Shown here piece by piece: positions 1-64,000 of a DNA stretch of 64,000 nt (its first letter is position 1; every line of letters begins with the position of its first letter). The stretch lies in assembly GCF_027579695.1 (NCBI RefSeq), contig NC_083569.1:71107649-71171648 (forward strand). The letters run 5' to 3'. The DNA is from Neoarius graeffei (lineage: Eukaryota; Chordata; Actinopteri; Siluriformes; Ariidae). A model generated the notes under the pieces. The model had not been told where the DNA came from and did not search any database. It was given only the letters and a program-made list of their open reading frames with translations. Made by a program: the position numbers and the translations under genes.

Positions 1-994
1 CAATAACTGCAGCTAAACGTTTCCGGTAACTGTTGATCAGTCCTGCACACCGGCTTGGAGGAATTTTAGCCCATTCCTCCATACAGAACAGCTTCAACTC
101 TGGGATGTTGGTGGGTTTCCTCACATGAACTGCTCGCTTCAGGTCCTTCCACAACATTTCGATTGGATTAAGGTCAGGACTTTGACTTGGCCATTCCAAA
201 ACATTAACTTTATTCTTCTTTAACCATTCTTTGGTAGAACGACTTGTGTGCTTAGGGTCATTGTCTTGCTGAATGACCCACCTTCTCTTGAGGTTCAGTT
301 CATGGACAGATGTCCTGACATTTTCCTTTAGAATTTGCTGGTATAATTCAGAATTCATTGTTCCATCAATGATGGCAAGCCGTCCTGGTCCAGATGCAGC
401 AAAACAGGCCCAAACCATGATACTACCACCACCATGTTTCACAGATGGGATAAGGTTCTTATGCTGGAATGCAGTGTTTTCTTTTCTCCAAACATAACAC
501 TTCTCATTTAAACCAAAAAGTTCTATTTTAGTCTCATTTGTCTACAAAACATTTTTCCAATAGCCTTCTGGCTTGCTCACGTGATCTTTAGCAAACTGCA
601 GATTAGCAGCAATGTTCTTTTTGGAGAGCAGTGGCTTTCTCCTTGCAACCCTGCCATGCACACCATTGTTGTTCAGTGTTCTCCTGATGGTGGACTCATG
701 AACATTAACATCAGCCAATGTGAGAGAGGCCTTCAGTTGCTCAGAAGTTACCCTGGGGTCCTTTGTGACCTCGCCGACTATTACACGCCTTGCTCTTGGA
801 GTGATCTTTGTTGGTCAACCACTCCTGGGGAGGGTAACTGTGGTCTTGACTTTCCTCCATTTGTACACAATCTGTCTGACTGTGGATCGGTGAAGTCCAA
901 ACTCTTTAGAGATGGTTTTGTAACCTTTTCCAGCCTGATGTGCATCAACAACGCTTTTTCTGAGGTCCTCAGAAATCTCCTTTGCTCGTGCCAT
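1..994 (-). pseudogene. Tc1 family A transposase, broken copy
   Basis: The minus-strand start ATG (position 994) opens MARAKEISEDLRKSVVDAHQ, a Tc1 paired-like helix-turn-helix. The frame stays open to about residue 59, where an arginine codon CGA in sister copies has become TGA (stop at 815-817), a typical CpG decay. Beyond that, the rest of the DDE domain is recognisable in the same direction down to base 1 (for example the reverse complements of SPDLNPIEML and QQDNDPKHTS), but translation is blocked. The last about 12 codons lie outside the window. Confidence 0.85.
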
Positions 995-1366
995 GATACA
1001 CTTCCACAAACATGTATTGTGAAGCTCAGACTTTGATAGATCCCTGTTCTTTAAATAAAACAGGGTGCCCACTCACACCTTATTGTCATCCCATTGATTG
1101 AAAACACCTGACTCTAATTTCACCTTCAAATTAACTGCTAATCCTAGAGGTTCACATACTTTTGCCACTCACAGATATGTAACATTGGATCATTTTCCTT
1201 AATAAATAAATGACCAAGTATAATATTTTTGTCTCATTTGTTTAACTGGGTTCTCTTTATCTACTTTTAGGACTTGTGTGAAAATCTGATGTTGTTTTAG
1301 GTCATACAGTATTTATGCAGAAATATAGAAAATTCTAAAGGGTTCACAAACTTTCAAGCACCACTG
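1..1366 (-). mobile_element. Tc1/mariner family A, copy 1, cut by window start
   Basis: The right terminal repeat ends ...CAAGCACCACTG followed by a TA target at 1367-1368. The body matches the three other family A copies (19983, 25860, 52391). The left end is missing because the window begins in the last codons of the transposase. Orientation is minus. The element is an inactive relic (see the pseudogene entry). Confidence 0.93.
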
Positions 1367-1368
1367 TA

Positions 1369-1779
1369 ATTGCTAGCTCTAAAAGCACGGACAACTTCAT
1401 TGCAAGCTTTCTCTTGGAGTAAAACATTTACATACCTCAATATGCTTCTGCAGGTTGGACGGCGAGTTTTTGTAGGCCGTGATGTGGTTCGTTTTCAGCA
1501 AACATTTACAACAAAATGAATCTTTAATCCATTCAGAAAACTGAAACATGGGTTCGAGCTAAAGCCATGGATGTGTGCATTCTCCAGAAGAACCGCCTCC
1601 TTCCATTCTGCCATCAACTGATCGTGTTCAAATAATGCTGCTGAGAAATCACTGAACTTGATTTTATCCAGTCTATGGACATGACGTGACCCTAGTGATT
1701 ACTGATAGGCTGTCTTGGTGTCACCTGCGAAAAAACCAATCATGTTTTAGAAAAAAAAAGAAAAAACCTCCACTTTCAA
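1369..1779. other. No gene seen
   Basis: AT-rich non-coding DNA with no long frame and no repeat that I recognise. Confidence 0.5.
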
Positions 1780-1982
1780 AGCTGCTTCATAGTAACGAGT
1801 AACAAGGACATTGACAGAAGTGTAGTGGAGTAAAAAGTACGATATTTGCCTTTCAAATGTAGTGAAGTTAAAGTCATACGTAAGTTTCCAAAAAAATAAT
1901 ACTCAGGTAAAGTACAGATACTCAAAAAGTGTACTTAAGTACAGTACTCAAGTAAATGTACTTCGCTACTGTCCACCTCTGA
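1780..1982 (+). repeat. Dispersed fish repeat rich in TACTCAAGTA-type words
   Basis: The segment has the phrasing GTGGAGTAAAAAGTAC ... GTACTTAAGTACAGTACTC ... CTGTCCACCTCTG, which I recognise as a common non-coding interspersed repeat of teleost genomes. It is single copy in this window, so the boundaries are approximate. Confidence 0.5.
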
Positions 1983-3797
1983 CCATTATATCTGGGGGGG
2001 GGGGGGGGTCCCCCCCATAGGATTCCCCACAAACACACATTTTAAGGTCCGAAAAGAAAAAAAAAAACAGGAGTGCAGTTCTATTGTAAAAATTGTTCTA
2101 ATTATTGTTCTAAAATAAATGTGAAGACTTTAACTATTTGTTCAGGTCCAAAAACTCTGTAATAGGAGTTGCGGGGAGGGGTCCTGCAGGTGACTGTCCT
2201 CATCCCCCCCAAAAACCAGTATACTTAGGCGAAACACTGGACTGTGCAATGTTTTTAAAATAAATATGGGGGTTACATTTCTGAGTCTGTCACTGAAATG
2301 GGATATGGAAGATAGCTTCCATTATCTCCTGTCATGTTCCATATGTAGTGATGAACAGCCTCAGGCAAACATGCAAAGTTTTCAATAAAAATGGCAGAAA
2401 TCTACCTACAAAACATGCACATAACACAAAGGCGTTTTAAAAGGCAAACTCAAATTTCAGAAAACTCGCCAACAGAGCTACAGATACACAAAGGAACAAT
2501 AAAGTGCTGTGTGTGGTCCTTTCAGTTCCTCTGTCACGAGCCATGAGAATATCACTGATGTTCTTATAGGGTCAAATCAAGTATAATACAATTTTACTTT
2601 TGGTGTTGTTATTCTTCAGAATGAATCACGTCCTGTCCCCTACAATTTTTCTGATTAATACACAAAAGGCTTCAGACTGTAACCAAAGAAATGACCTACA
2701 ATTTTCTGCAAAATGGAAGCCTACACATTCTCAAGGCAATTTCTACAAATGAAGAAATAAAAGCTGCAGGATTACATAAAAATAATAACCAGAAATACTT
2801 GATTAAGGAAAGACGCAGGCTATTCTTTTTATGCAGAGCACATAATCCATGTGTTCAGACACTAGGCTGGAGTGGGGGGAAAAACAGAAAGAGACAGAGA
2901 CACAGAAAGCAACTTCCTCTTTGAAAGCTATAATTGGAGCTGCTGATTGTGGAGCTGCCGGTGATGTGATAGCAACACACAGCGCTAAACGCTGCCTTTG
3001 ATCATGCTATCCCTTGCGTTTGAAGCTGAGAAGCTCCCATCTGACAATCACACACACACACATATATACATATATGTGCCAGTAGTGCACAAATAAAATT
3101 TAGACACTTGAAAAGATATGTAGTATATGCTGCGAGCACAATTTGAATAATTAATTAAAGGGACATGGTGTAGGGCTGGTTAAGTTTAAATAGTATTAGA
3201 GAATTACTGCTGAGCATAGGGTATCACTTGAGATCATTGCAGAAATACTGTGCACTGTATTTGTAGTGTATGTGCAATTAACCTGGGCTGGAATTTTGAT
3301 GTTTCACTATAAATATTAAACAACAGAAAACTTCATAATGGAGATGTAAGGGCAGTTTTTAAATTTCATGAACAGTTACATTTGCCTCATCATATGACGT
3401 TTGCTGTGAGTATATCAGTTGCAGGTTTCATGTTATAGTCATATTTTGTTCCCCACACACATGAAGCCAACCATCCTCATCTTTTTTGAACTGCTGCTAA
3501 TGTTATGTCACATGACAATGAAGCACATTTGCTGGAACATGCTGTCTACCCTCTTCCACATACATGAGCTCACAGAAACCCATGATTGGCTAGTGTCACT
3601 GTGAATGGCAGAGGAGAGAAAATATACCACTCTTCTCATGCAGAGTGCACAGCCAATCTTTGCTTTCTGGGCCCCAGGCCTGGAATATCACGTGTATATC
3701 AGGCATAGGTCCAGAGGCCCAGAGGTCACAGAGACCCTAAAAATCCACACCAAGTAAGCCCCATTGCTCTTAATGTGCTATTTGTCAGCAATTCAAA
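1983..3797. other. Unassigned non-coding stretch
   Basis: It contains a G17-type homopolymer near 1994-2008, a poly-A tract and a short CA/TA microsatellite at 3048-3075. Open frames are short with no recognisable domain, and no repeat is shared with the rest of the window. Confidence 0.5.
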
Positions 3798-3832
3798 TAC
3801 AACTCCAATTCCAAAAAAGTTGGGATCACTGT

Positions 3833-4202
3833 CTCATCTCATCTCATCATCTCTAGCTGCTTTATCCTGTTCTACAGGGTCGCAGGCAAGCTGGAGCCTA
3901 TCCCAGCTGACTACGGGTGAAAGGTGGGGTACACCCTGGACAAGTCGCCAGGTCATCACAGGGCTGACACATAGACACAGACAACCATTCACACTCACAT
4001 TCACGGTCAATTTAGAGTCACCAGTTAACCTAACCTGCATGTCTTTGGACTGTGGGGGAAACCGGAACACCTGGAGGAAACCCACGCGGACACGGGGAGA
4101 ACATGCAAACTCTGCACAGAAAGACCTCGCCAGCCGCTGGGCTCGAACCCGGACCTTCTTGCTGTGAGGCGACAGCGCTAACCACTACACCACCGTGCCG
4201 CC
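3833..4202 (-). mobile_element. SINE-1 copy (full length, minus)
   Basis: SINE-1 is a family of about 375 bp defined from the copies in this window. Its head is tRNA-like, with TGGTGTAGTGGTTAGCGC as an A-box region and GGTTCGAGCCC as a perfect B box. A conserved body follows, and the tail is a short ATGAGATGAG repeat. This copy is flanked by the direct repeat TGGGATCACTGT (3821-3832 and 4203-4214), which proves insertion into the Tc1 element. Confidence 0.93.
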
Positions 4203-4455
4203 TGGGATCACTGTGTAAAACAAATTAAAAAAGAATGTGAAGATTTGCAAATCATGGAAACCCTGTATTTCATTGAAAATGGTACAAAAACAACATCAGA
4301 TTTTGAAACTGAGAAATTATATTGTTTTTTGAAAAATATGAGCTCATTTTGAATTTGATGTCAGCAACACATTTCAGAAGAGTTGGGACAGGGGCAACAA
4401 AAGACTGAATGCTAAAAAAAAAACTAATCAGGTCAATTGGCAACAGGTCAGTAAC

Positions 4456-5490
4456 ATGACTGGGTATGAAAAGAGCATCCCAGAGAGGCGGAGTCTCTCA
4501 GAAGTAAAGATGGGGAGGGGTTCACTGCTCTGTGAAAGACTGCATGGGCAAACAGTGCGACAATTTAAGAATAACGTTCCTCAATGTAAAATTGCAAAGA
4601 ATTTGGGGACCACATCATCTATGGTACATAATATCATTAAAAGATTCAGAGAATCTAGAGAAATCTCTGTATGCAAGAGACAAGGCTGAAAACTGACATT
4701 GGATGCCTGGCGACACTGCATGAAAAGCAGACACGTGTCTGTAGTGGAAATCACTGTATGGGCTCAGGAACACTTCAGAAAAACATTGTCTGTGAAAACA
4801 GTTCATTACTGCATCCACAAATGCAAGTTAAAACCGGATATAAACAATATCTAGCAACACTGCCACCTTCTCTGGGCCTGAGCTCTTTTACGATGGACTG
4901 AGGCGAAGTGGAAAATTGTTCTGAGGTCTGACAAATCAAAAGTAGAAATTCTTTTTAGAAATCATGGACACCATGTCCTCCAGGCTAAAGAGGAGAGGGA
5001 CCATCCAGGTTGTTATCAGTGCACAGTTCAAAAGCCAACATCAGTGATGGTATGACGGTGCATTAGTGCACATGACATGGGTAGCTTGCACATCTGGGAA
5101 GGCATCATTAATGCTGAATGGTATATACATGTTTTGGAGCAACATGCTGCCATCCAGACATGAGCTTTTTCAGGGAAGGCCTTCCTTCTTTCAGCAAGAC
5201 AATGCCAAACCGCTTTCTGCACATATTAAAACTGCATGGCTACGTAGTAAAAGAGTCTGGGTGCTAAACTGGCCTGCCTGCAGTCCAGACCTGTCTCCCA
5301 CTGAAAACATTTGGCACGTTATGAAGCGCAAAATACGACAAAGGAGACCCTGAACTGTTGAGCAACTGAGATTGTATATCAGGCAAGAATGGGACAACAT
5401 TTCTCTTTCAAAGCTACAGCAACTGGTCTCCTCAGTTCCCAAACGTTTCCAGGATGTTTTTAAAAGTAGAGGTGATGCAACACAGTGGTA
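4456..5490 (+). pseudogene. Tc1 family B transposase, decayed
   Basis: The frame opens MTGYEKSIPERRSLSEVKMG, the same N-terminus as the intact family E protein, and reads through the first helix-turn-helix. It then meets TGA at 4687-4689 within the linker. Later parts remain legible in shifting frames: [55 protein letters not shown]. The second catalytic Asp (QQDNAK) and the Glu (PTENIW) are kept, but TGA at 5351-5353 and earlier changes destroy the protein. It cannot encode a working transposase. Confidence 0.85.
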
Positions 5491-6032
5491 AACATGCCCC
5501 ATCCCAACTTTTTTTGAAACATTTTGCTGACATCAAATTCAAAATGAGCATATATTTGTCAAAAAACAATACAATTTCTTAGTTTCAACATTTTATATGT
5601 TGTCTTTGTCCTATTTTCAATGAAATATAGGGTTTCCATGATTTGCAAATTATCACATTCTGTTTTTATTTACAGTTTACACAGCGTCCCAACGTTTTTG
5701 GAATTGGGGTTGTACATTAATATAGCTTACTGCACCATGTTTGGTTTGTTTTAAATCCTGTAGGCTTTCTACAGGTATTACTATAAATATGTCATATAAG
5801 CACAAGGTGGTTGGACTGTGAGTCACTTCTTGCTGTGTGCGTCAGTGGGTTGGAGGGGCCCAGGAGGCTTTCATGCCCAGCGGTCCCTGATTTCATAATC
5901 TATCCATGCTTGGACTCCTGACCATGGATGGCTGTAGCATCTTTGGGATTCAAACTTGTGATCTCCCAAAGATAGAGCAAACGATTTTCTCAGGAGCCTT
6001 ATAAGTGGGTTTTGTCTGTGGTGCTTGCACAT

Positions 6033-6587
6033 AGACTTTATGGCCAAACATTTATGGACACCTGACCATTACACCCATATGTGAGCCTTACCCAAATTGT
6101 TGCCACAAATTTGGAAGTAGACAATTGTATAGGAATTTTTTTTTTTTTTTGCATGCTGTAGCTTTACAATTTCTCTTCACTTGAACTAAGAGGCCTGAAC
6201 CATGACAATGCCCCTGTGCACAAAGTGACGTCCATAAAGATATGGTTTGGTAAAGCTGAGATGGAAGAACGTGAGTGGCTTTCACAGAGCCCTGACCTCA
6301 ACCTTACTGAACACCTTTGAGATGAACTGGAATGCTAACTACTTTCCAATGAATTCCCAAACACTGCAGCCCAGACCTTCTCAACCTACATCAGGCCTGA
6401 CTGCACTAATGCCCTGGTGGCTGAATGGACAAATCCTTACAGCGATGCTCCAAAATCAAATGGACTACCGTCCCAAAAGAGTAACAGTTATTCTAAAAGC
6501 AAAGGAGGACTAAATCTGCAAAGGGATAATCAACAAGCATATATGGGTGTCATAGTCAAGGATTCACGAACTTTTGGCCATATAGTT
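6033..6587 (+). mobile_element. Internally deleted, decayed Tc1/mariner-like element
   Basis: The left end ACTTTATGGCCAAACATTTA and right end (reverse complement ACTATATGGCCAAAAGTTCG) are inverted repeats followed by shared ACACCCATAT. The interior preserves only the C-terminal catalytic part of a transposase: HDNAPVHK, then SQSPDLNLTEHL. The start and first catalytic region are missing. No other copy is present here. Confidence 0.75.
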
Positions 6588-6589
6588 AC

Positions 6590-7149
6590 AGACTACAGGC
6601 AAGGTGGATAGAGATTAGGTTAAAAAATGACGGACTTTGGTGAAACCTTGGTGATACATAATTAAGACCCTTCAAACCAGTTTCAAATGTGTAAAATTTG
6701 TTACAATACTATTGCAAAAAATAGTGTTTGGCGGCAACTGGACAGTAACAGTCATAATCTCTTCATTCTGCCATAATCTTTTTTTTAATAATGAAAAAAT
6801 ATTTATAAAATCCTTTTGTTTATGAGCTTTGCACTGCAGCATGTCATAAATCTGAGTTACGTGTAGCTTATTTTAAGAAATTGAGGTGACCAGGCTTGGC
6901 TGCAAATCTCCACTACTTCAAATCAATTTTTAAGACCCTGCCATGGTTTCCAATCATAAAACATCACTGGCTAAAAGCCTCTCATAAAGCAGGCAGAGTT
7001 TACAGACCTGAGATGAAGCCCACCAGGACAATTATCATGCTCACTCGGTTGTGGTATCGTCCGTCCATTGATGTATGTGTGTAAAGCTTCCATGCTGCTT
7101 CACAAAGCCATCATGACTGAGGAAGCAGCGGAAAGGCTCGTCTGTCTCT

Positions 7150-7150
<1 letters not shown>
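6590..7150. other. No gene seen
   Basis: Short frames only, with no shared repeat or domain recognised. Confidence 0.5.

Positions 7151-7152
<2 letters not shown>

Positions 7153-7222
<70 letters not shown>
7153..7222 (+). repeat. (CA)n followed by (GA)n microsatellite
   Basis: About 25 CA units run directly into about nine GA units. A separate (CT)n of about eleven units lies at 7351-7372 and a TG-rich tract at 7451-7465. Confidence 0.95.
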
Positions 7223-7372
7223 GGCAAAGTGGCATTAAGCCAGGAGTACTCTGTGACACATGGGGGCTTTATCACTGGAATAGTGTTTACAGACTGCTAT
7301 TGTCAAATAAAACATATGCTTTGGGGACTTGGAATCTGTTCCTAATAACATCTCTCTCTCTCTCTCTCTCTC

Positions 7373-7975
7373 TGCCCCTTGGCTGAGGGTATTTTAACAG
7401 GAACTCGAACTAAATTCTCACTTTAACTACTGTGACAGTAGTTCTATAGTGCGTGTGTGTGTGCGTGCATGTGCGCACATGCTAGTCAGTCTCGACAATC
7501 TTGTCTCCAGCACAGCGCTGTCAGAGAACATAAGATGGAAATAAGAAGAATGTTCTGCAGTTCAGTTGCACACATCCTTGGCCTGGAGTGGAATCAATTA
7601 AAAGACCAGACAGCTATTTCAACTGACCTGAATGAAGCACCTCTAGCAGAAACATCCATCCATTATCCTTTCTTCTTCTTTCACCTCACTGTATTCCTAA
7701 AAGTCCTTCCTCTTATCTCACTCCACATAGTCCTGCTTTAATTTTGGTGCTCTCCTCTCTATCTGTCTCTACTCTTTCATCTGTATACCACTATACAAAT
7801 CACACCCTTTCTTTTCTTGCCTCTGAAGCACTGAAGTTCCAAGTTCTTTCCATCCACCTCCTCCCTCATTCTCAGATCCATTTAATCATTTCTCCCCTGC
7901 CTTTGCTCGCCTTCCATGTCCAGTGGCCTTCATTACCAGCTTCACCATCAGCTCGTCTAGTGCTTTTGACCAGAC
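7373..7975. other. No gene seen
   Basis: Pyrimidine-rich, single-copy in this window. Frames of up to 94 codons are present but lack domains, conserved starts or splice-consistent structure. Confidence 0.45.
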
Positions 7976-7988
7976 ATATTACTTAGTA

Positions 7989-8364
7989 GGGCGGCACGGT
8001 GGTGTAGTGGTTAGCGCTGTCGCCTCACAGCAAGAAGGTCCGGGTTCAAGCCCCGTGGCCGGCGAGGGCCTTTCTGTGCAGAGTTTGCATGTTCTCCCTG
8101 TGTCTGCGTGGGTTTCCTCTGGGTGCTCCGGTTTCCCCCACAGTCCAAAGACATGCAGGTTAGGTTAACTGGTGACTCTAAATTGACCGTAGGTGTGAGT
8201 GTGAGTGTGAATGGTTGTCTGTGTCTATGTGTCAGCCCTGTGATGACCTGGCGACTTGTCCAGGGTGTACCCCGCCTTTCGCCCGTAGTCAGCTGGGATA
8301 GGATCCAGCTCGCCTGCGACCCTGTAGAAGGATAAAGCGGCTACAGATAATGAGATGAGATGAG
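7989..8364 (+). mobile_element. SINE-1 copy (full length, plus)
   Basis: The copy starts GGGCGGCACGGTGG and ends in the ATGAGATGAG tail. It is flanked by a 13 bp perfect duplication ATATTACTTAGTA (7976-7988 and 8365-8377). The B box is GGTTCAAGCCC, one base off consensus. Confidence 0.95.
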
Positions 8365-8664
8365 ATATTACTTAGTACGTTTTGGTTGCTGTTGAGATTA
8401 CGTTTGCTTGATTGTTGATAGATTTTCTAAGAGCTTATCAAAGCTACTGTACAACAGCTCCTGATTACCAGAATGATGCCTAGTACCAACTTAGTTCAGC
8501 TGCAGGATTCAGATAAATAGAGTAATGAACAACGAATATTTGTTTCCAATCAGCTTGTTGACCATCAGAAGCAGTCATAAGCTTGTAATATGGAAAATGG
8601 CATTTCGCAGATGACAGATACTTCAAAATACTAGTACAAGTGTAAAAGATTAGCTTTCAAAAGT

Positions 8665-9265
8665 CTAAAGTCAAGGACATTGGTGCTAGCTTACCAGGCT
8701 CTCAAGGGGTTAGGACCAGCATACCTCCAGAGTCTGATCCGCCCCTACACGCCAGCCAGATCTCTACACTCCACTACTACTGGTCGCCTGGCCCCTCCTC
8801 CTCTCCACTCCTGCCCAGCCCGCTCAAGACTGCTGTCTGTCCTGGTTCCCTGTTGGTAGAATGTCCTTCCCATTGAGGTCAGAACTCCCGACTCCCTGAC
8901 CACCTTCAAGCGCAGACTGAAGACTCACCTCTTCACGCTGCACCTCTCCCCGTCTTCCCTGCCCACTGTGTAACTGTGTACCAGTCTTGACCAACCCAGG
9001 CTGTGTACTGTCTAGCCTGGAGTTAGCCATTTTGAGTTCTCTGTTAGTCGTACTTTATATAGTTGGTTTGTTTCCTTGGCTGTTTGAGTATTGGTACTCC
9101 AACAGAATATTACACTAGGTACTGCTGTCACTTGTTCAGTTGTCACTAGAACTTTCTTGTCTAGAAGTTCAGCACTTCATATACCTGACTTTTGCATTCA
9201 TCGTACGTCGCTCTGGATAAGAGCGTCTGCTAAATGCCATGCCATGTAATGTAATGTAATGTAAT
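8665..9265 (+). mobile_element. 5'-truncated L2-type LINE 3' end
   Basis: The translation retains the C-terminal end of a LINE ORF2: PAYLQSLIRPYTPARS, then SRLLSVLVP, and VRTPDSLTTFKRRLKTHLF. This phrase is characteristic of L2-type reverse-transcriptase proteins. The 3' UTR ends CTCTGGATAAGAGCGTCTGC followed by a (TGTAA)n tail, as in fish L2 elements. One stop (TAG) interrupts the frame near 8860. The RT and endonuclease domains are absent through 5' truncation. Confidence 0.8.
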
Positions 9266-9428
9266 TTAACATATTAACAGCAATCACATCAGTTGCACGT
9301 AACTCTGAAAGTTCTTTTAAAGGAGAGTGACCTTGTTTAAACATTGCATTTGCTTAAAATCACATGCAGGTTGTCTCCTTCTGTGAGTAATTTGAAACAG
9401 TATAGCTCTTTTAAATTAGATAGATACA

Positions 9429-10411
9429 CTGCAAAAAATAAAAATCTTAGGAAGTTTATTTGTCTATTTTCAAGTCAAAACATCTAGCCACCCTTATTAT
9501 AAGACATAATTGCCCAACAAGCAAAACCTCATTTAGCTAGAAAGGCTAGTTTTTAGACAGTCCATCTTGGAAATCTTGTATAGACAAAATGTCTTGAAAA
9601 AGTCTTATTTGGAGCACCTTTGAAAATAAAACAAGTTTTTTTTTTTTTTTTAAACAAGTAAGTACATTTTGGACATTTGTCAAATGCGGTTCATCTTGTT
9701 TCAAGGAAAAAAAAACAAAGTATGCTTGTTTTGGGAATAAATGAACTTTACTGAAATCTTTGAATCATGCCCCCAAAATGCACTGTTGCTTTGGCGTTGT
9801 GTAAGCACTGTAAGTCAAAATGCGTAGACGTTTTTTTTTTTGGTGCCTGAGGTCCTGGGGAAGTAGAATCTTAAGAGATGTTTTAATGTTGAAATGGGAA
9901 AAAAAAATAAACTTGTTGCAATGCTACACGTGTCGTCAACTTGATTCAAGATAGTCTCTGGTCTCATATCTAGAGTATTTTACTAATTACAGGTCACAAA
10001 AGGAGAATCTTTTAAGCTAGCAATGCTTAGTTGTAGAATTTAACAATCCTAATATTAGTATATTTATCTTAAATTCAGTTTTTACTGCTAAGACTTTGTC
10101 ATGAATTTAAGTGAAATACCCTTAAAATGAAATAAATAAAAATGACTTGAATGGCTAAATGTAAGAAGTACGATCTTGTTATAAGAACTATTTTGATTAT
10201 TTTGAGTTAATCAGATCTCGCATAATAAGTTCCCCAATCTTATTTTGGAATTATTTCATCTAAAAACAGGTTATATTTTTCATCTTACTTTAAGAAATCT
10301 TACCAAGTCAAATTTGACTAGTTCCATTGGCAGATTTTTTTCACCTGATTCAAGCAAATATGCTTTGTTTTAATCTTTTATTTCTTATTTTTGAAAGGCC
10401 ATTTTTTGCAG
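9429..10411. mobile_element. Non-autonomous DNA element with CTGCAAAAAAT ends
   Basis: The left end CTGCAAAAAATAAAAATCTT and right end ...GGCCATTTTTTGCAG form a perfect 11 bp terminal inverted repeat. Both flanks contain GATAGATA, compatible with an 8 bp duplication of hAT type, though the right flank has since grown into a GATA/GACA microsatellite. There is no coding sequence, and the interior is AT-rich with CTTG/CAAG-rich subrepeats. This resembles a very common fish MITE-like family. Confidence 0.7.

Positions 10412-10440
<29 letters not shown>
10412..10440 (+). repeat. (GATA)/(GACA) microsatellite between two elements
   Basis: A short GATAGATAGACAGACA-type tract lies between the 9429 element and the helicase-bearing element. 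AGATAGACA also follows that second element (11331-11339), so the tract probably grew from a duplicated target site. Confidence 0.75.
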
Positions 10441-10442
<2 letters not shown>

Positions 10443-11332
10443 TAGCCTGGCAAGCCAGACTAAATGTGAATATTTAGTCTGGCCTCGATCTGTAGACATT
10501 TCCGACGGGTGTGGGAGGAACAAACCGCTGTCTTTCAAACTGTCTCTGTGCGTATAGGCCAACGCTCTGACCAATCAGCGCAACAGTGACTGTGACGTAG
10601 TCAGAACGACAGAAAGCAGTGGGGGAGGCCTTGAAATAAATAATTTTTCAAAATGCGTATTAATTAATAAACAGGTTCTAGATATTAAGAAGTTTGGAGA
10701 TAATGACCACAAGTTTGGAGTCTGTACCACATAACTCTTATTTTTTTTTTCAAGTGTTTTTCAAGGGTTTGCTTAAACTGTTTTTGAGAGTTTTTATTTA
10801 GTGGTGTTTGGTGAAATAATTTCCCTTAAATTTAAAATAACGGGAAAATAAGAAACAATCAAAAAGTAATGTTTCAAAGCTGTTCATTAATTCTTCGTAC
10901 TGCACAAACTAGCCCCATCCTTTTGGCTACGAGCGGAGCCAGCTGGTAGATCAGACTTTTGCCATAGCTGGTCGGCAAAACAGCGAAAACGTCCTTCTTG
11001 AAAAGGAATGAGCGGAGAGCCTCTTCCTGCTCATGTTCCAACGAAAACTCCAAGTCTAATTCTTCTAAAACTGATTCCAAAGCGGAGTCAAACGCGCGCT
11101 GTTCACTAGTCGTAGCCATCTTTCCTGCTGTGCTTTCTCCAGCGTCGCGCAGCTTTGTCGTCACTCCTGCAAAAGCCCGCCCAAAGAATCCAAACAAAAA
11201 CCTTGCGTTGTGATTGGCGGGCACGATTTGATGCCCGGGGTGTTTTTGTTGATATGGTGCGAGGCTAGACCCACTCGTAGGCAAAAATATTTTTGGCCGC
11301 TAGGCGGGTGGGTCTAGTTTACTAGGCTATAG
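10441..11332. mobile_element. Probable non-autonomous DNA element carrying a helicase fragment
   Basis: The left end ACTAGCCTGGCAAGCCAGAC and right end (reverse complement ATAGCCTAGTAAACTAGACC) are imperfect inverted repeats. Both flanks have GATAGACA. An internal palindrome AGACTAAAT...ATTTAGTCT lies near the left end. The element contains a short minus-strand coding remnant (next entry). The class is not determined. Confidence 0.55.
10874..11119 (-). pseudogene. RecQ-like helicase N-terminal fragment
   Basis: From ATG at 11119 (minus) the frame reads MATTSEQRAFDSALESVLEE and later LFKKDVFAVLPTSYGKSLIY, QLAPLVAKRMG. This resembles the start of superfamily 2 RecQ-type helicases, where the phosphate-binding loop is PTGxGKS. 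Here the key Gly is Ser (PTSYGKS), so ATP binding is doubtful. The frame ends after about 80 residues with no helicase motifs II-VI. It is best read as a captured or decayed exon within the mobile element. An upstream in-frame ATG at 11284 exists but lies in the element's non-coding end. Confidence 0.55.
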
Positions 11333-11339
11333 ATAGACA

Positions 11340-11866
11340 CTTTACTGATTGCTGTGTTAAAGTGGTTATAAAAACAAACATTAACAGATGAGATTAACAT
11401 AAATACAATAAAAATAAAATGACATAACAAAGCACAATGCTAAACACAATAATTAGTCAAAATGTATTCAGGAAAGAGCTTATCTCTATTCAAAAAAATG
11501 TAAAAATATGTAACCAAAGGAGCCTTATTAAGACTGATTAATAGCCTTGCATGTCCTTCCTGTCTCTTAGCTGAATTAAATGGCTTTATCTACACACATT
11601 TGAAGGAAATCTCTACCCTGAAACAAATTAGCTATATGTTTACATATGCTAATTTGTTGGTTGGTGCTGTATTTTTATTTCTGTAAGAAGTTAGCGGATG
11701 TCCAGAATGCACTGCAGTTAAAGGTGGTTTCATACTTGATCCAAATACTCGAGTCCACACTCAGGACCAGTTCTGGCCTTGTTTGGAGGAGGGTGTTTGT
11801 GCTGTTTTGTACAGAAGCATTCTTTACAAATCATGTCTCAATTGCGCATTTCCATTCATCACTTTT
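11340..11866. other. No gene seen
   Basis: AT-rich single-copy sequence. Frames of up to 90 codons overlap the following SINE and are not believable. Confidence 0.45.
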
Positions 11867-11867
11867 G

Positions 11868-12073
11868 TTACATTACATTACATTACAGGCATTTAGCATA
11901 CGCTCTTATCCAGAGTGACATAAAACATACCCAGAGCAGCCTGGGGTTAAGAGCCTTGATCAAGGGCACTTCAGCTGTTCTTTCTGGTCCAGGAACTTGA
12001 ACCAGTGACCTTTTGGTCCCAAAGCTGGTAGTTTGGTCCCAAAGTTCTAACCATTAAGCCATAGCTTCCCCTT
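11868..12073 (-). mobile_element. V-SINE-like copy with L2 tail (minus)
   Basis: It begins (minus-strand 3' end) with TTACATTACATTACATTACA, the complement of the (TGTAA)n tail, then ACGCTCTTATCCAGAG, the complement of the LINE tail at 9209-9230. The distal end has a degenerate tRNA B box (GAACTTGAACCAGTGACC, minus sense). Related copies are at 29640-29825 and 31590-31796. Confidence 0.75.
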
Positions 12074-12106
12074 TTTGTGTACTCAGGATTGCAAAATGGT
12101 AGTCAA

Positions 12107-12405
12107 AAAAGTAATTTTGAAATATCTTAGCTCCTTATTAAATGCTTTTCATACTAAACTATAGTCATATCAAACACCTGGCATGTTTTATGAGTTATCA
12201 CTCCAAATTATTTTGATTTCTACTTATCTGTGTAGTAAAAGTATGTCTCTTTTACACATTGGTTTTGCCAGAGTTTCTACAAACGGCTGTACAGAGAATT
12301 GTGGTCCTATTTATTTACATACAAGATCATGAATAAACAAATGATTCTTTTATGCATATGCAAAGTACTCACCTGGAACCTACATCACTTTTGTGCACTC
12401 AGGTT
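12107..12405 (+). repeat. Diverged duplicate, copy 1 (partner at 21680-21780 and 23240-23380)
   Basis: Shared phrases in the same order include GTAATTTTGAAATAT, TTTTATGAGTTA, ACAGAGAATTGTGGTCCTAT, ATCATGAATAAACAAATGA and CATATGCAAAGTACT. In the second copy the two halves are separated by about 1.45 kb of later insertions. I do not recognise a transposon class. Confidence 0.75.
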
Positions 12406-13009
12406 TGCAAAATGATAGACAATAGGTTCATACATTTGTTGTTTATTGTTTGTTGTTAATTTCCCTGTAGTACCAACACTCAAATGGTGAAGAACAGCAC
12501 TTTTGGGATGCAGTGTCATTGGACAGGAACACCTGCAAACTCGGAGCTGTTCTTTTATAAGAAGATTTTTAGCCGTGCAGATTTTTTCACAATGCTCTCA
12601 GTGCAAGCACTTGCACAACGAATGCGAGCTAATTACAGTGCTCCAATCCTGTGAATGTTTGGTTTTATATATCAATAATCATAACTCTTTCCCTGGCATC
12701 ACAAAAGTAGAAACAGTAAGCAACATGACAAATTGAACCAATCACATTACTCAGCATGCAGACCCAAGCTTGGACAGTTTCCACACCTGATGTGGACCAC
12801 CCTGAGGTTTGGGTGAAGCAAGCCCCTGACCTCTTTTAAAGAGGACCAGGGACCCATTCTTTGAATCACTCCCAGTCTTAAAAAAAAAACATTCATACTT
12901 CATCACTTTACCAAACTCAGGGCTCAAAAGTCCCAGAGTCTAAACAACGGGGGGGGGGGGGGATTAAATTTAAAAAAAAAAGTGTGAAAATGACCTAGGC
13001 AATGCATTT
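12406..13009. other. No gene seen
   Basis: Single-copy AT-rich sequence with a G13 homopolymer at 12949-12961. The 77-codon frame at 12503 has no recognisable feature. Confidence 0.45.
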
Positions 13010-13909
13010 ACATGTCATACATGTCAACCTTTGGTCAATCAAACCTGTATAACCAACCTCCAAAATCCGTATTTCCCTTATAAAATCCATATAAGATGCA
13101 AATTAAAATAATTTACCTAAAATTTGAATGATAATTAACAATGATATATCCCAGTTACTTTTTATTCAATATTAATAACAATAAACCTTCAGAATGAATA
13201 CAAAGCTCCAATGTTTGACAAAAACACAAAGTGTTATCAGCGTAGTTACGAAGGAAATACTTCGTTGTTTGGAGACAGGTTTCACCGAGCGGCTATTATG
13301 CGCGAGACTTCATATTAGCCACAAAGTCAGGAAAATCTGTTCGTAAAATTACATTATAATGACCAAATACAATGAAAAGTATTTTTCCAGTCTCACCTGT
13401 GAAAGGTAATCCTATGTGATCTCGTTTGGACGGTAAACCTGTTGGTACAGTTAAACGCAGCACATGAATGAGGCATCTTTATTCTCGGCTACTGTCTAGA
13501 TGCTATACCAGAGACGGGTGAAGAATCTCCACTTTGCCACATCCAATATGGCGGCGAGGATGACGTATGATTCTACGCAGAAGGCGGCGTCTATGTTTAT
13601 CTATGACTTCACGGTTGGCGGGATTCTCGCAATGCGGTGTGCTCATGATCAAAAGTGGAACGAAGTCTCGCTACCACAAGATAACGCGTGATTTCATAAG
13701 ACTCTTTACTGGCTGTCTGTGGTGTACAGTACGTTTGTAAATGTTATGCGCTCTTTTATCATCGTGGGAATTGATTATAGCTCTAAATAAATATTGAAGT
13801 TTTTTTAAAGAATCCATATAACTTTATTTATACGCCCATATACTACGTTTATTGAATCAAATCCGTATAAAATACAGACATTCCGTATAGGTTGACATGT
13901 ATGACATGT
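13010..13909. mobile_element. Non-autonomous DNA transposon with 21 bp perfect inverted ends
   Basis: The left end (13010-13030, ACATGTCATACATGTC...) is a perfect inverted copy of the right end (13889-13909), giving a 900 bp element. Further inside, CCGTATAA-type words recur in inverse orientation at both ends. The interior has a 63-codon plus frame (13500-13691) including MAARMTYDST, which looks like an exon remnant of an autonomous parent. A TA flank is possible but not provable. Confidence 0.75.
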
Positions 13910-13911
13910 AA

Positions 13912-14487
13912 GTTATGGCAGATACTCGGCTTAAGACAAGCATGATGGTGATGGAGTTAACAAGAAAGTTGAACCTCTGGAGCCATCTGTTTGAGCTGAG
14001 TGTACAGATGAAAACGTGAAAGAGCTGGACAGACTAAAGGACTAAAATGTTGCTGCATCAGTCACTTTAAATAGACATCAAGCAAGGATTAAATATCACT
14101 AGTGCAACTATCAGCAAGTGGTTGAACAGCATTGTGTGTTATGTCGGAACACATTACCCAAAATGACCATAAACTCACATCACTGAAAGGAGTTTAAACT
14201 AAAAAAAGTCAACTCAGAAATTGATTACAAGATCAATCTTGCTGATCGCATGTTAATTATAAATATTGATATTCAGGTTGGATTTTTTCCTTTCAGTGTC
14301 AAAATCACATTATATTACATAGACACGAGTGTTTTACTGGGAAATATGCCACTTGTATTACTCATATGAGCTACATCCGGGACATTGAGAACAGCAACTA
14401 TAACGTGTTTTCCAATATCCTCACTCGCAAGGATATCGATTAATTGTTTTGATAAATTTGAGTAATTTTTGTTTGTGAATGTGTCTA
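13912..14487. other. No gene seen
   Basis: AT-rich; no shared repeat, domain or RNA feature noticed. Confidence 0.45.
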
Positions 14488-15140
14488 TATATCCATCTAT
14501 CCATTAACTGTAACCACTTATCCTGTGCAGGGTCACAGGCAAGCTGGAGCCTATCCCAGAGAAAGGCAGGGTACACCCTGGACAAGTAGCCAGGTCATTG
14601 CAAAGCTGACATATACAACCATTCACACTCACACCTACGGTCAATTTAGAGCCACCAATTAGCCTAACCTGCATGTCTTTGGACTGTGGGGGAAACCAGA
14701 GCACCCGGAGGAAACCCACGCAGACACGGGGAGAACATGCAAACTCCACACAGAAAGGCCCTCGCCGGCTGCTGGGTTCGAACCCAGGACCTTCTTGCTG
14801 TGAGGCGACAGTGCTAACCACTCTGTACTCGAGTTGAGGGGGGATGGGGGGGGATGCCATCCCCCCTGGAATAAAAAAATGGTCAAAATCATCCCCCCTC
14901 TAAAACGGGCATCCCCCCTCCCTTCCCTTGAGCAATTTTATCAATAAATGTGGACATTACTTCTATTTAACATTGGAATTAGAAATGCCATTCCACATAG
15001 CTTTGCTGAAACTGAGCATACAGTAAGCTACTGCGAGAGAGGGCACGCGCAAGCGAAGCGTTTGAGGAGGTGACATTCAGTTGGGGTTCCGTTATTTTTT
15101 ATTTCATTCGGCGTCAGTGACAGCAGCGGATTGCAGCATC

Positions 15141-15213
15141 ATGACCAAGCAGAGTGGTCAGCAAGACCTAAGCAAGTTCGGATTTAAGATCGCAAGAAAA
15201 AACATTTCAGGAG
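15141..15213 (+). pseudogene. Possible first exon of a hAT transposase
   Basis: ATG at 15141 opens MTKQSGQQDLSKFGFKIARK and reaches a good donor (GGAG|GTAAGT) at about 15213. Short basic N-terminal exons with this layout occur in fish hAT genes of the ZMYM/TTF group. The zinc finger and catalytic domain are absent, so any transcript would not make a transposase. The family assignment is inference. Confidence 0.4.
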
Positions 15214-15626
15214 GTAAGTCAAGAGTTACGAATATCAGTCACGCTTTCTGTGAGCCCACTATCATGCTGTAAAGTTACTGATATGTAGCCTAATTTGTGG
15301 GCGACGGATAACAACACAGCTATCATAATGAATGTTAGTTTGGAGTCTAGCCAGCTATCGATAGCTTACTCAGGTTCATGTTAGCTTTGATTTCTTGTAT
15401 AATTTAATCAGCCTGGACGTTCGTTTGTTATTCTTCAGGCAACAGAAAGTGTTATTCAAGACAGGAAGGCTAAAATAAACGACACAAACAGTTTTGAAGG
15501 CTTCATTGCCTCATTAGAGAGCCGGTCACAACATGTAAGGCTGATTTACAATTTACTGTTGCTTGTTTTAGCTTATTGGTTACCTACCTACCTCTGTATT
15601 TAACTCAATGTTCCCAATGTTCAGCT

Positions 15627-16002
15627 CATCTCATCTCATCTCATTATCTCAAGCCGCTTTATCCTTCTACAGGGTCGCAGGCAAGCTGGAGCCTATCCCA
15701 GCTGACTACAGGCGAAAGGCGGGGTACACCCTGGACAAGTCGCCAGGTCATCACAGGGCTGGCACATAGACACAGACAACCATTCACACTCACACCTACG
15801 GTCAATTTAGAGTCGCCAGTTAACCTAACCTGCATGTCTTTGGACTGTGGGGGAAACCGGAGCACCCGGAGGAAACCCACGCGGACACGGGGAGAACATG
15901 CAAACTCCACACAGAAAGGCCCTCGCCAGCCCCGGGGCTCGAACCCAGGACCTTCTTGCTGTGAGGCGACAGCGCTAACCACTACACCACCGTGCCGCCC
16001 CC
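15627..16002 (-). mobile_element. SINE-1 copy (full length, minus) inside the hAT
   Basis: It is flanked by a perfect 12 bp duplication CAATGTTCAGCT (15615-15626 and 16003-16014). The tRNA-like head, B box (GGTTCGAGCCC in minus sense) and ATGAGATGAG tail are all present. It is the youngest layer of this three-level nest. Confidence 0.95.
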
Positions 16003-16511
16003 CAATGTTCAGCTTTGAATAAAAATTCTATTGACTTGATATGAAAAGATTCAGTTGTTCATTTACATTGCCTGCTGAGGTTTTAATAAATTATTGACCA
16101 AACGATTTAAAAGGAGCCTACCACGACTATGAAGTTACACTTCAAATTTGTCATCTGCATTTCACCCTAATATGGAGAATGTGGTAAGTATGTCAGCCAG
16201 GAGACTGACTAAATATGACACATGACATCCACACTGTGCATGTTTTACAGTAAAATACCAGTGTATTATGTTTTTCACAACAATAAAAAGGGTACACAGT
16301 GTGTACTACACACTTTATCAGCACAAAATATTGTATGTCTGGTAAATGAACAAGGTCCACAGACCTACGTTGTGTGCAGACCCTCCTAAAAGCAAACCAG
16401 TTTCCCACCGACGAACCGACCGATGGGTCGACACGCGACTAAAAATTTCACCATCCCCCCGGTTTGATTTTACAACTCAACCACTGTAACCACTACACCA
16501 CCGTGCCACCT

Positions 16512-17150
16512 ATATTCCATTCACTTAGCATGATACTGAACGAGTTGAAGATACTGTAAGTAGCTGAATAGAATATAGCTGATATACCACAAAAAAAGCC
16601 AGCCAATATTATTATTATTATTATACATTCCTTTCGGGTGTTCAATGCATCTTTCTCTTTCAAAATTCTCTCAAAATTTTCTGTATTTAACAAAGCAAAC
16701 CTGGCGGCCATGTTTGTTTACAAATTGTCACAGTCGCTCGCTAGCACAGAAGTTTTACCTGTCCATGTCTCTCTTCTAGTTTTTCAATGTCTGTTGGTAT
16801 GTTTTTCTCTTGTAAATATGCGTGAAGAACATATAATGAAGTTTTGGTAGCCTTTTGAGTGTTCAGCACATCTTTCTTTTTCCCGGGGAACAAAGAAATG
16901 CTTCCACGCATGCGCAGCAGAAAAATTTCTCATTGGATATTCGCATCAGTTCCGACATGTGACGTCATGTTGTCTTGACAATCATGCAATATGGTAAACC
17001 ATATTCAACACTCATTCTCCATTAGGCAGAGTGATGTAATACATGTAGAATAAGCAATATGATAACAATATTGCATGCTATCAGACTAAATGAATGAAAC
17101 CCGCTAGAAGGGAATAGAACACGTGTTTTTATTCCATCGAAAAAGTGTCC
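16512..17150. repeat. Hairpin-bearing repeat, unit 1
   Basis: It begins with an imperfect hairpin (TATATTCCATTCACTTAGCA ... AGCTGAATAGAATATA, 16512-16580). A body follows (16626-17150) that is repeated at about 17560-18160. Body landmarks are CATGTTTGTTTACAAA, GGTATGTTTTTCTCTTGTAA, TGACGTCATGTTGTCTTGAC, ACCCGCTAGAAGGGAA and TGTATGTATAATAATT. No coding potential is seen. Confidence 0.75.
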
Positions 17151-17327
17151 TGTATGTATAATAATTAAATAATATTGGCTGGCATTGAGTGGTATATCAG
17201 ATATATTCCATTCAGCTAGCATAATATTGAACAAGTCAAAGACGAGTTCAATATCATACTAGCTGAATGGAATATATTTGATAGACCACTCAATGCCAGC
17301 CAATATTATTTAATTATTATACATACA
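17151..17327. repeat. Large hairpin (83/82 bp arms, 12 bp loop)
   Basis: The left arm 17151-17233 (TGTATGTATAATAATTAAAT...GAAC) is nearly the inverse of the right arm 17246-17327 (GTTCAATATCATACTAGCTG...ATACATACA). The loop is AAGTCAAAGACG. It sits exactly between the two body copies and resembles the smaller hairpin at 16512. Confidence 0.88.
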
Positions 17328-17459
17328 CACCCTCTTCATATTAGCATTCTTAAAGGCCAACTCTAGCTTACCCGTGACTTGGTGCTGTTAGCACGGCAGT
17401 GCAGTAACTTTCCACCTGGTGTAACGTTAGTGCAGGCCAATGCAAGTGCAGTCAAGACG

Positions 17460-17460
<1 letters not shown>

Positions 17461-17504
<44 letters not shown>
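17461..17504 (+). repeat. (ATT)n microsatellite
   Basis: About 14 perfect ATT units. Confidence 0.95.
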
Positions 17505-17505
<1 letters not shown>

Positions 17506-17539
17506 CTGTGTAATTTACTTAGTTACTTTTAAAATCAAC

Positions 17540-18165
17540 ATTGACGGCTACACACAATGGAGCGAGCTGGCAGCCAAAATTCTCTCAAAATCTTCCACTT
17601 TTAATGAAGCAAACCTCACGAACGTGTTTGTTTACAAACTGTCACAGTCGCTCACTAGCGTGGAAGTTTTACATCTCCGATGTGTCTCTTTTCCAGTTTT
17701 TCGATGTCCGTTGGTATGTTTTTCTCTTGTAAATATGCATGAAGAATATATAATGAAGTTTTGGTAGCCTTTCCAGTTTTCAATGCGTCTTTAATTTCAG
17801 TTTTCAGTTTATTTATTTAACTACTTATCAGTGCTTAATTATAGCGTAGCTAATCCTAGCAGTAGGACTGGATTAGCCTCGTCTTCTCTCTTTCCCGGTG
17901 GACAAAGAAATGATTATGCGCATGCGCAACAGAAAAGTTTTGTCATTGGATATTTGCATGAGCTCTGACGTGTGATGTCATGTTGTCTTGACAACGTGCA
18001 ATATTGTAACAATATTGCACGCTCATTCTACATTGGGGAGAGTGGTATTGTACATGGAGGATAAGCGATATGATAACAATATTGCATGTCATCAATAAAC
18101 CCGCTAGAAGGGAACAGAACACGTTTTTATTCCATGGAAAAAGTGGCCTGTATGTATAATAATTC
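17540..18165. repeat. Hairpin-bearing repeat, unit 2
   Basis: Same order of landmarks as unit 1 (TTTGTTTACAAACTGTCACA, GCGCATGCGCA, GATGTCATGTTGTCTTGACA, AACCCGCTAGAAGGGAA). It ends TGTATGTATAATAATT, where the next hairpin arm would begin but is missing. Together with unit 1 this is a direct tandem dimer. Confidence 0.78.
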
Positions 18166-18453
18166 CTGATAATTCACTCTGATGACGTCACTCCCAGCGT
18201 TTTCCCGCTGACTGGACATGCGCTGTCAACATGGCAAACTGGTCAAAATTAAAATTCTTTTGATTAACCTGCATTTTTTTTGTGTGAATATGTCCATATA
18301 ATATAAAAAACATTACACGGTGGCACGAAGATATGAAGTTTATCTTCTCGTGTTGAAAAATATATCACTTGTTCACAAAATAGCCATTCACCACTCGAAG
18401 ATAAACTTCATATTTTCACACAGCCATGTAATATCCTATATATATTTCTACCC

Positions 18454-18455
<2 letters not shown>

Positions 18456-18502
<47 letters not shown>
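18456..18502 (+). repeat. (AT)n microsatellite
   Basis: More than 20 AT units followed by CACACTC. Non-coding. Confidence 0.95.
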
Positions 18503-18506
<4 letters not shown>

Positions 18507-18859
18507 TCAGGGACATGGATGCAACCAAATCTACTTAACTGTGAAGTTCAGAATTTCAGTGAGTGGTAGAACGTGAATGCCACCTCACACAACCCTCTCT
18601 TAGTTCACTGGCCTCAGAGATGTTTGAATGATGACAACTGCAGTCCTGACAAGTCATTCTGTAATGCAGACCTTAGCCAGGCTCCATTTCCTTCTGCCAT
18701 CTATTTTAATTACTCCTTCCCTCCCTGCAGGCCAAATCAGAATGTGCATACATTTCCTGGCATGCTTGCCATATTAATGAAAAAATTGGCATTGGCTCAG
18801 AAAAAAAAAAATCTGCAACTTTTAATTAAAGAGCTTAGAATGGAGAAACTTGTAGACTA

Positions 18860-19460
18860 GTCCCAGATCATTTCAGATCTGGCATGAAATATCCATCTTC
18901 CAAAAGAAAGGCTTGTTTTGATATACAAATTCAAAAAGGTAAAAAAAAAAAAAATGACAGACTCCCCATCCTCACAAACTACAGATGAAAGTGAATGATT
19001 CAGTGTCTGTGTCGTCCCAAGATTTTTATACTGGCATATGTTTGCTTGTGTAGATCCTTGTGGTTCCTTCTGTTGTTTGGAACTGAATTTGTGCAAGTCC
19101 ACACTTTCTCTTCCTCACATCTAGGCTGAGTTGTTTGGATTTTCCCATGGTATCAAGGGCAAAGAGATACTGTCTCTAAAGTTAGGCCCTTTAATACAGC
19201 CAGACCTGCACTCCTAATTATGATAATTGGCCATTACATCAATCATTACATCAATAATGTAATGATGAAGTCATTGCATCAATTTCTGGAATCTTCCAGA
19301 CTGTTTAAAGGGGCAGTCAGCTTGGCATATGCAAACGTTTAATCCACTGGAATTCAGTCTTAAATAAATCTATCTCTAGTTTTGAGTGTTGTAAAATTAC
19401 CTCTGATGTGAATAAAACACAGTAGGTGCCCTCATTGATTTGCCAAAAGAAATGCATCGT
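18860..19460 (-). mobile_element. Sleeping-Beauty-type Tc1 relic (5' part only)
   Basis: In minus sense the 3' half is the untranslated leader of salmonid/teleost Tc1 elements (CAGTGGATTAAACGTTTGC, then CTGACTGCCCCTTTAAACAG). It is followed by ATGGGAAAATCCAAACAACT, the start codon context MGKSKQLSLDVRK. The helix-turn-helix continues in another frame (LHKFSSKQQKEPQGSTQANI). There is no catalytic domain and no left terminal repeat, so this is an old truncated copy. Confidence 0.7.
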
Positions 19461-19601
19461 AAAAGGAATTGTAAGGAATTTGCTTAGCTTTCATACGGCC
19501 TAACTTTGTCATCACTGCCGAACCCAATCTGGGCTTGAAGCAAACCAAGCTTGTTTGACTTGGCCAGAATTGCAGCAGTTGGGTGGCCGGTTCTTTTCTG
19601 T

Positions 19602-19871
19602 GCACTCACTCACTCACTCACTCACTCACTCACTCACTCACTCACTCACTCACTCACTCACATTCACACCTATGGGCAATTTAGAGTAGCCAGTTAACCT
19701 AACTGTATGTCTTTGGACTGTGGGGGAAACTGGAGCACCCGGAGGAAGCCCACGCAGACACGGGGAGAACATGCAAACTCCACACAAAGGCCCTCATCAG
19801 CTGCTGGGCTCAAATCCAGAACTTTCTTGCTGTGAGGTGACAGTGCTAACCAGTACACCACCGTGCCGCCC
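19602..19871 (-). mobile_element. SINE-1 copy truncated at a (CACT)n microsatellite
   Basis: About 15 CACT units (19602-19660) replace the SINE's 3' half. The remaining 19661-19871 is normal SINE-1 body and head in minus sense. The repeat likely grew from the internal CACTCACA word of SINE-1. Confidence 0.88.
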
Positions 19872-19982
19872 ATCACCTAAGTTAAAGTCACTGTATTGAC
19901 ACTACACCAACAAATCTATTAATACTGAGACTCATTTCAGAGATTTTCCTAAATAGCATTACTAAACGAAGCTAGCCAGTTA

Positions 19983-21592
19983 CAGTGGTGCTTGAAAGTT
20001 TGTGAACCCTTTAGAATTTTCTATATTTCTGCATAAATATGGCCTAAAACATCATCAGATTTTCACACAAGTCCTAAAAGTAGATATCGAGAACCCAGTT
20101 AAACAAATGAGACAAAAATATTATACTTTGTCATTTATTTATTGAGGAAAATGATCCAATATTACATATCTGTGAGTGGCAAAAGTATGTGAACCTCTAG
20201 GATTAGCAGTTAATTTGAAGGTGAAATTAGAGTCAGGTGTTTTCAATCAATGGGATGATGATCAGGTGTGAGTGGGCACCCTGCTTTATTTAAAGAACAG
20301 GGATCTATCAAAGTCTGATCTTCACAACACACGTTTGTGGAAGTGTATCATGGCACGAACAAAGGAGATTTCTGAGGACCTCAGAAAAAGCGTTGTTGAT
20401 GCTCATCAGGCTAGAAAAGGTTACAAAACCATCTCTAAAGAGTTTGGACTCCACCAATCCACAGTCAGACAGATTGTGTATAAATAGAGGAAATTCAAGA
20501 CCATTGTTACCCTCCCCAGGAGTGGTCGACCAACAAAGATCACGCCAAGAGCAAGGCGTGTAATAGTTGGTAAAGTCACAAAGGATCCCAGGGTAACTTC
20601 TAAGCAACTGAAGGCCTCTCTCACATTGGCTAATGTTAATGTTCATGAGTCCACCATCAGGAGAACACTGAACAACAATGGTATGCATGGCAGGGTTGCA
20701 AAGAGAAAGCCACTGCTCTCCAAAAAGAACATTGCTGCTCGTCTGCAGTTTGCTAAAGATCACGTGGACAAGCCAGAAGGCTATTGGAAAAATGTTTTGT
20801 GGATGGATGAGACCAAAACAGAACGTTTTGGTTTAAATGAAAAGCATTATGTTTGGAGAAAGGAAAACACTGCATTCCAGTATAAGAACCTTATCCTATC
20901 TGTGAAACATGGTGGTGGTAGTATCATGGTTTGGGCCTGTTTTGCTGCATCTGGGCCAGGACGGCTTGCCATCATTAATGGAACAATGAATTCTGAATTA
21001 TACCAGCAAATTCTAAAGGAAAATGTCAGGACATCTGTCCATGAACTGAATCTCAAGAGAAGGTGGTTCATGCAGCAAGACAAAAACCCTAAGCACGCAA
21101 GTCGTTCTACCAAAGAATGGCTAAAGAAGAATAAATTTAATGTTTTGGAATGGCCAAGTCAAAGTCCTGACCTTAATCCAATCGAAATGTTGTGGAAGGA
21201 CCTGAAGCGAGCAGTTCATGTGAGGAAACCCACCAACATCCCAGAGTTGAAGCTGTTCTGTACGGAGGAACGGGCTAAAATTCCTCCAAGCCGGTGTGCA
21301 GGACTGATCAACAGTTAGCGGAAACCTTTAGTTGCAGTTATTGCTGCACAAGGGGGTCACACCAGATACTGAAAGCAAAGGTTCACATACTTTTGCCACT
21401 CACAGATATGTAATATTGGATCATTTTCCTCAATAAATAAATGACCAAGTATAATATTTTTGTCTCATTTGTTTAACTGGGTTCTCTTTATCTACTTTTA
21501 GGACTTGTGTGAAAATCTGATGATGTTTTAGATCATATGTATGCAGAAATATAGAAAATTCTAAAGGGTTCATAAACTTTCAAGCAGCACTG
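19983..21592 (+). mobile_element. Tc1/mariner family A, copy 2 (complete ends)
   Basis: It begins CAGTGGTGCTTGAAAGTTTG after TA (19981-19982) and ends TTTCAAGCAGCACTG before TA (21593-21594), 1610 bp. Terminal inverted repeats extend for about 200 bp, including TGTGAGTGGCAAAAGTATGT and its inverse. Structure is complete but the transposase is broken. Confidence 0.95.
20350..21318 (+). pseudogene. Tc1 family A transposase with two nonsense codons
   Basis: The frame from ATG 20350 (MARTKEISEDLRKSVVDAHQ) is full Tc1 layout: paired-like DNA-binding domain, then DDE domain. The first stop is TAG at 20485-20487, where sisters have Trp (YKWRK). The rest (20488-21315) stays open and keeps VLWMDETK and SPDLNPIEML, but the middle motif QQDNDPKHT has become QQDKNPKHA. 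A second TAG at 21316-21318 replaces the Tyr of NSYRK and removes the last about 18 residues; copy 4 shares this stop. Confidence 0.88.
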
Positions 21593-21594
21593 TA

Positions 21595-21936
21595 CATCAA
21601 TATTAACATGCTGGCAGGTTCTGACTAAAGCTTCACTACGGAGAAGCAATCAGCAAACTTTGATTACTTGAATAGAAAGGTAATTTTGAAATATGTTAGC
21701 TTCTTATTAAATTACTTTCATACTAATCTATAATTATAGCAAATGCCTTGTATGTTTTATGAGTTAACTTCTCACTCCCAATTCTTTTGATTGGACATAA
21801 ACCAGTTTTGTTATCTAGTTGAGATTAGCTCGTGATTATTATGCTACCGATACTGTAGCGACCTGCAGTTAGAAGTTCCTGTTTAGATTGCTTAACAAAA
21901 CTCATTTAATAGCATGTCAGTGCTCTGAGAGCACAA
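21595..21936. repeat. Diverged duplicate, copy 2 left half, plus unassigned DNA
   Basis: 21680-21780 matches 12107-12220 (TTTTGAAATAT...TTAGC, CTTATTAAA, TTTTATGAGTTA). The rest is unassigned. Confidence 0.65.
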
Positions 21937-22178
21937 TATCCCCTGCTGGTAACTCTGCCATAACTCTGGTAAAATGCGACTGAATTGAACGAAATTGGAA
22001 TATGCCTATTACCGACATATAACAAAGAATCCTGTCAAGTTTCGTGAAATTCCTCCAAAAATTATGGGAGGAGTTGATTTCAGAAGGTGAGTACCCTTCC
22101 TGGGACAGACGGACAGATGGACAGACGGACATCGCCACGACATAATCCCCGTTCTGGTCTTTCAGCCAGCAGGGGATA
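21937..22178. mobile_element. TIR element with TATCCCCTGCTGG ends, copy 1
   Basis: Perfect 13 bp terminal inverted repeats (21937-21949 and 22166-22178) enclose 242 bp. The same family occurs in opposite orientation at 58254-58549, sharing the phrases ATTCCTCCAAAAATT/AATTTTTGGAGGAAT and GACGGACA. Non-coding MITE-like element. Confidence 0.85.
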
Positions 22179-22205
22179 AAAATGATTCAGTGCTTACCTA
22201 CTTAC

Positions 22206-23226
22206 CATAGGGCTTTCCCCAAAGCGCAGATACATGGTGCTCCGCCATGCTGTGCAACGTCAGCACCGTGCTGTCACTTGCACACACACACAAAAAAAAA
22301 AAATCAATAAACTGAACCATGCAGGGTATTTTCTGCACCTAAATATATCCTATTCCCCTCTGAAAAGGAGGAATAACTATAGAAGTAGGAAGATATTGTA
22401 AGATCTAGACTATCCTGGAACTCAACCCAGAAGTGAAAATAAAGGGTTTCACTGCGTGCACTGACTGCCATTTGCAACCATACATAAAACCAAGTTCTAG
22501 GCACTGGTCGCTACATGGCTCTGTTGTGTGATTTGACCTCGATTCTGTTCCTGGCATCCTGGAATTGGAAAATGAAGAGGCGTCCTAGGAAGTGTTTTCA
22601 CTTCAAATCTAATTTTGCCCTTTAAATTTTGCCCCCGTGGTGGTATGGTGGTGTAGTGGTTAGCACTGTCGCCTCACAACAAGAAGGTTCTGGGTTCGCG
22701 CCCAGCGGCCGGCGAGGGCCTTTCTGTGTGGAGTTTGCATGTTCTCCCTGTGTCCGCGTGGGTTTCCTCCGGGTGCTCCGGTTTCCCCCACAGTCCAAAG
22801 ACATGCAGGTTAGGTTAACTGGTGGCTCTAAATTGACCGTAGGTGTGAATGTGAGTGTGAATGGTTGTCTGTCTCTATGTGTCAGCCCTGTGATGACCTG
22901 GCGACTTGTCCAGGGTGTACCCCGCCTCTCGCCCATAGTCAGCTGGGATAGGCTCCAGCTTGCCTGCGACCCTGTAGAACAGGATAAAGTGGCTAGAGAT
23001 AATAAGATTAAATTATATTTGACAAGGTAAAAAACAGCAAACTTAATAATGTTGAATTGTGCCCAAATCAGTCCTAGATGCCACCAGAATGCACCATTTG
23101 AAGTCTCTAATTTCAAAATTTTCTGGGGAAGCATGCTCCCGGACCCCCCTAGCAGCCTTCGGGGCCCTCCAGGCAGGCTCACATCAGTAGCACCGCTCTG
23201 ATATTTTTTTTCTGGGGAAAGCCCTG
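22206..23226. mobile_element. hAT-like element with AGGGCTTTCCCC ends, holding a SINE-1
   Basis: CTACTTAC is duplicated at 22198-22205 and 23227-23234. The left end CATAGGGCTTTCCCC and right end TGGGGAAAGCCCTG are inverted repeats apart from two extra bases. No transposase is visible. A SINE-1 occupies 22630-23015. Confidence 0.75.
22630..23015 (+). mobile_element. SINE-1 copy (plus)
   Basis: Full-length SINE-1 with head GGTGGTATGGTGGTGTAGTG, B box GGTTCGCGCCC (one mismatch) and tail AGATAATAAGATTAAAT, a degenerate ATGAGATGAG. Target duplication is not clear. Confidence 0.9.
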
Positions 23227-23239
23227 CTACTTACCGTAT

Positions 23240-23380
23240 ATGCCATAGTGTACCTTTTATACATTGGTTTTGTGTTAGTTTCTACAAACAGCTATACAGA
23301 GAATTGTGGTCCTATTATGAGATCATGAATAAACAAATGAATCTTTTATGCATATGCAAAGTACTAACCTGGAACCTACA
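23240..23380 (+). repeat. Diverged duplicate, copy 2 right half
   Basis: Matches 12245-12400 in order and orientation, including ACAGAGAATTGTGGTCCTAT and CATATGCAAAGTACT. Confidence 0.75.
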
Positions 23381-24639
23381 TGAAGGAGCAAGAAAGGGCA
23401 AGGAAAGTTTTTATAGGCCATCCTCTAGGAAGGCTTTGAATTCTATCTTTTTTTTCTGATCCCTCTATAATCCAGTCATTAAGAGGGGATCTACTTCAGG
23501 CACTACAAACCCACTGGCCCACACACTCACGCACCAACACACACATCAGTGCATGGGTGCATGTGTCTTCTTGATACCAGAGTCATCTATGAAGCGTACT
23601 GATTATATTACGTAATGCAGGTCAGACTTCAATTCTGCTGTGGATTATGAAACTCTAAAGTGAGACACTGTGTGAGAGAATGACAGGAAAGTGGTGGAAA
23701 GTGATAAGTGGAGGTCGGAGAGACAAGCAGAAAGGTATGGGGGGGTGGGGGTTTAAAATAGGTGGTGTCCGAAAGGGATTTGGATTTGGGTCATCAAATT
23801 ATAACAGCCTCATGATTGAGATGTGTGAAACAGGAAATAAATCCTTCACATAAAGCAAACTGTGACCTATTACCAGAGCATCAAGCTAAATTATTCATAT
23901 TCTCCCTGAACACTCAGACATTTTACTGGGGCAGATATATATGGCTAGTGGTCAGTATACGGTAAACCTTAAAATTAATTTCATGCATGATAGCACAAAG
24001 TTTAAGTAAATGAACATTCTTGGAAGGTGAAAACATACGCAGTGTATAGTGTTAATGTTTAATTTTTGGGGATCTGTATAGCAGCACACTGCAAATGAAA
24101 GAATCCAGTTAAGGTGCAGGACATCAGCTTTACTTTGGGATTTGTGTACTTGATAGCCACAACTCTTTTATACATAGTCTCCCCATTTCAAGGCACTAAA
24201 GGTAATTGTATGAATTGGAACATCATGTTAAGTGAAATGTCAATGTTGACTGCTTGGTTGCGAATCTTTTGCCATCATTGCCTGCCTGGAGTCTGGATTA
24301 TTAAACTGTCACAGACATCACCAGACTCTGAGTGGTTTGCATGCTGATGCACTGCCAGGCCTGTAATGCAACTGTTTTCTATTTTTTTCAATGTTGTGTA
24401 GCCTTTTGTCCCTGATACACTGTGTAATTGGTCATGTTTTTGGCTCCATAGTGATTTCAGGAGTACTTTTCTGTAAATCATCATGAAGAAGCAGGACGTA
24501 AGCATTTAATATATTTCTGCACACACTAAAATTCATCCTGCTGCTGTCACTAGCACTGTTATTCATAAAGTTCTACTATCAGCTATACATGTCCATGTCA
24601 CCATTTTACACAAACATGATTGTATCATTTATATTATAA
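23381..24639. other. No gene seen
   Basis: Single-copy sequence with a CA-rich patch near 23520-23550. The 77-codon frame at 24114 has hydrophobic runs but no conserved feature or splice context. Confidence 0.45.
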
Positions 24640-25420
24640 GGCTACATCCACACGACAACGGCAACGAGATGTTATGAAAAAAAATATCGCGTCCACATGG
24701 GCAACAGATCAGTAAAATATCAGGTACATATGGCAATGCAACACTTGCTGAAAATGATGCAATACACATGCCACACCTCTACGTGCGCTGTAAGACGGTC
24801 CCATCGGAGACACCAGAACAATAGAAGAAGTAGGACGCATGCGCATAAACCCCTTCTTCTACCCGGCGTGAAGCACTCACAGGACCAAGCACACAACAAC
24901 AAGAAGAAGATGGCTGCGACTACGTGAGGAAATCGTGCCTTCTGTGTGTACAAATTAGTTTTATTAGTGTGCATAGTTTTATATAACTTAATTTTCTTAT
25001 TGTGTGTGAACATTTTGAAAAGCATTTTTATATAATTTATATAACTTTTTCTATTGTGTGTGAACATTTTGAAAAGCAGTCTTATCCAATAAAAAAAAGA
25101 AATTCAAGAAATGGTTCAGTTACTTGTTTATTTAAAAGAAAAGCTGTATACAAAAGTGAATGCAATGCAGTGGTTCATACAAAACAGTGAGAGTGCTGCT
25201 TGTTCTAGTCATGTGGTTGTGACGACATCGTAAACAAATCAATTCTACTCATCCAGACGACTTCGCAATGGCGCCGTTGCCAGATTTTTCCACTCTGGAA
25301 CCCGTTCTCAAAAAATATCGTTTTGGGGCACCCAAAACGCCGGTGCCGTGTGGACGCCAGGCCGAAAAGATAAACAATTTTATCAGATTCACCTGAATCC
25401 GTTGCCGTGTGGACAGCTTC
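24640..25420. mobile_element. DNA element with CCACACGNCAACGG ends
   Basis: The left end GGCTACATCCACACGACAAC and right end (reverse complement AAGCTGTCCACACGGCAACG) are imperfect inverted repeats. A direct repeat TTGTGTGTGAACATTTTGAA occurs twice inside (about 25000 and 25055). A short ATG-led segment at 24910 (GATGGCTGCGACTACGTGAG) may be an exon remnant. The class is not determined. Confidence 0.65.
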
Positions 25421-25859
25421 TAAGCTGTTCCCTTTGTATACAATATTTGCTCTCTTGTGTAAAACTGAGATAATGAAACACAATTACCATGAAAGAGAGG
25501 GACTGTATAAAACAGTTTTTCTCAATCTGTGGGTCGTGACCCAAATTTAGTCATGGCAATTTCTGAAAGGATCGCAATCCAGAGTTGGAAATTAAACATT
25601 TTAAAACTAGCCAGATCCTAAACGCTGATCCACGATCAGATTTCCGAGCCACAGTTCTAGCATCATCCTCTATAAACCGATCCTGGATCTGCAGTTGCTT
25701 AGCGCAAACTACTGAACACTCACTCAACCAATCACATACACCTACCTTACATATATAATTTCATAAGCACTGGCACATCCAACCACTATGGGTTGATTGG
25801 CGAGTGCACTGCGAGCTTCACTGTGCTAAACTTTCACATGTAGGCTTGATAACATTATA

Positions 25860-27463
25860 CAGTGGTACTTGAAAGTTTGTGAACCCTTTAGAATTTTCTA
25901 TATTTCTGCATAAACATGACCTAACACATCATCAGATTTTCACACAAGTGCAAAAAGTAGATAAAGAGAACACAGTTAAACAAATGAGACAAAAATATTA
26001 TACTTGGTCATTTATTTATTGAGGAAAATGATCCAATATTACATATCTGTGAGTAGCAAAAGTATGTGAACCTCTAGGATTCGCAGTAAATTTGAAGGTG
26101 AAATTAGAGTCAGGTGTTTTCAATCAATGGGATGACAATCAGGTGTGAGTGGGCACCCTATTTTATTTAAAGAACAGGGATCTATCAAAGTCTGATCTTC
26201 ACAACACACGTTTGTGGAAGTGTATCATGACATGAACAAAGGAGATTTCTGAGGACCTCAGAAAAAGCGTTGTTGATGCTCATCAGGATGGAAAAGGTTA
26301 CAAAACCATCTCTAAAGAGTTTGGACTCCAACAATCCACAGTCAGACAGATTGTGTACAAATGGAGGAAATTCAAGACCATTGTTACCCTCCCCAGGAGT
26401 GGTCAACCAACAAAGATCACTCCAAGAGCAAGGCGTGTAATAGTCGGCAAGGTCACAAAGGGCCCCAAGGTAACTTCTAAGCAACTGAAGGCCTCTCTCA
26501 TATTGGATAATGCTAATGTTCATGAGTCCACTATCAGGAGAACACTGAACAACAATGGTGTGCATGGCAGGGTTGCAAGGAGAAAGCCACTGCTCTCCAA
26601 AAAGAACATTGCTGCTCAGTTTGCGAAAGATCACATGGACAAGCCAGAAGGCTATTGGAAAAATGTTTTGTGGATGGATGAGACCAAAATAGAATGTTTT
26701 GGTTTAAATGGGAAGCGTTATGTTTGAAGAAAGGAAAACACTGCATTCCAGCATAAGAACCTGATCCCATCTGTGAAACATGGTGGTGGTAGTATCATGG
26801 TTTGGGCCTGTTTTGCTGCATCTGGGCCAGGACAGCTTGCCATCATTGATGGAACAATGAATTCTGAATTATACCAGCGAATTCTAAAGGAAAATGTCAG
26901 GACATCTGTCCATGAACTGAATCTCAAGAGAAGGTGGGTCATGCAGCAAGACAACGACCCTAAGCACACAAGTCGTTCTACCAAAGAATGGTTAAAGAAG
27001 AATAAAGTTAATGTTTTGGAACGGCCAAGTCAAAGTCCTGACCTTAATCCAATCGAAATGTTGTGGAAGGACCTGAAGCGAGCAGTTCATGTGAGGAAAC
27101 CCACCAACATCCCAGAGTTGAAGCTGTGCTGTACGGAGGAATGGGCTAAAATTCCTCCAAGCCGGTGTGCAGGACTGATCAACAGTTACCGGAAATGTTT
27201 AGTTGCAGTTATTGCTGCACAAGGGGGTCACACCAGATACTGAAAGCAAAGGTTCACATACTTTTGCCACTCACAGATATGTAATATTGGATCATTTTCT
27301 TCAATAAATAAATGGCCAAGTATAATATTTTTGTCTCATTTGTTTAATTGGGTTCTCTTTATCTACTTTTAGGACTTGTGTGAAAATCTGATGATGTTTT
27401 AGGCCATATTTATGCAGAAATATAGAAAATTCTAAAGGGTTCACAAACTTTCAAGCACCACTG
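25860..27463 (+). mobile_element. Tc1/mariner family A, copy 3 (complete ends), inside the hAT
   Basis: Starts CAGTGGTACTTGAAAGTTTG after TA (25858-25859); ends TTCAAGCACCACTG before TA (27464-27465). Length 1604 bp. Confidence 0.95.
26227..27243 (+). pseudogene. Tc1 family A transposase, copy 3, broken
   Basis: The start now reads ATG ACA TGA: the third codon, CGA in sisters, became TGA. A second stop TGA at 26725-26727 replaces Trp (YVWRK). Relative to copy 2 it lacks six bases (Arg-Leu) at the IAARLQFAK site. The C-terminus is complete: NSYRKCLVAVIAAQGGHTRY then TGA at 27241-27243, which shows the normal end of the family A protein. Catalytic motifs VLWMDETK, QQDNDPKHT and SPDLNPIEML are all kept. 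Confidence 0.88.
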
Positions 27464-27589
27464 TAGCTATCATTATGAATAAGGACAACTTCTTGCAATC
27501 TACTGGCAAATCTAAATCAAGACCAAGCACCAGCTCAGGGGACTATTCATCCGAACCTAAAAAAACAATATAAAAGTGAGTATGACCCG

Positions 27590-27762
27590 GATTTTTCAGA
27601 TATGGATTTACCTACACTGTTGAACATGGTGAGCACAAACGACTGTGTCCTGTGCAGTGAACGGCTTGCTAAAAGAAAAAAAAAAGCATGAAACCTTCGA
27701 AGTTACAGAGGCATTTAGAAACAAAACATGTCAGCTACAAAGATAAGCCAAATGTTTTTTAA
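27590..27762 (+). pseudogene. hAT transposase, BED-type zinc-finger fragment
   Basis: Reads DPDFSDMDLPTLLNMVSTND then CVLCSERLAKRK; after a frame slip in an A-run, KPSKLQRHLETKHVSYKDKP. This CxxC...HxxxxH arrangement with SKLQRHLETKH is the BED finger of ZBED5-like hAT proteins. It is followed immediately by the Tc1 family C insertion. Non-functional because of the frameshift and insertions. Confidence 0.75.
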
Positions 27763-27767
27763 ATATA

Positions 27768-29384
27768 CAGTGCCTTGCAAAAGTATTCACACCCCTTGAA
27801 CTTTTTCACATTTTTCCACCTTACAACCACAAACTTAAAAGTTTTTTATTGAGATTTTATGTGATAGACCAACACAGAGTAGCACATAATTGTGAAGTGA
27901 AACGAAAATGATAAATGGTCTTCAAAATTTTAAACAAATAAAAATCTGAAAAATGTGGTGTGCATTAGTATTCAGCCCCCCTGCATCAATACTTTGTAGA
28001 GCCACCTTTTGCTGCAATTACAGCTGCAAGTCTTTTGTGGTATGTCTCTACCAGCTTTGCACATCTAGACATTGAAATTTTTGCCCATTCTTCTTTGCAA
28101 AATAGCTCAAACTCAGCCAGATTGGATGGAGAGCGTCTGTGAACAGCAATTTTCAAGTCTTGCCACAGATGCTCAATGGGATTTAGGTCTGGACTTTGAC
28201 TGGGCCATTCTAACACATAAATATTCTTTGATCTAAACCATTCCATTGTAGCTCTGGCTGTATGTTTAGGGTCATTGTCTTGCTGGAAGGTGAATCTCCT
28301 TCCCAGTCTCAAGTCTTTTGCAGCCTCCAACAGGTTTTCTTCCAGGATTGCCCTGTATTTAGCTCCATCCATCTTCCCATCAACTTTGACCAGCTTCCCT
28401 GTCCCTGCTGAAGAAAAGCATCCCCATAGCATGATGCTGCCACCACCATTTTTCACAGTGGGGATGGCGTGTGCAGGGTGATGAGCAGTGTTAGTTTTCC
28501 GCCACGCATAGCGCTTTGCATTTAGGCCAAAAAGTTCAACTTTGGTCTCATCTGACCAAAGCACCTTCTTCCACATGTTTGCTGTGTCCCCTACATGGCT
28601 TCTGGCAAACTGCAAACGGGACTTCTTATGCCTGTCTTTCAACAATGGCTTGCTTCTTGCCACTCTTCCAAAAAGGCCAGATTTGTGGAGTGTACGACTT
28701 ATAGTTGTCCTGTGCACAGATTCTCCCACCTGAGCTGTGGATTTCTGCAGCTCCTCCAGAGTGATCATGGGGCTCTTGGCTGCTTCTCTGACCAGTGCTC
28801 TCCTTGCTCGCTCTGTCAGTTTAGGTGGACGGCCATGTCTTGGTAGGTTTGCAGTTGTGCCATACTTTTTCCATTTTTGAATGATGGATTGAACAGTGCT
28901 TCTTGAGATGTTCAGAGCTTGGGATATTTTTTTATAACCTAACCCTGCTTTAAACTTCTCCAGAACTTTATCCCTGACCTGTCTGGTGAGTTCTTTGGTC
29001 TTCATGATGCTGTTTGTTCTTCAGTGTTCTCTAACAAACCACTGAGGCCTTCACAGAACAAGTGTATTTATGCTGAGAGTAAATTACACACAGTAGGACT
29101 CTATTAACTAATTAGATGACTTCTGAAGGCAATTGATTGCACTCGATTGTATTTAGAGGTATCAGAGGACAGGGGGCTGAATACTAATGCACACCACATT
29201 TTTCAGATTTTTATTTGTTTAAAATTTTGAAGACCATTTATCATTTTTGTTTCACTTCACAATTATGTGCTACTCTGTGTTGGTCTATCACATAAAATCT
29301 CAATAAAAAACTTTTAAGTTTGTGGTTGTAAGGTGGAAAAACGTGAAAAAGCTCAAGGGGTATGAATACTTTTGCAAGGCACTG
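27768..29384 (-). mobile_element. Tc1/mariner family C (Passport-like), intact, inside the hAT
   Basis: 1617 bp, flanked by TA (27766-27767 and 29385-29386). The terminal inverted repeats are about 215 bp and nearly identical, beginning CAGTGCCTTGCAAAAGTATT. Sequence between repeats is mostly the open transposase. High repeat identity and an unbroken protein point to a recent insertion. Confidence 0.96.
27986..29005 (-). CDS. Tc1/mariner transposase (Passport-like), full-length and intact
   Basis: 339 residues, the standard length for fish Tc1 transposases. These enzymes cut the element at its inverted repeats and reinsert it at TA. Residues 1-55 form the first helix-turn-helix (GYKKISQALNISRSTVQSII); GRPPK at 58-62 is an AT-hook-like linker; residues 64-115 form the second helix-turn-helix. 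The DDE domain has D152 (LWSDETK), D243 (QQDNDPKHT) and E278 (LNPIEHLW), with exactly 34 residues between D243 and E278. A glycine-rich box NGGGSIMLWG is present. The C-terminus AAKGGSTKY is typical. The start MKTKELTRQV matches the family's usual start. It is the best candidate in the window for an active enzyme; activity is inference. Confidence 0.95.
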   Translation of the reverse strand: MKTKELTRQVRDKVLEKFKAGLGYKKISQALNISRSTVQSIIQKWKKYGTTANLPRHGRPPKLTERARRALVREAAKSPMITLEELQKSTAQVGESVHRTTISRTLHKSGLFGRVARSKPLLKDRHKKSRLQFARSHVGDTANMWKKVLWSDETKVELFGLNAKRYAWRKTNTAHHPAHAIPTVKNGGGSIMLWGCFSSAGTGKLVKVDGKMDGAKYRAILEENLLEAAKDLRLGRRFTFQQDNDPKHTARATMEWFRSKNIYVLEWPSQSPDLNPIEHLWQDLKIAVHRRSPSNLAEFELFCKEEWAKISMSRCAKLVETYHKRLAAVIAAKGGSTKY

Positions 29385-29639
29385 TAAGAGCCAAAATCCT
29401 GAGGCTTCCCAAAAGATTTTTGAACATGTACAGTACAGGAGCAGGCACTCTGTGCTTCCTATCTGGTTTTGTATTGAATTGCTAAGTGTAAAAAGGCCCA
29501 TACGATTGCAAAATAACTTCTACTTTCTTATGTGACTGATATATGCACTGAACTTTCAAGTGAATCAGAAGCGAAAAAATTAAAGAAAATTCCCTTGTCA
29601 GTCGACACACTTCATCAGAGGGTCTGTGACATGTCTGAG

Positions 29640-29825
29640 GACACTGAGCACCAGATAACTGAGCAACCAAAAGGTCGCTGGTTCAATTCCCTGGACCAGT
29701 AGGAATGACTGAAGTGCCCTTGAGCAAGGCACCTAACCCTCAACTGCTCCCCAGGCTGGTCTGGGTACGTTGTACGTCTCTCTGGATAGGAGCGTTTGCT
29801 AAATGCCATTGACATAATGTAATTT
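29640..29825 (+). mobile_element. V-SINE-like copy with L2 tail (plus)
   Basis: It has a tRNA-like B box GGTTCAATTCC at about 29682, body GCCCTTGAGCAAGGCACCTA, and tail CTCTGGATAGGAGCGTTTGC then AATGCCATTGACATAATGTA, the same end as the LINE at 8665-9265. It sits within the hAT transposase remnant. Confidence 0.8.
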
Positions 29826-30771
29826 GTGTGGCACGTGTGAAATGATGACTTTGAAGAGCAGTTTTTGTTCAGTGTGAATTTGCCAGAATGCACCACTGCA
29901 GCAGAGATGTTTCTGCATTGGATGAATTCAGTGGGGCTGAGCTGGACAAAGTGTATTGGCGTGACAACGGTTTGAGCAGCCATGATGACGGGCAAACATT
30001 CAGGAGTTGTGAAAAAAATTCTGGATGTACATAGCTGCACCGAATGCAACGTGGAACCACTGTTTTTTACATAGAGAAGCATTATCTGCTAAAGACATGG
30101 TGCCAGAGTTTCACGAAATACTGAGAGAGGTGGTGAAAGTTGTTAATTACATCAAGCATAGCACAAAGAATGCTAGGTGTGTTCAAGCTTTTTGTCAAGA
30201 GATGGGGAATGGGCTCCAACACCTTCTCTATCATGCTTCTCATGAGCTGAGAAGCAAGTTGGCAGCTTTTCTTGCTGAAAAGAAGTCAGATCTAGCAGAA
30301 TATTTTAACTATGACCTGTGGATTGCTCGTCTTTCTTATTTTGCAGACATTTTTGATCATTTGAACACACCGAATGTGTCATTCCAAGGGAGGGGACATA
30401 ACCAATTTGAGCAAAGTGACAAAATCAGTGCCTTCAAAAAAAAAAAAGTTGAGTTTGTGGACCAAGCATGTAACCAACAGCAGGCTGGACATGTTACCAA
30501 ATGTGTGTCATGAGGTAAAAATAAATAAATAAAAATAACAGACTCAGACAACTCAGTGCTGAAAAGGGTGATCAGTGCCCATTTGGTGAAACTGCACCCA
30601 TGGTTTTACAGTTACTTTCCGGAAAAGAAGATGATGTTGGCCCATGAGTAGATAAGGGAGACATTCAGAGTTGACGTGGAAACCGTAATTTTGCCATCTG
30701 AGGAAGAAACTCAACTGGTTGAGTTATTATACAATTGTGGTCTTCAAAAGAGGTTCACAGGATTGGCTCTC

Positions 30772-31148
30772 GGGGCGGCACGGTGGTGTAGTGGTTAGCG
30801 CTGTCGCCTCACAGCAAGAAGGTCCTGGGTTCGAGCCCCGGGGCCGGCGAGGGCCTTTCTGTGTGGAGTTTGCATGTTCTCCCCGTGTCCGCGTGGGTTT
30901 CCTCCGGGTGCTCCGGTTTCCCCCACAGTCCAAAGACATGCAGGTTAGGTTAACTGGTGACTCTAAATTGACCGTAGGTGTGAATGTGAGTGTGAATGGT
31001 TGTCTGTGTCTATGTGTCAGCCCTGTGATGACCTGGCGACTTGTCCAGGGTGTACCCTGCCTTTCGCCCGTAGTCAGCTGGGATAGGCTCCAGCTTGCCT
31101 GCGACCCTGTAGAAGGATAAAGCGGCTAGAGATAATGAGATGAGATGA
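30772..31148 (+). mobile_element. SINE-1 copy (full length, plus) inside the hAT
   Basis: Flanked by a perfect 12 bp duplication GGATTGGCTCTC (30760-30771 and 31149-31160). Intact A- and B-box regions and ATGAGATGAG tail. Confidence 0.96.
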
Positions 31149-31589
31149 GGATTGGCTCTCCCTCAGTTCTGGTGCAGTGTTACACGCGAGTATCCTGCTT
31201 TTGCTAACCAGCAATCAGAGTGTTTTTTTTGTCATTCAGTACGACATACTTATGTGAAGCTGGCTTTTCTGCTCTCACCCAGCGAAAGAACAAAAGTAGA
31301 AACAAACTGAATGTTGAACATGACCTCCAGATTGCATTGTCCTCAATTACTCCAAATTTTGACAAACTTATTAAAAGAACACAGCCCCAGGTTTCTCATT
31401 AAGGAGAAATTGATCATTCATAAAATGTAAGTTGACAATTATATTTCATAATTAATATTAAATTATGTTAACCCATTTTCTCCTTCTTAAAAATGTTAAA
31501 ATGGTGTATGAAAAAGCACATTTTTTTCTGTTGTCAAATTGTAGTTGGCATGATGTTTAATTTCAGAAAGCTGGCACTTGTTTTACTAC

Positions 31590-31796
31590 TTTACATTATA
31601 TTAGTGGCATTCAGCAGACGCTCTTATCCAGAGAGACGTACAACATAACCAGAGCAGCCTGAGGAGCAGTTGGTGGTTAGGTGCCTTGCTCAAGGGCACT
31701 TCAGCCATTCCTGCTGGTGCAGGGAACTGAACCAGCAACTTTTTAGTCCCAAAGCTGCTTCTCTAACCATTAGGCCATGGCTTCCCCTCGCTTTAC
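31590..31796 (-). mobile_element. V-SINE-like copy with L2 tail (minus)
   Basis: The minus-sense tail is complementary to the LINE tail (CAGACGCTCTTATCCAGAG). The body has TGCCTTGCTCAAGGGCACTT and a degenerate B-box region GAACTGAACCAGCAAC. Same family as 11868 and 29640. Confidence 0.8.
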
Positions 31797-31802
31797 GATA
31801 TA

Positions 31803-33441
31803 CAGTGCTGAGCGTAAATGAGTACACCCCCTTTGAAAAGTAACATTTTAAACAATATCTCAATGAACACAAACAATTTCCAAAATGTTGACAAGACAAA
31901 GTTTAATATAACATCTGTTTAACTTATAACGTGAAAGTAAGGTTAATAATATAACTTAGATTACACATTTTTCAGTTTTACTCAAATTAGGGTGGTGCAA
32001 AAATGAGTACACCCCACAACAAAAACTACTACATCTAGTACTTGTGTATGGCCTCCATGATTTTTAATGACAGCACCAAGTCTTCTAGGCGTGGAATGAA
32101 CAAGTTGGCGACGTTTTGCAACATCAATCTTTTTCCATTCTTCAACAACGACTTCTTTTAGTGACTGGATGCTGGATGGAGAGTGATGCTCAACTTGTCT
32201 CTTCAGAATTCCCCATAGGTGTTCGATTGGGTTCAGATCAGGAGACATACTTGGCCACTGAATCACTTTCACCCTGTTCTTCTTCAGAAATCCAACAGTG
32301 GCCTTAGATGTGTGCTTAGGATCATTGTCATGTTGGAAAAGTGCACGACGACCAAGGACACGGAGTGATGGTAGCATCTTCTCTTTCAGTACAGAGCAAT
32401 ACATCTGTGAATTCATGATGCCATCAATGAAATGCAGCTCCCCGACACCAACAGCACTCATGCAGCCCCACATAAGGACGCTGCCACCACCATGTTTCAC
32501 TGTAGGCACCATGCATTTTTCTTTGTATTCCTCACCTTTGCAACGTCATACAGTTTTGAAGCCATCAGTTCCAAAAACATTTATCTTGGTCCCATCACTC
32601 CAGAGTATAGAGTCCCAGTAGTCTTCATCTTTGTCAGCATGGGTCCTGGCAAACTCTAGGCAGGCTTTTTTGTGCCTGGGCTTTAGGAGAGGCTTCTTTC
32701 GTGGACGGCATCCATGTATGCCATTCCTCTGCAGTGTACACCGTATTGTGTCACGGAAAATAGTCACCCCAGTTTGGCTTTCTACTTCTTTAGATAACTG
32801 CAGTGAACTTGCATGCCAGTTTTCTTCAACCCTTCTCATCAGAAGACGCTCCTGTTGAGGTGTTAACTTCCGTGGACGACCTGGACGTCTCTGTGAGATG
32901 GTTGCAGTTCCATCTTTCTTAAATTTTTGTAGCACTTTTGCGACAGTATTCTGACTGATAAGTAAAGCTTTGCTGATCTTCTTGTAGCCTTCACCTTTAT
33001 GGTGTAAAGAAATTATTTTCTTTCTCAGGTCTTGTGTCATTTCTCTTCCATGCGGTGCCATTGCTGACAGCATGAAATGGGGAGGGGTTTTCATTAAGTA
33101 ACACCCTTTTATAGTCACCTGTGTGCTGGACACCTGTGTAATGACTAATTAGACTCACCTATGATTGTATTCTTGTTAAATTAGACATTTGTAGTCTACA
33201 ATTTTGCTTTGCTCCAGAGACTTTCAGTGGGGTGTACTCATTTTTGCACCACCCTAATTTGAGTAAAACTGAAAAATGTGTAATCTAAGTTATATTATTA
33301 ACCTTACTTTCACGTTATAAGTCAAACAGATGTTATATTAAACTTTGTCTTGTCAACATTTTGGAAATTGTTTGTGTTCATTGAGATATTGTTTAAAATG
33401 TTACTTTTCAAAGGGGGTGCACTCATTTACGCTCAGCACTG
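31803..33441 (-). mobile_element. Tc1/mariner family D (complete ends), inside the hAT
   Basis: 1639 bp between TA at 31801-31802 and 33442-33443. The inverted repeats of about 190-200 bp begin CAGTGCTGAGCGTAAATGAG. One transposase on the minus strand is interrupted by a single stop. Confidence 0.95.
31982..33133 (-). pseudogene. Tc1 family D transposase with one internal TGA
   Basis: The upstream part (33133 down to 32549) reads from MSSTQVTIKG; the likely true start is the internal MAPHGREMTQDLRKKIISLH. It has two helix-turn-helix regions and linker GRPRKLTPQQ. TGA at 32546-32548 replaces the Trp expected before the RCKGEEYKEK segment; the frame then continues unchanged through MVPTVKHGGG to the end, so there is no frameshift. 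The catalytic Asp in LWSDGTK (family form SDETK), FQHDNDPKHT and SPDLNPIEHL are present. This copy is one substitution from being open, but as it stands it encodes two fragments. The tail after HTQV is longer than usual. Confidence 0.88.
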
Positions 33442-33706
33442 TAGGGTCATGACTGAACTGCCATGTTAAAAATTGGGTCACGGTGCAAAAAGGGTTGAGA
33501 ACCACTGGTATAAAAGGACTGTAATTCCTTTTCATATTCATATTATTTATCCTATATTGCTGTAAAAGTGTATTACTGTTTAATTGCTGTACTGCAAGAA
33601 GTTTATTTTTTTCCTGTGCCTTGTAAAGCCAGTAGTGCTTATTCGACGCTGCTTATTCTGTAGTAGTGCTTATTCTGGTCTGACAGAAACCAAAGGTCCT
33701 CTATAC

Positions 33707-33774
33707 CAGTGGTTCTCAACCTTTTTTGCACCCCAACCCAATTTGGGTCATGACCCTCGGGTTGAGAATCACTA
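33707..33774. mobile_element. 68 bp miniature hAT element
   Basis: It begins CAGTGGTTCTCAACCTTTTT and ends GGGTTGAGAATCACTA, with flanks CTCTATAC and CTCTATAA (8 bp, one mismatch). The ends match those of the 8 kb hAT at 25513-33507 only 200 bases away. It also contains the paired words CCCAACCCAATTTGGGTC. Too short to code for anything. Confidence 0.8.
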
Positions 33775-34786
33775 CTCTATAAACAGGTAATGGCATCATC
33801 ATGGTCTCTCTGGCAGCTCAGGGACAGAAAGCTGGTGCTAGGCTTTCTGCTCATGACTGGGGTTTCTCCCTCACTAAGTTACCTTCCTCTTATCCTGCTG
33901 ACACACTGCAAAACACACAAATTAACAGTGCCAAGATTCCCCAAAGTATCACAGCACAAATATCATCGTTAAATGGTAAACCAAGCAGCACAATGAACAC
34001 TCTCTTTTTCTCCTAGTTAAAATCTGCAAACTGTTGTCAGTGTCTTTTTAAAGATCACATCTCCACATCTAGAAAGTGTTTATAACTCTACAGATCATTC
34101 TGTCATCTGGAAATGCAGTCAGGTGGCATGGTGGTGCAGTGGTTAGCACCAGTGGCGGCTGGTAGTCTTTCAAACAGGGGAGGCTGGTCGGTTACGATAT
34201 TTCCAGATTTTAAAATAAAAAAACATCAATTTTGCCCATACTCTTGCCTCTGATCTGGCTGATTGCTGGCAGCGTCACAAACTGTGAAATAACAGGTTCT
34301 TTTGGCCCATTAGCCTACTGTCCAATATACATGATGGTGGTGTTGGGGGGGGGGGTTATTTTAACATTTTATATTTTAAAATTGTGGCATGTTGTTTAAA
34401 AATTGATCATTATTGAAAGCAGCTCTTTGTCAGGAACCTCAGCAGTAACAGCAGAGTGTTCTGGAATAGGCACAAGCACTGACCTTGGGGAGCCAAACAT
34501 AGAGCTGGGTGCCACACATTTCATTCAATGACACTTTCCCTATATTTTACTTATTTTGACTGAGAAACGTTTTATTGACAATTTTGATAAGCCTTCACTT
34601 TTAATCCAGGTCTGTAGTGTGAAATGTTCTCGGCTGTGTTTTTGTTTAAAAATGTTTTCCAAATTGTAGCTGTGTTTAATTCATATCCAGAAAAATATAT
34701 ATTCCAATATAATATACTCAGCATAAACATTTTAAATAGATTCTATATTTTTGGTCCATCCATGACATATTACTAAAGTAGCCTAT

Positions 34787-34990
34787 TTACTGTTGTTGAT
34801 GTGGGTCACTTGCTGTTAGCCAATTCACTTTCTCATACCAGGAGAGCTGAAAGGAACGAGTATTATTCCCTACCTTTTTCACCAAGTCAGTTTGAGGCGT
34901 TGGTCTACCCTCCTCTTTAATTTTAATTTTTTCCTCGAAAGGAAGACTGGCAAATGGCTTCGCCAAAATTAAATCAGCAATGCTTGGCAT
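34787..34990 (-). pseudogene. hAT transposase exon, ZMYM1/TTF-type N-terminal region
   Basis: Reads MPSIADLILAKPFASLPFEE ... GRPTPQTDLVKK ... TRSFQLSWYEKVNWLTASDP then stops. The order of a LPFEEK-type basic linker, GRPTP and RSFQxSWYxKxxWL is that of TTF-zinc-finger hAT proteins, where the finger normally follows at once; here it is missing. Only about 67 residues survive. Confidence 0.7.
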
Positions 34991-35331
34991 CCGTGCGCAG
35001 CTTTCTTGCTAGCTGACTAGTCCCCTCAAGTTCAAGTTCAGTCACTCAAATAAACGACATTTCTGGAACTAAGATAGCAAACTTGACAACACTATATTTA
35101 CAATGAAAATATATACAAACTAAAAAAGCTTGTAGAAACCGCATGTAATGAATGAAATCTAAATGTAAGCTGATCTCTTACAATACACCACACCACTTGC
35201 GAATCCGCATGGGACTGAACTGAGATTCACCGCTGCCTGTCTATATTTGAAACGAGCTGTCAATCAAAGAAAATATCCGGCCACTTTCACCAATCACCAG
35301 TCTCCTCGCGGAAACTACCATGTCCCTCCCA

Positions 35332-35565
35332 TGTGAGGCTGGGAGTCCGTAGGCGGGCATTTTCGCAGTATTTGTCCAATAACCGTCTTGCATTTTGATA
35401 TTGAAAAGCGCAGAGCTCCCAAATGCTATTGAAGTCCACTGAGGCTAGGAGTCCGTGAGACTCCGTGGGCGGGCGTTTTCGCAGTATTTGTCCAATAACC
35501 GTCTTGCATTTTGAGATTGAAAAGCGCATAGCTCCCAAATGCCATTGAAGTGCACTGAGGCTGGG
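35332..35565. repeat. Tandem duplication, two units of about 115 bp
   Basis: The phrase GTTTTCGCAGTATTTGTCCA / ATTTTCGCAGTATTTGTCCA and TTGAAAAGCGCA...AGCTCCCAAATG each occur twice in order (first unit about 35332-35444, second about 35445-35565). Located inside the ZMYM1-like hAT end. Confidence 0.88.
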
Positions 35566-36234
35566 CTGCATCGCGCTGTCACGAGGGGGAAAAACTCACG
35601 CACACATTAAAGTTATAAGGGAATGATTTCGCACTGTAGTTGGGTTGAGCACATATATTTCTATGATTCTGGATCTGAAATAGCAATGTTATAAGGTCGG
35701 CTATAACATAAGCCTAGCGCAATTCATCCTACATGATGTTCGTCATTTTTAGGGGAGGCTGAGCCTCCCTCGTTGTCTTAGAGCAATCGCCCGTGGTTAG
35801 CACTGTTGCCTCACAGCAAGCAGGTTGTGGGTTTGAACCTGCTGATTAACTGGGGAGCTTTTCTGTGTGGAGTTTGCATGTTCTCCTCATTCCTGCATGG
35901 GTTTCCTCTGGGTGCGCCAGTTTCTTTCCACAGTTCAAACACATGCAGATCAACTGACTACTTTAAATTACCCATAAGTGTGAATGTGAGTGTGAATGGC
36001 TGTCTGTGTTGGCCCTGTGATAGATTGATGACCTGCCCTAGGGGTATCCTGACTCTCACCCCATGTCAGCTGGGATTAGTCCCAGCTCGCAACGACCCGC
36101 AATGGATATTCGCAGATAATGAATGAATGGAAGTGCAGTCCATCAGAGCCATGACCCCTAACTGCATTTCAAACCTCATAATGACACCACAAAAATGTTA
36201 ATGTTGAATTAACAGATACCCTACAGTGCTTCAT

Positions 36235-36522
36235 TGTTTGTTTTATCTGTAACCGCTTATCCCGTGCAGGGGGCAAGCTGGAGCCTATCCCAGCTGACCA
36301 TGGACGAGACACAGAGTACACCCTGGACAAGTCGCCAGCTCATCGCAGGACACAAACAACCATTCACGGTCAATTTAGAGCCACCAGTTAACCTAACCTG
36401 CATATCTTTGGACTGTGGGAGGAAACCCACGCAGATCTACACAGAAAGGCCCTCGTCAGCTCCTGGGTTCAAACCCACAACCTTCTTGCTGTGAGGCAAC
36501 AGCACTAACCACTACACCACTG
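36235..36522 (-). mobile_element. SINE-1 copy (minus, diverged)
   Basis: Normal order of SINE-1 words with several small deletions. Head B box GGTTTGAACCC in minus sense. First of the 36.2-42.1 kb cluster. Confidence 0.88.
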
Positions 36523-36546
36523 AAAAAAGTACTAAACTGCACTTTG

Positions 36547-37236
36547 CTGCAGTGGTACACCATCCATCCATCCATTATCTGTAGCCGCTTATCCTGTCCT
36601 ACAGGGTCGCAGGCAACCTGGAGCCTATCCCAGCTGACTATGGGTGAGAGGCGGGGTGCACCCTGGACAAGTTGCCAGGTCATCGCGGGCTAACACATAG
36701 ACACAGACAACCATTCACACTCACATTCACACCTACGGTCAATTTAGAGCCACCAATTAGCCTAACCTGCATGTCTTTGGACTGTGGGAGGAAACCCACA
36801 CAGACTCTACACAGAAAGGCCCTCGTCGGCCGCTGGGTTCAAACCCAGAACCTTCTTGCTGTGAGGCGACAGCATTAACCACTATGCTGCAGTGGTACGC
36901 CATCCATCCATCCATCCATCCATCCATTATCTGTAGCCGCTTATCCTGTCCTACAGGGTCACAGGCAAGTTGGAGCCTATCCCAGCTGACTATGAGTGAG
37001 AGGCGGGGTACACCCTGGACAAGTCACCAGGTCATCACAGGCTAACACATAGACACAGACAACCATTCACACCTACGGTCAATTCAGTGCCTTTGGGGAA
37101 AACCGGAGCACCCGGAGGAAACCCACGCGGACACGGCGAAAACATGCAAACTCCACACAGAAAGGCCCTCGCCGGCTGCTGGGCTCAAACCCAGGACCTT
37201 CTTGCTGTGAGGCGACAGTGCTAACCACTACACCAC
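36547..37236 (-). repeat. Direct duplication of a SINE-1 plus flank (two units)
   Basis: Both units begin with the same non-SINE flank GCTGCAGTGGTAC(A/G)CCATCC (36547 and 36886) and then a minus SINE-1 (36561-36885 and 36900-37236). Sharing the flank shows that the pair arose by tandem duplication of about 340 bp, not by two insertions. The second unit lost about 25 bp around CAATTCAGTGCCTTTGGG. Confidence 0.85.
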
Positions 37237-37326
37237 ACTTTAAGCTATATCTTTTGTACCTTTTAATATACTGTACAATATGTCCAGTATATCTTCACTC
37301 TTTTTAGCTTTAAAGGTCTACACTGC

Positions 37327-37703
37327 GGGCGGCACGGTGGTGTAGTGGTTAGCGCTGTCGCCTCACAGCAAGAAGGTCCGGGTTCGAGCCCCGTGGCCGG
37401 CGAGGGCCTTTCTGTGCGGAGTTTGCATGTTCTCCCTGTGTCCGCGTGGGTTTCCTCCAGGTGCTCCGGTTTCCCCCACAGTCCAAAGACATGCAGGTTA
37501 GGTTAACTGGTGACTCTAAATTGACCGTAGGTGTGAATGTGAGTGTGAATGGTTGTCTGTGTCTATGTGTCAGCCCTGTGATGACCTGGCGACTTGTCCA
37601 GGGTGTACCCCGCCTTTCGCCCGTAGTCAGCTGGGATAGGCTCCAGCTTGCCTGCGACCCTGTAGAGCAGGATAAAGCGGCTAGAGATAATGAGATGAGA
37701 TGA
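37327..37703 (+). mobile_element. SINE-1 copy (full length, plus)
   Basis: Perfect 12 bp duplication GGTCTACACTGC (37315-37326 and 37704-37715). Near-consensus sequence, so recent. Confidence 0.96.
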
Positions 37704-37715
37704 GGTCTACACTGC

Positions 37716-38338
37716 ATGCAAGCACCTTTCCAAAATGTGTAACGTTGAGGGAACCACAAGGAAAGCTACAGTTAAGTGCCGTTGTTGATCTTTCCAGAAA
37801 AGTTGAACCAAAGTAAAAAGTTGTTTCTTTTCTTCAGTATATGAACACTTGTTTTGTAAATGTAAAGGGAGTTTTACTGAGCAGGTTCTTGTGTGACTCC
37901 TAATAGTGCATCTTCTCCATAAATATTCTAATACTAGGTAGGATGGTGGCTGGAGTCTAACATGCAAATAATACCTTTGGTTTGACCTACCGACTGAACC
38001 CACAGGACAGATGTTCGAGGGCAGATGCACCTGTCTGTTGCTCGGTCCGTCCGGTTCCTGATGTCTCACAGTGAGCTGGTCCTCTAGAGGAATAGCGCAC
38101 TGCTGGGGTCCATGGCATTAGTTATGAATGAATGAATGAATGAATGACTGTTTTCTGGAGGTGATCCGGTTCTTCACGTAGTTTCCCGAACACTACAGCA
38201 GCAGGGCAGAGATGATTTCCCCTCCGCTGCGGGATCGATCGCAGACTCTGAGAATAATTTACGATGCGCTTTCAAACCGAATTCCGCTCTCACCCTGTCT
38301 CCTTCATCAGCACCGGGCTGACTGAACGCTCCTGTCGC
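37716..38338 (-). other. Unique, GC-richer sequence downstream of a possible minus-strand promoter
   Basis: Not shared with any repeat in the window. A 120-codon minus frame (37707-38069) has no recognisable domain and begins far from the putative TATA box. (TGAA)n microsatellite at 38124-38147. Confidence 0.35.
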
Positions 38339-38340
38339 TC

Positions 38341-38369
38341 CTTTATAGCCGATAATAACTTATGCAAAT
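38341..38369 (-). promoter_or_regulatory. Possible TATA box plus octamer, minus strand
   Basis: In minus sense ATTTGCAT (38362-38369, perfect POU octamer) is followed 14 bases later by TATAAAG (38341-38347). A CAGTCA initiator-like word follows about 25 bases further on. The surrounding 400 bases are not repetitive. No coding exon can be attached with confidence, so this is a candidate only. Confidence 0.35.
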
Positions 38370-38458
38370 ACCTGTGTCTTGGTGAAGGAGAGCTTCAGGC
38401 TCAGTGAAGCAGGAGCTGAGCTGCAGACACTGAAACTGAAGAGAGTGGGAACTGAATC

Positions 38459-38516
<58 letters not shown>
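38459..38516 (+). repeat. (TG)n(AG)n microsatellite
   Basis: About ten TG units directly followed by about nineteen AG units. Confidence 0.95.
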
Positions 38517-38520
<4 letters not shown>

Positions 38521-38610
38521 ATCAGCATCAGTTTGCCTGGTGTGAATGGAGATGGGGTGGGACCTTAACTCATACTTTGGCTATTTTATGACGTCACAGA
38601 TACTCCATCC

Positions 38611-40610
38611 ATCCATCCATCCATCCTTTATCTGTAGCCGCCTATTCTGTTCTACAGGGTCGCAGGCAAGCTGGATCCTATCCCAGCTGACTATGGGTGA
38701 GACACCCTGGACAAGTCGCCAGGTCATCGCAGGGCTGACACATAGACACAGACAACCATTCACACTCACATTCACACCTACGGTCAATTTAGAGTCACCA
38801 GTTAACCTAACCTGCATGTCTTTGGACTGTGGGGGAAACCGGAGCACCCGGAGGAAACCCATGTGGACACGGGGAGAACATGCAAACTCCACACAGAAAG
38901 GCCCTCGTCGGCCGCTGGGCTCGAACCCAGGACCTTCTTGCTATGAGGCGACAGCGCTAACCACTACACCACCATGCTCTGTAGCCGCTTATCCTGTTTT
39001 ATAGGGTCGCGGGCAAGCTGGATCCTATCCCAGCTGACGATGGGTGAGACACCCTGGACAAGTCGCCAGGTCATCGCAGGGCTGACACACAGAGACAAAC
39101 AACCATTCACATTCACACCTACGGTCAATTTAGAGTCACCAGTTAGCCTAACCTGCATGTCTTTGGACTGTGGGGGAAACTGGAGGAAACCCACGCGGAC
39201 ACGGCAGGAACATGAAAACTCCACACAGAAAGGCCCTCGTCAGCCGCTGGGCTCGAACCCATGACATTCTTGCTATGAGGCTACAGCGCTAACCACTACA
39301 CCACCGTGCTCTGTAGCCGCTTATCCTGTTCTACAGGGTCGCAGGCAAGCTGGATCCTATCCCAGCTGACTATGGGTGAGACACCCTGGACAAATCACCA
39401 GATCATCGCTGGGCTGACACACAGAGACAAACAACCATTCACACTCACATTCACACCTACGGTCAATTTAGAGCCACCAATTAGCCTAACCTGCATGTCT
39501 TTGGGGGAAACCGGAGCACCCGGAGGAAACCCACGCGGACACGGCGAGAACATGCAAACTCCGCACAGAAAGGCCCTCGTCAGCCGCTGGGCTCGAACCT
39601 AGGACCTTCTTGCTATGAGGCAACAGTGCTAACCACTACACCACCGTGCTCTGTAGCCGCTTATCCTGTTCTACAGGGTCGCAGGCAAGCTGGATCCTAT
39701 CCCAGCTGACTATGGGTGAGACACCCTGAACAAGTTGCCAGATCATCGCAGGGTTGGCACAGAGACAAATAACCATTCACACTCACATTCACACCTACGG
39801 TCAATTTAGAGACACCAATTAGCCTAACCTGCATGCCTTTGGGGGACACCGGAGCATCTGGAGGAAACCCATGCAGACACGGGGAAAACACGCAAACTCC
39901 ACACAGAAAGGCCCTCATCAGCCACTGGGCTCGAACCCAGGACCTTCTTGCTATGAGGTGACAGTGCTAACCACTATAGCAGTGTTTCTCAACCTTTTTT
40001 CAGTCACGGCACCCTTCAAAAGTATGCAAATTCTCAAGGCACCCCCATATAAAATATACGCAGTCACGCTGACCATATGCTGACCCCGGCAGTGACGTTG
40101 TGACATGGGAAAGGGGGCCGTGAGACAAATTTTGATGATGCATGAGGCGGCTATGATCTGCATTAGTGTAACTATCGTTTTTTGGAATTTTAATTAATTT
40201 TATTTATTTCAATGTTAGAATATATAATTTTTTGACGGCACCCCTAATGAAGCCAGAGAAAGGCTGCACTACACCACCGTGCTCTGTAGCCGCTTATCCT
40301 GTTCTACAGGGTCGCAGGCAAGCTGGAGCCTATCCCAGCTGACTATGGGTAAGACACCCTGGACAAGTCACCAGATCATCGCAGGGTTGACACAGAGACA
40401 AACAACCATTCACACTCACATTCACACCTACGGTCAATTTAGAGCCACCAGTTAACCTAACCTGCATGTCTTTGGACTGTGGGGGAAACCGGAGCACCCG
40501 GAGGAAACCCATGCAGACATGGGGAGAACATGCAAACTCCACACAGAAAGGCCCTCGTTGGCTGCTGGGCTCGAACCCAGGACCTTCTTGCTGTGAGGCG
40601 ACAGTGGTCA
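38611..40610 (-). repeat. Head-to-tail tandem array of SINE-1 (five units, about 335-340 bp period)
   Basis: Units start at about 38611, 38976, 39308, 39648 and 40281, each with CTGTAGCCGCTTATCCTGTT-type phrase directly abutting the preceding head CACTACACCACCGTGCT. There are no target duplications between units. Most share private variants: GCTGGATCCTATCCCAGCTG and GGGTGAGACACCCTGGACAA (loss of the AGGCGGGGTAC segment found in dispersed copies). The fourth unit is interrupted by a 287 bp MITE; the fifth is cut at 40610. This is a SINE turned into a local satellite. Confidence 0.9.
39980..40266. mobile_element. hAT-type MITE, 287 bp, in the SINE array
   Basis: The left end CAGTGTTTCTCAACCTTTTT and right end (reverse complement CAGCCTTTCTCTGGCTTCAT) are inverted repeats. 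Flanks are CACTATAG (39972-39979) and CACTACAC (40267-40274), 8 bp with two mismatches. Includes the word GGCACCCC at both sides. No coding sequence. Confidence 0.8.
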
Positions 40611-40644
40611 CAAATACTCCGTTTTGGAAATTTGTGACCTAAAC

Positions 40645-40800
40645 TATTTATTCATTCATTTTCTATGCCACTTATTTCTTGCAGGTCGTGGGTGGGCTGG
40701 AGCCAATTCCTGCTGGGTGAGAGTCAGGATACATCATCTATTGCAAGGCTAACACAGACAGCCATTCACACTCACATTAAATATCAGAGTGGGCAGTTTA
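40645..40800 (-). mobile_element. Old SINE-1-related fragment
   Basis: Legible but highly diverged SINE-1 words in minus sense: GCAGGTCGTGGGTGGGCTGG, CTAACACAGACAGCCATTCA. 5' part missing. Confidence 0.6.
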
Positions 40801-40805
40801 TAGCC

Positions 40806-41167
40806 TGGGGCGGCACGGTGGTGTAGTGGTTAGCACTGTCACCTCACAGCAAGAAGGTCCTGGGTTTGAGCCCAGCAGCTGACGGGGGCCTTTCTGTGTG
40901 GAGTTTGCATGTTCTCCCCGTGTCTGCGTGGGTTTCCTCTGGATGCTCCGGTTTCCCCCACAGTCCAAAGGCATGCAGGTTAGGCAAATTGATGGCTCTA
41001 AATTGACAATAGGGTGTGAATGGTTGTCTGTGTCTATGTGTCAGCCCTGCAATAACCTGGCGACTTGTCCAGGGTGTACCCCGCCTTTCGCCCGTAGTCA
41101 GCTGGGATAGGATCCAGCTTGCCTGCGACCCTGTAGAACAGGATAAGTGGCTACAGATAATGAATGG
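40806..41167 (+). mobile_element. SINE-1 copy (plus)
   Basis: Perfect 11 bp duplication AGTTTATAGCC (40795-40805 and 41168-41178). Tail is AATGAATGG rather than ATGAGATGAG, marking a second tail type. Ten or so bases are missing before GGTGTGAATGG. Confidence 0.94.
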
Positions 41168-41195
41168 AGTTTATAGCCCACATATTGACATGTCT

Positions 41196-41428
41196 GGGTG
41201 GCACAGTGGTGTAGTGGTTAGCACCGTCACCTCACAGCAAGAAGGTTCTGGGTTTGAGCCCAGTGGCCGACAGGAGCCTTTCTGTATGGAGACCGTATGT
41301 TCTCCCTGTGTCTGTGTGAGTTTCCTATGGGTGCTCTGGTTTCCCCCACAGTTCAAAGACATACGATTAGGTTAACTGGCTACTCTAAATTGCCCATACA
41401 TAGGTGTGAATGGTTGAGAGGAGAAAAC
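41196..41428 (+). mobile_element. SINE-1 copy, 3'-truncated (plus)
   Basis: Complete head with B box GGTTTGAGCCC. Sequence departs from SINE-1 after GGTGTGAATGGTTG. Confidence 0.88.
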
Positions 41429-41554
41429 CTCTATAATAATCCAGTAGAAGGCAACGGGAAACCACTACTGTAATTCTTCCCTCAAAACTTTGATGGCTAA
41501 AGCCGTCAGAGCGGACCTGCCATCAGGTCAAACACAAAAGAAGAAGTAGAAGAT
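41429..41554 (+). other. Unassigned segment between two SINE fragments
   Basis: Begins GAGAGGAGAAAACCTCT (a short palindrome) and contains GGCAACGGGAAACCACTACT. It has the feel of another repeat but is single copy here. Confidence 0.4.
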
Positions 41555-41729
41555 ATGGACATGTCTTTGGATGATGGGAGGAAACCTGAGAACCTAGAGG
41601 AAACCTACCCAGGCACAAGCAAAACATGCAAACTCCACACACAAAGGCCCCCTGGTCAGGTGCCAGGTTCTAACCCGGAACCTGCCTGCTATGAGGTGGC
41701 AGCATTATCCACTGAACCACTGTGCTGCA
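41555..41729 (-). mobile_element. Diverged SINE-1-related fragment (minus)
   Basis: Retains CATGTCTTTGGATGATGGGA, ACATGCAAACTCCACACACA and a head near TGAGGTGGCAGCATTATCCA. Strongly diverged from consensus, so old. Confidence 0.75.
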
Positions 41730-41742
41730 TGATCTAGATTAT

Positions 41743-42121
41743 CTCATCTCATCTCATTATCTGTAGCCGCTTTATCCTGTTCTACAGGGTCGCAGGCAAG
41801 CTGGAGCCTATCCCAGCTGACTACGGGTGAAAGGCGGGGTACACCCTGGACAAGTCGCCAGGTCATCACAGGGCTGACACATAGACACAGACAACCATTC
41901 ACACTCACATTCACACCTACGGCCAATTTAGAGTCACCAGTTAACCTAACCTGCATGTCTTTGGACTGTGGGGGAAACCAGAGCACCCGGAGGAAACCCA
42001 CGCGGACACAGGGAGAACATGCAAACTCCGCACAGAAAGGCCCTCGCCAGCCACGGGGCTCGAACCCGGACCTTCTTGCTGTGAGGCAACAGCGCTAACC
42101 ACTACACCACCGTGCCGCCCC
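41743..42121 (-). mobile_element. SINE-1 copy (full length, minus)
   Basis: Perfect 13 bp duplication TGATCTAGATTAT (41730-41742 and 42122-42134). Near-consensus. Confidence 0.96.
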
Positions 42122-42134
42122 TGATCTAGATTAT

Positions 42135-43630
42135 TTTGAGCAAAATATTTGTGATTGAAAGCAAAGTTAATTCATGATCATACGAGGTTGTAGATCCTCA
42201 AATGTACAGGTGTAGATTGTAGTGCTATACCTTATGACACCTGTGGTCGTCAAACTCTGTATAATGATCCCTTATTGCTTTTACTGTGGTATTTAATGGT
42301 AATTATAGCGGAGCCCCATACTTAAGAGAATATGGTAACACATCGACCTGATTTTTGATGGCTTGACCATACAACGTCTGTACATGCATATGCACAACGA
42401 ACGTGTACCACCACAGGGAACCTAATTGTAAGAGCAAGGCAATGAATCTCATAAACACTTGACCATCGGATAATGAAATTTGTATCTTTATTTACATAAG
42501 ATAGATGGGTTTTTTTGTATCAGTATTCGTATCAGTTTCATATAAAACAGGCTAAAATAGTGTTGTAGGTTACATACCATTTTATTATTTTGTTAGTACT
42601 TGGTTTTAAATATAGCCAAAATAAATTTAGCAGATCCAGGCTCCAGCATGGCAGCTTGACTCTGTAGGGCATGTTTCCTGACCCTCTGATTTGAGTTGGC
42701 CTTTATGTCTCTATCCAGCTGGGAAACATAATGCAGACAAGTGGCCCAAACCTCACGGGCTATTAAATCAGTGACAACCTGCTCCTGTGGACTTGAATAA
42801 CTGGTCAAATATTGGCAAAGCTATTAGATCAGTGACACTGATCCAAATGAAGTCCTGAGCATTCAATTCTCTGTCTTTGAATACTGGACCAGTAGAATAA
42901 AGCACAGTAAATGTTGATGAATGTGTGCTTATCATCTTTCAAATTGTAATTATTATGGAAATTACATTTCCACAACAGCTAGTGCTGAAAATGTGGCCCA
43001 TTCAGTTACATGTTAACATATGTTAACTGCCATTTGTGTGCGATGTTTCATAATAGCTGCTGAAACATCTGTTCTTCTGCTCAAATTGTGCTGATCTCAA
43101 AACAGTAGTTAAGATGCTTTCGTTAAGAGAATATTGATCAGGTTTGTGAAGAGGCATGATTAACTGTGAAGTGTGACTTACATTGTTTGGATCAATGACC
43201 TGGCCAAACCCAGATTGTTCAGTCTGGAAGGTGCTTATATCACACAATTAGACCTAAGATAATAGCTTAAGAATCAATGATGAATCAGTTACAATTATTC
43301 CCACTTCAACACTTTTTGCAACACACACACACACACACGCACACAAAAGCCCAGCTTGATATTTTCATGTAAAGTCTTGATATCTGTACACATTTGCTTT
43401 ATGCACTCTATAAGAGGGATGTAATACTATGACAATTTGGATTGATGCATCAATTTAATAGGCAATGATTGAAATGACTTGAGGCAACAATCGTAAATCA
43501 ATTATTACTGATTATAAATTGATTATCAATGAAACAAGAGACAATTGGTATGTAAAAAAAGAATTCATATATTTAAAACTGATTTGTAAATAGATTAGCA
43601 AGGTGATTTTACCATTCCTCTGATACTTAA
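42135..43630. other. No gene seen
   Basis: AT-rich, single copy in the window. A short (CA)n lies at 43322-43346. Frames under 75 codons without features. Confidence 0.5.
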
Positions 43631-43634
43631 AATA

Positions 43635-44130
43635 GACTCACCAGCTATTTTATTAGAAACACCCTTACACCTGCTGTTTTATGCGGTTCTCTAATCAGCC
43701 GATCCCTTGACAGCAGCATAATGCATCAAATCATGCAGATACAAATCAAGAGCTTCAGTTAATGTTCACTTCAAACATCGGAATGGGAAAAAACTGTGAT
43801 CTCAAAATGTGACTTTCACTGTGGCATGGGTATTAGTGCCAGATGGACTGGTTTGAGTCTTTCAGAAACTGCTGATCTCCTGGGGTTTTCACACACAACC
43901 ATCTCTAGAGTTTACACAGAATGGTGCAGAAAAACAAAAAACACTGAGTGAGTGACAGTTCTGTGGGTGGAAATGTCTTGTTGATAAGAGAGGTCAGAGG
44001 AAATGGCCAGATTGGGTCGAGCTGCCAGGAAGAATATAGCAACTCATAGCAATTCTTTACAACAGTGGTGATCAGAAAAGCATCTCAGTATGCAGTAGCA
44101 GAAGTCTACACAGGGTTCCACTCCTGCAGC
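43635..44130 (+). mobile_element. Old Tc1/mariner relic, 5' portion
   Basis: The start ACTCACCAGCTATTTTATTA then GAAACACCC resembles the ends of a widespread fish Tc1 family. A translated segment reads SARWTGLSLSETADLLGFSH then TTISRVYTEWCRKTKN, a helix-turn-helix, followed by degenerate linker with stops. The catalytic domain and right end are missing or unrecognisable. Confidence 0.7.
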
Positions 44131-44330
44131 CAAGAACAGGAATCTTAGAATCAAGAGCAAGTTCCTGTTAAAGTGGCCAGTGATTGTAGTCCTTCTCTAC
44201 ATCATCATTCACAGATTAACAGTAAACTTACCCTACATTCTGAACAAAATTGGTCGGACAGTATATCGATTAAAGACACCTGCACTGAATCCTATCATAA
44301 CAGGTTTAGTGGTACCATCACATGTTGAAT

Positions 44331-44436
44331 CATCCATCCATCCATCCATTATCTGTAGCCGCTTATCCTGTTCTACAAGCTGGAGCTTATCTCAGCTGAC
44401 TGGGCGAGAGGCAGGGTACACCCTGGACAAGTCATG
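44331..44436 (-). mobile_element. Short 5'-truncated SINE-1 (minus)
   Basis: Only about 105 bases of the 3' part survive, starting with a (CATC)n tail. Flanking CATGTTGAATCAT occurs on both sides (about 44321 and 44434), showing that this is an insertion truncated at birth, not later loss. Confidence 0.88.
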
Positions 44437-44461
44437 TTGAATCATTGCCTTATGAATTCAA

Positions 44462-44650
44462 CTCATATCATATTGTGTTTAAGTGTGAAGATTACACCCC
44501 ATCTGTATTGTGACCTCTCTATCATCATGCCATAATGATATCAAATGTTGTAATTTGTGCTACGCTTGATATCATTATGGCATGATGATAGAGGTCACTA
44601 TACAGCTGTAGTGTAATTTTCAGGCTTCCACACAATATGACATGATTATA
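44462..44650. repeat. Hairpin repeat (about 80 bp arms)
   Basis: The inner arms are near-perfect: ACCTCTCTATCATCATGCCA...TGATATCA against TGATATCATTATGGCATGAT...AGAGGTCAC. The loop is about 23 bp (44557-44579). Outer arms (ATCATATTGTGT ... ACACAATATGACATGAT) also pair. It looks like a foldback MITE; no coding. Confidence 0.8.
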
Positions 44651-44660
44651 GTTAAATGAG

Positions 44661-45037
44661 GTGGCACAGTGGTGTAGTGGTTAGCGCTGTCGCCTCACAG
44701 CAAGAAGGTCCTGGGTTCGAGCCCCGTGGCCGGCGAGGGCCTTTCTGTGCAGAGTTTGCATGTTCTCCCCGTGTCCGCGTGGGTTTCCTCCGGGTGCTCC
44801 GGTTTCCCCCACAGTCCAAAGACATGCAGGTTAGGTTAACTGGTGACTCTAAATTGACCGTAGGTGTGAATGTGAGTGTGAATGGTTGTCTGTGTCTATG
44901 TGTCAGCCCTGTGATGACCTGGCGACTTGTCTAGGGTGTACCCCGCCTTTCGCCCGTAGTCAGCTGGGATAGGCTCCAGCTTGCCTGCGACCCTGTAGAA
45001 CAGGATAAAGCGGCTAGAGATAATGAGATGAGATGAG
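44661..45037 (+). mobile_element. SINE-1 copy (full length, plus)
   Basis: Perfect 13 bp duplication ATAGTTAAATGAG (44648-44660 and 45038-45050). B box GGTTCGAGCCC intact. Confidence 0.96.
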
Positions 45038-45050
45038 ATAGTTAAATGAG

Positions 45051-46617
45051 CTAGTGCTCAATGAACTGTCCATGCTTTTCCTCCCCATTTTATATCATCC
45101 AAGTATGACAGAGAAAAAAAAAGATCAAGGATTTTGCTGCCCACAAAGTCCTGCCACCCTGTGTGCATACATGCAAATCTGCCTGCCTCACAGGATAGCT
45201 TGTATCACTACATTTCATGTGGATGGCTAAAGATAGCATACCAGCAGATACACATCGCATCCATGATGGTGAAATAACTCCCATCTAACAATCTATCCGC
45301 CCTTTCATTACTGCTGGATGTGATAGCTAAATACACTCCATTGCACATGGGCCACATGTGAAGATATGAAACCACATTACCACATTATAGGACACACCAA
45401 GGAAGGGGGAGACGGAAATGGAAAGAAGGAAGGTAATGACATAGGCTAAGACAGAAGGACAGAGAGGGCTCTAGAGATCTCCCTGTAATCTTAGAAGAAC
45501 ACTGATGGAGGTCCTACTGGGTGGAACCTTCAAGAATTGGTTCGCAGCTTGAAAATTCAAGCAAGCGATGAACATGTTTAGTCTAGTGTGCTGAGTCTTA
45601 TTATGGGTTAACTTTAGATGAATGAATTAGCTATATCAAGTGATTAATGCTGTCCTCAAGTGCATGTCTTAAATAATTCCATGATCGAGATCCTTTGATT
45701 CATTCAACATCCAACTTGACACACATTGATTGCAGCTTGACCGTTTTCTACACTGAGTATTTCCCTTCCACTAACCGAATGGAGCAGGTCAGATTTCACA
45801 GCTACCGTAAGCATGGACTCAGCAGTAGGTGGGTTGTCTGCCACTGACTGCATCCAGAAATATCTGCGTTAAAGGCTACCCTCTGAAAGGGCGAGGCAGG
45901 CTGCGTATGTGTATAAATGCCTGATAATTGCATGTGTCTAAAAGCAGTGAACATTGCAAGCTTTGCACTCAACCACAGACTCCAGGCACATGACAGAGAG
46001 GACAGTGTTCTGTCTGTGCAGCTCAAGCTACATTAACTCACCACAGAAACTAAAGTCTGTAGTTACACAGAAGAAAATAGCCTGTCTCAGGTTAGACTTG
46101 GGGCATAGATTTGTGGAAAAATATGAAGTATGCAGCCAGGGACATGAATAGCAAGTGGTTTATGTTTTTAGGAATCTGTGTGAGAGCAAGGAAGTCTTCT
46201 TTTCACATTATTATGATGAGTTGCATACTGTAGAGCAAAACAATACTGATTTCTTCACATATTAGCAGTAATGTGGTTATTCATGTATTGTATATAAAAG
46301 CTGACGTGGCAAAATAGTACTGTAGTAAAGCGAGAATGCCATGAAAATTATTTTAAAAATACAATGTAAGGTAAAATACAGGATTAATGAAGGGAAGTAA
46401 AAATGAAAGGAAGTGCTAATCCTAGTAATGGTGATTTGAAGTAGCCTAGGTGGTCCGGATAAGGGTAAAAATTGAGACAAGAAGGAACAGACTCTCACTT
46501 CATGAACTAAGCAAACTTAATATTGTGGGCCTTGTCATATAGTGACACCAAGTGGACACTGGGGAAATGGGACCTTTGTCAACTGGTAGAGTTCTTGGTA
46601 CTCTGAGTATCAGATAT
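45051..46617. other. No gene seen
   Basis: Single-copy in the window, with no frame above 75 codons and no repeat recognised. Confidence 0.5.
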
Positions 46618-46619
46618 TA

Positions 46620-48184
46620 CAACCCCGATTCCAAAAAAGTTGGGACAAAGTACAAATTGTAAATAAAAACGGAATGCAATGATGTGGAAGTTTCAAAATT
46701 CCATATTTTATTCAGAATAGAACCTAGATGACATATCAAATGTTTAAATTTAATTTCATGACAACAACACGTCTCAAAAAAGTTGGGACAAGGCCATGTT
46801 TACCACTGTGAGACATCCCCTTTTCTCTTTACAACAGTCTGTAAATGTCTGGGGACTGAGGAGACAAGTTGCTCAAGTTTAGGGATAGGAATGTTAACCC
46901 ATTCTTGTCTAATGGAGGATTCTAGTTGCTCAACTGTCTTAGGTCTTTTTTGTCGTATCTTCCGTTTTATGATGTGCCAAATGTTTTCTATGGGTGAAAG
47001 ATCTGGACTGCAGGCTGGCCAGTTCAGTACCCGGACCCTTCTTCTATGCAGCCATGATGCTGTAATTGATGCAGTATGTGGTTTGGCATTGTCATGTTGG
47101 AAAATGCAAGGTCTTCCCTGAAAGAGACGTCGTCTGGATGGGAGCATATGTTGCTCTAGAACCTGGATATACCTTTCAGCATTGATGGTGTCTTTCCAGA
47201 TGTGTAAGCTGCCCATGCCACACGCACTAATGCAACCCCATACCATCAGAGATGCAGGCTTCTGAACTGAGTGCTGATAACAACTTGGGTCGTCCTTCTC
47301 CTCTTTAGTCCGAATGACACGGCGTCCCTGATTTCCATAAAGAACTTCAAATTTTGATTCGTCTGACAACAGAACAGTTTTCCACTTTGCTACAGTCCAT
47401 TTTAAATGAGCCTTGGCCCAGAGAAGACGTCTGCGCTTCTGGATCATGTTTAGATACGGCTTCTTCTTTGAACTATAGAGTTTTAGCTGGCAACGGCGGA
47501 TGGCACGGTGAATTGTGTTCACAGATAATGTTCTCTGGAAATATTCCTGAGCCCATTTTGTGATTTCCAATACAGAAGCATGCCTGTATGTGATGCAGTG
47601 CCGTCTAAGGGCCCGAAGATCACGGGCACCCAGTATGGTTTTCCGGCCTTGACTCTTACGCACAGAGATTCTTCCAGATTCTCTGAATCTTTTGATGACA
47701 TTATGCACTGTAGATGATGATATGTTCAAACTCTTTGCAATTTTACACTGTTGAACTCCTTTCTGATATTGCTCCACTATTTGTTGGCACAGAATTAGGG
47801 GGATTGGTGATCCTCTTCCCATCTTTACTTCTGAGAGCCGCTGCCACTCCAAGATGCTCTTTTTATACCCAGTCATGTTAATGACCTATTGCCAATTGAC
47901 CTAATGAGTTGCAATTTGGTCCTCCAGCTGTTCCTTTTTTGTACCTTTAACTTTTCCAGCCTCTTATTGCCCCTGTCCCAACTTTTTTGAGATGTGTTGC
48001 TGTCATGAAATTTCAAATGAGCCAATATTTGGCATGAAATTTCAAAATGTCTCACTTTCGACATTTGATATGTTGTCTATGTTCTATTGTGAATACAATA
48101 TCAGTTTTTGAGATTTGTAAATTATTGCATTCCGTTTTTATTTACAATTTGTACTTTGTCCCAACTTTTTTGGAATTGGGGTTG
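46620..48184 (-). mobile_element. Tc1/mariner family E, copy 1, intact
   Basis: 1565 bp between TA (46618-46619) and TA (48185-48186). Ends CAACCCCGATTCCAAAAAAG and inverse ...TTTTTTGGAATTGGGGTTG. Inverted repeats reach about 170 bp. A second copy lies at 60776-62378. Confidence 0.96.
46800..47876 (-). CDS. Tc1/mariner transposase, family E, intact 358 residues
   Basis: The protein begins [20 protein letters not shown], a start shared with families B and E elsewhere in the window. Residues 25-75 hold the first helix-turn-helix ([20 protein letters not shown]). The linker is GRKTIL, not GRPR. Residues 85-135 hold the second helix-turn-helix. Catalytic residues are D172 (VLLSDESK), D262 ([10 protein letters not shown]) and E297 (LSPIENIW), again with 34 residues between D262 and E297. 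A Trp found before SDE in copy 2 is Leu here (VLL versus VLW), which might matter. It ends KRKGDVSQW and TAA. The element would cut and paste itself at TA; whether this copy is active is unknown. Confidence 0.94.
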   Translation of the reverse strand: MTGYKKSILEWQRLSEVKMGRGSPIPLILCQQIVEQYQKGVQQCKIAKSLNISSSTVHNVIKRFRESGRISVRKSQGRKTILGARDLRALRRHCITYRHASVLEITKWAQEYFQRTLSVNTIHRAIRRCQLKLYSSKKKPYLNMIQKRRRLLWAKAHLKWTVAKWKTVLLSDESKFEVLYGNQGRRVIRTKEEKDDPSCYQHSVQKPASLMVWGCISACGMGSLHIWKDTINAERYIQVLEQHMLPSRRRLFQGRPCIFQHDNAKPHTASITASWLHRRRVRVLNWPACSPDLSPIENIWHIIKRKIRQKRPKTVEQLESSIRQEWVNIPIPKLEQLVSSVPRHLQTVVKRKGDVSQW

Positions 48185-48189
48185 TAGAT

Positions 48190-48410
48190 AGAAATAAAAA
48201 AAGAAGCTTTTATTTGCCACATTACAGCAAAACTCTTTTCTTTGCATATCACAACTTTTAGGAAATTGGGGTCAGAGTATAGGGTCAGCCATGATACAGG
48301 GCCCCTGGAGCAGAGAGGGTTAAGGATCTTGCTCAAGGGCCCAACAGCATCAGTTTGACAGTGCTGGGGCTTGAACCCCCAACCTTCTGATCTTCCATTC
48401 ATATAAACAC
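48190..48410 (-). mobile_element. SINE-like repeat fragment next to Tc1 E
   Basis: In minus sense it carries a B-box-like GGTTCAAGCCCC-type word (plus-strand GGGGCTTGAACCCCCAACCT) and the body word CTTGCTCAAGGGCCCAACAG, common in fish tRNA-derived SINEs. No second copy is here to define ends. Confidence 0.55.
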
Positions 48411-48779
48411 GATGGTCAAGCTGGTAGACTATCTTTGCCAGGATGTAACATATTCTACAACTTTCTTATTATGTGACTAAATTATCAGTATATGTTTCGA
48501 CTATATACAATATTTTCTAATAAACTCACAGTTGTATTATATTCTTTAAAATAAAGAAAGAAAAACATCTATGATGAAGCATTAATTCAGAAACTGTTTT
48601 CCTTTCTAGCAGTTTGAGCAGCTGTGTTATCTTCTTCATCCAGCACTGTCACCAGGTCAGAGTCTATGTGGACCCTATTAGTTCACATGTCATATTAATT
48701 GGAGCATAGTTTTATACCAGATGCCCTTCCTGCTGCAACCCTCCCATTTCTGGGCTTGGGAAAGAACCATTCACACTTA

Positions 48780-49437
48780 TGGCCCTTTTCCACTACCCTT
48801 TTTCAGCTCGCTTCAGCTCACTTCAGCCCGACACGGCTCGCGTTTCGACTACCTCAGAACAGCACGACTCAACTCACTTCAGCCCTGCTTAGCACCCAAA
48901 ACTCGCACGGTTTTGGAGTGGGGCTGAAGCGAGCCAAACCGAGCCGAGTGGGGCTAGGGGCGTGAGGAGACACTCCCCTGTGCACTGATTGGTGAGGAGG
49001 AGTGTCCTCACATGCCCACACACGCCCCGCGAGCACGCTGGGATCTGTAAACACCGTAAACCCGGAAGAAGAAGAATTACGAATTACGAGAATTTCTGAA
49101 GCCTTATGCGCCTCGCCTCATCTATACGCTCTTGCCAGTATCTGTTGGCGTTGTCGGTGACAACAAGCCACAGAACCAAGACCAGCAACACTAACGACTC
49201 CATGTCCTCCATGTTTATTGTTTACTATCCGGGTCGTGAGACTACCGCTTAAAAGGTCACTGATGTCACTGTTTGCGCCGCTTAACGACATCACGTGATG
49301 TCCACCCACTTTCGCTAACTCCACCCAATGTGTCCACCCACTTCCAGCCAGCACGGTTGTAGTCGAAATGCAACTCCAACAGCCCCACTCAGCTCGACTC
49401 AGCCCAACTCAGCCGCGTTTGTAGTGGAAAAGCGGCA
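48780..49437 (-). mobile_element. PIF/Harbinger-like non-autonomous element
   Basis: The left end TGGCCCTTTTCCACTAC and right end GTAGTGGAAAAGCGGCA are inverted repeats. The 3 bp TTA is duplicated at 48777-48779 and 49438-49440, the TWA target type of PIF/Harbinger. A minus-strand stretch reads MEDMESLVLLVLVLWLVVTD then NANRYWQERIDEARRIRL (about 49212-49100), an N-terminal exon often seen in fish elements of this kind. No nuclease domain is present. 658 bp. Confidence 0.85.
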
Positions 49438-49440
49438 TTA

Positions 49441-49625
49441 TGGAGAAGTTAGAGTAGCCAGTTAGCCTAACCACATGTCTTTGGGGGAAACCAGAGCACC
49501 CAGAAGAAACCCATGCAGACATGGGGAGAACATGCAAACTCCACACAGAAAGGCCCCCATCGGCTGCTGGGCTCGAACCCAGAACCTTCTTCTTGTGAGG
49601 CTATCCACTGCACCACTATGCTGCC
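49441..49625 (-). mobile_element. SINE-1-related fragment (minus), split by the Harbinger-like element
   Basis: Retains AGTAGCCAGTTAGCCTAACC, ACATGCAAACTCCACACAGA and a head near GAGGCTATCCACTGCACCAC. CATTCACACTTA just left of the Harbinger element (48768-48779) is likely the same SINE continuing. Confidence 0.78.
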
Positions 49626-49627
49626 CA

Positions 49628-50055
49628 GCTCAGCCTGTGTTATGGCAGCTAGTAACTGGTCAACTATTATGGGTTTTTCTACAGGGTGGCAATTCAGGAT
49701 ATGACAGTTTCTGGGAAAATGTTACACGCATATTCACAAGCTTTCAGATTTCGAGCCATGTCAGAACAGAAGTTTGTATATTATCAGGTACAATTGTCAT
49801 TGTACTATTTTAACAGAGGTTATTATTTTGTGTCTTAGCAGCCAATTTTAATGTTCTTTGCCATTTTAGAGAACCTGACTGATACCGTATGAGTGTTTTT
49901 ATTTTGTCCCTGTGATGTGATATCACTGGCTATGAGGAATGTTGGTTTTTCAGACCTGGCCATATCAAATGATATTTAAGCATCTCTAAGAAAGGTTGGC
50001 AAGATAGACTTGCAGGTTACAAACACAAGAAACAAAAGTTCAACTTTCATGTTAT
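49628..50055. other. No gene seen
   Basis: No domain, repeat or RNA feature recognised. Confidence 0.5.
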
Positions 50056-50279
50056 TACAACCCCAATTCCAAAAACGTTGGGACGCTGTGTAAACTGTAA
50101 ATAAAAACAGAATACGATAATTTGCAAATCATGGAAACCCTATATTTCATTGAAAATAGTACAAAGGCAACAGATCAAATGTTGAAACTGAGAAATTTTA
50201 TTGTTTTTTGACAAATATATGCTCATTTTGAATTTGATGTCAGCAAGATGTTTCAAAAAAAGTTGGGATGGGGCATGTT

Positions 50280-51680
50280 TACCACTGTGTTGCATCACCT
50301 CTACTTTTAGCAACACTCTGTAAACATTTGGGAACTGAAGAGACTAATTGTTGTAGTTTTGAAAGAGAAATGTTGTCCCATTCTTGCCTGAAATACAATT
50401 TCAATTGCGCAACAGTTCGGGGTCTCCTTTGTCGTATTTTGTGCTTCATAATGCGCCACTTGTTTTAAATGGAAGACAGGTCTGGACTGCAGGCAGACCA
50501 GTTTAGCACCCAGACTCTTTTATTATGGAACCATGCAGTTTTAATATGTGCAGAAAGTGGTTTGGTATTGTCTTGCTGAAAGAAGGAAGGCCTTCCCTGA
50601 AAAAGGTTTTGTCTGGATGGCAGCATGTTGCTCTGAAACGTGTATATATCATTCAGCATTAATGATGCCTTCCCAGATGTGCAAGCTACCCATATCACTA
50701 ATGCACCCTCATACCATCACTGATGTTGGCTTTTAAACTGTGCACTGATCACAGGCTGGATGGTCCCTCTCCTCTTTAGCCTGGAGGACGTGGTGTTCAT
50801 GATTTCTAAAAAGAATTTCTACTTTTGATTCATCAGACCTCAGGACAATTTTCCACTTCACCTCAGTCCATCATGAAAGAGCTCAGGCCCAGAGAAGGTG
50901 GCGGTGTTTCTGGATATTGTTTGTATCTGGGTTTAACTTGCATTTGTGGATGCAGTAATGAACTGTTTTCACAGACGATGGTTTTCTGAAGTGTTCCTGA
51001 GCCCATACAGTGATTTCCACTACAGACACATGTCTGCTTTTAACACAGTGTCTCCTGAGGACCTGAAGATCACAGGCATCCAATGTCAGTTTTCAGCCTT
51101 GTCTCTTGCATACAGAGATTTCTCCAGATTCTCTGAATCTTTTAATGATATTATGTACCATAGATGATATGATCCCCAAATTCTTTGCAATTTTACATTG
51201 AGGAATGTTATTCTTAAATTGTTGCACTGTTTGCCCATGCAGTCTTTCACAGAGCGGTGAACCTCTCCCCATCTTTACTCCGCAGGGGTGATAGCGTTCC
51301 GGCGCCGCGCCGGATTTCCGGCGTACCGTGGCTGGGGAAAAAAAAAAATCTAGTTCGCCCATTGTCCTGTGTCATTCTGAGATGCGCAGATAGACAGTAA
51401 AGGGAATTCGCATGATATGGAACTAGTGGGAAAAAAGTGCCATCACGGCACGAATTAGACCCTCGTGCCGTGACGGCACTTTTTTCCCACTAGTTCCATA
51501 TCATGCGAATTCCCTTTACTGTCTATCTGCGCATCTCAGAATGACACAGGACAATGGGCGAACTAGATTTTTTTTTTTCCCCAGCCACGGTACGCCGGAA
51601 ATCCGGCGCAGCGCCGGAACGCTATCACCCCTGCTTCTGAGAGACTCCGCCTCTCTGGGATGCTCTTTTCATACCCAATC
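50280..51680 (-). pseudogene. Tc1 family B transposase, copy 2, decayed
   Basis: Fragments in minus sense are [40 protein letters not shown]-like linker, SGKASLMLNDIYTFQSNML, FFQQDNTKPLSAHIKTAWFH and WSACSPDLSSI. The palindrome cuts the N-terminal coding region just before the VKMGRG segment, and several stops follow (for example at the end of SVCKRQG). No working product is possible. Confidence 0.82.
51282..51634. mobile_element. Foldback element: 172 bp arms, 9 bp loop
   Basis: The left arm 51282-51453 starts GCAGGGGTGATAGCGTTCCG; the right arm 51463-51634 is its reverse complement with only two differences that I see (near 51308 and at 51442). The loop is ATTAGACCC. Both arms contain an 11-base A/T run of identical length. 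Flanking TCC/TTC may be a 3 bp target duplication. GC-rich tips (CCGGCGCCGCGCCGG) enclose an AT-richer centre. No coding. Confidence 0.93.
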
Positions 51681-52269
51681 ATATTACTGACCTGTTGCTA
51701 ATTAACCAAATTATTTTTGCTTTTTTTGTTTTTTTTTTAGCATTACACAACTTTTTTAGTCTTTTGTTGCCCTGTCCCAACTTTTCTGAAACGTGTTGCT
51801 GACATCAAATTCAAAATGAGCATATATTAAAAAAACAAACAAAAAAATAATAAAATTTCTCAGTTTCAACATTTGATATGTTGTATTTGTATTCTTTTCA
51901 ATGAAATATAGGGTTCCCATGATTTGCAAATCTTCACATTCTGTTTTTATTTATGTTTTACACGGTGTCCCAACTTTTTTGGCATTGGGATTGTACAATG
52001 TCATCATGCTTATTATCTCATAGAGTACTAATTAACTGAGCTGAATCTAACTTTACTCTAACTTGTATAGCCACACTGTATTCTGGAGTTTTGAGTCTAA
52101 TACTTTTACACTGGATTTCTCATCATTACTATGCCATTGAGTCACTGGAATATTATGAATGAGAAAAGAAGTGTGTACTCTTCTGTTTTTTGGAACTAAC
52201 AGCAAAACCTGAATGTTATCATTTAAGATTGAGATCTTTGAAATGTTTCCTCTGTTATACGTATGCTGG

Positions 52270-52386
52270 GCACAGTGTTGCCTCACGGTAGGTTGTACCT
52301 CATCTCTCACCCAGTGTCAGCTGGGATTGGGTCCAACTCACCCATGACCCACAGTAGATAAGCAGTATAGATCATGGATGGATGGA
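52270..52386 (+). mobile_element. Old SINE-1-related 3' fragment (plus)
   Basis: Diverged words CTCTCACCCAGTGTCAGCTG, GGGATTGGGTCCA and a (GGAT)n tail. The body is mostly lost. Confidence 0.6.
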
Positions 52387-52390
52387 TGTA

Positions 52391-53989
52391 CAGTGCTGCT
52401 TGAAAGTTTGTGAACCCTTTAGAATTTTCTATATTTCTGCATAAATATGACCTAAAACATCATCAGATTTTCACACAAGTCCTAAAAGTAGATAAAGAGA
52501 ACCCAGTTAAATAAATGAGACAAAAATTTATACTTGGTCATTTATTTATTGAGGAAAATGATCCAATATTACATATCTGTGAGTGGCAAAAGTATGTGAA
52601 CCTCTAGGATTAGCAGTTAATTTGAAGGTGAAATTCAATCAATGGGATGATAATCAGGTGTGAGTGGGCACCCTGTTTTATTTAAAGAACAGGGATCTAT
52701 CAAAGTCTGATTTTCACAACACAAATGTTTGTGGAAGTGTATCATGGCACGAACAAAGGAGATTTCTGAGGACCTCAGAAAAAGCGTTGTTGATGCTCAT
52801 CAGGCTGGAAAAGGTAACTGTAAAACCATCTCTAAAGAGTTTGGACTCCACCAATCCACAGTCAGACAGATTGTGTACAAATGGAGGAAATTCAAGACCA
52901 TTGTTACCCTCCCCAGGAGTGGTCGACCAACAAAGATCACTCCAAGAGCAAGGCGTGTAATAGTCGGTGAGGTCACAAAGGACCCCAGGGTAACTTCTAA
53001 GCAACTGAAGGCCTCTCTCACATTGGCTAATGTTAATGTTCATGAGTCCACCATCAGGAGAACACTGAACAACAATGGTGTGCATGGCAGGGTTTCAAGG
53101 AGAAAGTCACCGCTCTCCAAAAAGAACATTTGCAAACTGCAGACGAGCAGCAAAGATCACGTGGACAAGCCAGAAGGCTATTGGAAAAATGTTTTGTGGA
53201 CGGATGAGACCAAAATAGAACTTTTTGGTTTAAATGAGATGCGTTATGTTTGGAGAAAGGAAAACACTGCATTCCAGCATAAGAACCTGATCCCATCTGT
53301 GAAACATGGTGGTGGTAGTATCGTGGTTTGGGCCTGTTTTGCTGCATCTTGGCCAGGACAGCTTGCCATCATTAATGGAACAATGAATTCTGAATTATAC
53401 CAGCGAATTCTAAAGGAAAATGTCAGGACATCTGTCCATGAACTGAATCTCAAGAGAAGGTGGGTCATGCAGCAAGACAACGACCCTAAGCACACAAGTC
53501 GTTCTACCAAAGAATGGTTAAAGAAGAATAAATTTAATGTTTTGGAATGGCCAAGTCAAAGTCCTGACTTTAATCCAATCGAAATGTTGTGGAAGGACCT
53601 GAAGCGAGCAGTTCATGTGAGGAAACTCACCAACATCCCAGAGTTGAAGCTGTTCTGTATGGAGGAATGGGCTAAAATTCCTCCAAGTCGGTGTGCAGGA
53701 CTGATCAACAGTTAGCGGAAACCTTTAGTTGTAGTTATTGCTGCACAAGGGGGTCACACCAGATACTGAAAGCAAAGGTTCACATACTTTTGCTACTCAC
53801 AGATATGTAATATTGGATCATTTTCCTCAATAAATAAATGACCAAGTATAATATTTTTGTCTCATTTGTTTAACTGGGTTCTCTTTATCTACTTTTAGGA
53901 CTTGTGTGAAAATCTGATGATGTTTTAGGTCATATTTATGCAGAAATATAGAAAATTCTAAAGGGTTCACAAACTTTCAAGCACCACTG
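52391..53989 (+). mobile_element. Tc1/mariner family A, copy 4 (complete ends)
   Basis: CAGTGCTGCTTGAAAGTTTG after TA (52389-52390); ends TTCAAGCACCACTG before TA (53990-53991). 1599 bp. It is immediately followed by a further Tc1-type MITE. Confidence 0.95.
52747..53715 (+). pseudogene. Tc1 family A transposase, copy 4: open, but with a microinversion and early stop
   Basis: The family start MARTKEISEDL lies at 52747; an upstream in-frame ATG at 52729 is in non-family sequence. The frame is open to TAG 53713-53715. Three oddities: six extra bases in the first helix-turn-helix (KGNCKTIS versus KGYKTIS-type), a 20 bp inversion at 53132-53151 that changes IAARLQFAKDH to ICKLQTSSKDH without shifting frame, and the TAG in place of Tyr that drops the last about 18 residues (shared with copy 2). 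Catalytic motifs VLWTDETK, QQDNDPKHT and SPDFNPIEML are present, with Leu to Phe in the last. Probably inactive. Confidence 0.85.
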
Positions 53990-53996
53990 TACGGTA

Positions 53997-54436
53997 CAGT
54001 ACCAGTCAAAAGTCTGGACACACCTTCTAATTCAATGTTTTTTCTTTGTTTTTATTAATTCTTCATTCTTAGTTAATTATTAATGTTTATTAAGCGGTTA
54101 TTGACATAATATGGATTACTACAGTTGTGGAATAGGGCTATTTACTGTATTTTTATTATTTACTATTTACTGTTTGATCTCAAACACATTAAGAAGGCAA
54201 AAAATTGCACTAATTAGCTTTTGACAAGGCACAGCTTTTAATTGAAAAGCATTCCAGGTGACTACCTCATGAAGCTAGTTAAGATAATGCCAATAGTGTA
54301 CAAAGCGTCAAGGTAAACGCTGGCTATTTTGAAGAATCTAAAATATGAAACATTCTGTTTTTAACACTCTTTTGTTTACCAAAATACAGAAAAACCTATG
54401 AATGAGTAGGTGTGTCCAAACTTTTGACAATTACTG
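53997..54436. mobile_element. Tc1-type MITE, 440 bp
   Basis: The left end CAGTACCAGTCAAAAGTCTG then GACACACC and right end GGTGTGTCCAAACTTTTGAC then AATTACTG are inverted repeats next to TA. No coding sequence inside. Confidence 0.82.
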
Positions 54437-54639
54437 TAAGTGTGCTAGCAATGTTACTAGCAAAGTGCTCATAAGGTCAATGCTAGCAGTGACCACTAAA
54501 ATACCAATTTACTAGTGAGCACCAGAATTGCTAAGGACTTAACAAATATTTCAGAATCAGAATCAGAATTAAAATCATGTTTATTGGCCAAGTATGTTGA
54601 CACACACAAGGAATTTGGTTCTGGCAGTTGGTGTCTCTC

Positions 54640-54954
54640 TAGCGATACAGAAAGAGGGAAAAAAGTGTGAATATATGCATTTTTAAAGAATGGAGTTGAT
54701 GTTGGAGTCCCATTTCAAGTCTTGTGAGATGGTAGTTCCCAAGAACTTGAAGGGCTCCACAGTTGCCACAGGGCTGCTGGAGTATAGCAGAGGGGTGTCT
54801 CCTGAAATCCACTATCATCTCCACTGTCTTGAACATGTTTAGCTCCAAGGTATTCTGACTGTCCTGGAGCACCAACCATCTGACCTCCTGCCTGTATGCA
54901 GACTCATCACCATTTTGGATGAGGCCTATGACCGTAGTGTCATCTCCAAATTTC
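54640..54954 (-). pseudogene. LINE reverse-transcriptase fragment
   Basis: Minus-sense reading gives LLKFGDDTTVIGLIQNGDES, AYRQEVRWLV, NTLELNMFKTVEMIVDFRRH. The RT catalytic box is FGDD where fish LINEs usually have FADD. The downstream KTxEMIVDFRR phrase is typical of this group of non-LTR elements. About 100 residues remain; 5' sequence is absent beyond the SINE-1 inserted at its edge. Confidence 0.8.
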
Positions 54955-54965
54955 AGGAGCGACAA

Positions 54966-55404
54966 TCCATCCATCCATTATCTGTTGCTGGAGCCTATCC
55001 CAGCTGACTATGGGTGAGAGGTGGGGTACACCCTGGACAAGTCGCCAGGTCATCACAGGGCTGACACATAGACACAGACAACCATTCACACTCACATTCA
55101 CACCTACGGTCAATTTAGAGTCACCAGTTAACCTAACCTGCATGTCTTTGGACTGTGGGGGAAACCGGAGCACCCGGAGGCAGTGTTGCCAGATACTGCT
55201 GACATTTTCCAGCCCAAAATATGTTCAAAACCCGCCAAAATGCACTTAAAACCGCCCAATCTGGCAACACTGCCCGGAGGAAACCCACGCGGACACGGGG
55301 AGAACATGCAAACTCCACACAGAAAGGCCCTCGCCAGCCACGGGGCTCGAACCGAGACCTTCTTGCTGTGAGGTGACAGTGTTCACCACTACACCACCAT
55401 GCCG
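54966..55404 (-). mobile_element. SINE-1 copy (minus) split by a 92 bp MITE
   Basis: Perfect 11 bp duplication AGGAGCGACAA (54955-54965 and 55405-55415). About 30 bp is missing at the 3' end near TATCTGTTGCTGGAGCC. The interruption is described next. Confidence 0.93.
55181..55272. mobile_element. hAT MITE, 92 bp
   Basis: Perfect 8 bp duplication CCCGGAGG (55173-55180 and 55273-55280) with perfect 14 bp ends CAGTGTTGCCAGAT / ATCTGGCAACACTG. A textbook hAT MITE and evidently young. The autonomous partner is not in the window. Confidence 0.95.
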
Positions 55405-55415
55405 AGGAGCGACAA

Positions 55416-55794
55416 ATTTCAATAAAAACATACTTAAATTATTTCTGCTCATGGAGTTTTTTCTTTAATAAGCGAGATGAGTGTTCCAAGTTCAAACAAT
55501 GCATCCACATCATGTAGCATTATATAGTAAATAGCTGCTAAAGATTCTGAGCCGTACTGAATCGCTGTTGTAGCGACAGAAGTGAGGGAAGTTTGTATGA
55601 AAACGGTGGAAACTTTTGAACCATTTGTATGTATTTTTCACATAAAAAAGTGAATGTAGGTTCACTATTATACTGCTGAGTGGCTCCATGAAATACAGTC
55701 TGTGATTCTTTTCTAGCAAAGGTGAGTCGCACCCATGCTGCTGGAAACAACAGATTTCAGTTGTGCTGTATTTAATCGTAGTGACTTAACTTGT
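55416..55794. other. No gene seen upstream of the cct7 promoter
   Basis: AT-rich, no repeats recognised; possible distal promoter. Confidence 0.45.
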
Positions 55795-55917
55795 CCACCA
55801 GGTGGCGGTATACAGCCCAGTTTGCCGTAACTCGTAGAAGAAGAAGACGTTCTAGAGAATTCCGAATGCATTGTGGGAAGGTTACCCGGCACTAGTCTTC
55901 CTCTCGAGCGTGTAAAG
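55795..55917 (+). promoter_or_regulatory. cct7: cct7 proximal promoter and 5' UTR
   Basis: Three recognisable motifs lie within 125 bases of the start codon. CCACCAGGTGGCGG at 55795-55808 fits the CTCF core. TTCTAGAGAATTC at 55850-55862 is a three-unit heat-shock element (TTCnnGAAnnTTC) with one mismatch, plausible for a chaperonin gene. GCATTGTGGGAA near 55868-55879 is the reverse of a ZNF143/THAP11-type site, common in TATA-less housekeeping promoters. No TATA box is seen. The transcription start is inferred to lie around 55880-55900. Motif matches are by eye; activity is inference. Confidence 0.6.
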
Positions 55918-57422
55918 ATGATGGTAAGTGCGCTATCATGCCGGTTTTATTCAGTAATCCTCCTCCATCCGGCCTGATGGCTCCCCGCGGGGCAGTGGTG
56001 TGTGCTGGTACCGTGAGGAGGCGGGTTGCTGTGTTCTCCTGTGGGTTTATTTGCTCCGCAGAGGGCTGGCGGTGTGAATGTGAGGGTGTTGAGGGCCGTT
56101 AGCACCGGGGCCGTTAGCGGGGCTTTAGGGGTCTGGAGTGCGCATGTGCGCGGGGTCTGCTTCTCGGTGTGAGAGAGAGAGAGTGTGTGAGAGATGTTGA
56201 GTCTGTGGCTGAATTGAGTGAAGAACAGGCGGATGAAGGTGTGTCTGGGAGTTTAGCAGTGATGTGGGATAAAAGCCGCGCCTCCCCCGCTCATGTGGCG
56301 GAGAGACAGACAGAGAGAGAGAGAGAGACAGACGGAGAGAGAGACTGTGGGGTCGGGAGCAGTTCAGGAGCTTTTTTCTTTATCCTCCTATTTATACTTT
56401 GTCGAGTTCAGGCGTTCAGCATGGAATCTCTCTCTGCGCGTCTCTCTCTCTCTCAATTTGTCTCTCATCTGTCTGTCTCTCAATCTGTCTCTCTCTCTCA
56501 ATTTGTCTCTCATCTGTCTGTCTCTCAATCTGTCTCTCTCTCTCAATTTGTCTCTCATCTGTCTGTCTCTCAATCTGTCTCTCTCTCTCTCAATCTGTCT
56601 GTCTCTCTCAATCTGTCTCTCTCTGCGTGTCTCTCATCTGTCTGTCTCTCAATCTGTCTCATCTGTCTGTTTTCAATCTGTCTCTCTCTGTGCATGTCTC
56701 TCTCATCTGTCTGTTTTCAATCTGTCTCTGTGCATCTCTCTCATCTGTCTGTGTTTCAATCTGTCTCTGTGCGTCTCTCTCTCTCTCTCTCTCTCTCATC
56801 TGTCTGTCTCAATCTGTCTCTGTGCGTCTCTCTCTCTCATCTGTCTGTCTCAGTCTGTCTCTGTGCATCTCTCTCTCTCATCTGTCTGTCTCAATCTGTC
56901 TCTGTGCGTGTCTCTCTCATCTGTGTCTCTCAGTCTGTCTGTCTCTCTCTGCGTGTCTCTCATCTGTCTGTCTCTCAATCTGTCTCTCTCTGCGTGTCTC
57001 TCATCTGTCTGTCTCTCTTTGCGTCTCTCTCTCTCTCTGCGTCTCTCTCAATCTGTCTCTCTCTGCGTCTCTCTCATCTGTCTCTCTCTCTCATCTGTCT
57101 GTCTCTCAATCTGTCTCTCTGCGTGTCTCAATCTGTCTCTCTAATCTGTCTGCCTCTCTCAATCTCTCTGCATGTCTCTCTCTCATCTGTCTGTCTCTCA
57201 ATCTGTCTCTCGCTGTGTCTCTCTCATCTGTCTGTCTCTCTCAATCTGTCTCTCTCTGCATCTCTCTCTCAAAATCTGTCTCTCATTTGTCTGTGTGTGT
57301 GTGTCTCTCTCACACACATATCGGTCTGTCTGTCTCACACATCGGTCTGTCTGTGTCTCAAAATCTGTTTCTCTCTCATCCATCTGTGTGTCTGTCTCTC
57401 AATCTCTCTGTGTCTCTCTCTT

Positions 57423-57469
<47 letters not shown>

Positions 57470-60400
57470 TCTCTGTGTGTGTCTCAGTCCAGTCAGGTTG
57501 ACCTCCACCCTGGAAGTAGATGCATTAGCTGATGTCCCTCAACTCAACTTTACTGTAGTATACAGAAGGACGAAATGTCCTCTTCTTACACATCAAGCTG
57601 CATATACAGTGCAGGCAACAAATATCAAGATAAAACAGTAAATAAAAATATTGCAAAAGCTGCCAAACATAAAATAACCCAACACAGTGTAACGTCACGC
57701 ATCATAACGTAAAATGAATTGCAAAAACAGTGCAGACAAGAGACAGTGTGACCACGTAAACAGCAGCAGCATTGTGAAGGCAGGTGTGATGAGGTAGACA
57801 TCACATCACTGCAGATACTTTGTGTGTGTGTGTGTTTCCGTCTTATTGTATTTTTAGTGTAATGAAGGTATAAAGATTTTGAATTGAGTCTACTCACTAA
57901 ATCAGGGTAAACCAAATTCACACAATCTGCAGATTAGAGTCACTAGCGCTGATTCAAGCAAACTGACTGGATCTTACAAATGGCACACTCATCTTTTCTA
58001 CCCAAAATTTGTGTGCGCGCACACCACACACTTCTGGTTTAATTTCTTATACAAAAAAAAGTAAAGCATTTAAATATCCTGCAAAACATTTTAATATCAT
58101 TTGTAACACAAACACATCAGGGTGTGCTGTTATAAGTTAGTCAAGTATAATCACACAAGTATTTTATTCTTCTTGTACCACAGGAATTTGCTAATGATTT
58201 GCATTTGTTTTTAGTTTATTACAGAACAAAACATCACACTTTTTAACTGTGTTTATCCCCCGCTGGCCAAAAGGCCCACAGAGGGATTATGTCATGGCGA
58301 CGTCCATCTGTCCGTCCATCCCGGGAAGGGTGCTCACATTCTGAAATCAACTCCTCTCTCAATTTTTGGAGGAATTTCACGAAACGACAGGATTCTTTGT
58401 TACATGTCGCTAATACGGATATTACAGTTTCATTCAGTTCAGTCGCATTTTACTAGTTATGGCTCTTGATTACCAAACTTGTACTTTTGACAATTTCATG
58501 AGGGTGTATTAAGCACTTATAGCATAGACATAGTTGCCAGCGGGGGATATTGTACTCTGAGTGCTCTTTTTACATCATAGCAGATACAGTATAAACTTTC
58601 ATCCCAACGCTGCCTTGTTTTCCATCTCTCTTGCTCTTGAAGTTATTTATTTTTTTATTTTTAAGGGTACTTGTAATGCTACTAACAAGCTACAAACCTT
58701 TAAATCGTCTGTCCTGAAAACATTACTACTGTGTCAGAAATAAGGTTGGGAACCGAAACTCAATTCCAGATTGGCACCGAATCTAAAATGCCAAGTACCA
58801 GGTACCTGTTTTTAAAAAATAAATAAATAAAATTTGAATATTGGTTCTGTGATACCCCTTTATCATTGCAAACAAGGACTACATATCTGCAAGGACACTT
58901 TGTTGTCGAGTCGTACATGAGCTGATAAGCCGTGTACGATGAGATTGTGGATTCCACTCATTCACTGGATTTCGAGAAACGGAGCATTTTTATTTTGCAA
59001 ATTCGATAAATAAAAACTTGATACAAAACGTCCAAAGTAATTTCTGCCTAGAATGGAAACAAACCGGCAAACTGACAGTAGCAATTTGTGAAAATGCTAT
59101 AATAATTCTTGAAAAATAAATATGTTCTTACCATCAAATACTTTTTTTTTTTATTCCATAATTTGTTGCTTCTTGTATTATTTTTTTTTGGGGGGGGGGG
59201 GTGTATTCTTCTTTAGGGTTTTTCGGTGGTTGGCAAACCAGCTTAAAGGTGCATTACTGCCACTGACTGGGCTGGAGTGTGGAACAGGAGGATTTAAAAA
59301 AAAAAAAGTCTTAGCTATTTCTGTGTCTTTTAAATACTTGATAACAATTTTGGGGCGGCACGGTGGTGTAGTGGTTAGCGCTGTCGCCTCACAGCAAGAA
59401 GGTCCGGGTTCGAGCCCCGTGGCCGGTGAGGGCCTTTCTGTGCAGAGTTTGCATGTTCTCCCCGTGTCCGCGTGGGTTTCCTCCGGGTGCTCCGGTTTCC
59501 CCCACAGTCCAAAGACATGCAGGTTAGGTTAACTGGTGACTCTAAATTGAGCGTAGGTGTGAATGTGAGTGTGAATGGTTGTCTGTGTCTATGTGTCAGC
59601 CCTGTGATGACCTGGGGACTTGTCCAGGGTGTACCCCGCCTTTCGCCCGTAGTCAGCTGGGATAGGCTCCAGCTCGCCTGCGACCCTGTAGGACAGGATA
59701 AAGCGGCTACAGATAATGAGATGAGAACAATTTTGGGGGTTTTGTTTTCGAGTAGAGTTTTTAGTTTGTGTTCAGTTGGTTCAGCACCACGCTGCCATTT
59801 TGTTTTTCTCTACTCATGGTATATGAGCTGATATCCTAGTAGTAGAATAGCCAATCAGAGCGTGCAATTGCTCATATCCAGTGAATGTGGACAGAATAAA
59901 TGTAGTTATCTGCCAGGACCTGTCAACATGATTGCTTCACACATCAATGCAATAGAATGTCCATTTGTTTAGATATGAGCTAATATGCATGGCTAACATC
60001 ACAACAGTGTCACAGATGGACCACATTAAAGTGCATATCACGGGTAAATTCAGGAGCGAGATCAATGTAATTCTCCTATTTTATATTAAACTTTGGTCAA
60101 ATATCTGTCACATTTTTGCATTTTGTGCAATTTTTTTGACCTTGCGCAATACCAGAAAAATTCAGTTGAAATCAAGCCATTTGAGGCGAATTGGTCCGCC
60201 TCTGAAAAAACTTGGCGTTTGGATTTCCCGGCAAGCATTGATTATCGTGACGTCGCGTGCGGGACGCCTCCCTCTGAATCCTACGCCAGCGCTGGTTTGT
60301 TTATGAGAAAACGACCTGGTGGTTTTCTGCAAATTTCTTTAACGTTATCGCGTAATTATTAAAATGGTTAACAGATGTATCGGAGGAGGGTGTAGCAACA

Positions 60401-63400
60401 TTACATTCTTCATCCAAAGGTGAAGTAACGTTGCGCTCAGGTGACAATTCCATATTTCAATGCAAAATCGCTCGCTGCTAAACTTGGTCTACACAGGCTG
60501 TGCACTGAAACCGTGCAAGCTTTCTCAGCCTGCTGGTGCTTTCGCAGGTGACGTCACGAATCTGGCTCCAGACTCCCTTGGGATTTTTCCAGACACGTTT
60601 TATTTTATTTTTTTATTTTATTTTTTTATTTTTTTCAAAATTGGTCCAGAATATGCACTTTAAATGGTATGTTTTGATATCAAAACTTTTTTTAACACAC
60701 CATTTTGGAATCGATAAGAATTGGAGTTGATAAAATCCAACCAATACCCAACCCTACTCAGTAACCTTTAATTTACAACCCCGATTCCAAAAAAGTTGGG
60801 ACAAAGTACAAATTGTCAATAAAAACGGAATGCAATGATGTGGAAGTTTCAAAATTCCATATTTTATTCGGCATAGAAAATAGATGACATCAAATGTTTA
60901 AACTGAGAAAATGTATCATTTAAAGAGAAAAATTAGGTGATTTTAAATTTCATGATAACAACACATCTCAAAAAAGTTGGGACAAGGCCATGTTTCCCAC
61001 TGTGAGACATCCCCTTTTCTCTTTACAACAGTCTGTAAACGTCTGGGGACTGAGGAGACAAGTTGCTCAAGTTTAGGGATAGGAATGTTAACCCATTCTT
61101 GTCTAATGTAGGATTCTAGTTGCTCAACTGTCTTAGGTCTTTTTTGTCGTATCTTCCATTTTATGATGTGCCAAATGTTTTCTATGGGTGAAAGATCTGG
61201 ACTGCAGGCTGGCCAGTTCAGTACCCGGACCCTTCTTCTACGCAGCCATGATGCTGTAATTGATGCAGTATGTGGTTTGGCATTGTCATGTTGGAAAATG
61301 CAAGGTCTTCCCTGAAAGAGACGTCGTCTGGATGGGAGCATATGTTGCTCTAGAACCTGGATATACCTTTCAGCATTGATGGTGTCTTTCCAGATGTGTA
61401 AGCTGCCCATGCCACACGCACTAATGCAACCCCATACCATCAGAGATTCAGGCTTCTGAACTGAGCGCTGATGATAACTTGGGTCGTCTTTCTCCTCTTT
61501 AGTCCGAATGACACGGCGTCCCTGATTTCCATAAACAACTTCAAATTTTGATTCGTCTGACCACAGAACAGTTTTCCACTTTGCCACAGTCCATTTTAAA
61601 TGAGCCTTGGCCCAGAGAAGACGTCTGCGCTTCTGGATCATGTTTAGATACGGCTTCTTCTTTGAACTATAGAGTTTTAGCTGGCAACGGCGGATGGCAC
61701 GGTGAATTGTGTTCACAGATAATGTTCTCTGGAAATATTCCTGAGCCCATTTTGTGATTTCCAATACAGAAGCATGCCTGTATGTGATGCAGTGCCGTCT
61801 AAGGGCCCGAAGATCACGGGCACCCAGTATGGTTTTCCGGCCTTGACCCTTACGCGCAGAGATTCTTCCAGATTCTCTGAATCTTTTGATGATATTATGC
61901 ACTGTAGATGATGATATGTTCAAACTCTTTGCAAATTTACACTGTCGAACTCCTTTCTGATATTGCTCCACTATTTGTCGGTGCAGAATTAGGGGGATTG
62001 GTGATCCTCTTCCCATCTTTACTTCTGAGAGCCGCTGCCACTCCAAGATGCTCTTTTTATACCCAGTCATGTTAATGACCTATTGCCAATTGACCTAATG
62101 AGTTGCAATTTGGTCCTCCAGCTGTTCCTTTTTTGTACCTTTAACTTTTCCAGCCTCTTATTGCCCCTGTCCCAACTTTTTTGAGATGTGCTGCTGTCAT
62201 GAAATTTCAAATGAGCCAATATTTGGCATGAAATTTCAAAATGTCTCACTTTCGACATTTGATATGTTGTCTATGTTCTATTGTGAATACAATGTCAGTT
62301 TTTGAGATTTGTAAATTATTGCATTCCGTTTTTATTTACAATTTGTACTTTGTCCCAACTTTTTTGGAATCGGGGTTGTACACCCTCTGACTGTTGACTC
62401 CTTCCATAAATGTTAAATAAATGCTTCCTTACAGATAGTTTCACCATATCAATGCTTGCTTATTTTTGTTTGGTAGCTCACCCATTTTTAAAACTTTTTT
62501 TATTTTATTTTTTAATTTACTTATTATTAGTCATAGATTATGTGGAGCATCTGCCATACAAGCCCTTGTGAATTCGCTGTCAGAGAGCCATGCTGTTTTA
62601 CAAAATGAACCGGCACTTTATGACCAGTCAGATTCAAGAATGAATAAATTTAATGAAATTGGGTATAAAGATTGTGGCGCAAGGGAGCAGTTAGTCTAAT
62701 GGGACTGTAGTAAGATTAGAAGAAGCCTTTTATTTTTGTCACATGTACACTCAAGCACGGTGAAATTCCTCCTCTGCATTTAACCCATCTGAAGCAGTGA
62801 ACACACACATGCACGAACAAGTGAGCAATGAGCGCGCGCACACACCCAGAGCAGTGGGCAGCTATGCTACGGCACCCAGGGAGCAGTTGGGGGTTAGGTG
62901 CCTTGCTCAAGGACGTTTTAGCCATAATACAGAGGGAGAGAAAAGTGTTTTGCTCACTCAACTCACCTCACACTTTTCCTGCCGGTCCCAGGAATTGACC
63001 CGGTGACCTTTTGGGCCCAAGCAGGGCTAGGTTCAAAAGATCGATCCACGATCCAATATCGATTCACGTTCAGAAAATACGAGATCGATTCAAAAATGTG
63101 TGGATCGATCTCTTCCAGGTGGCTATAGGCACTATTTTCTCGACTGCGCAAGGGCCGCTATAAAAAGCGGGTGCCGGCAAACGAAACCGAAACTTAAGAA
63201 CGCGAGATGGCTGAAGCTGCACAGCTAAAATCACTGCCTGGCCTGAAAGCTGATATATGGCATTCCTTTGGATTCAAACGTTACGAGGACCGAGACGAAC
63301 TCGACAGAACAAAAGCAGTGTGCAAACTGCCACATAAAGGTAAAATATAGTGGCAATACAACCAATCTCCGCAACCACGCTGACACGGTTTCGGCTAAAC

Positions 63401-64000
63401 CTGCGGCGAATCAAACTGCACTGGAGAAGGCATTTGGTGTTAAATTACATGCACAAACACGCATGGGGCTGTTCCTGTCAATGCGGACAGTTTTTACTTT
63501 AAAGTGACAATCCAGCAATATCTAAGTAGATCGATATCGAATCGGATTGTGACCTTATGAATCGAATCAATCCAGGAAATCTGGATTGATTCCCAGCCCT
63601 AGGCCCAAGAATGCTTCTCTAACCTTCAGCCCATGGCTGCCCCCAGTAGATTGCTAGTCGGTGGGTGTTTTTAAAAACATGGACTATAACATTTTGGGAA
63701 AACGTTAATACATGACCGGTTATTAGGATGCTCCTCCATACAGAAAGGGTTATGCAGGTGCTGTGTTGATTTGTAGGTTTTTACTGAAATCCTGTTACTA
63801 CTTTGGCAAATTAAAATTATGCTGAGTATTTTGTGTCTCTGTACCTTGCTGGGGATTTTTTTTTTTTTAATTGCTAAGTTGTTTATTTCTTTCTTGTCCA
63901 CAGCCCACACCGGTAATCCTTCTGAAGGAGGGGACGGACACATCCCAGGGTGTCCCTCAGCTTGTCAGTAACATCAATGCCTGCCAGGTGATTGCTGAGG
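55918..64000 (+). CDS. cct7: CCT7, chaperonin TCP-1 subunit eta: exon 1 (55918-55923) and exon 2 (63904-64000), gene continues past window
   Basis: Exon 1 codes only Met-Met (ATG ATG at 55918-55923) and runs directly into a consensus donor GTAAGT. The acceptor is a pyrimidine-rich tract ending TCCACAG at 63903. The joined reading is [12 protein letters not shown]..., then [10 protein letters not shown] and [10 protein letters not shown], which is the known N-terminus of the CCT eta subunit. CCT/TRiC is the cytosolic double-ring ATP-dependent chaperonin that folds actin, tubulin and other clients; eta is one of eight subunits in each ring. Only the first about 34 of roughly 540 residues lie in the window, so no ATPase motif is visible. 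The double Met start, a phase-0 intron after codon 2 and in-frame joining all agree. The intron is about 7.98 kb and full of mobile DNA. Identification is from remembered family sequence, not a search. Confidence 0.93.
56430..57480 (+). repeat. Polypyrimidine (TCTC) minisatellite, about 1.05 kb, in cct7 intron 1
   Basis: Almost pure C/T on the plus strand, built from TCTCTCAATCTGTCTCT-type words. A clear 45 bp higher-order unit (CAATTTGTCTCTCATCTGTC...) repeats three times at 56454, 56499 and 56544. It ends in a pure (TC)n of about 22 units at 57425-57467. Long open frames through it are by-products of stop-free CT repeats. Confidence 0.93.
57500..58250. other. Intron sequence, no element recognised
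   Basis: Short (TG)n at 57819-57834. No frame with features. Confidence 0.45.
58254..58549. mobile_element. TIR element with TATCCCCCGCTGGC ends, copy 2
   Basis: Ends TATCCCCCGCTGGC (58254) and GCCAGCGGGGGATA (to 58549) are a perfect 14 bp inverted repeat. Interior matches the 21937 element in inverse orientation but is about 55 bp longer. Inserted in cct7 intron 1. Confidence 0.85.
58550..59345. other. Intron sequence, no element recognised
   Basis: AT-rich, with T and G homopolymers at 59141-59201. No gene. Confidence 0.45.
59353..59725 (+). mobile_element. SINE-1 copy (full length, plus) in cct7 intron 1
   Basis: Flanked by AACAATTTTGGGG (left from 59343, right from 59726). Near-consensus, B box GGTTCGAGCCC. 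Confidence 0.95.
60030..60659 (+). mobile_element. Kolobok-like element with TTAA target and THAP remnant
   Basis: TTAA flanks both sides (60026-60029 and 60660-60663). The ends AGTGCATAT and ATATGCACT are a perfect 9 bp inverted repeat, with partial pairing further in. ATG at 60364 reads [19 protein letters not shown], the C2CH start of a THAP domain, the DNA-binding module of Kolobok and P-type transposases. The rest of the transposase is missing. 630 bp, in cct7 intron 1. Confidence 0.82.
60776..62378 (-). mobile_element. Tc1/mariner family E, copy 2, in cct7 intron 1
   Basis: 1603 bp between TA (60774-60775) and TA (62379-62380). Same ends as copy 1 (46620) and very similar throughout. 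Copy 2 has about 40 bp more near the left end (from 60902) than copy 1. Confidence 0.96.
60943..62070 (-). CDS. Tc1/mariner transposase, family E copy 2, stop-loss (375 residues)
   Basis: Same start and architecture as the copy at 46800-47876: two helix-turn-helix regions, then D (VLWSDESK), D ([10 protein letters not shown]) and E (LSPIENIW) at the same residue positions 172, 262 and 297. Trp precedes the first catalytic box here, the usual family residue. The stop TAA after GDVSQW has become GAA, so 17 extra residues ([17 protein letters not shown]) are read from the terminal repeat. No internal stop or frameshift is seen. Whether the tail harms function is unknown. It lies antisense within the cct7 intron. 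Confidence 0.92.
   Translation of the reverse strand: MTGYKKSILEWQRLSEVKMGRGSPIPLILHRQIVEQYQKGVRQCKFAKSLNISSSTVHNIIKRFRESGRISARKGQGRKTILGARDLRALRRHCITYRHASVLEITKWAQEYFQRTLSVNTIHRAIRRCQLKLYSSKKKPYLNMIQKRRRLLWAKAHLKWTVAKWKTVLWSDESKFEVVYGNQGRRVIRTKEEKDDPSYHQRSVQKPESLMVWGCISACGMGSLHIWKDTINAERYIQVLEQHMLPSRRRLFQGRPCIFQHDNAKPHTASITASWLRRRRVRVLNWPACSPDLSPIENIWHIIKWKIRQKRPKTVEQLESYIRQEWVNIPIPKLEQLVSSVPRRLQTVVKRKGDVSQWETWPCPNFFEMCCYHEI
62381..62714. other. Intron sequence, no element recognised
   Basis: AT-rich. The 77-codon frame at 62466 is without features. Confidence 0.45.
63022..63601 (+). mobile_element. hAT element with BED zinc finger, 580 bp
   Basis: 8 bp duplication GGCCCAAG (63014-63021 and 63602-63609). 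Ends CAGGGCTAGG and (reverse complement) TAGGGCTGGG. Subterminal GATCGAT-rich words are inverted at both sides. Located in cct7 intron 1, about 300 bases from exon 2. Confidence 0.85.
63207..63510 (+). pseudogene. hAT transposase BED-finger fragment
   Basis: ATG at 63207 opens [20 protein letters not shown] then [21 protein letters not shown] frame change near the CKLPH position moves the rest to another frame: [20 protein letters not shown]. Together this is the CxxC...NLRNH of a BED zinc finger in ZBED1/hAT-Ac type transposases. The catalytic domain is absent. Confidence 0.8.
63904..64000 (+). CDS. cct7: cct7 exon 2 (partial, runs off the window)
   Basis: The frame opens CCC ACA CCG GTA after the AG acceptor and stays open for 97 bases, ending inside a codon after GCT GAG. 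It encodes [30 protein letters not shown] and E. These residues form the N-terminal tail and first helix leading into the equatorial ATP-binding domain of CCT subunits. The next conserved block would fall just outside the window. The branch/pyrimidine tract (63857-63903) is T-rich and AG-free apart from the terminal AG and one AAG. Confidence 0.94.

Follow-up and report, generated by a model that had tools for sequence, protein, structure and literature searches.

A palindromic, hAT6-like mini-transposon of Neoarius graeffei whose long copies were probably broken and rejoined at the centre

Results

A near-perfect palindrome lies within a Tc1-like element

The window, by which we mean the whole stretch of 64,000 nucleotides analysed here (Neoarius graeffei, assembly GCF_027579695.1, contig NC_083569.1, positions 71,107,649 to 71,171,648 of the forward strand), contains a palindrome at 51282-51634 with 172-bp arms, exactly two mismatches between them and a 9-nt spacer, ATTAGACCC. 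The features of the locus and of its relatives in the window are as follows.

4203..5716, minus strand: Tc1 relative without the insert (empty site 1)
46615..48186, plus strand: Tc1 relative (empty site 3)
50056..51995, minus strand: host Tc1-like element, split by the palindrome, with terminal inverted repeats of about 220 bp that are 83% alike
51278..51282: left target-site duplication, damaged, with CTCCG in place of CTTCTG
51283..51633, no strand: palindromic mini-transposon of 351 bp, CAGGGGTGATAG...CTATCACCCCTG, its ends set against 39 other fetched places
51283..51294, plus strand: left terminal inverted repeat, the 12 bp common to both ends of a coding relative, L052
51283..51453, plus strand: left arm, 171 bp, a 99.4% match to the 5' end of L052 (1,526 bp)
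51306 (partner 51610): first arm mismatch, a CpG intact at 51306 and decayed in the right arm
51442 (partner 51474): second arm mismatch, CpG changed to CA at 51442
51454..51464, plus strand: centre scar, ATTAGACCCTC, where the left arm runs on to its inner end at depth 182 and has lost its counterpart
51463..51633, minus strand: right arm, 171 bp, the inverted copy
51622..51633, minus strand: right terminal inverted repeat, from comparison with the ends of L052
51634..51639: right target-site duplication, CTTCTG, identical in the three empty sites
60773..62382, plus strand: Tc1 relative (empty site 2)

The arms, the mismatches and the loop had been described in an earlier sequence-only reading of the window, and they lie far beyond chance. 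DNA folding of the palindrome gave -236.5 kcal/mol against a mean of -51.7 for shuffled sequences (z -48.8; 0 of 100 shuffles equalled it), and the top ungapped palindrome score in the window was 164, when 20 Markov simulations of the same length reached 11-14. The A-run said to match on both sides is indeed 11 A long in each arm. The 353-bp extent given earlier holds for the palindrome but not for the mobile unit: the outermost G...C pair belongs to the flank, as other copies start with CAGGGG and their flanks vary, and the true element is 51283-51633, CAGGGGTG...CACCCCTG. It is plausible that this palindrome extrudes as a cruciform.

The flanks of the palindrome are the two halves of a single Tc1-like element and are collinear along it, and CATCTTTACTTCTGAGAG runs uninterrupted across the insertion site in three other Tc1 copies of the window. 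The frames of these relatives match DDE_3, and two also match HTH_Tnp_Tc3_2, while the interrupted copy has no stop-to-stop frame of at least 100 aa and differs from its nearest relative in the window at 112 of 1,505 aligned sites. With three empty sites and a host that lacks such a frame, the proposal that the palindrome was inserted into a dead Tc1 element stands.

The window holds other inverted repeats and frames. A second, imperfect palindrome at 17151-17327 (177 bp, AT-rich, arms of about 82 bp) does not match the one studied here and has a diverged relative at 16511-16628; a third, short inverted repeat at 44517-44593 has a core of about 28 bp and sits within a longer, diverged one (44486-44617, 80%). 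The frame at 63021-63507 is decayed, matches zf-BED and zf-XS weakly and under the cut-off, and lies just inside CAGGGCTAGG-type sequence; it is possibly another hAT relic with different ends. The frame at 10877-11299 has a sub-threshold DEAD helicase match, and no link between it and the palindrome was seen. No Rfam family reached the gathering score within the window, and scans of phages, plasmids, viral contigs and prokaryotes gave nothing of use; four contigs that had just 19-23 bp in common were taken as chance.

The palindrome belongs to a dispersed family with 6-bp target duplications

A search of the same genome (2.34 Gb, 38 contigs) found the 16-bp terminus 1,343 times as an exact match (665 forward, 678 reverse), a count that pools the two palindrome classes described below with longer elements; the reversed control was found 0 times. 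A search with one arm gave at least 74 matching stretches in 40 scored places, out of 934 first-look candidates. The palindrome is thus a dispersed mobile element, with ends CAGGGG..CCCCTG, and the earlier proviso that it might have no other copies falls away.

We fetched 39 places from the arm search and 20 from the terminus list with their flanks. Together with the window copy these make up the 60 sequences (the window, L013-L051 and L057-L076) from which centres and duplications were read. Both ends are present in 50; the ten without both ends (L017, L027, L034, L042, L043, L044, L071, L072, L073 and L076) were left out of the centre counts, although L027 and L034 do have both arms. As L070, which is half of a short-class copy, was excluded from the long count, 38 long and 11 short copies remain, and 12 more short copies were added to give 23. 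The long sample consists mainly of the best arm matches (40 of the 934 candidates were scored), whereas the short sample holds every 241-267 bp pair found in the first 100 places of the terminus list, which span only C1, C2 and the beginning of C3.

Exact target-site duplications flank 44 of the 50 paired copies, 38 with 6 bp and 6 with 7 bp, and exact agreement over 6-7 bp occurred in only 2 of 2,450 mis-paired flanks. The remaining six copies, among them the window copy, have none that is exact. In the short class, 22 of 23 copies have an exact 6-7 bp duplication, and 11 of these also belong to the set of 50. The 3-bp TTC/TCC duplication suggested earlier therefore does not hold for the family. 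A NuwaI-type (CWG) insertion with a 3-bp duplication was dropped as a candidate because the other copies show 6 bp, as was an 8-bp hAT duplication eroded on its left side.

These copies also bear on whether the locus is real. Fold-back assembly can create long inverted repeats, and the entire window palindrome might on that account be a chimera. We find this scarcely credible, however, and the other genomic copies refute it: the arm recurs across the genome next to exact duplications, both flanks follow one Tc1 element, and the two arms differ from each other at CpGs.

Each arm is the 5' end of a longer, hAT-like element

The 1,526-bp element L052 is flanked by AGTGTAT and opens with the same 171-bp arm followed by ATTAGACCCTC, so that its first 182 bp correspond to the arm and its inner end; past the arm it continues with ATTAGACCCTCGTCATC, and its far end has the 12-bp terminal inverted repeat alone. 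Each palindrome arm is thus a transposon's 5' end, and two copies of it set head to head make up the palindrome. Another class of palindrome, about 257 bp long, is made of 127/128 bp of the same 5' end, again head to head. As arms of two depths occur (182 and 127/128), palindromes formed at least twice. We refer to copies with the deeper arms as the long class and to the others as the short class.

Read away from the arm, L052 contains a transposase-like frame of 194 aa from stop to stop. It matches DUF4371, a domain that goes with hAT transposases, at E 5.3e-5 (23.7 bits), a weak match under the 32.1 cut-off. L077 holds a further element, diverged and about 1.46 kb long, that has its 5' end, 3' end and inner parts in common with L052; its far terminus carries one mismatch and its duplication agrees at 5 of 6 bases. 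A domain search found no zf-BED match in the L077 frame, a PDB search gave no match of note, and no intact autonomous element was found among the copies examined.

Several fetched places join other sequence. L017, a single arm with no partner in its fetched flank, proves to be one end of the coding element L052. Two others, L043 and L044, are likewise single arms without a partner in the fetched flank, and appear to adjoin retrotransposon and BED-finger sequences, a reading of the latter that zf-BED in L053 supports. In two short-class copies, L071 (C1:10281696) and L073 (C1:5245147), the second arm leads on into sequence common to both, as would be expected if the palindrome sat at one end of another repeat or of a larger element.

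At 351 bp, noncoding and dispersed, with terminal inverted repeats and target duplications, the element has the characters of a MITE. It shares with hAT elements a short terminal inverted repeat, the 12-bp CAGGGGTGATAG found at both ends of L052, and the terminus CAGGGGTG is of the CAGGGG type, which we take to be hAT-like. The family does not make the 8-bp duplication of canonical hAT elements (6 bp in 38, 7 bp in 6 and none exact in 6 of the 50 paired copies); its 6-bp duplication is that of the hAT6 kind. Judged by its ends and its duplications, the palindrome fits a nonautonomous hAT6-like element. We argue membership from these two characters because the L052 frame falls below the DUF4371 cut-off and the L077 frame is without zf-BED. 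The sequence-only reading had held that the ends do not clearly fit hAT. We differ, as the ends CAGGGGTG...CACCCCTG and the 6-bp duplications together agree with hAT6, even if the transposase evidence is weak; the lone window copy was misleading because its left duplication is damaged.

The insertion is recent and its arms evolve independently

Both mismatches between the window arms are changes of CpG to CA or TG. The observed to expected ratio of CpG is 1.17 in the palindrome and 0.26 in the host Tc1, and that of TpG+CpA is 0.95 and 1.45, respectively. The insert has therefore hardly aged in surroundings where CpG decays, and the insertion is very recent and younger than its Tc1 host. Across the family, 41 of 2,093 CpG positions in 74 arms had changed, all of them by C>T or G>A, compared with 20 of 8,449 other positions. 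In the 34 two-armed copies, 55 variants are one-sided and 1 is symmetric (L049, position 13); these counts exclude the A-run, inside which lies a second symmetric variant (L027, position 61).

The near identity of the arms had been put down to a very recent origin or to active arm correction. The first part agrees with the intact CpGs. The second would make this an old palindrome whose arms are held identical through arm-to-arm gene conversion, and the symmetric variants in L049 and, within the A-run, L027 are what such conversion would leave. However, with 55 one-sided variants against 1 symmetric, the arms are not corrected against each other, and the CpG and TpG+CpA values of insert and host also speak against great age, so that we consider conversion very improbable. 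One variant, 160A at a CpG, occurs in 8 of 67 arms, the window copy included, and never on both arms of one copy. This suggests that 160A marks a sub-lineage whose palindrome was mobilised in one piece; the alternative is recurrent CpG decay.

Nearly every long copy has a lesion at its centre

Centres were read from one genome assembly. The depth of each arm was measured to the inner end of the reference arm at 182, and a separate comparison with L052 covered the sequence beyond it. Although long-class arms are about 99% alike, the 38 paired long copies have 31 distinct centres, the commonest of which is found in 5 copies and three others in 2 each. Such sharing reflects recurrent microhomology or common descent. 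Relative to the inferred ancestral centre, 37 of the 38 have an insertion or deletion. The exception, L033, is the sole long copy with a full-length centre and carries one substitution, so that the 23-base centre inferred for the ancestor, unchanged and complete on both sides, was found in 0 of 38. In L013 and L018 the central base is all that is missing, and there is no loop.

The form of the junctions resembles end joining. The arms overlap by 1-15 bp in 18 copies, are separated by additional bases in 11, and show neither in 9. Among the 11, L019, L030, L038 and L069 retain the centre and L033 holds it in substituted form, and true insertions therefore number at most six. One long-class copy, L063, has a 110-nt TTC-rich insert at its centre and a 6-bp duplication, and L051 has a more complex centre. 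At least 79 bp of one arm is lost beside the centre in L016, L019, L020, L024, L030, L038, L046 and L069. The central CTC-C-GAG is kept in L029 and, despite large one-sided deletions, in L019, L030, L038 and L069. Its retention indicates that a near-perfect ancestor with a single central base existed. Furthermore, the deletions in L019, L030 and L038 begin a few bases to one side of the centre, and their position beside CTC-C-GAG points to breakage close to where a hairpin loop begins.

The palindrome of the window follows this pattern. Its left arm reaches depth 182 and its right arm 171, with an overlap of 2 formed by TC microhomology with the right arm. The 9-bp loop seen earlier, 51454-51462, is therefore the product of a central deletion of about 11-14 bp.

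The short class differs. Of its 23 copies, 17 have one identical centre of 1 nt, 5 have a small central deletion and 1 has a substitution. Centre indels thus affect 37 of 38 long and 5 of 23 short copies (Fisher 4.3e-10), samples that were drawn differently. Scoring single-base losses as intact leaves 35 of 38 against 4 of 23 (Fisher 3.4e-9), and among long pairs taken from the same terminus list as the short copies, 8 of 8 have an indel (a single base in L013) against 5 of 23 (Fisher 1.6e-4). Against the window arm, the arm matches of 11 short-class copies show 85-99% identity. This class looks older than the long class, and age therefore does not explain its intact centres.

Two other accounts of the varied centres have to be weighed. 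One is that the variation is an artefact of sequencing or assembling long palindromes; a single assembly was used and 37 of 38 long copies are affected. We regard this as unlikely, however, since the assembly of this genome gives 17 of the 23 short palindromes with their 1-nt centre intact, shows L013 and L018 without a loop and L033 with a full, once-substituted centre, and the lesions, including the 110-nt insertion in L063, resemble ordinary end joining. The other account gives every long palindrome a birth of its own, by snap-back or head-to-head joining, from a hAT parent that was not itself palindromic, so that its centre is the birth junction. The centres do vary among copies, and the same 5' end was used at two arm depths, which means at least two formations. 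Yet none of the 38 copies has an arm that continues along L052 for more than 2 bases beyond depth 182, and CTC-C-GAG is retained beside the one-sided deletions of L019, L030, L038 and L069. The arm variants also count against separate births, because a variant present at birth would be symmetric, and 160A, in 8 arms, is never on both arms of one copy. Separate births of the long copies seem to us improbable. Breakage of the palindrome tip, mended by end joining, is the most likely history of almost all the long copies.

Discussion

Our preferred reading, which we consider probable, is that this family is a hAT6-like palindromic MITE and that in its long class the hairpin tip was cut and end-joined, leaving mostly copy-specific centres. 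The ancestral copy, as reconstructed from its descendants, would have been the first 182 bp of a hAT-like element, head to head around one central base. Whole palindromes then spread, presumably through a transposase that was supplied in trans and works on the CAGGGGTGATAG ends. Insertion duplicated 6 bp of target, as the flanks record, and one copy landed recently in the old Tc1-like element of the window. In the long class, a near-loopless palindrome of about 365 bp may extrude a hairpin or cruciform. Its tip would then be cut and rejoined by end joining, and the central deletions, microhomology joins and insertions that we observe would be the outcome. The break may have come with transposition or soon after, and the resulting asymmetric centre probably stabilises the copy thereafter.

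The contrast between the two classes allows a more tentative suggestion, that there is a threshold of arm length between about 128 and 182 bp. Above it, opening of the tip and its closure by end joining would happen roughly once in nearly every new copy, perhaps as it transposes, so that most insertions would be born with their own centre; below it, centres would stay mostly intact. We hold this to be possible rather than probable. If it is true, this family preserves a natural record, spread over the whole genome, of palindromes being broken.

Some of what we describe is familiar, and published systems are taken here from excerpts of the papers cited. Palindromic fish MITEs (Angel; PMC3636048, PMC2579443, PMC12628747) and hAT elements with 6-bp duplications are already known. 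Individual centre scars and a contrast of two arm lengths in one family were not found in the excerpts of the literature searched, a body of work with subscription papers mostly outside it, and we make no claim that they are absent; nor did any of the 15 papers listed there, out of 45 matches, carry the terminus CAGGGGTG. The excerpted account of catfish repeats (PMC5953449) has nothing on palindromic elements. The two classes, together with the elements that share their 5' end, indicate that the same end of a transposon can give rise to a mobile palindrome on more than one occasion.

The Angel elements of zebrafish reportedly go back to Izsvak et al. in 1999. They are nonautonomous, with long inverted repeats that form a stem-loop and 10^3-10^4 copies, and a stem-and-loop model of amplification was built on them (PMC3636048, PMC2579443, PMC12628747). 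Copy-specific centre scars, as found here, are not mentioned for Angel in the excerpts of these accounts (PMC3636048, PMC2579443, PMC12628747). By description, both are nonautonomous elements of fish whose long inverted repeats fold into a stem-loop.

Foldback transposons, too, have long inverted repeats. Galileo and Tetris are of this kind, and Galileo has been placed in the P superfamily (PMC4168063, PMC4079207, in the parts consulted). They resemble the window family in their long inverted repeats; unlike them, almost the whole window element is one palindrome.

Among superfamilies, those hAT families with 5-bp and 6-bp duplications have been named hAT5 and hAT6 (PMC12730594), the latter following Kapitonov and Jurka (2007, cited in PMC12730594), as quoted there in extract. 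The window family shares with hAT6 the 6-bp duplication and a CAGGGG-type end, but it is palindromic. PIF/Harbinger elements make 3-bp duplications, and those of Nuwa are CWG and TNA (excerpts of PMC4482050); both were rejected, as this family makes 6 bp. IS3EU also makes 6-bp duplications, but has ends TAYGG..CCRTA (PMC12730594, same extract), whereas the ends here are CAGGGG..CCCCTG, and it was rejected on that ground. Dada, with 6-7 bp duplications, lacks terminal inverted repeats and targets small-RNA genes (PMC3706591, as excerpted). The window family agrees with it in its 6-bp duplications, but has terminal inverted repeats, and the window copy lies in a Tc1 element; Dada was likewise rejected.

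Finally, the family bears on the stability of palindromes. According to the sections of PMC7999016 consulted, the risk rises with longer and more similar arms and with a short or absent spacer, and in the hairpin of a perfect palindrome four to six central bases are unpaired. The genome studied here carries numerous young insertions of two related, near-perfect palindromes whose chief difference is the length of their arms, which makes the palindrome length at which cells cut, and the repair route that mends the break, testable in natural sequence. In the same sections, work on palindrome stability has drawn largely on repeats introduced into model organisms and on a small number of human palindromes (PMC7999016); in contrast to the inserted repeats and human palindromes of those instability studies, the palindromes described here make up a dispersed mobile family.
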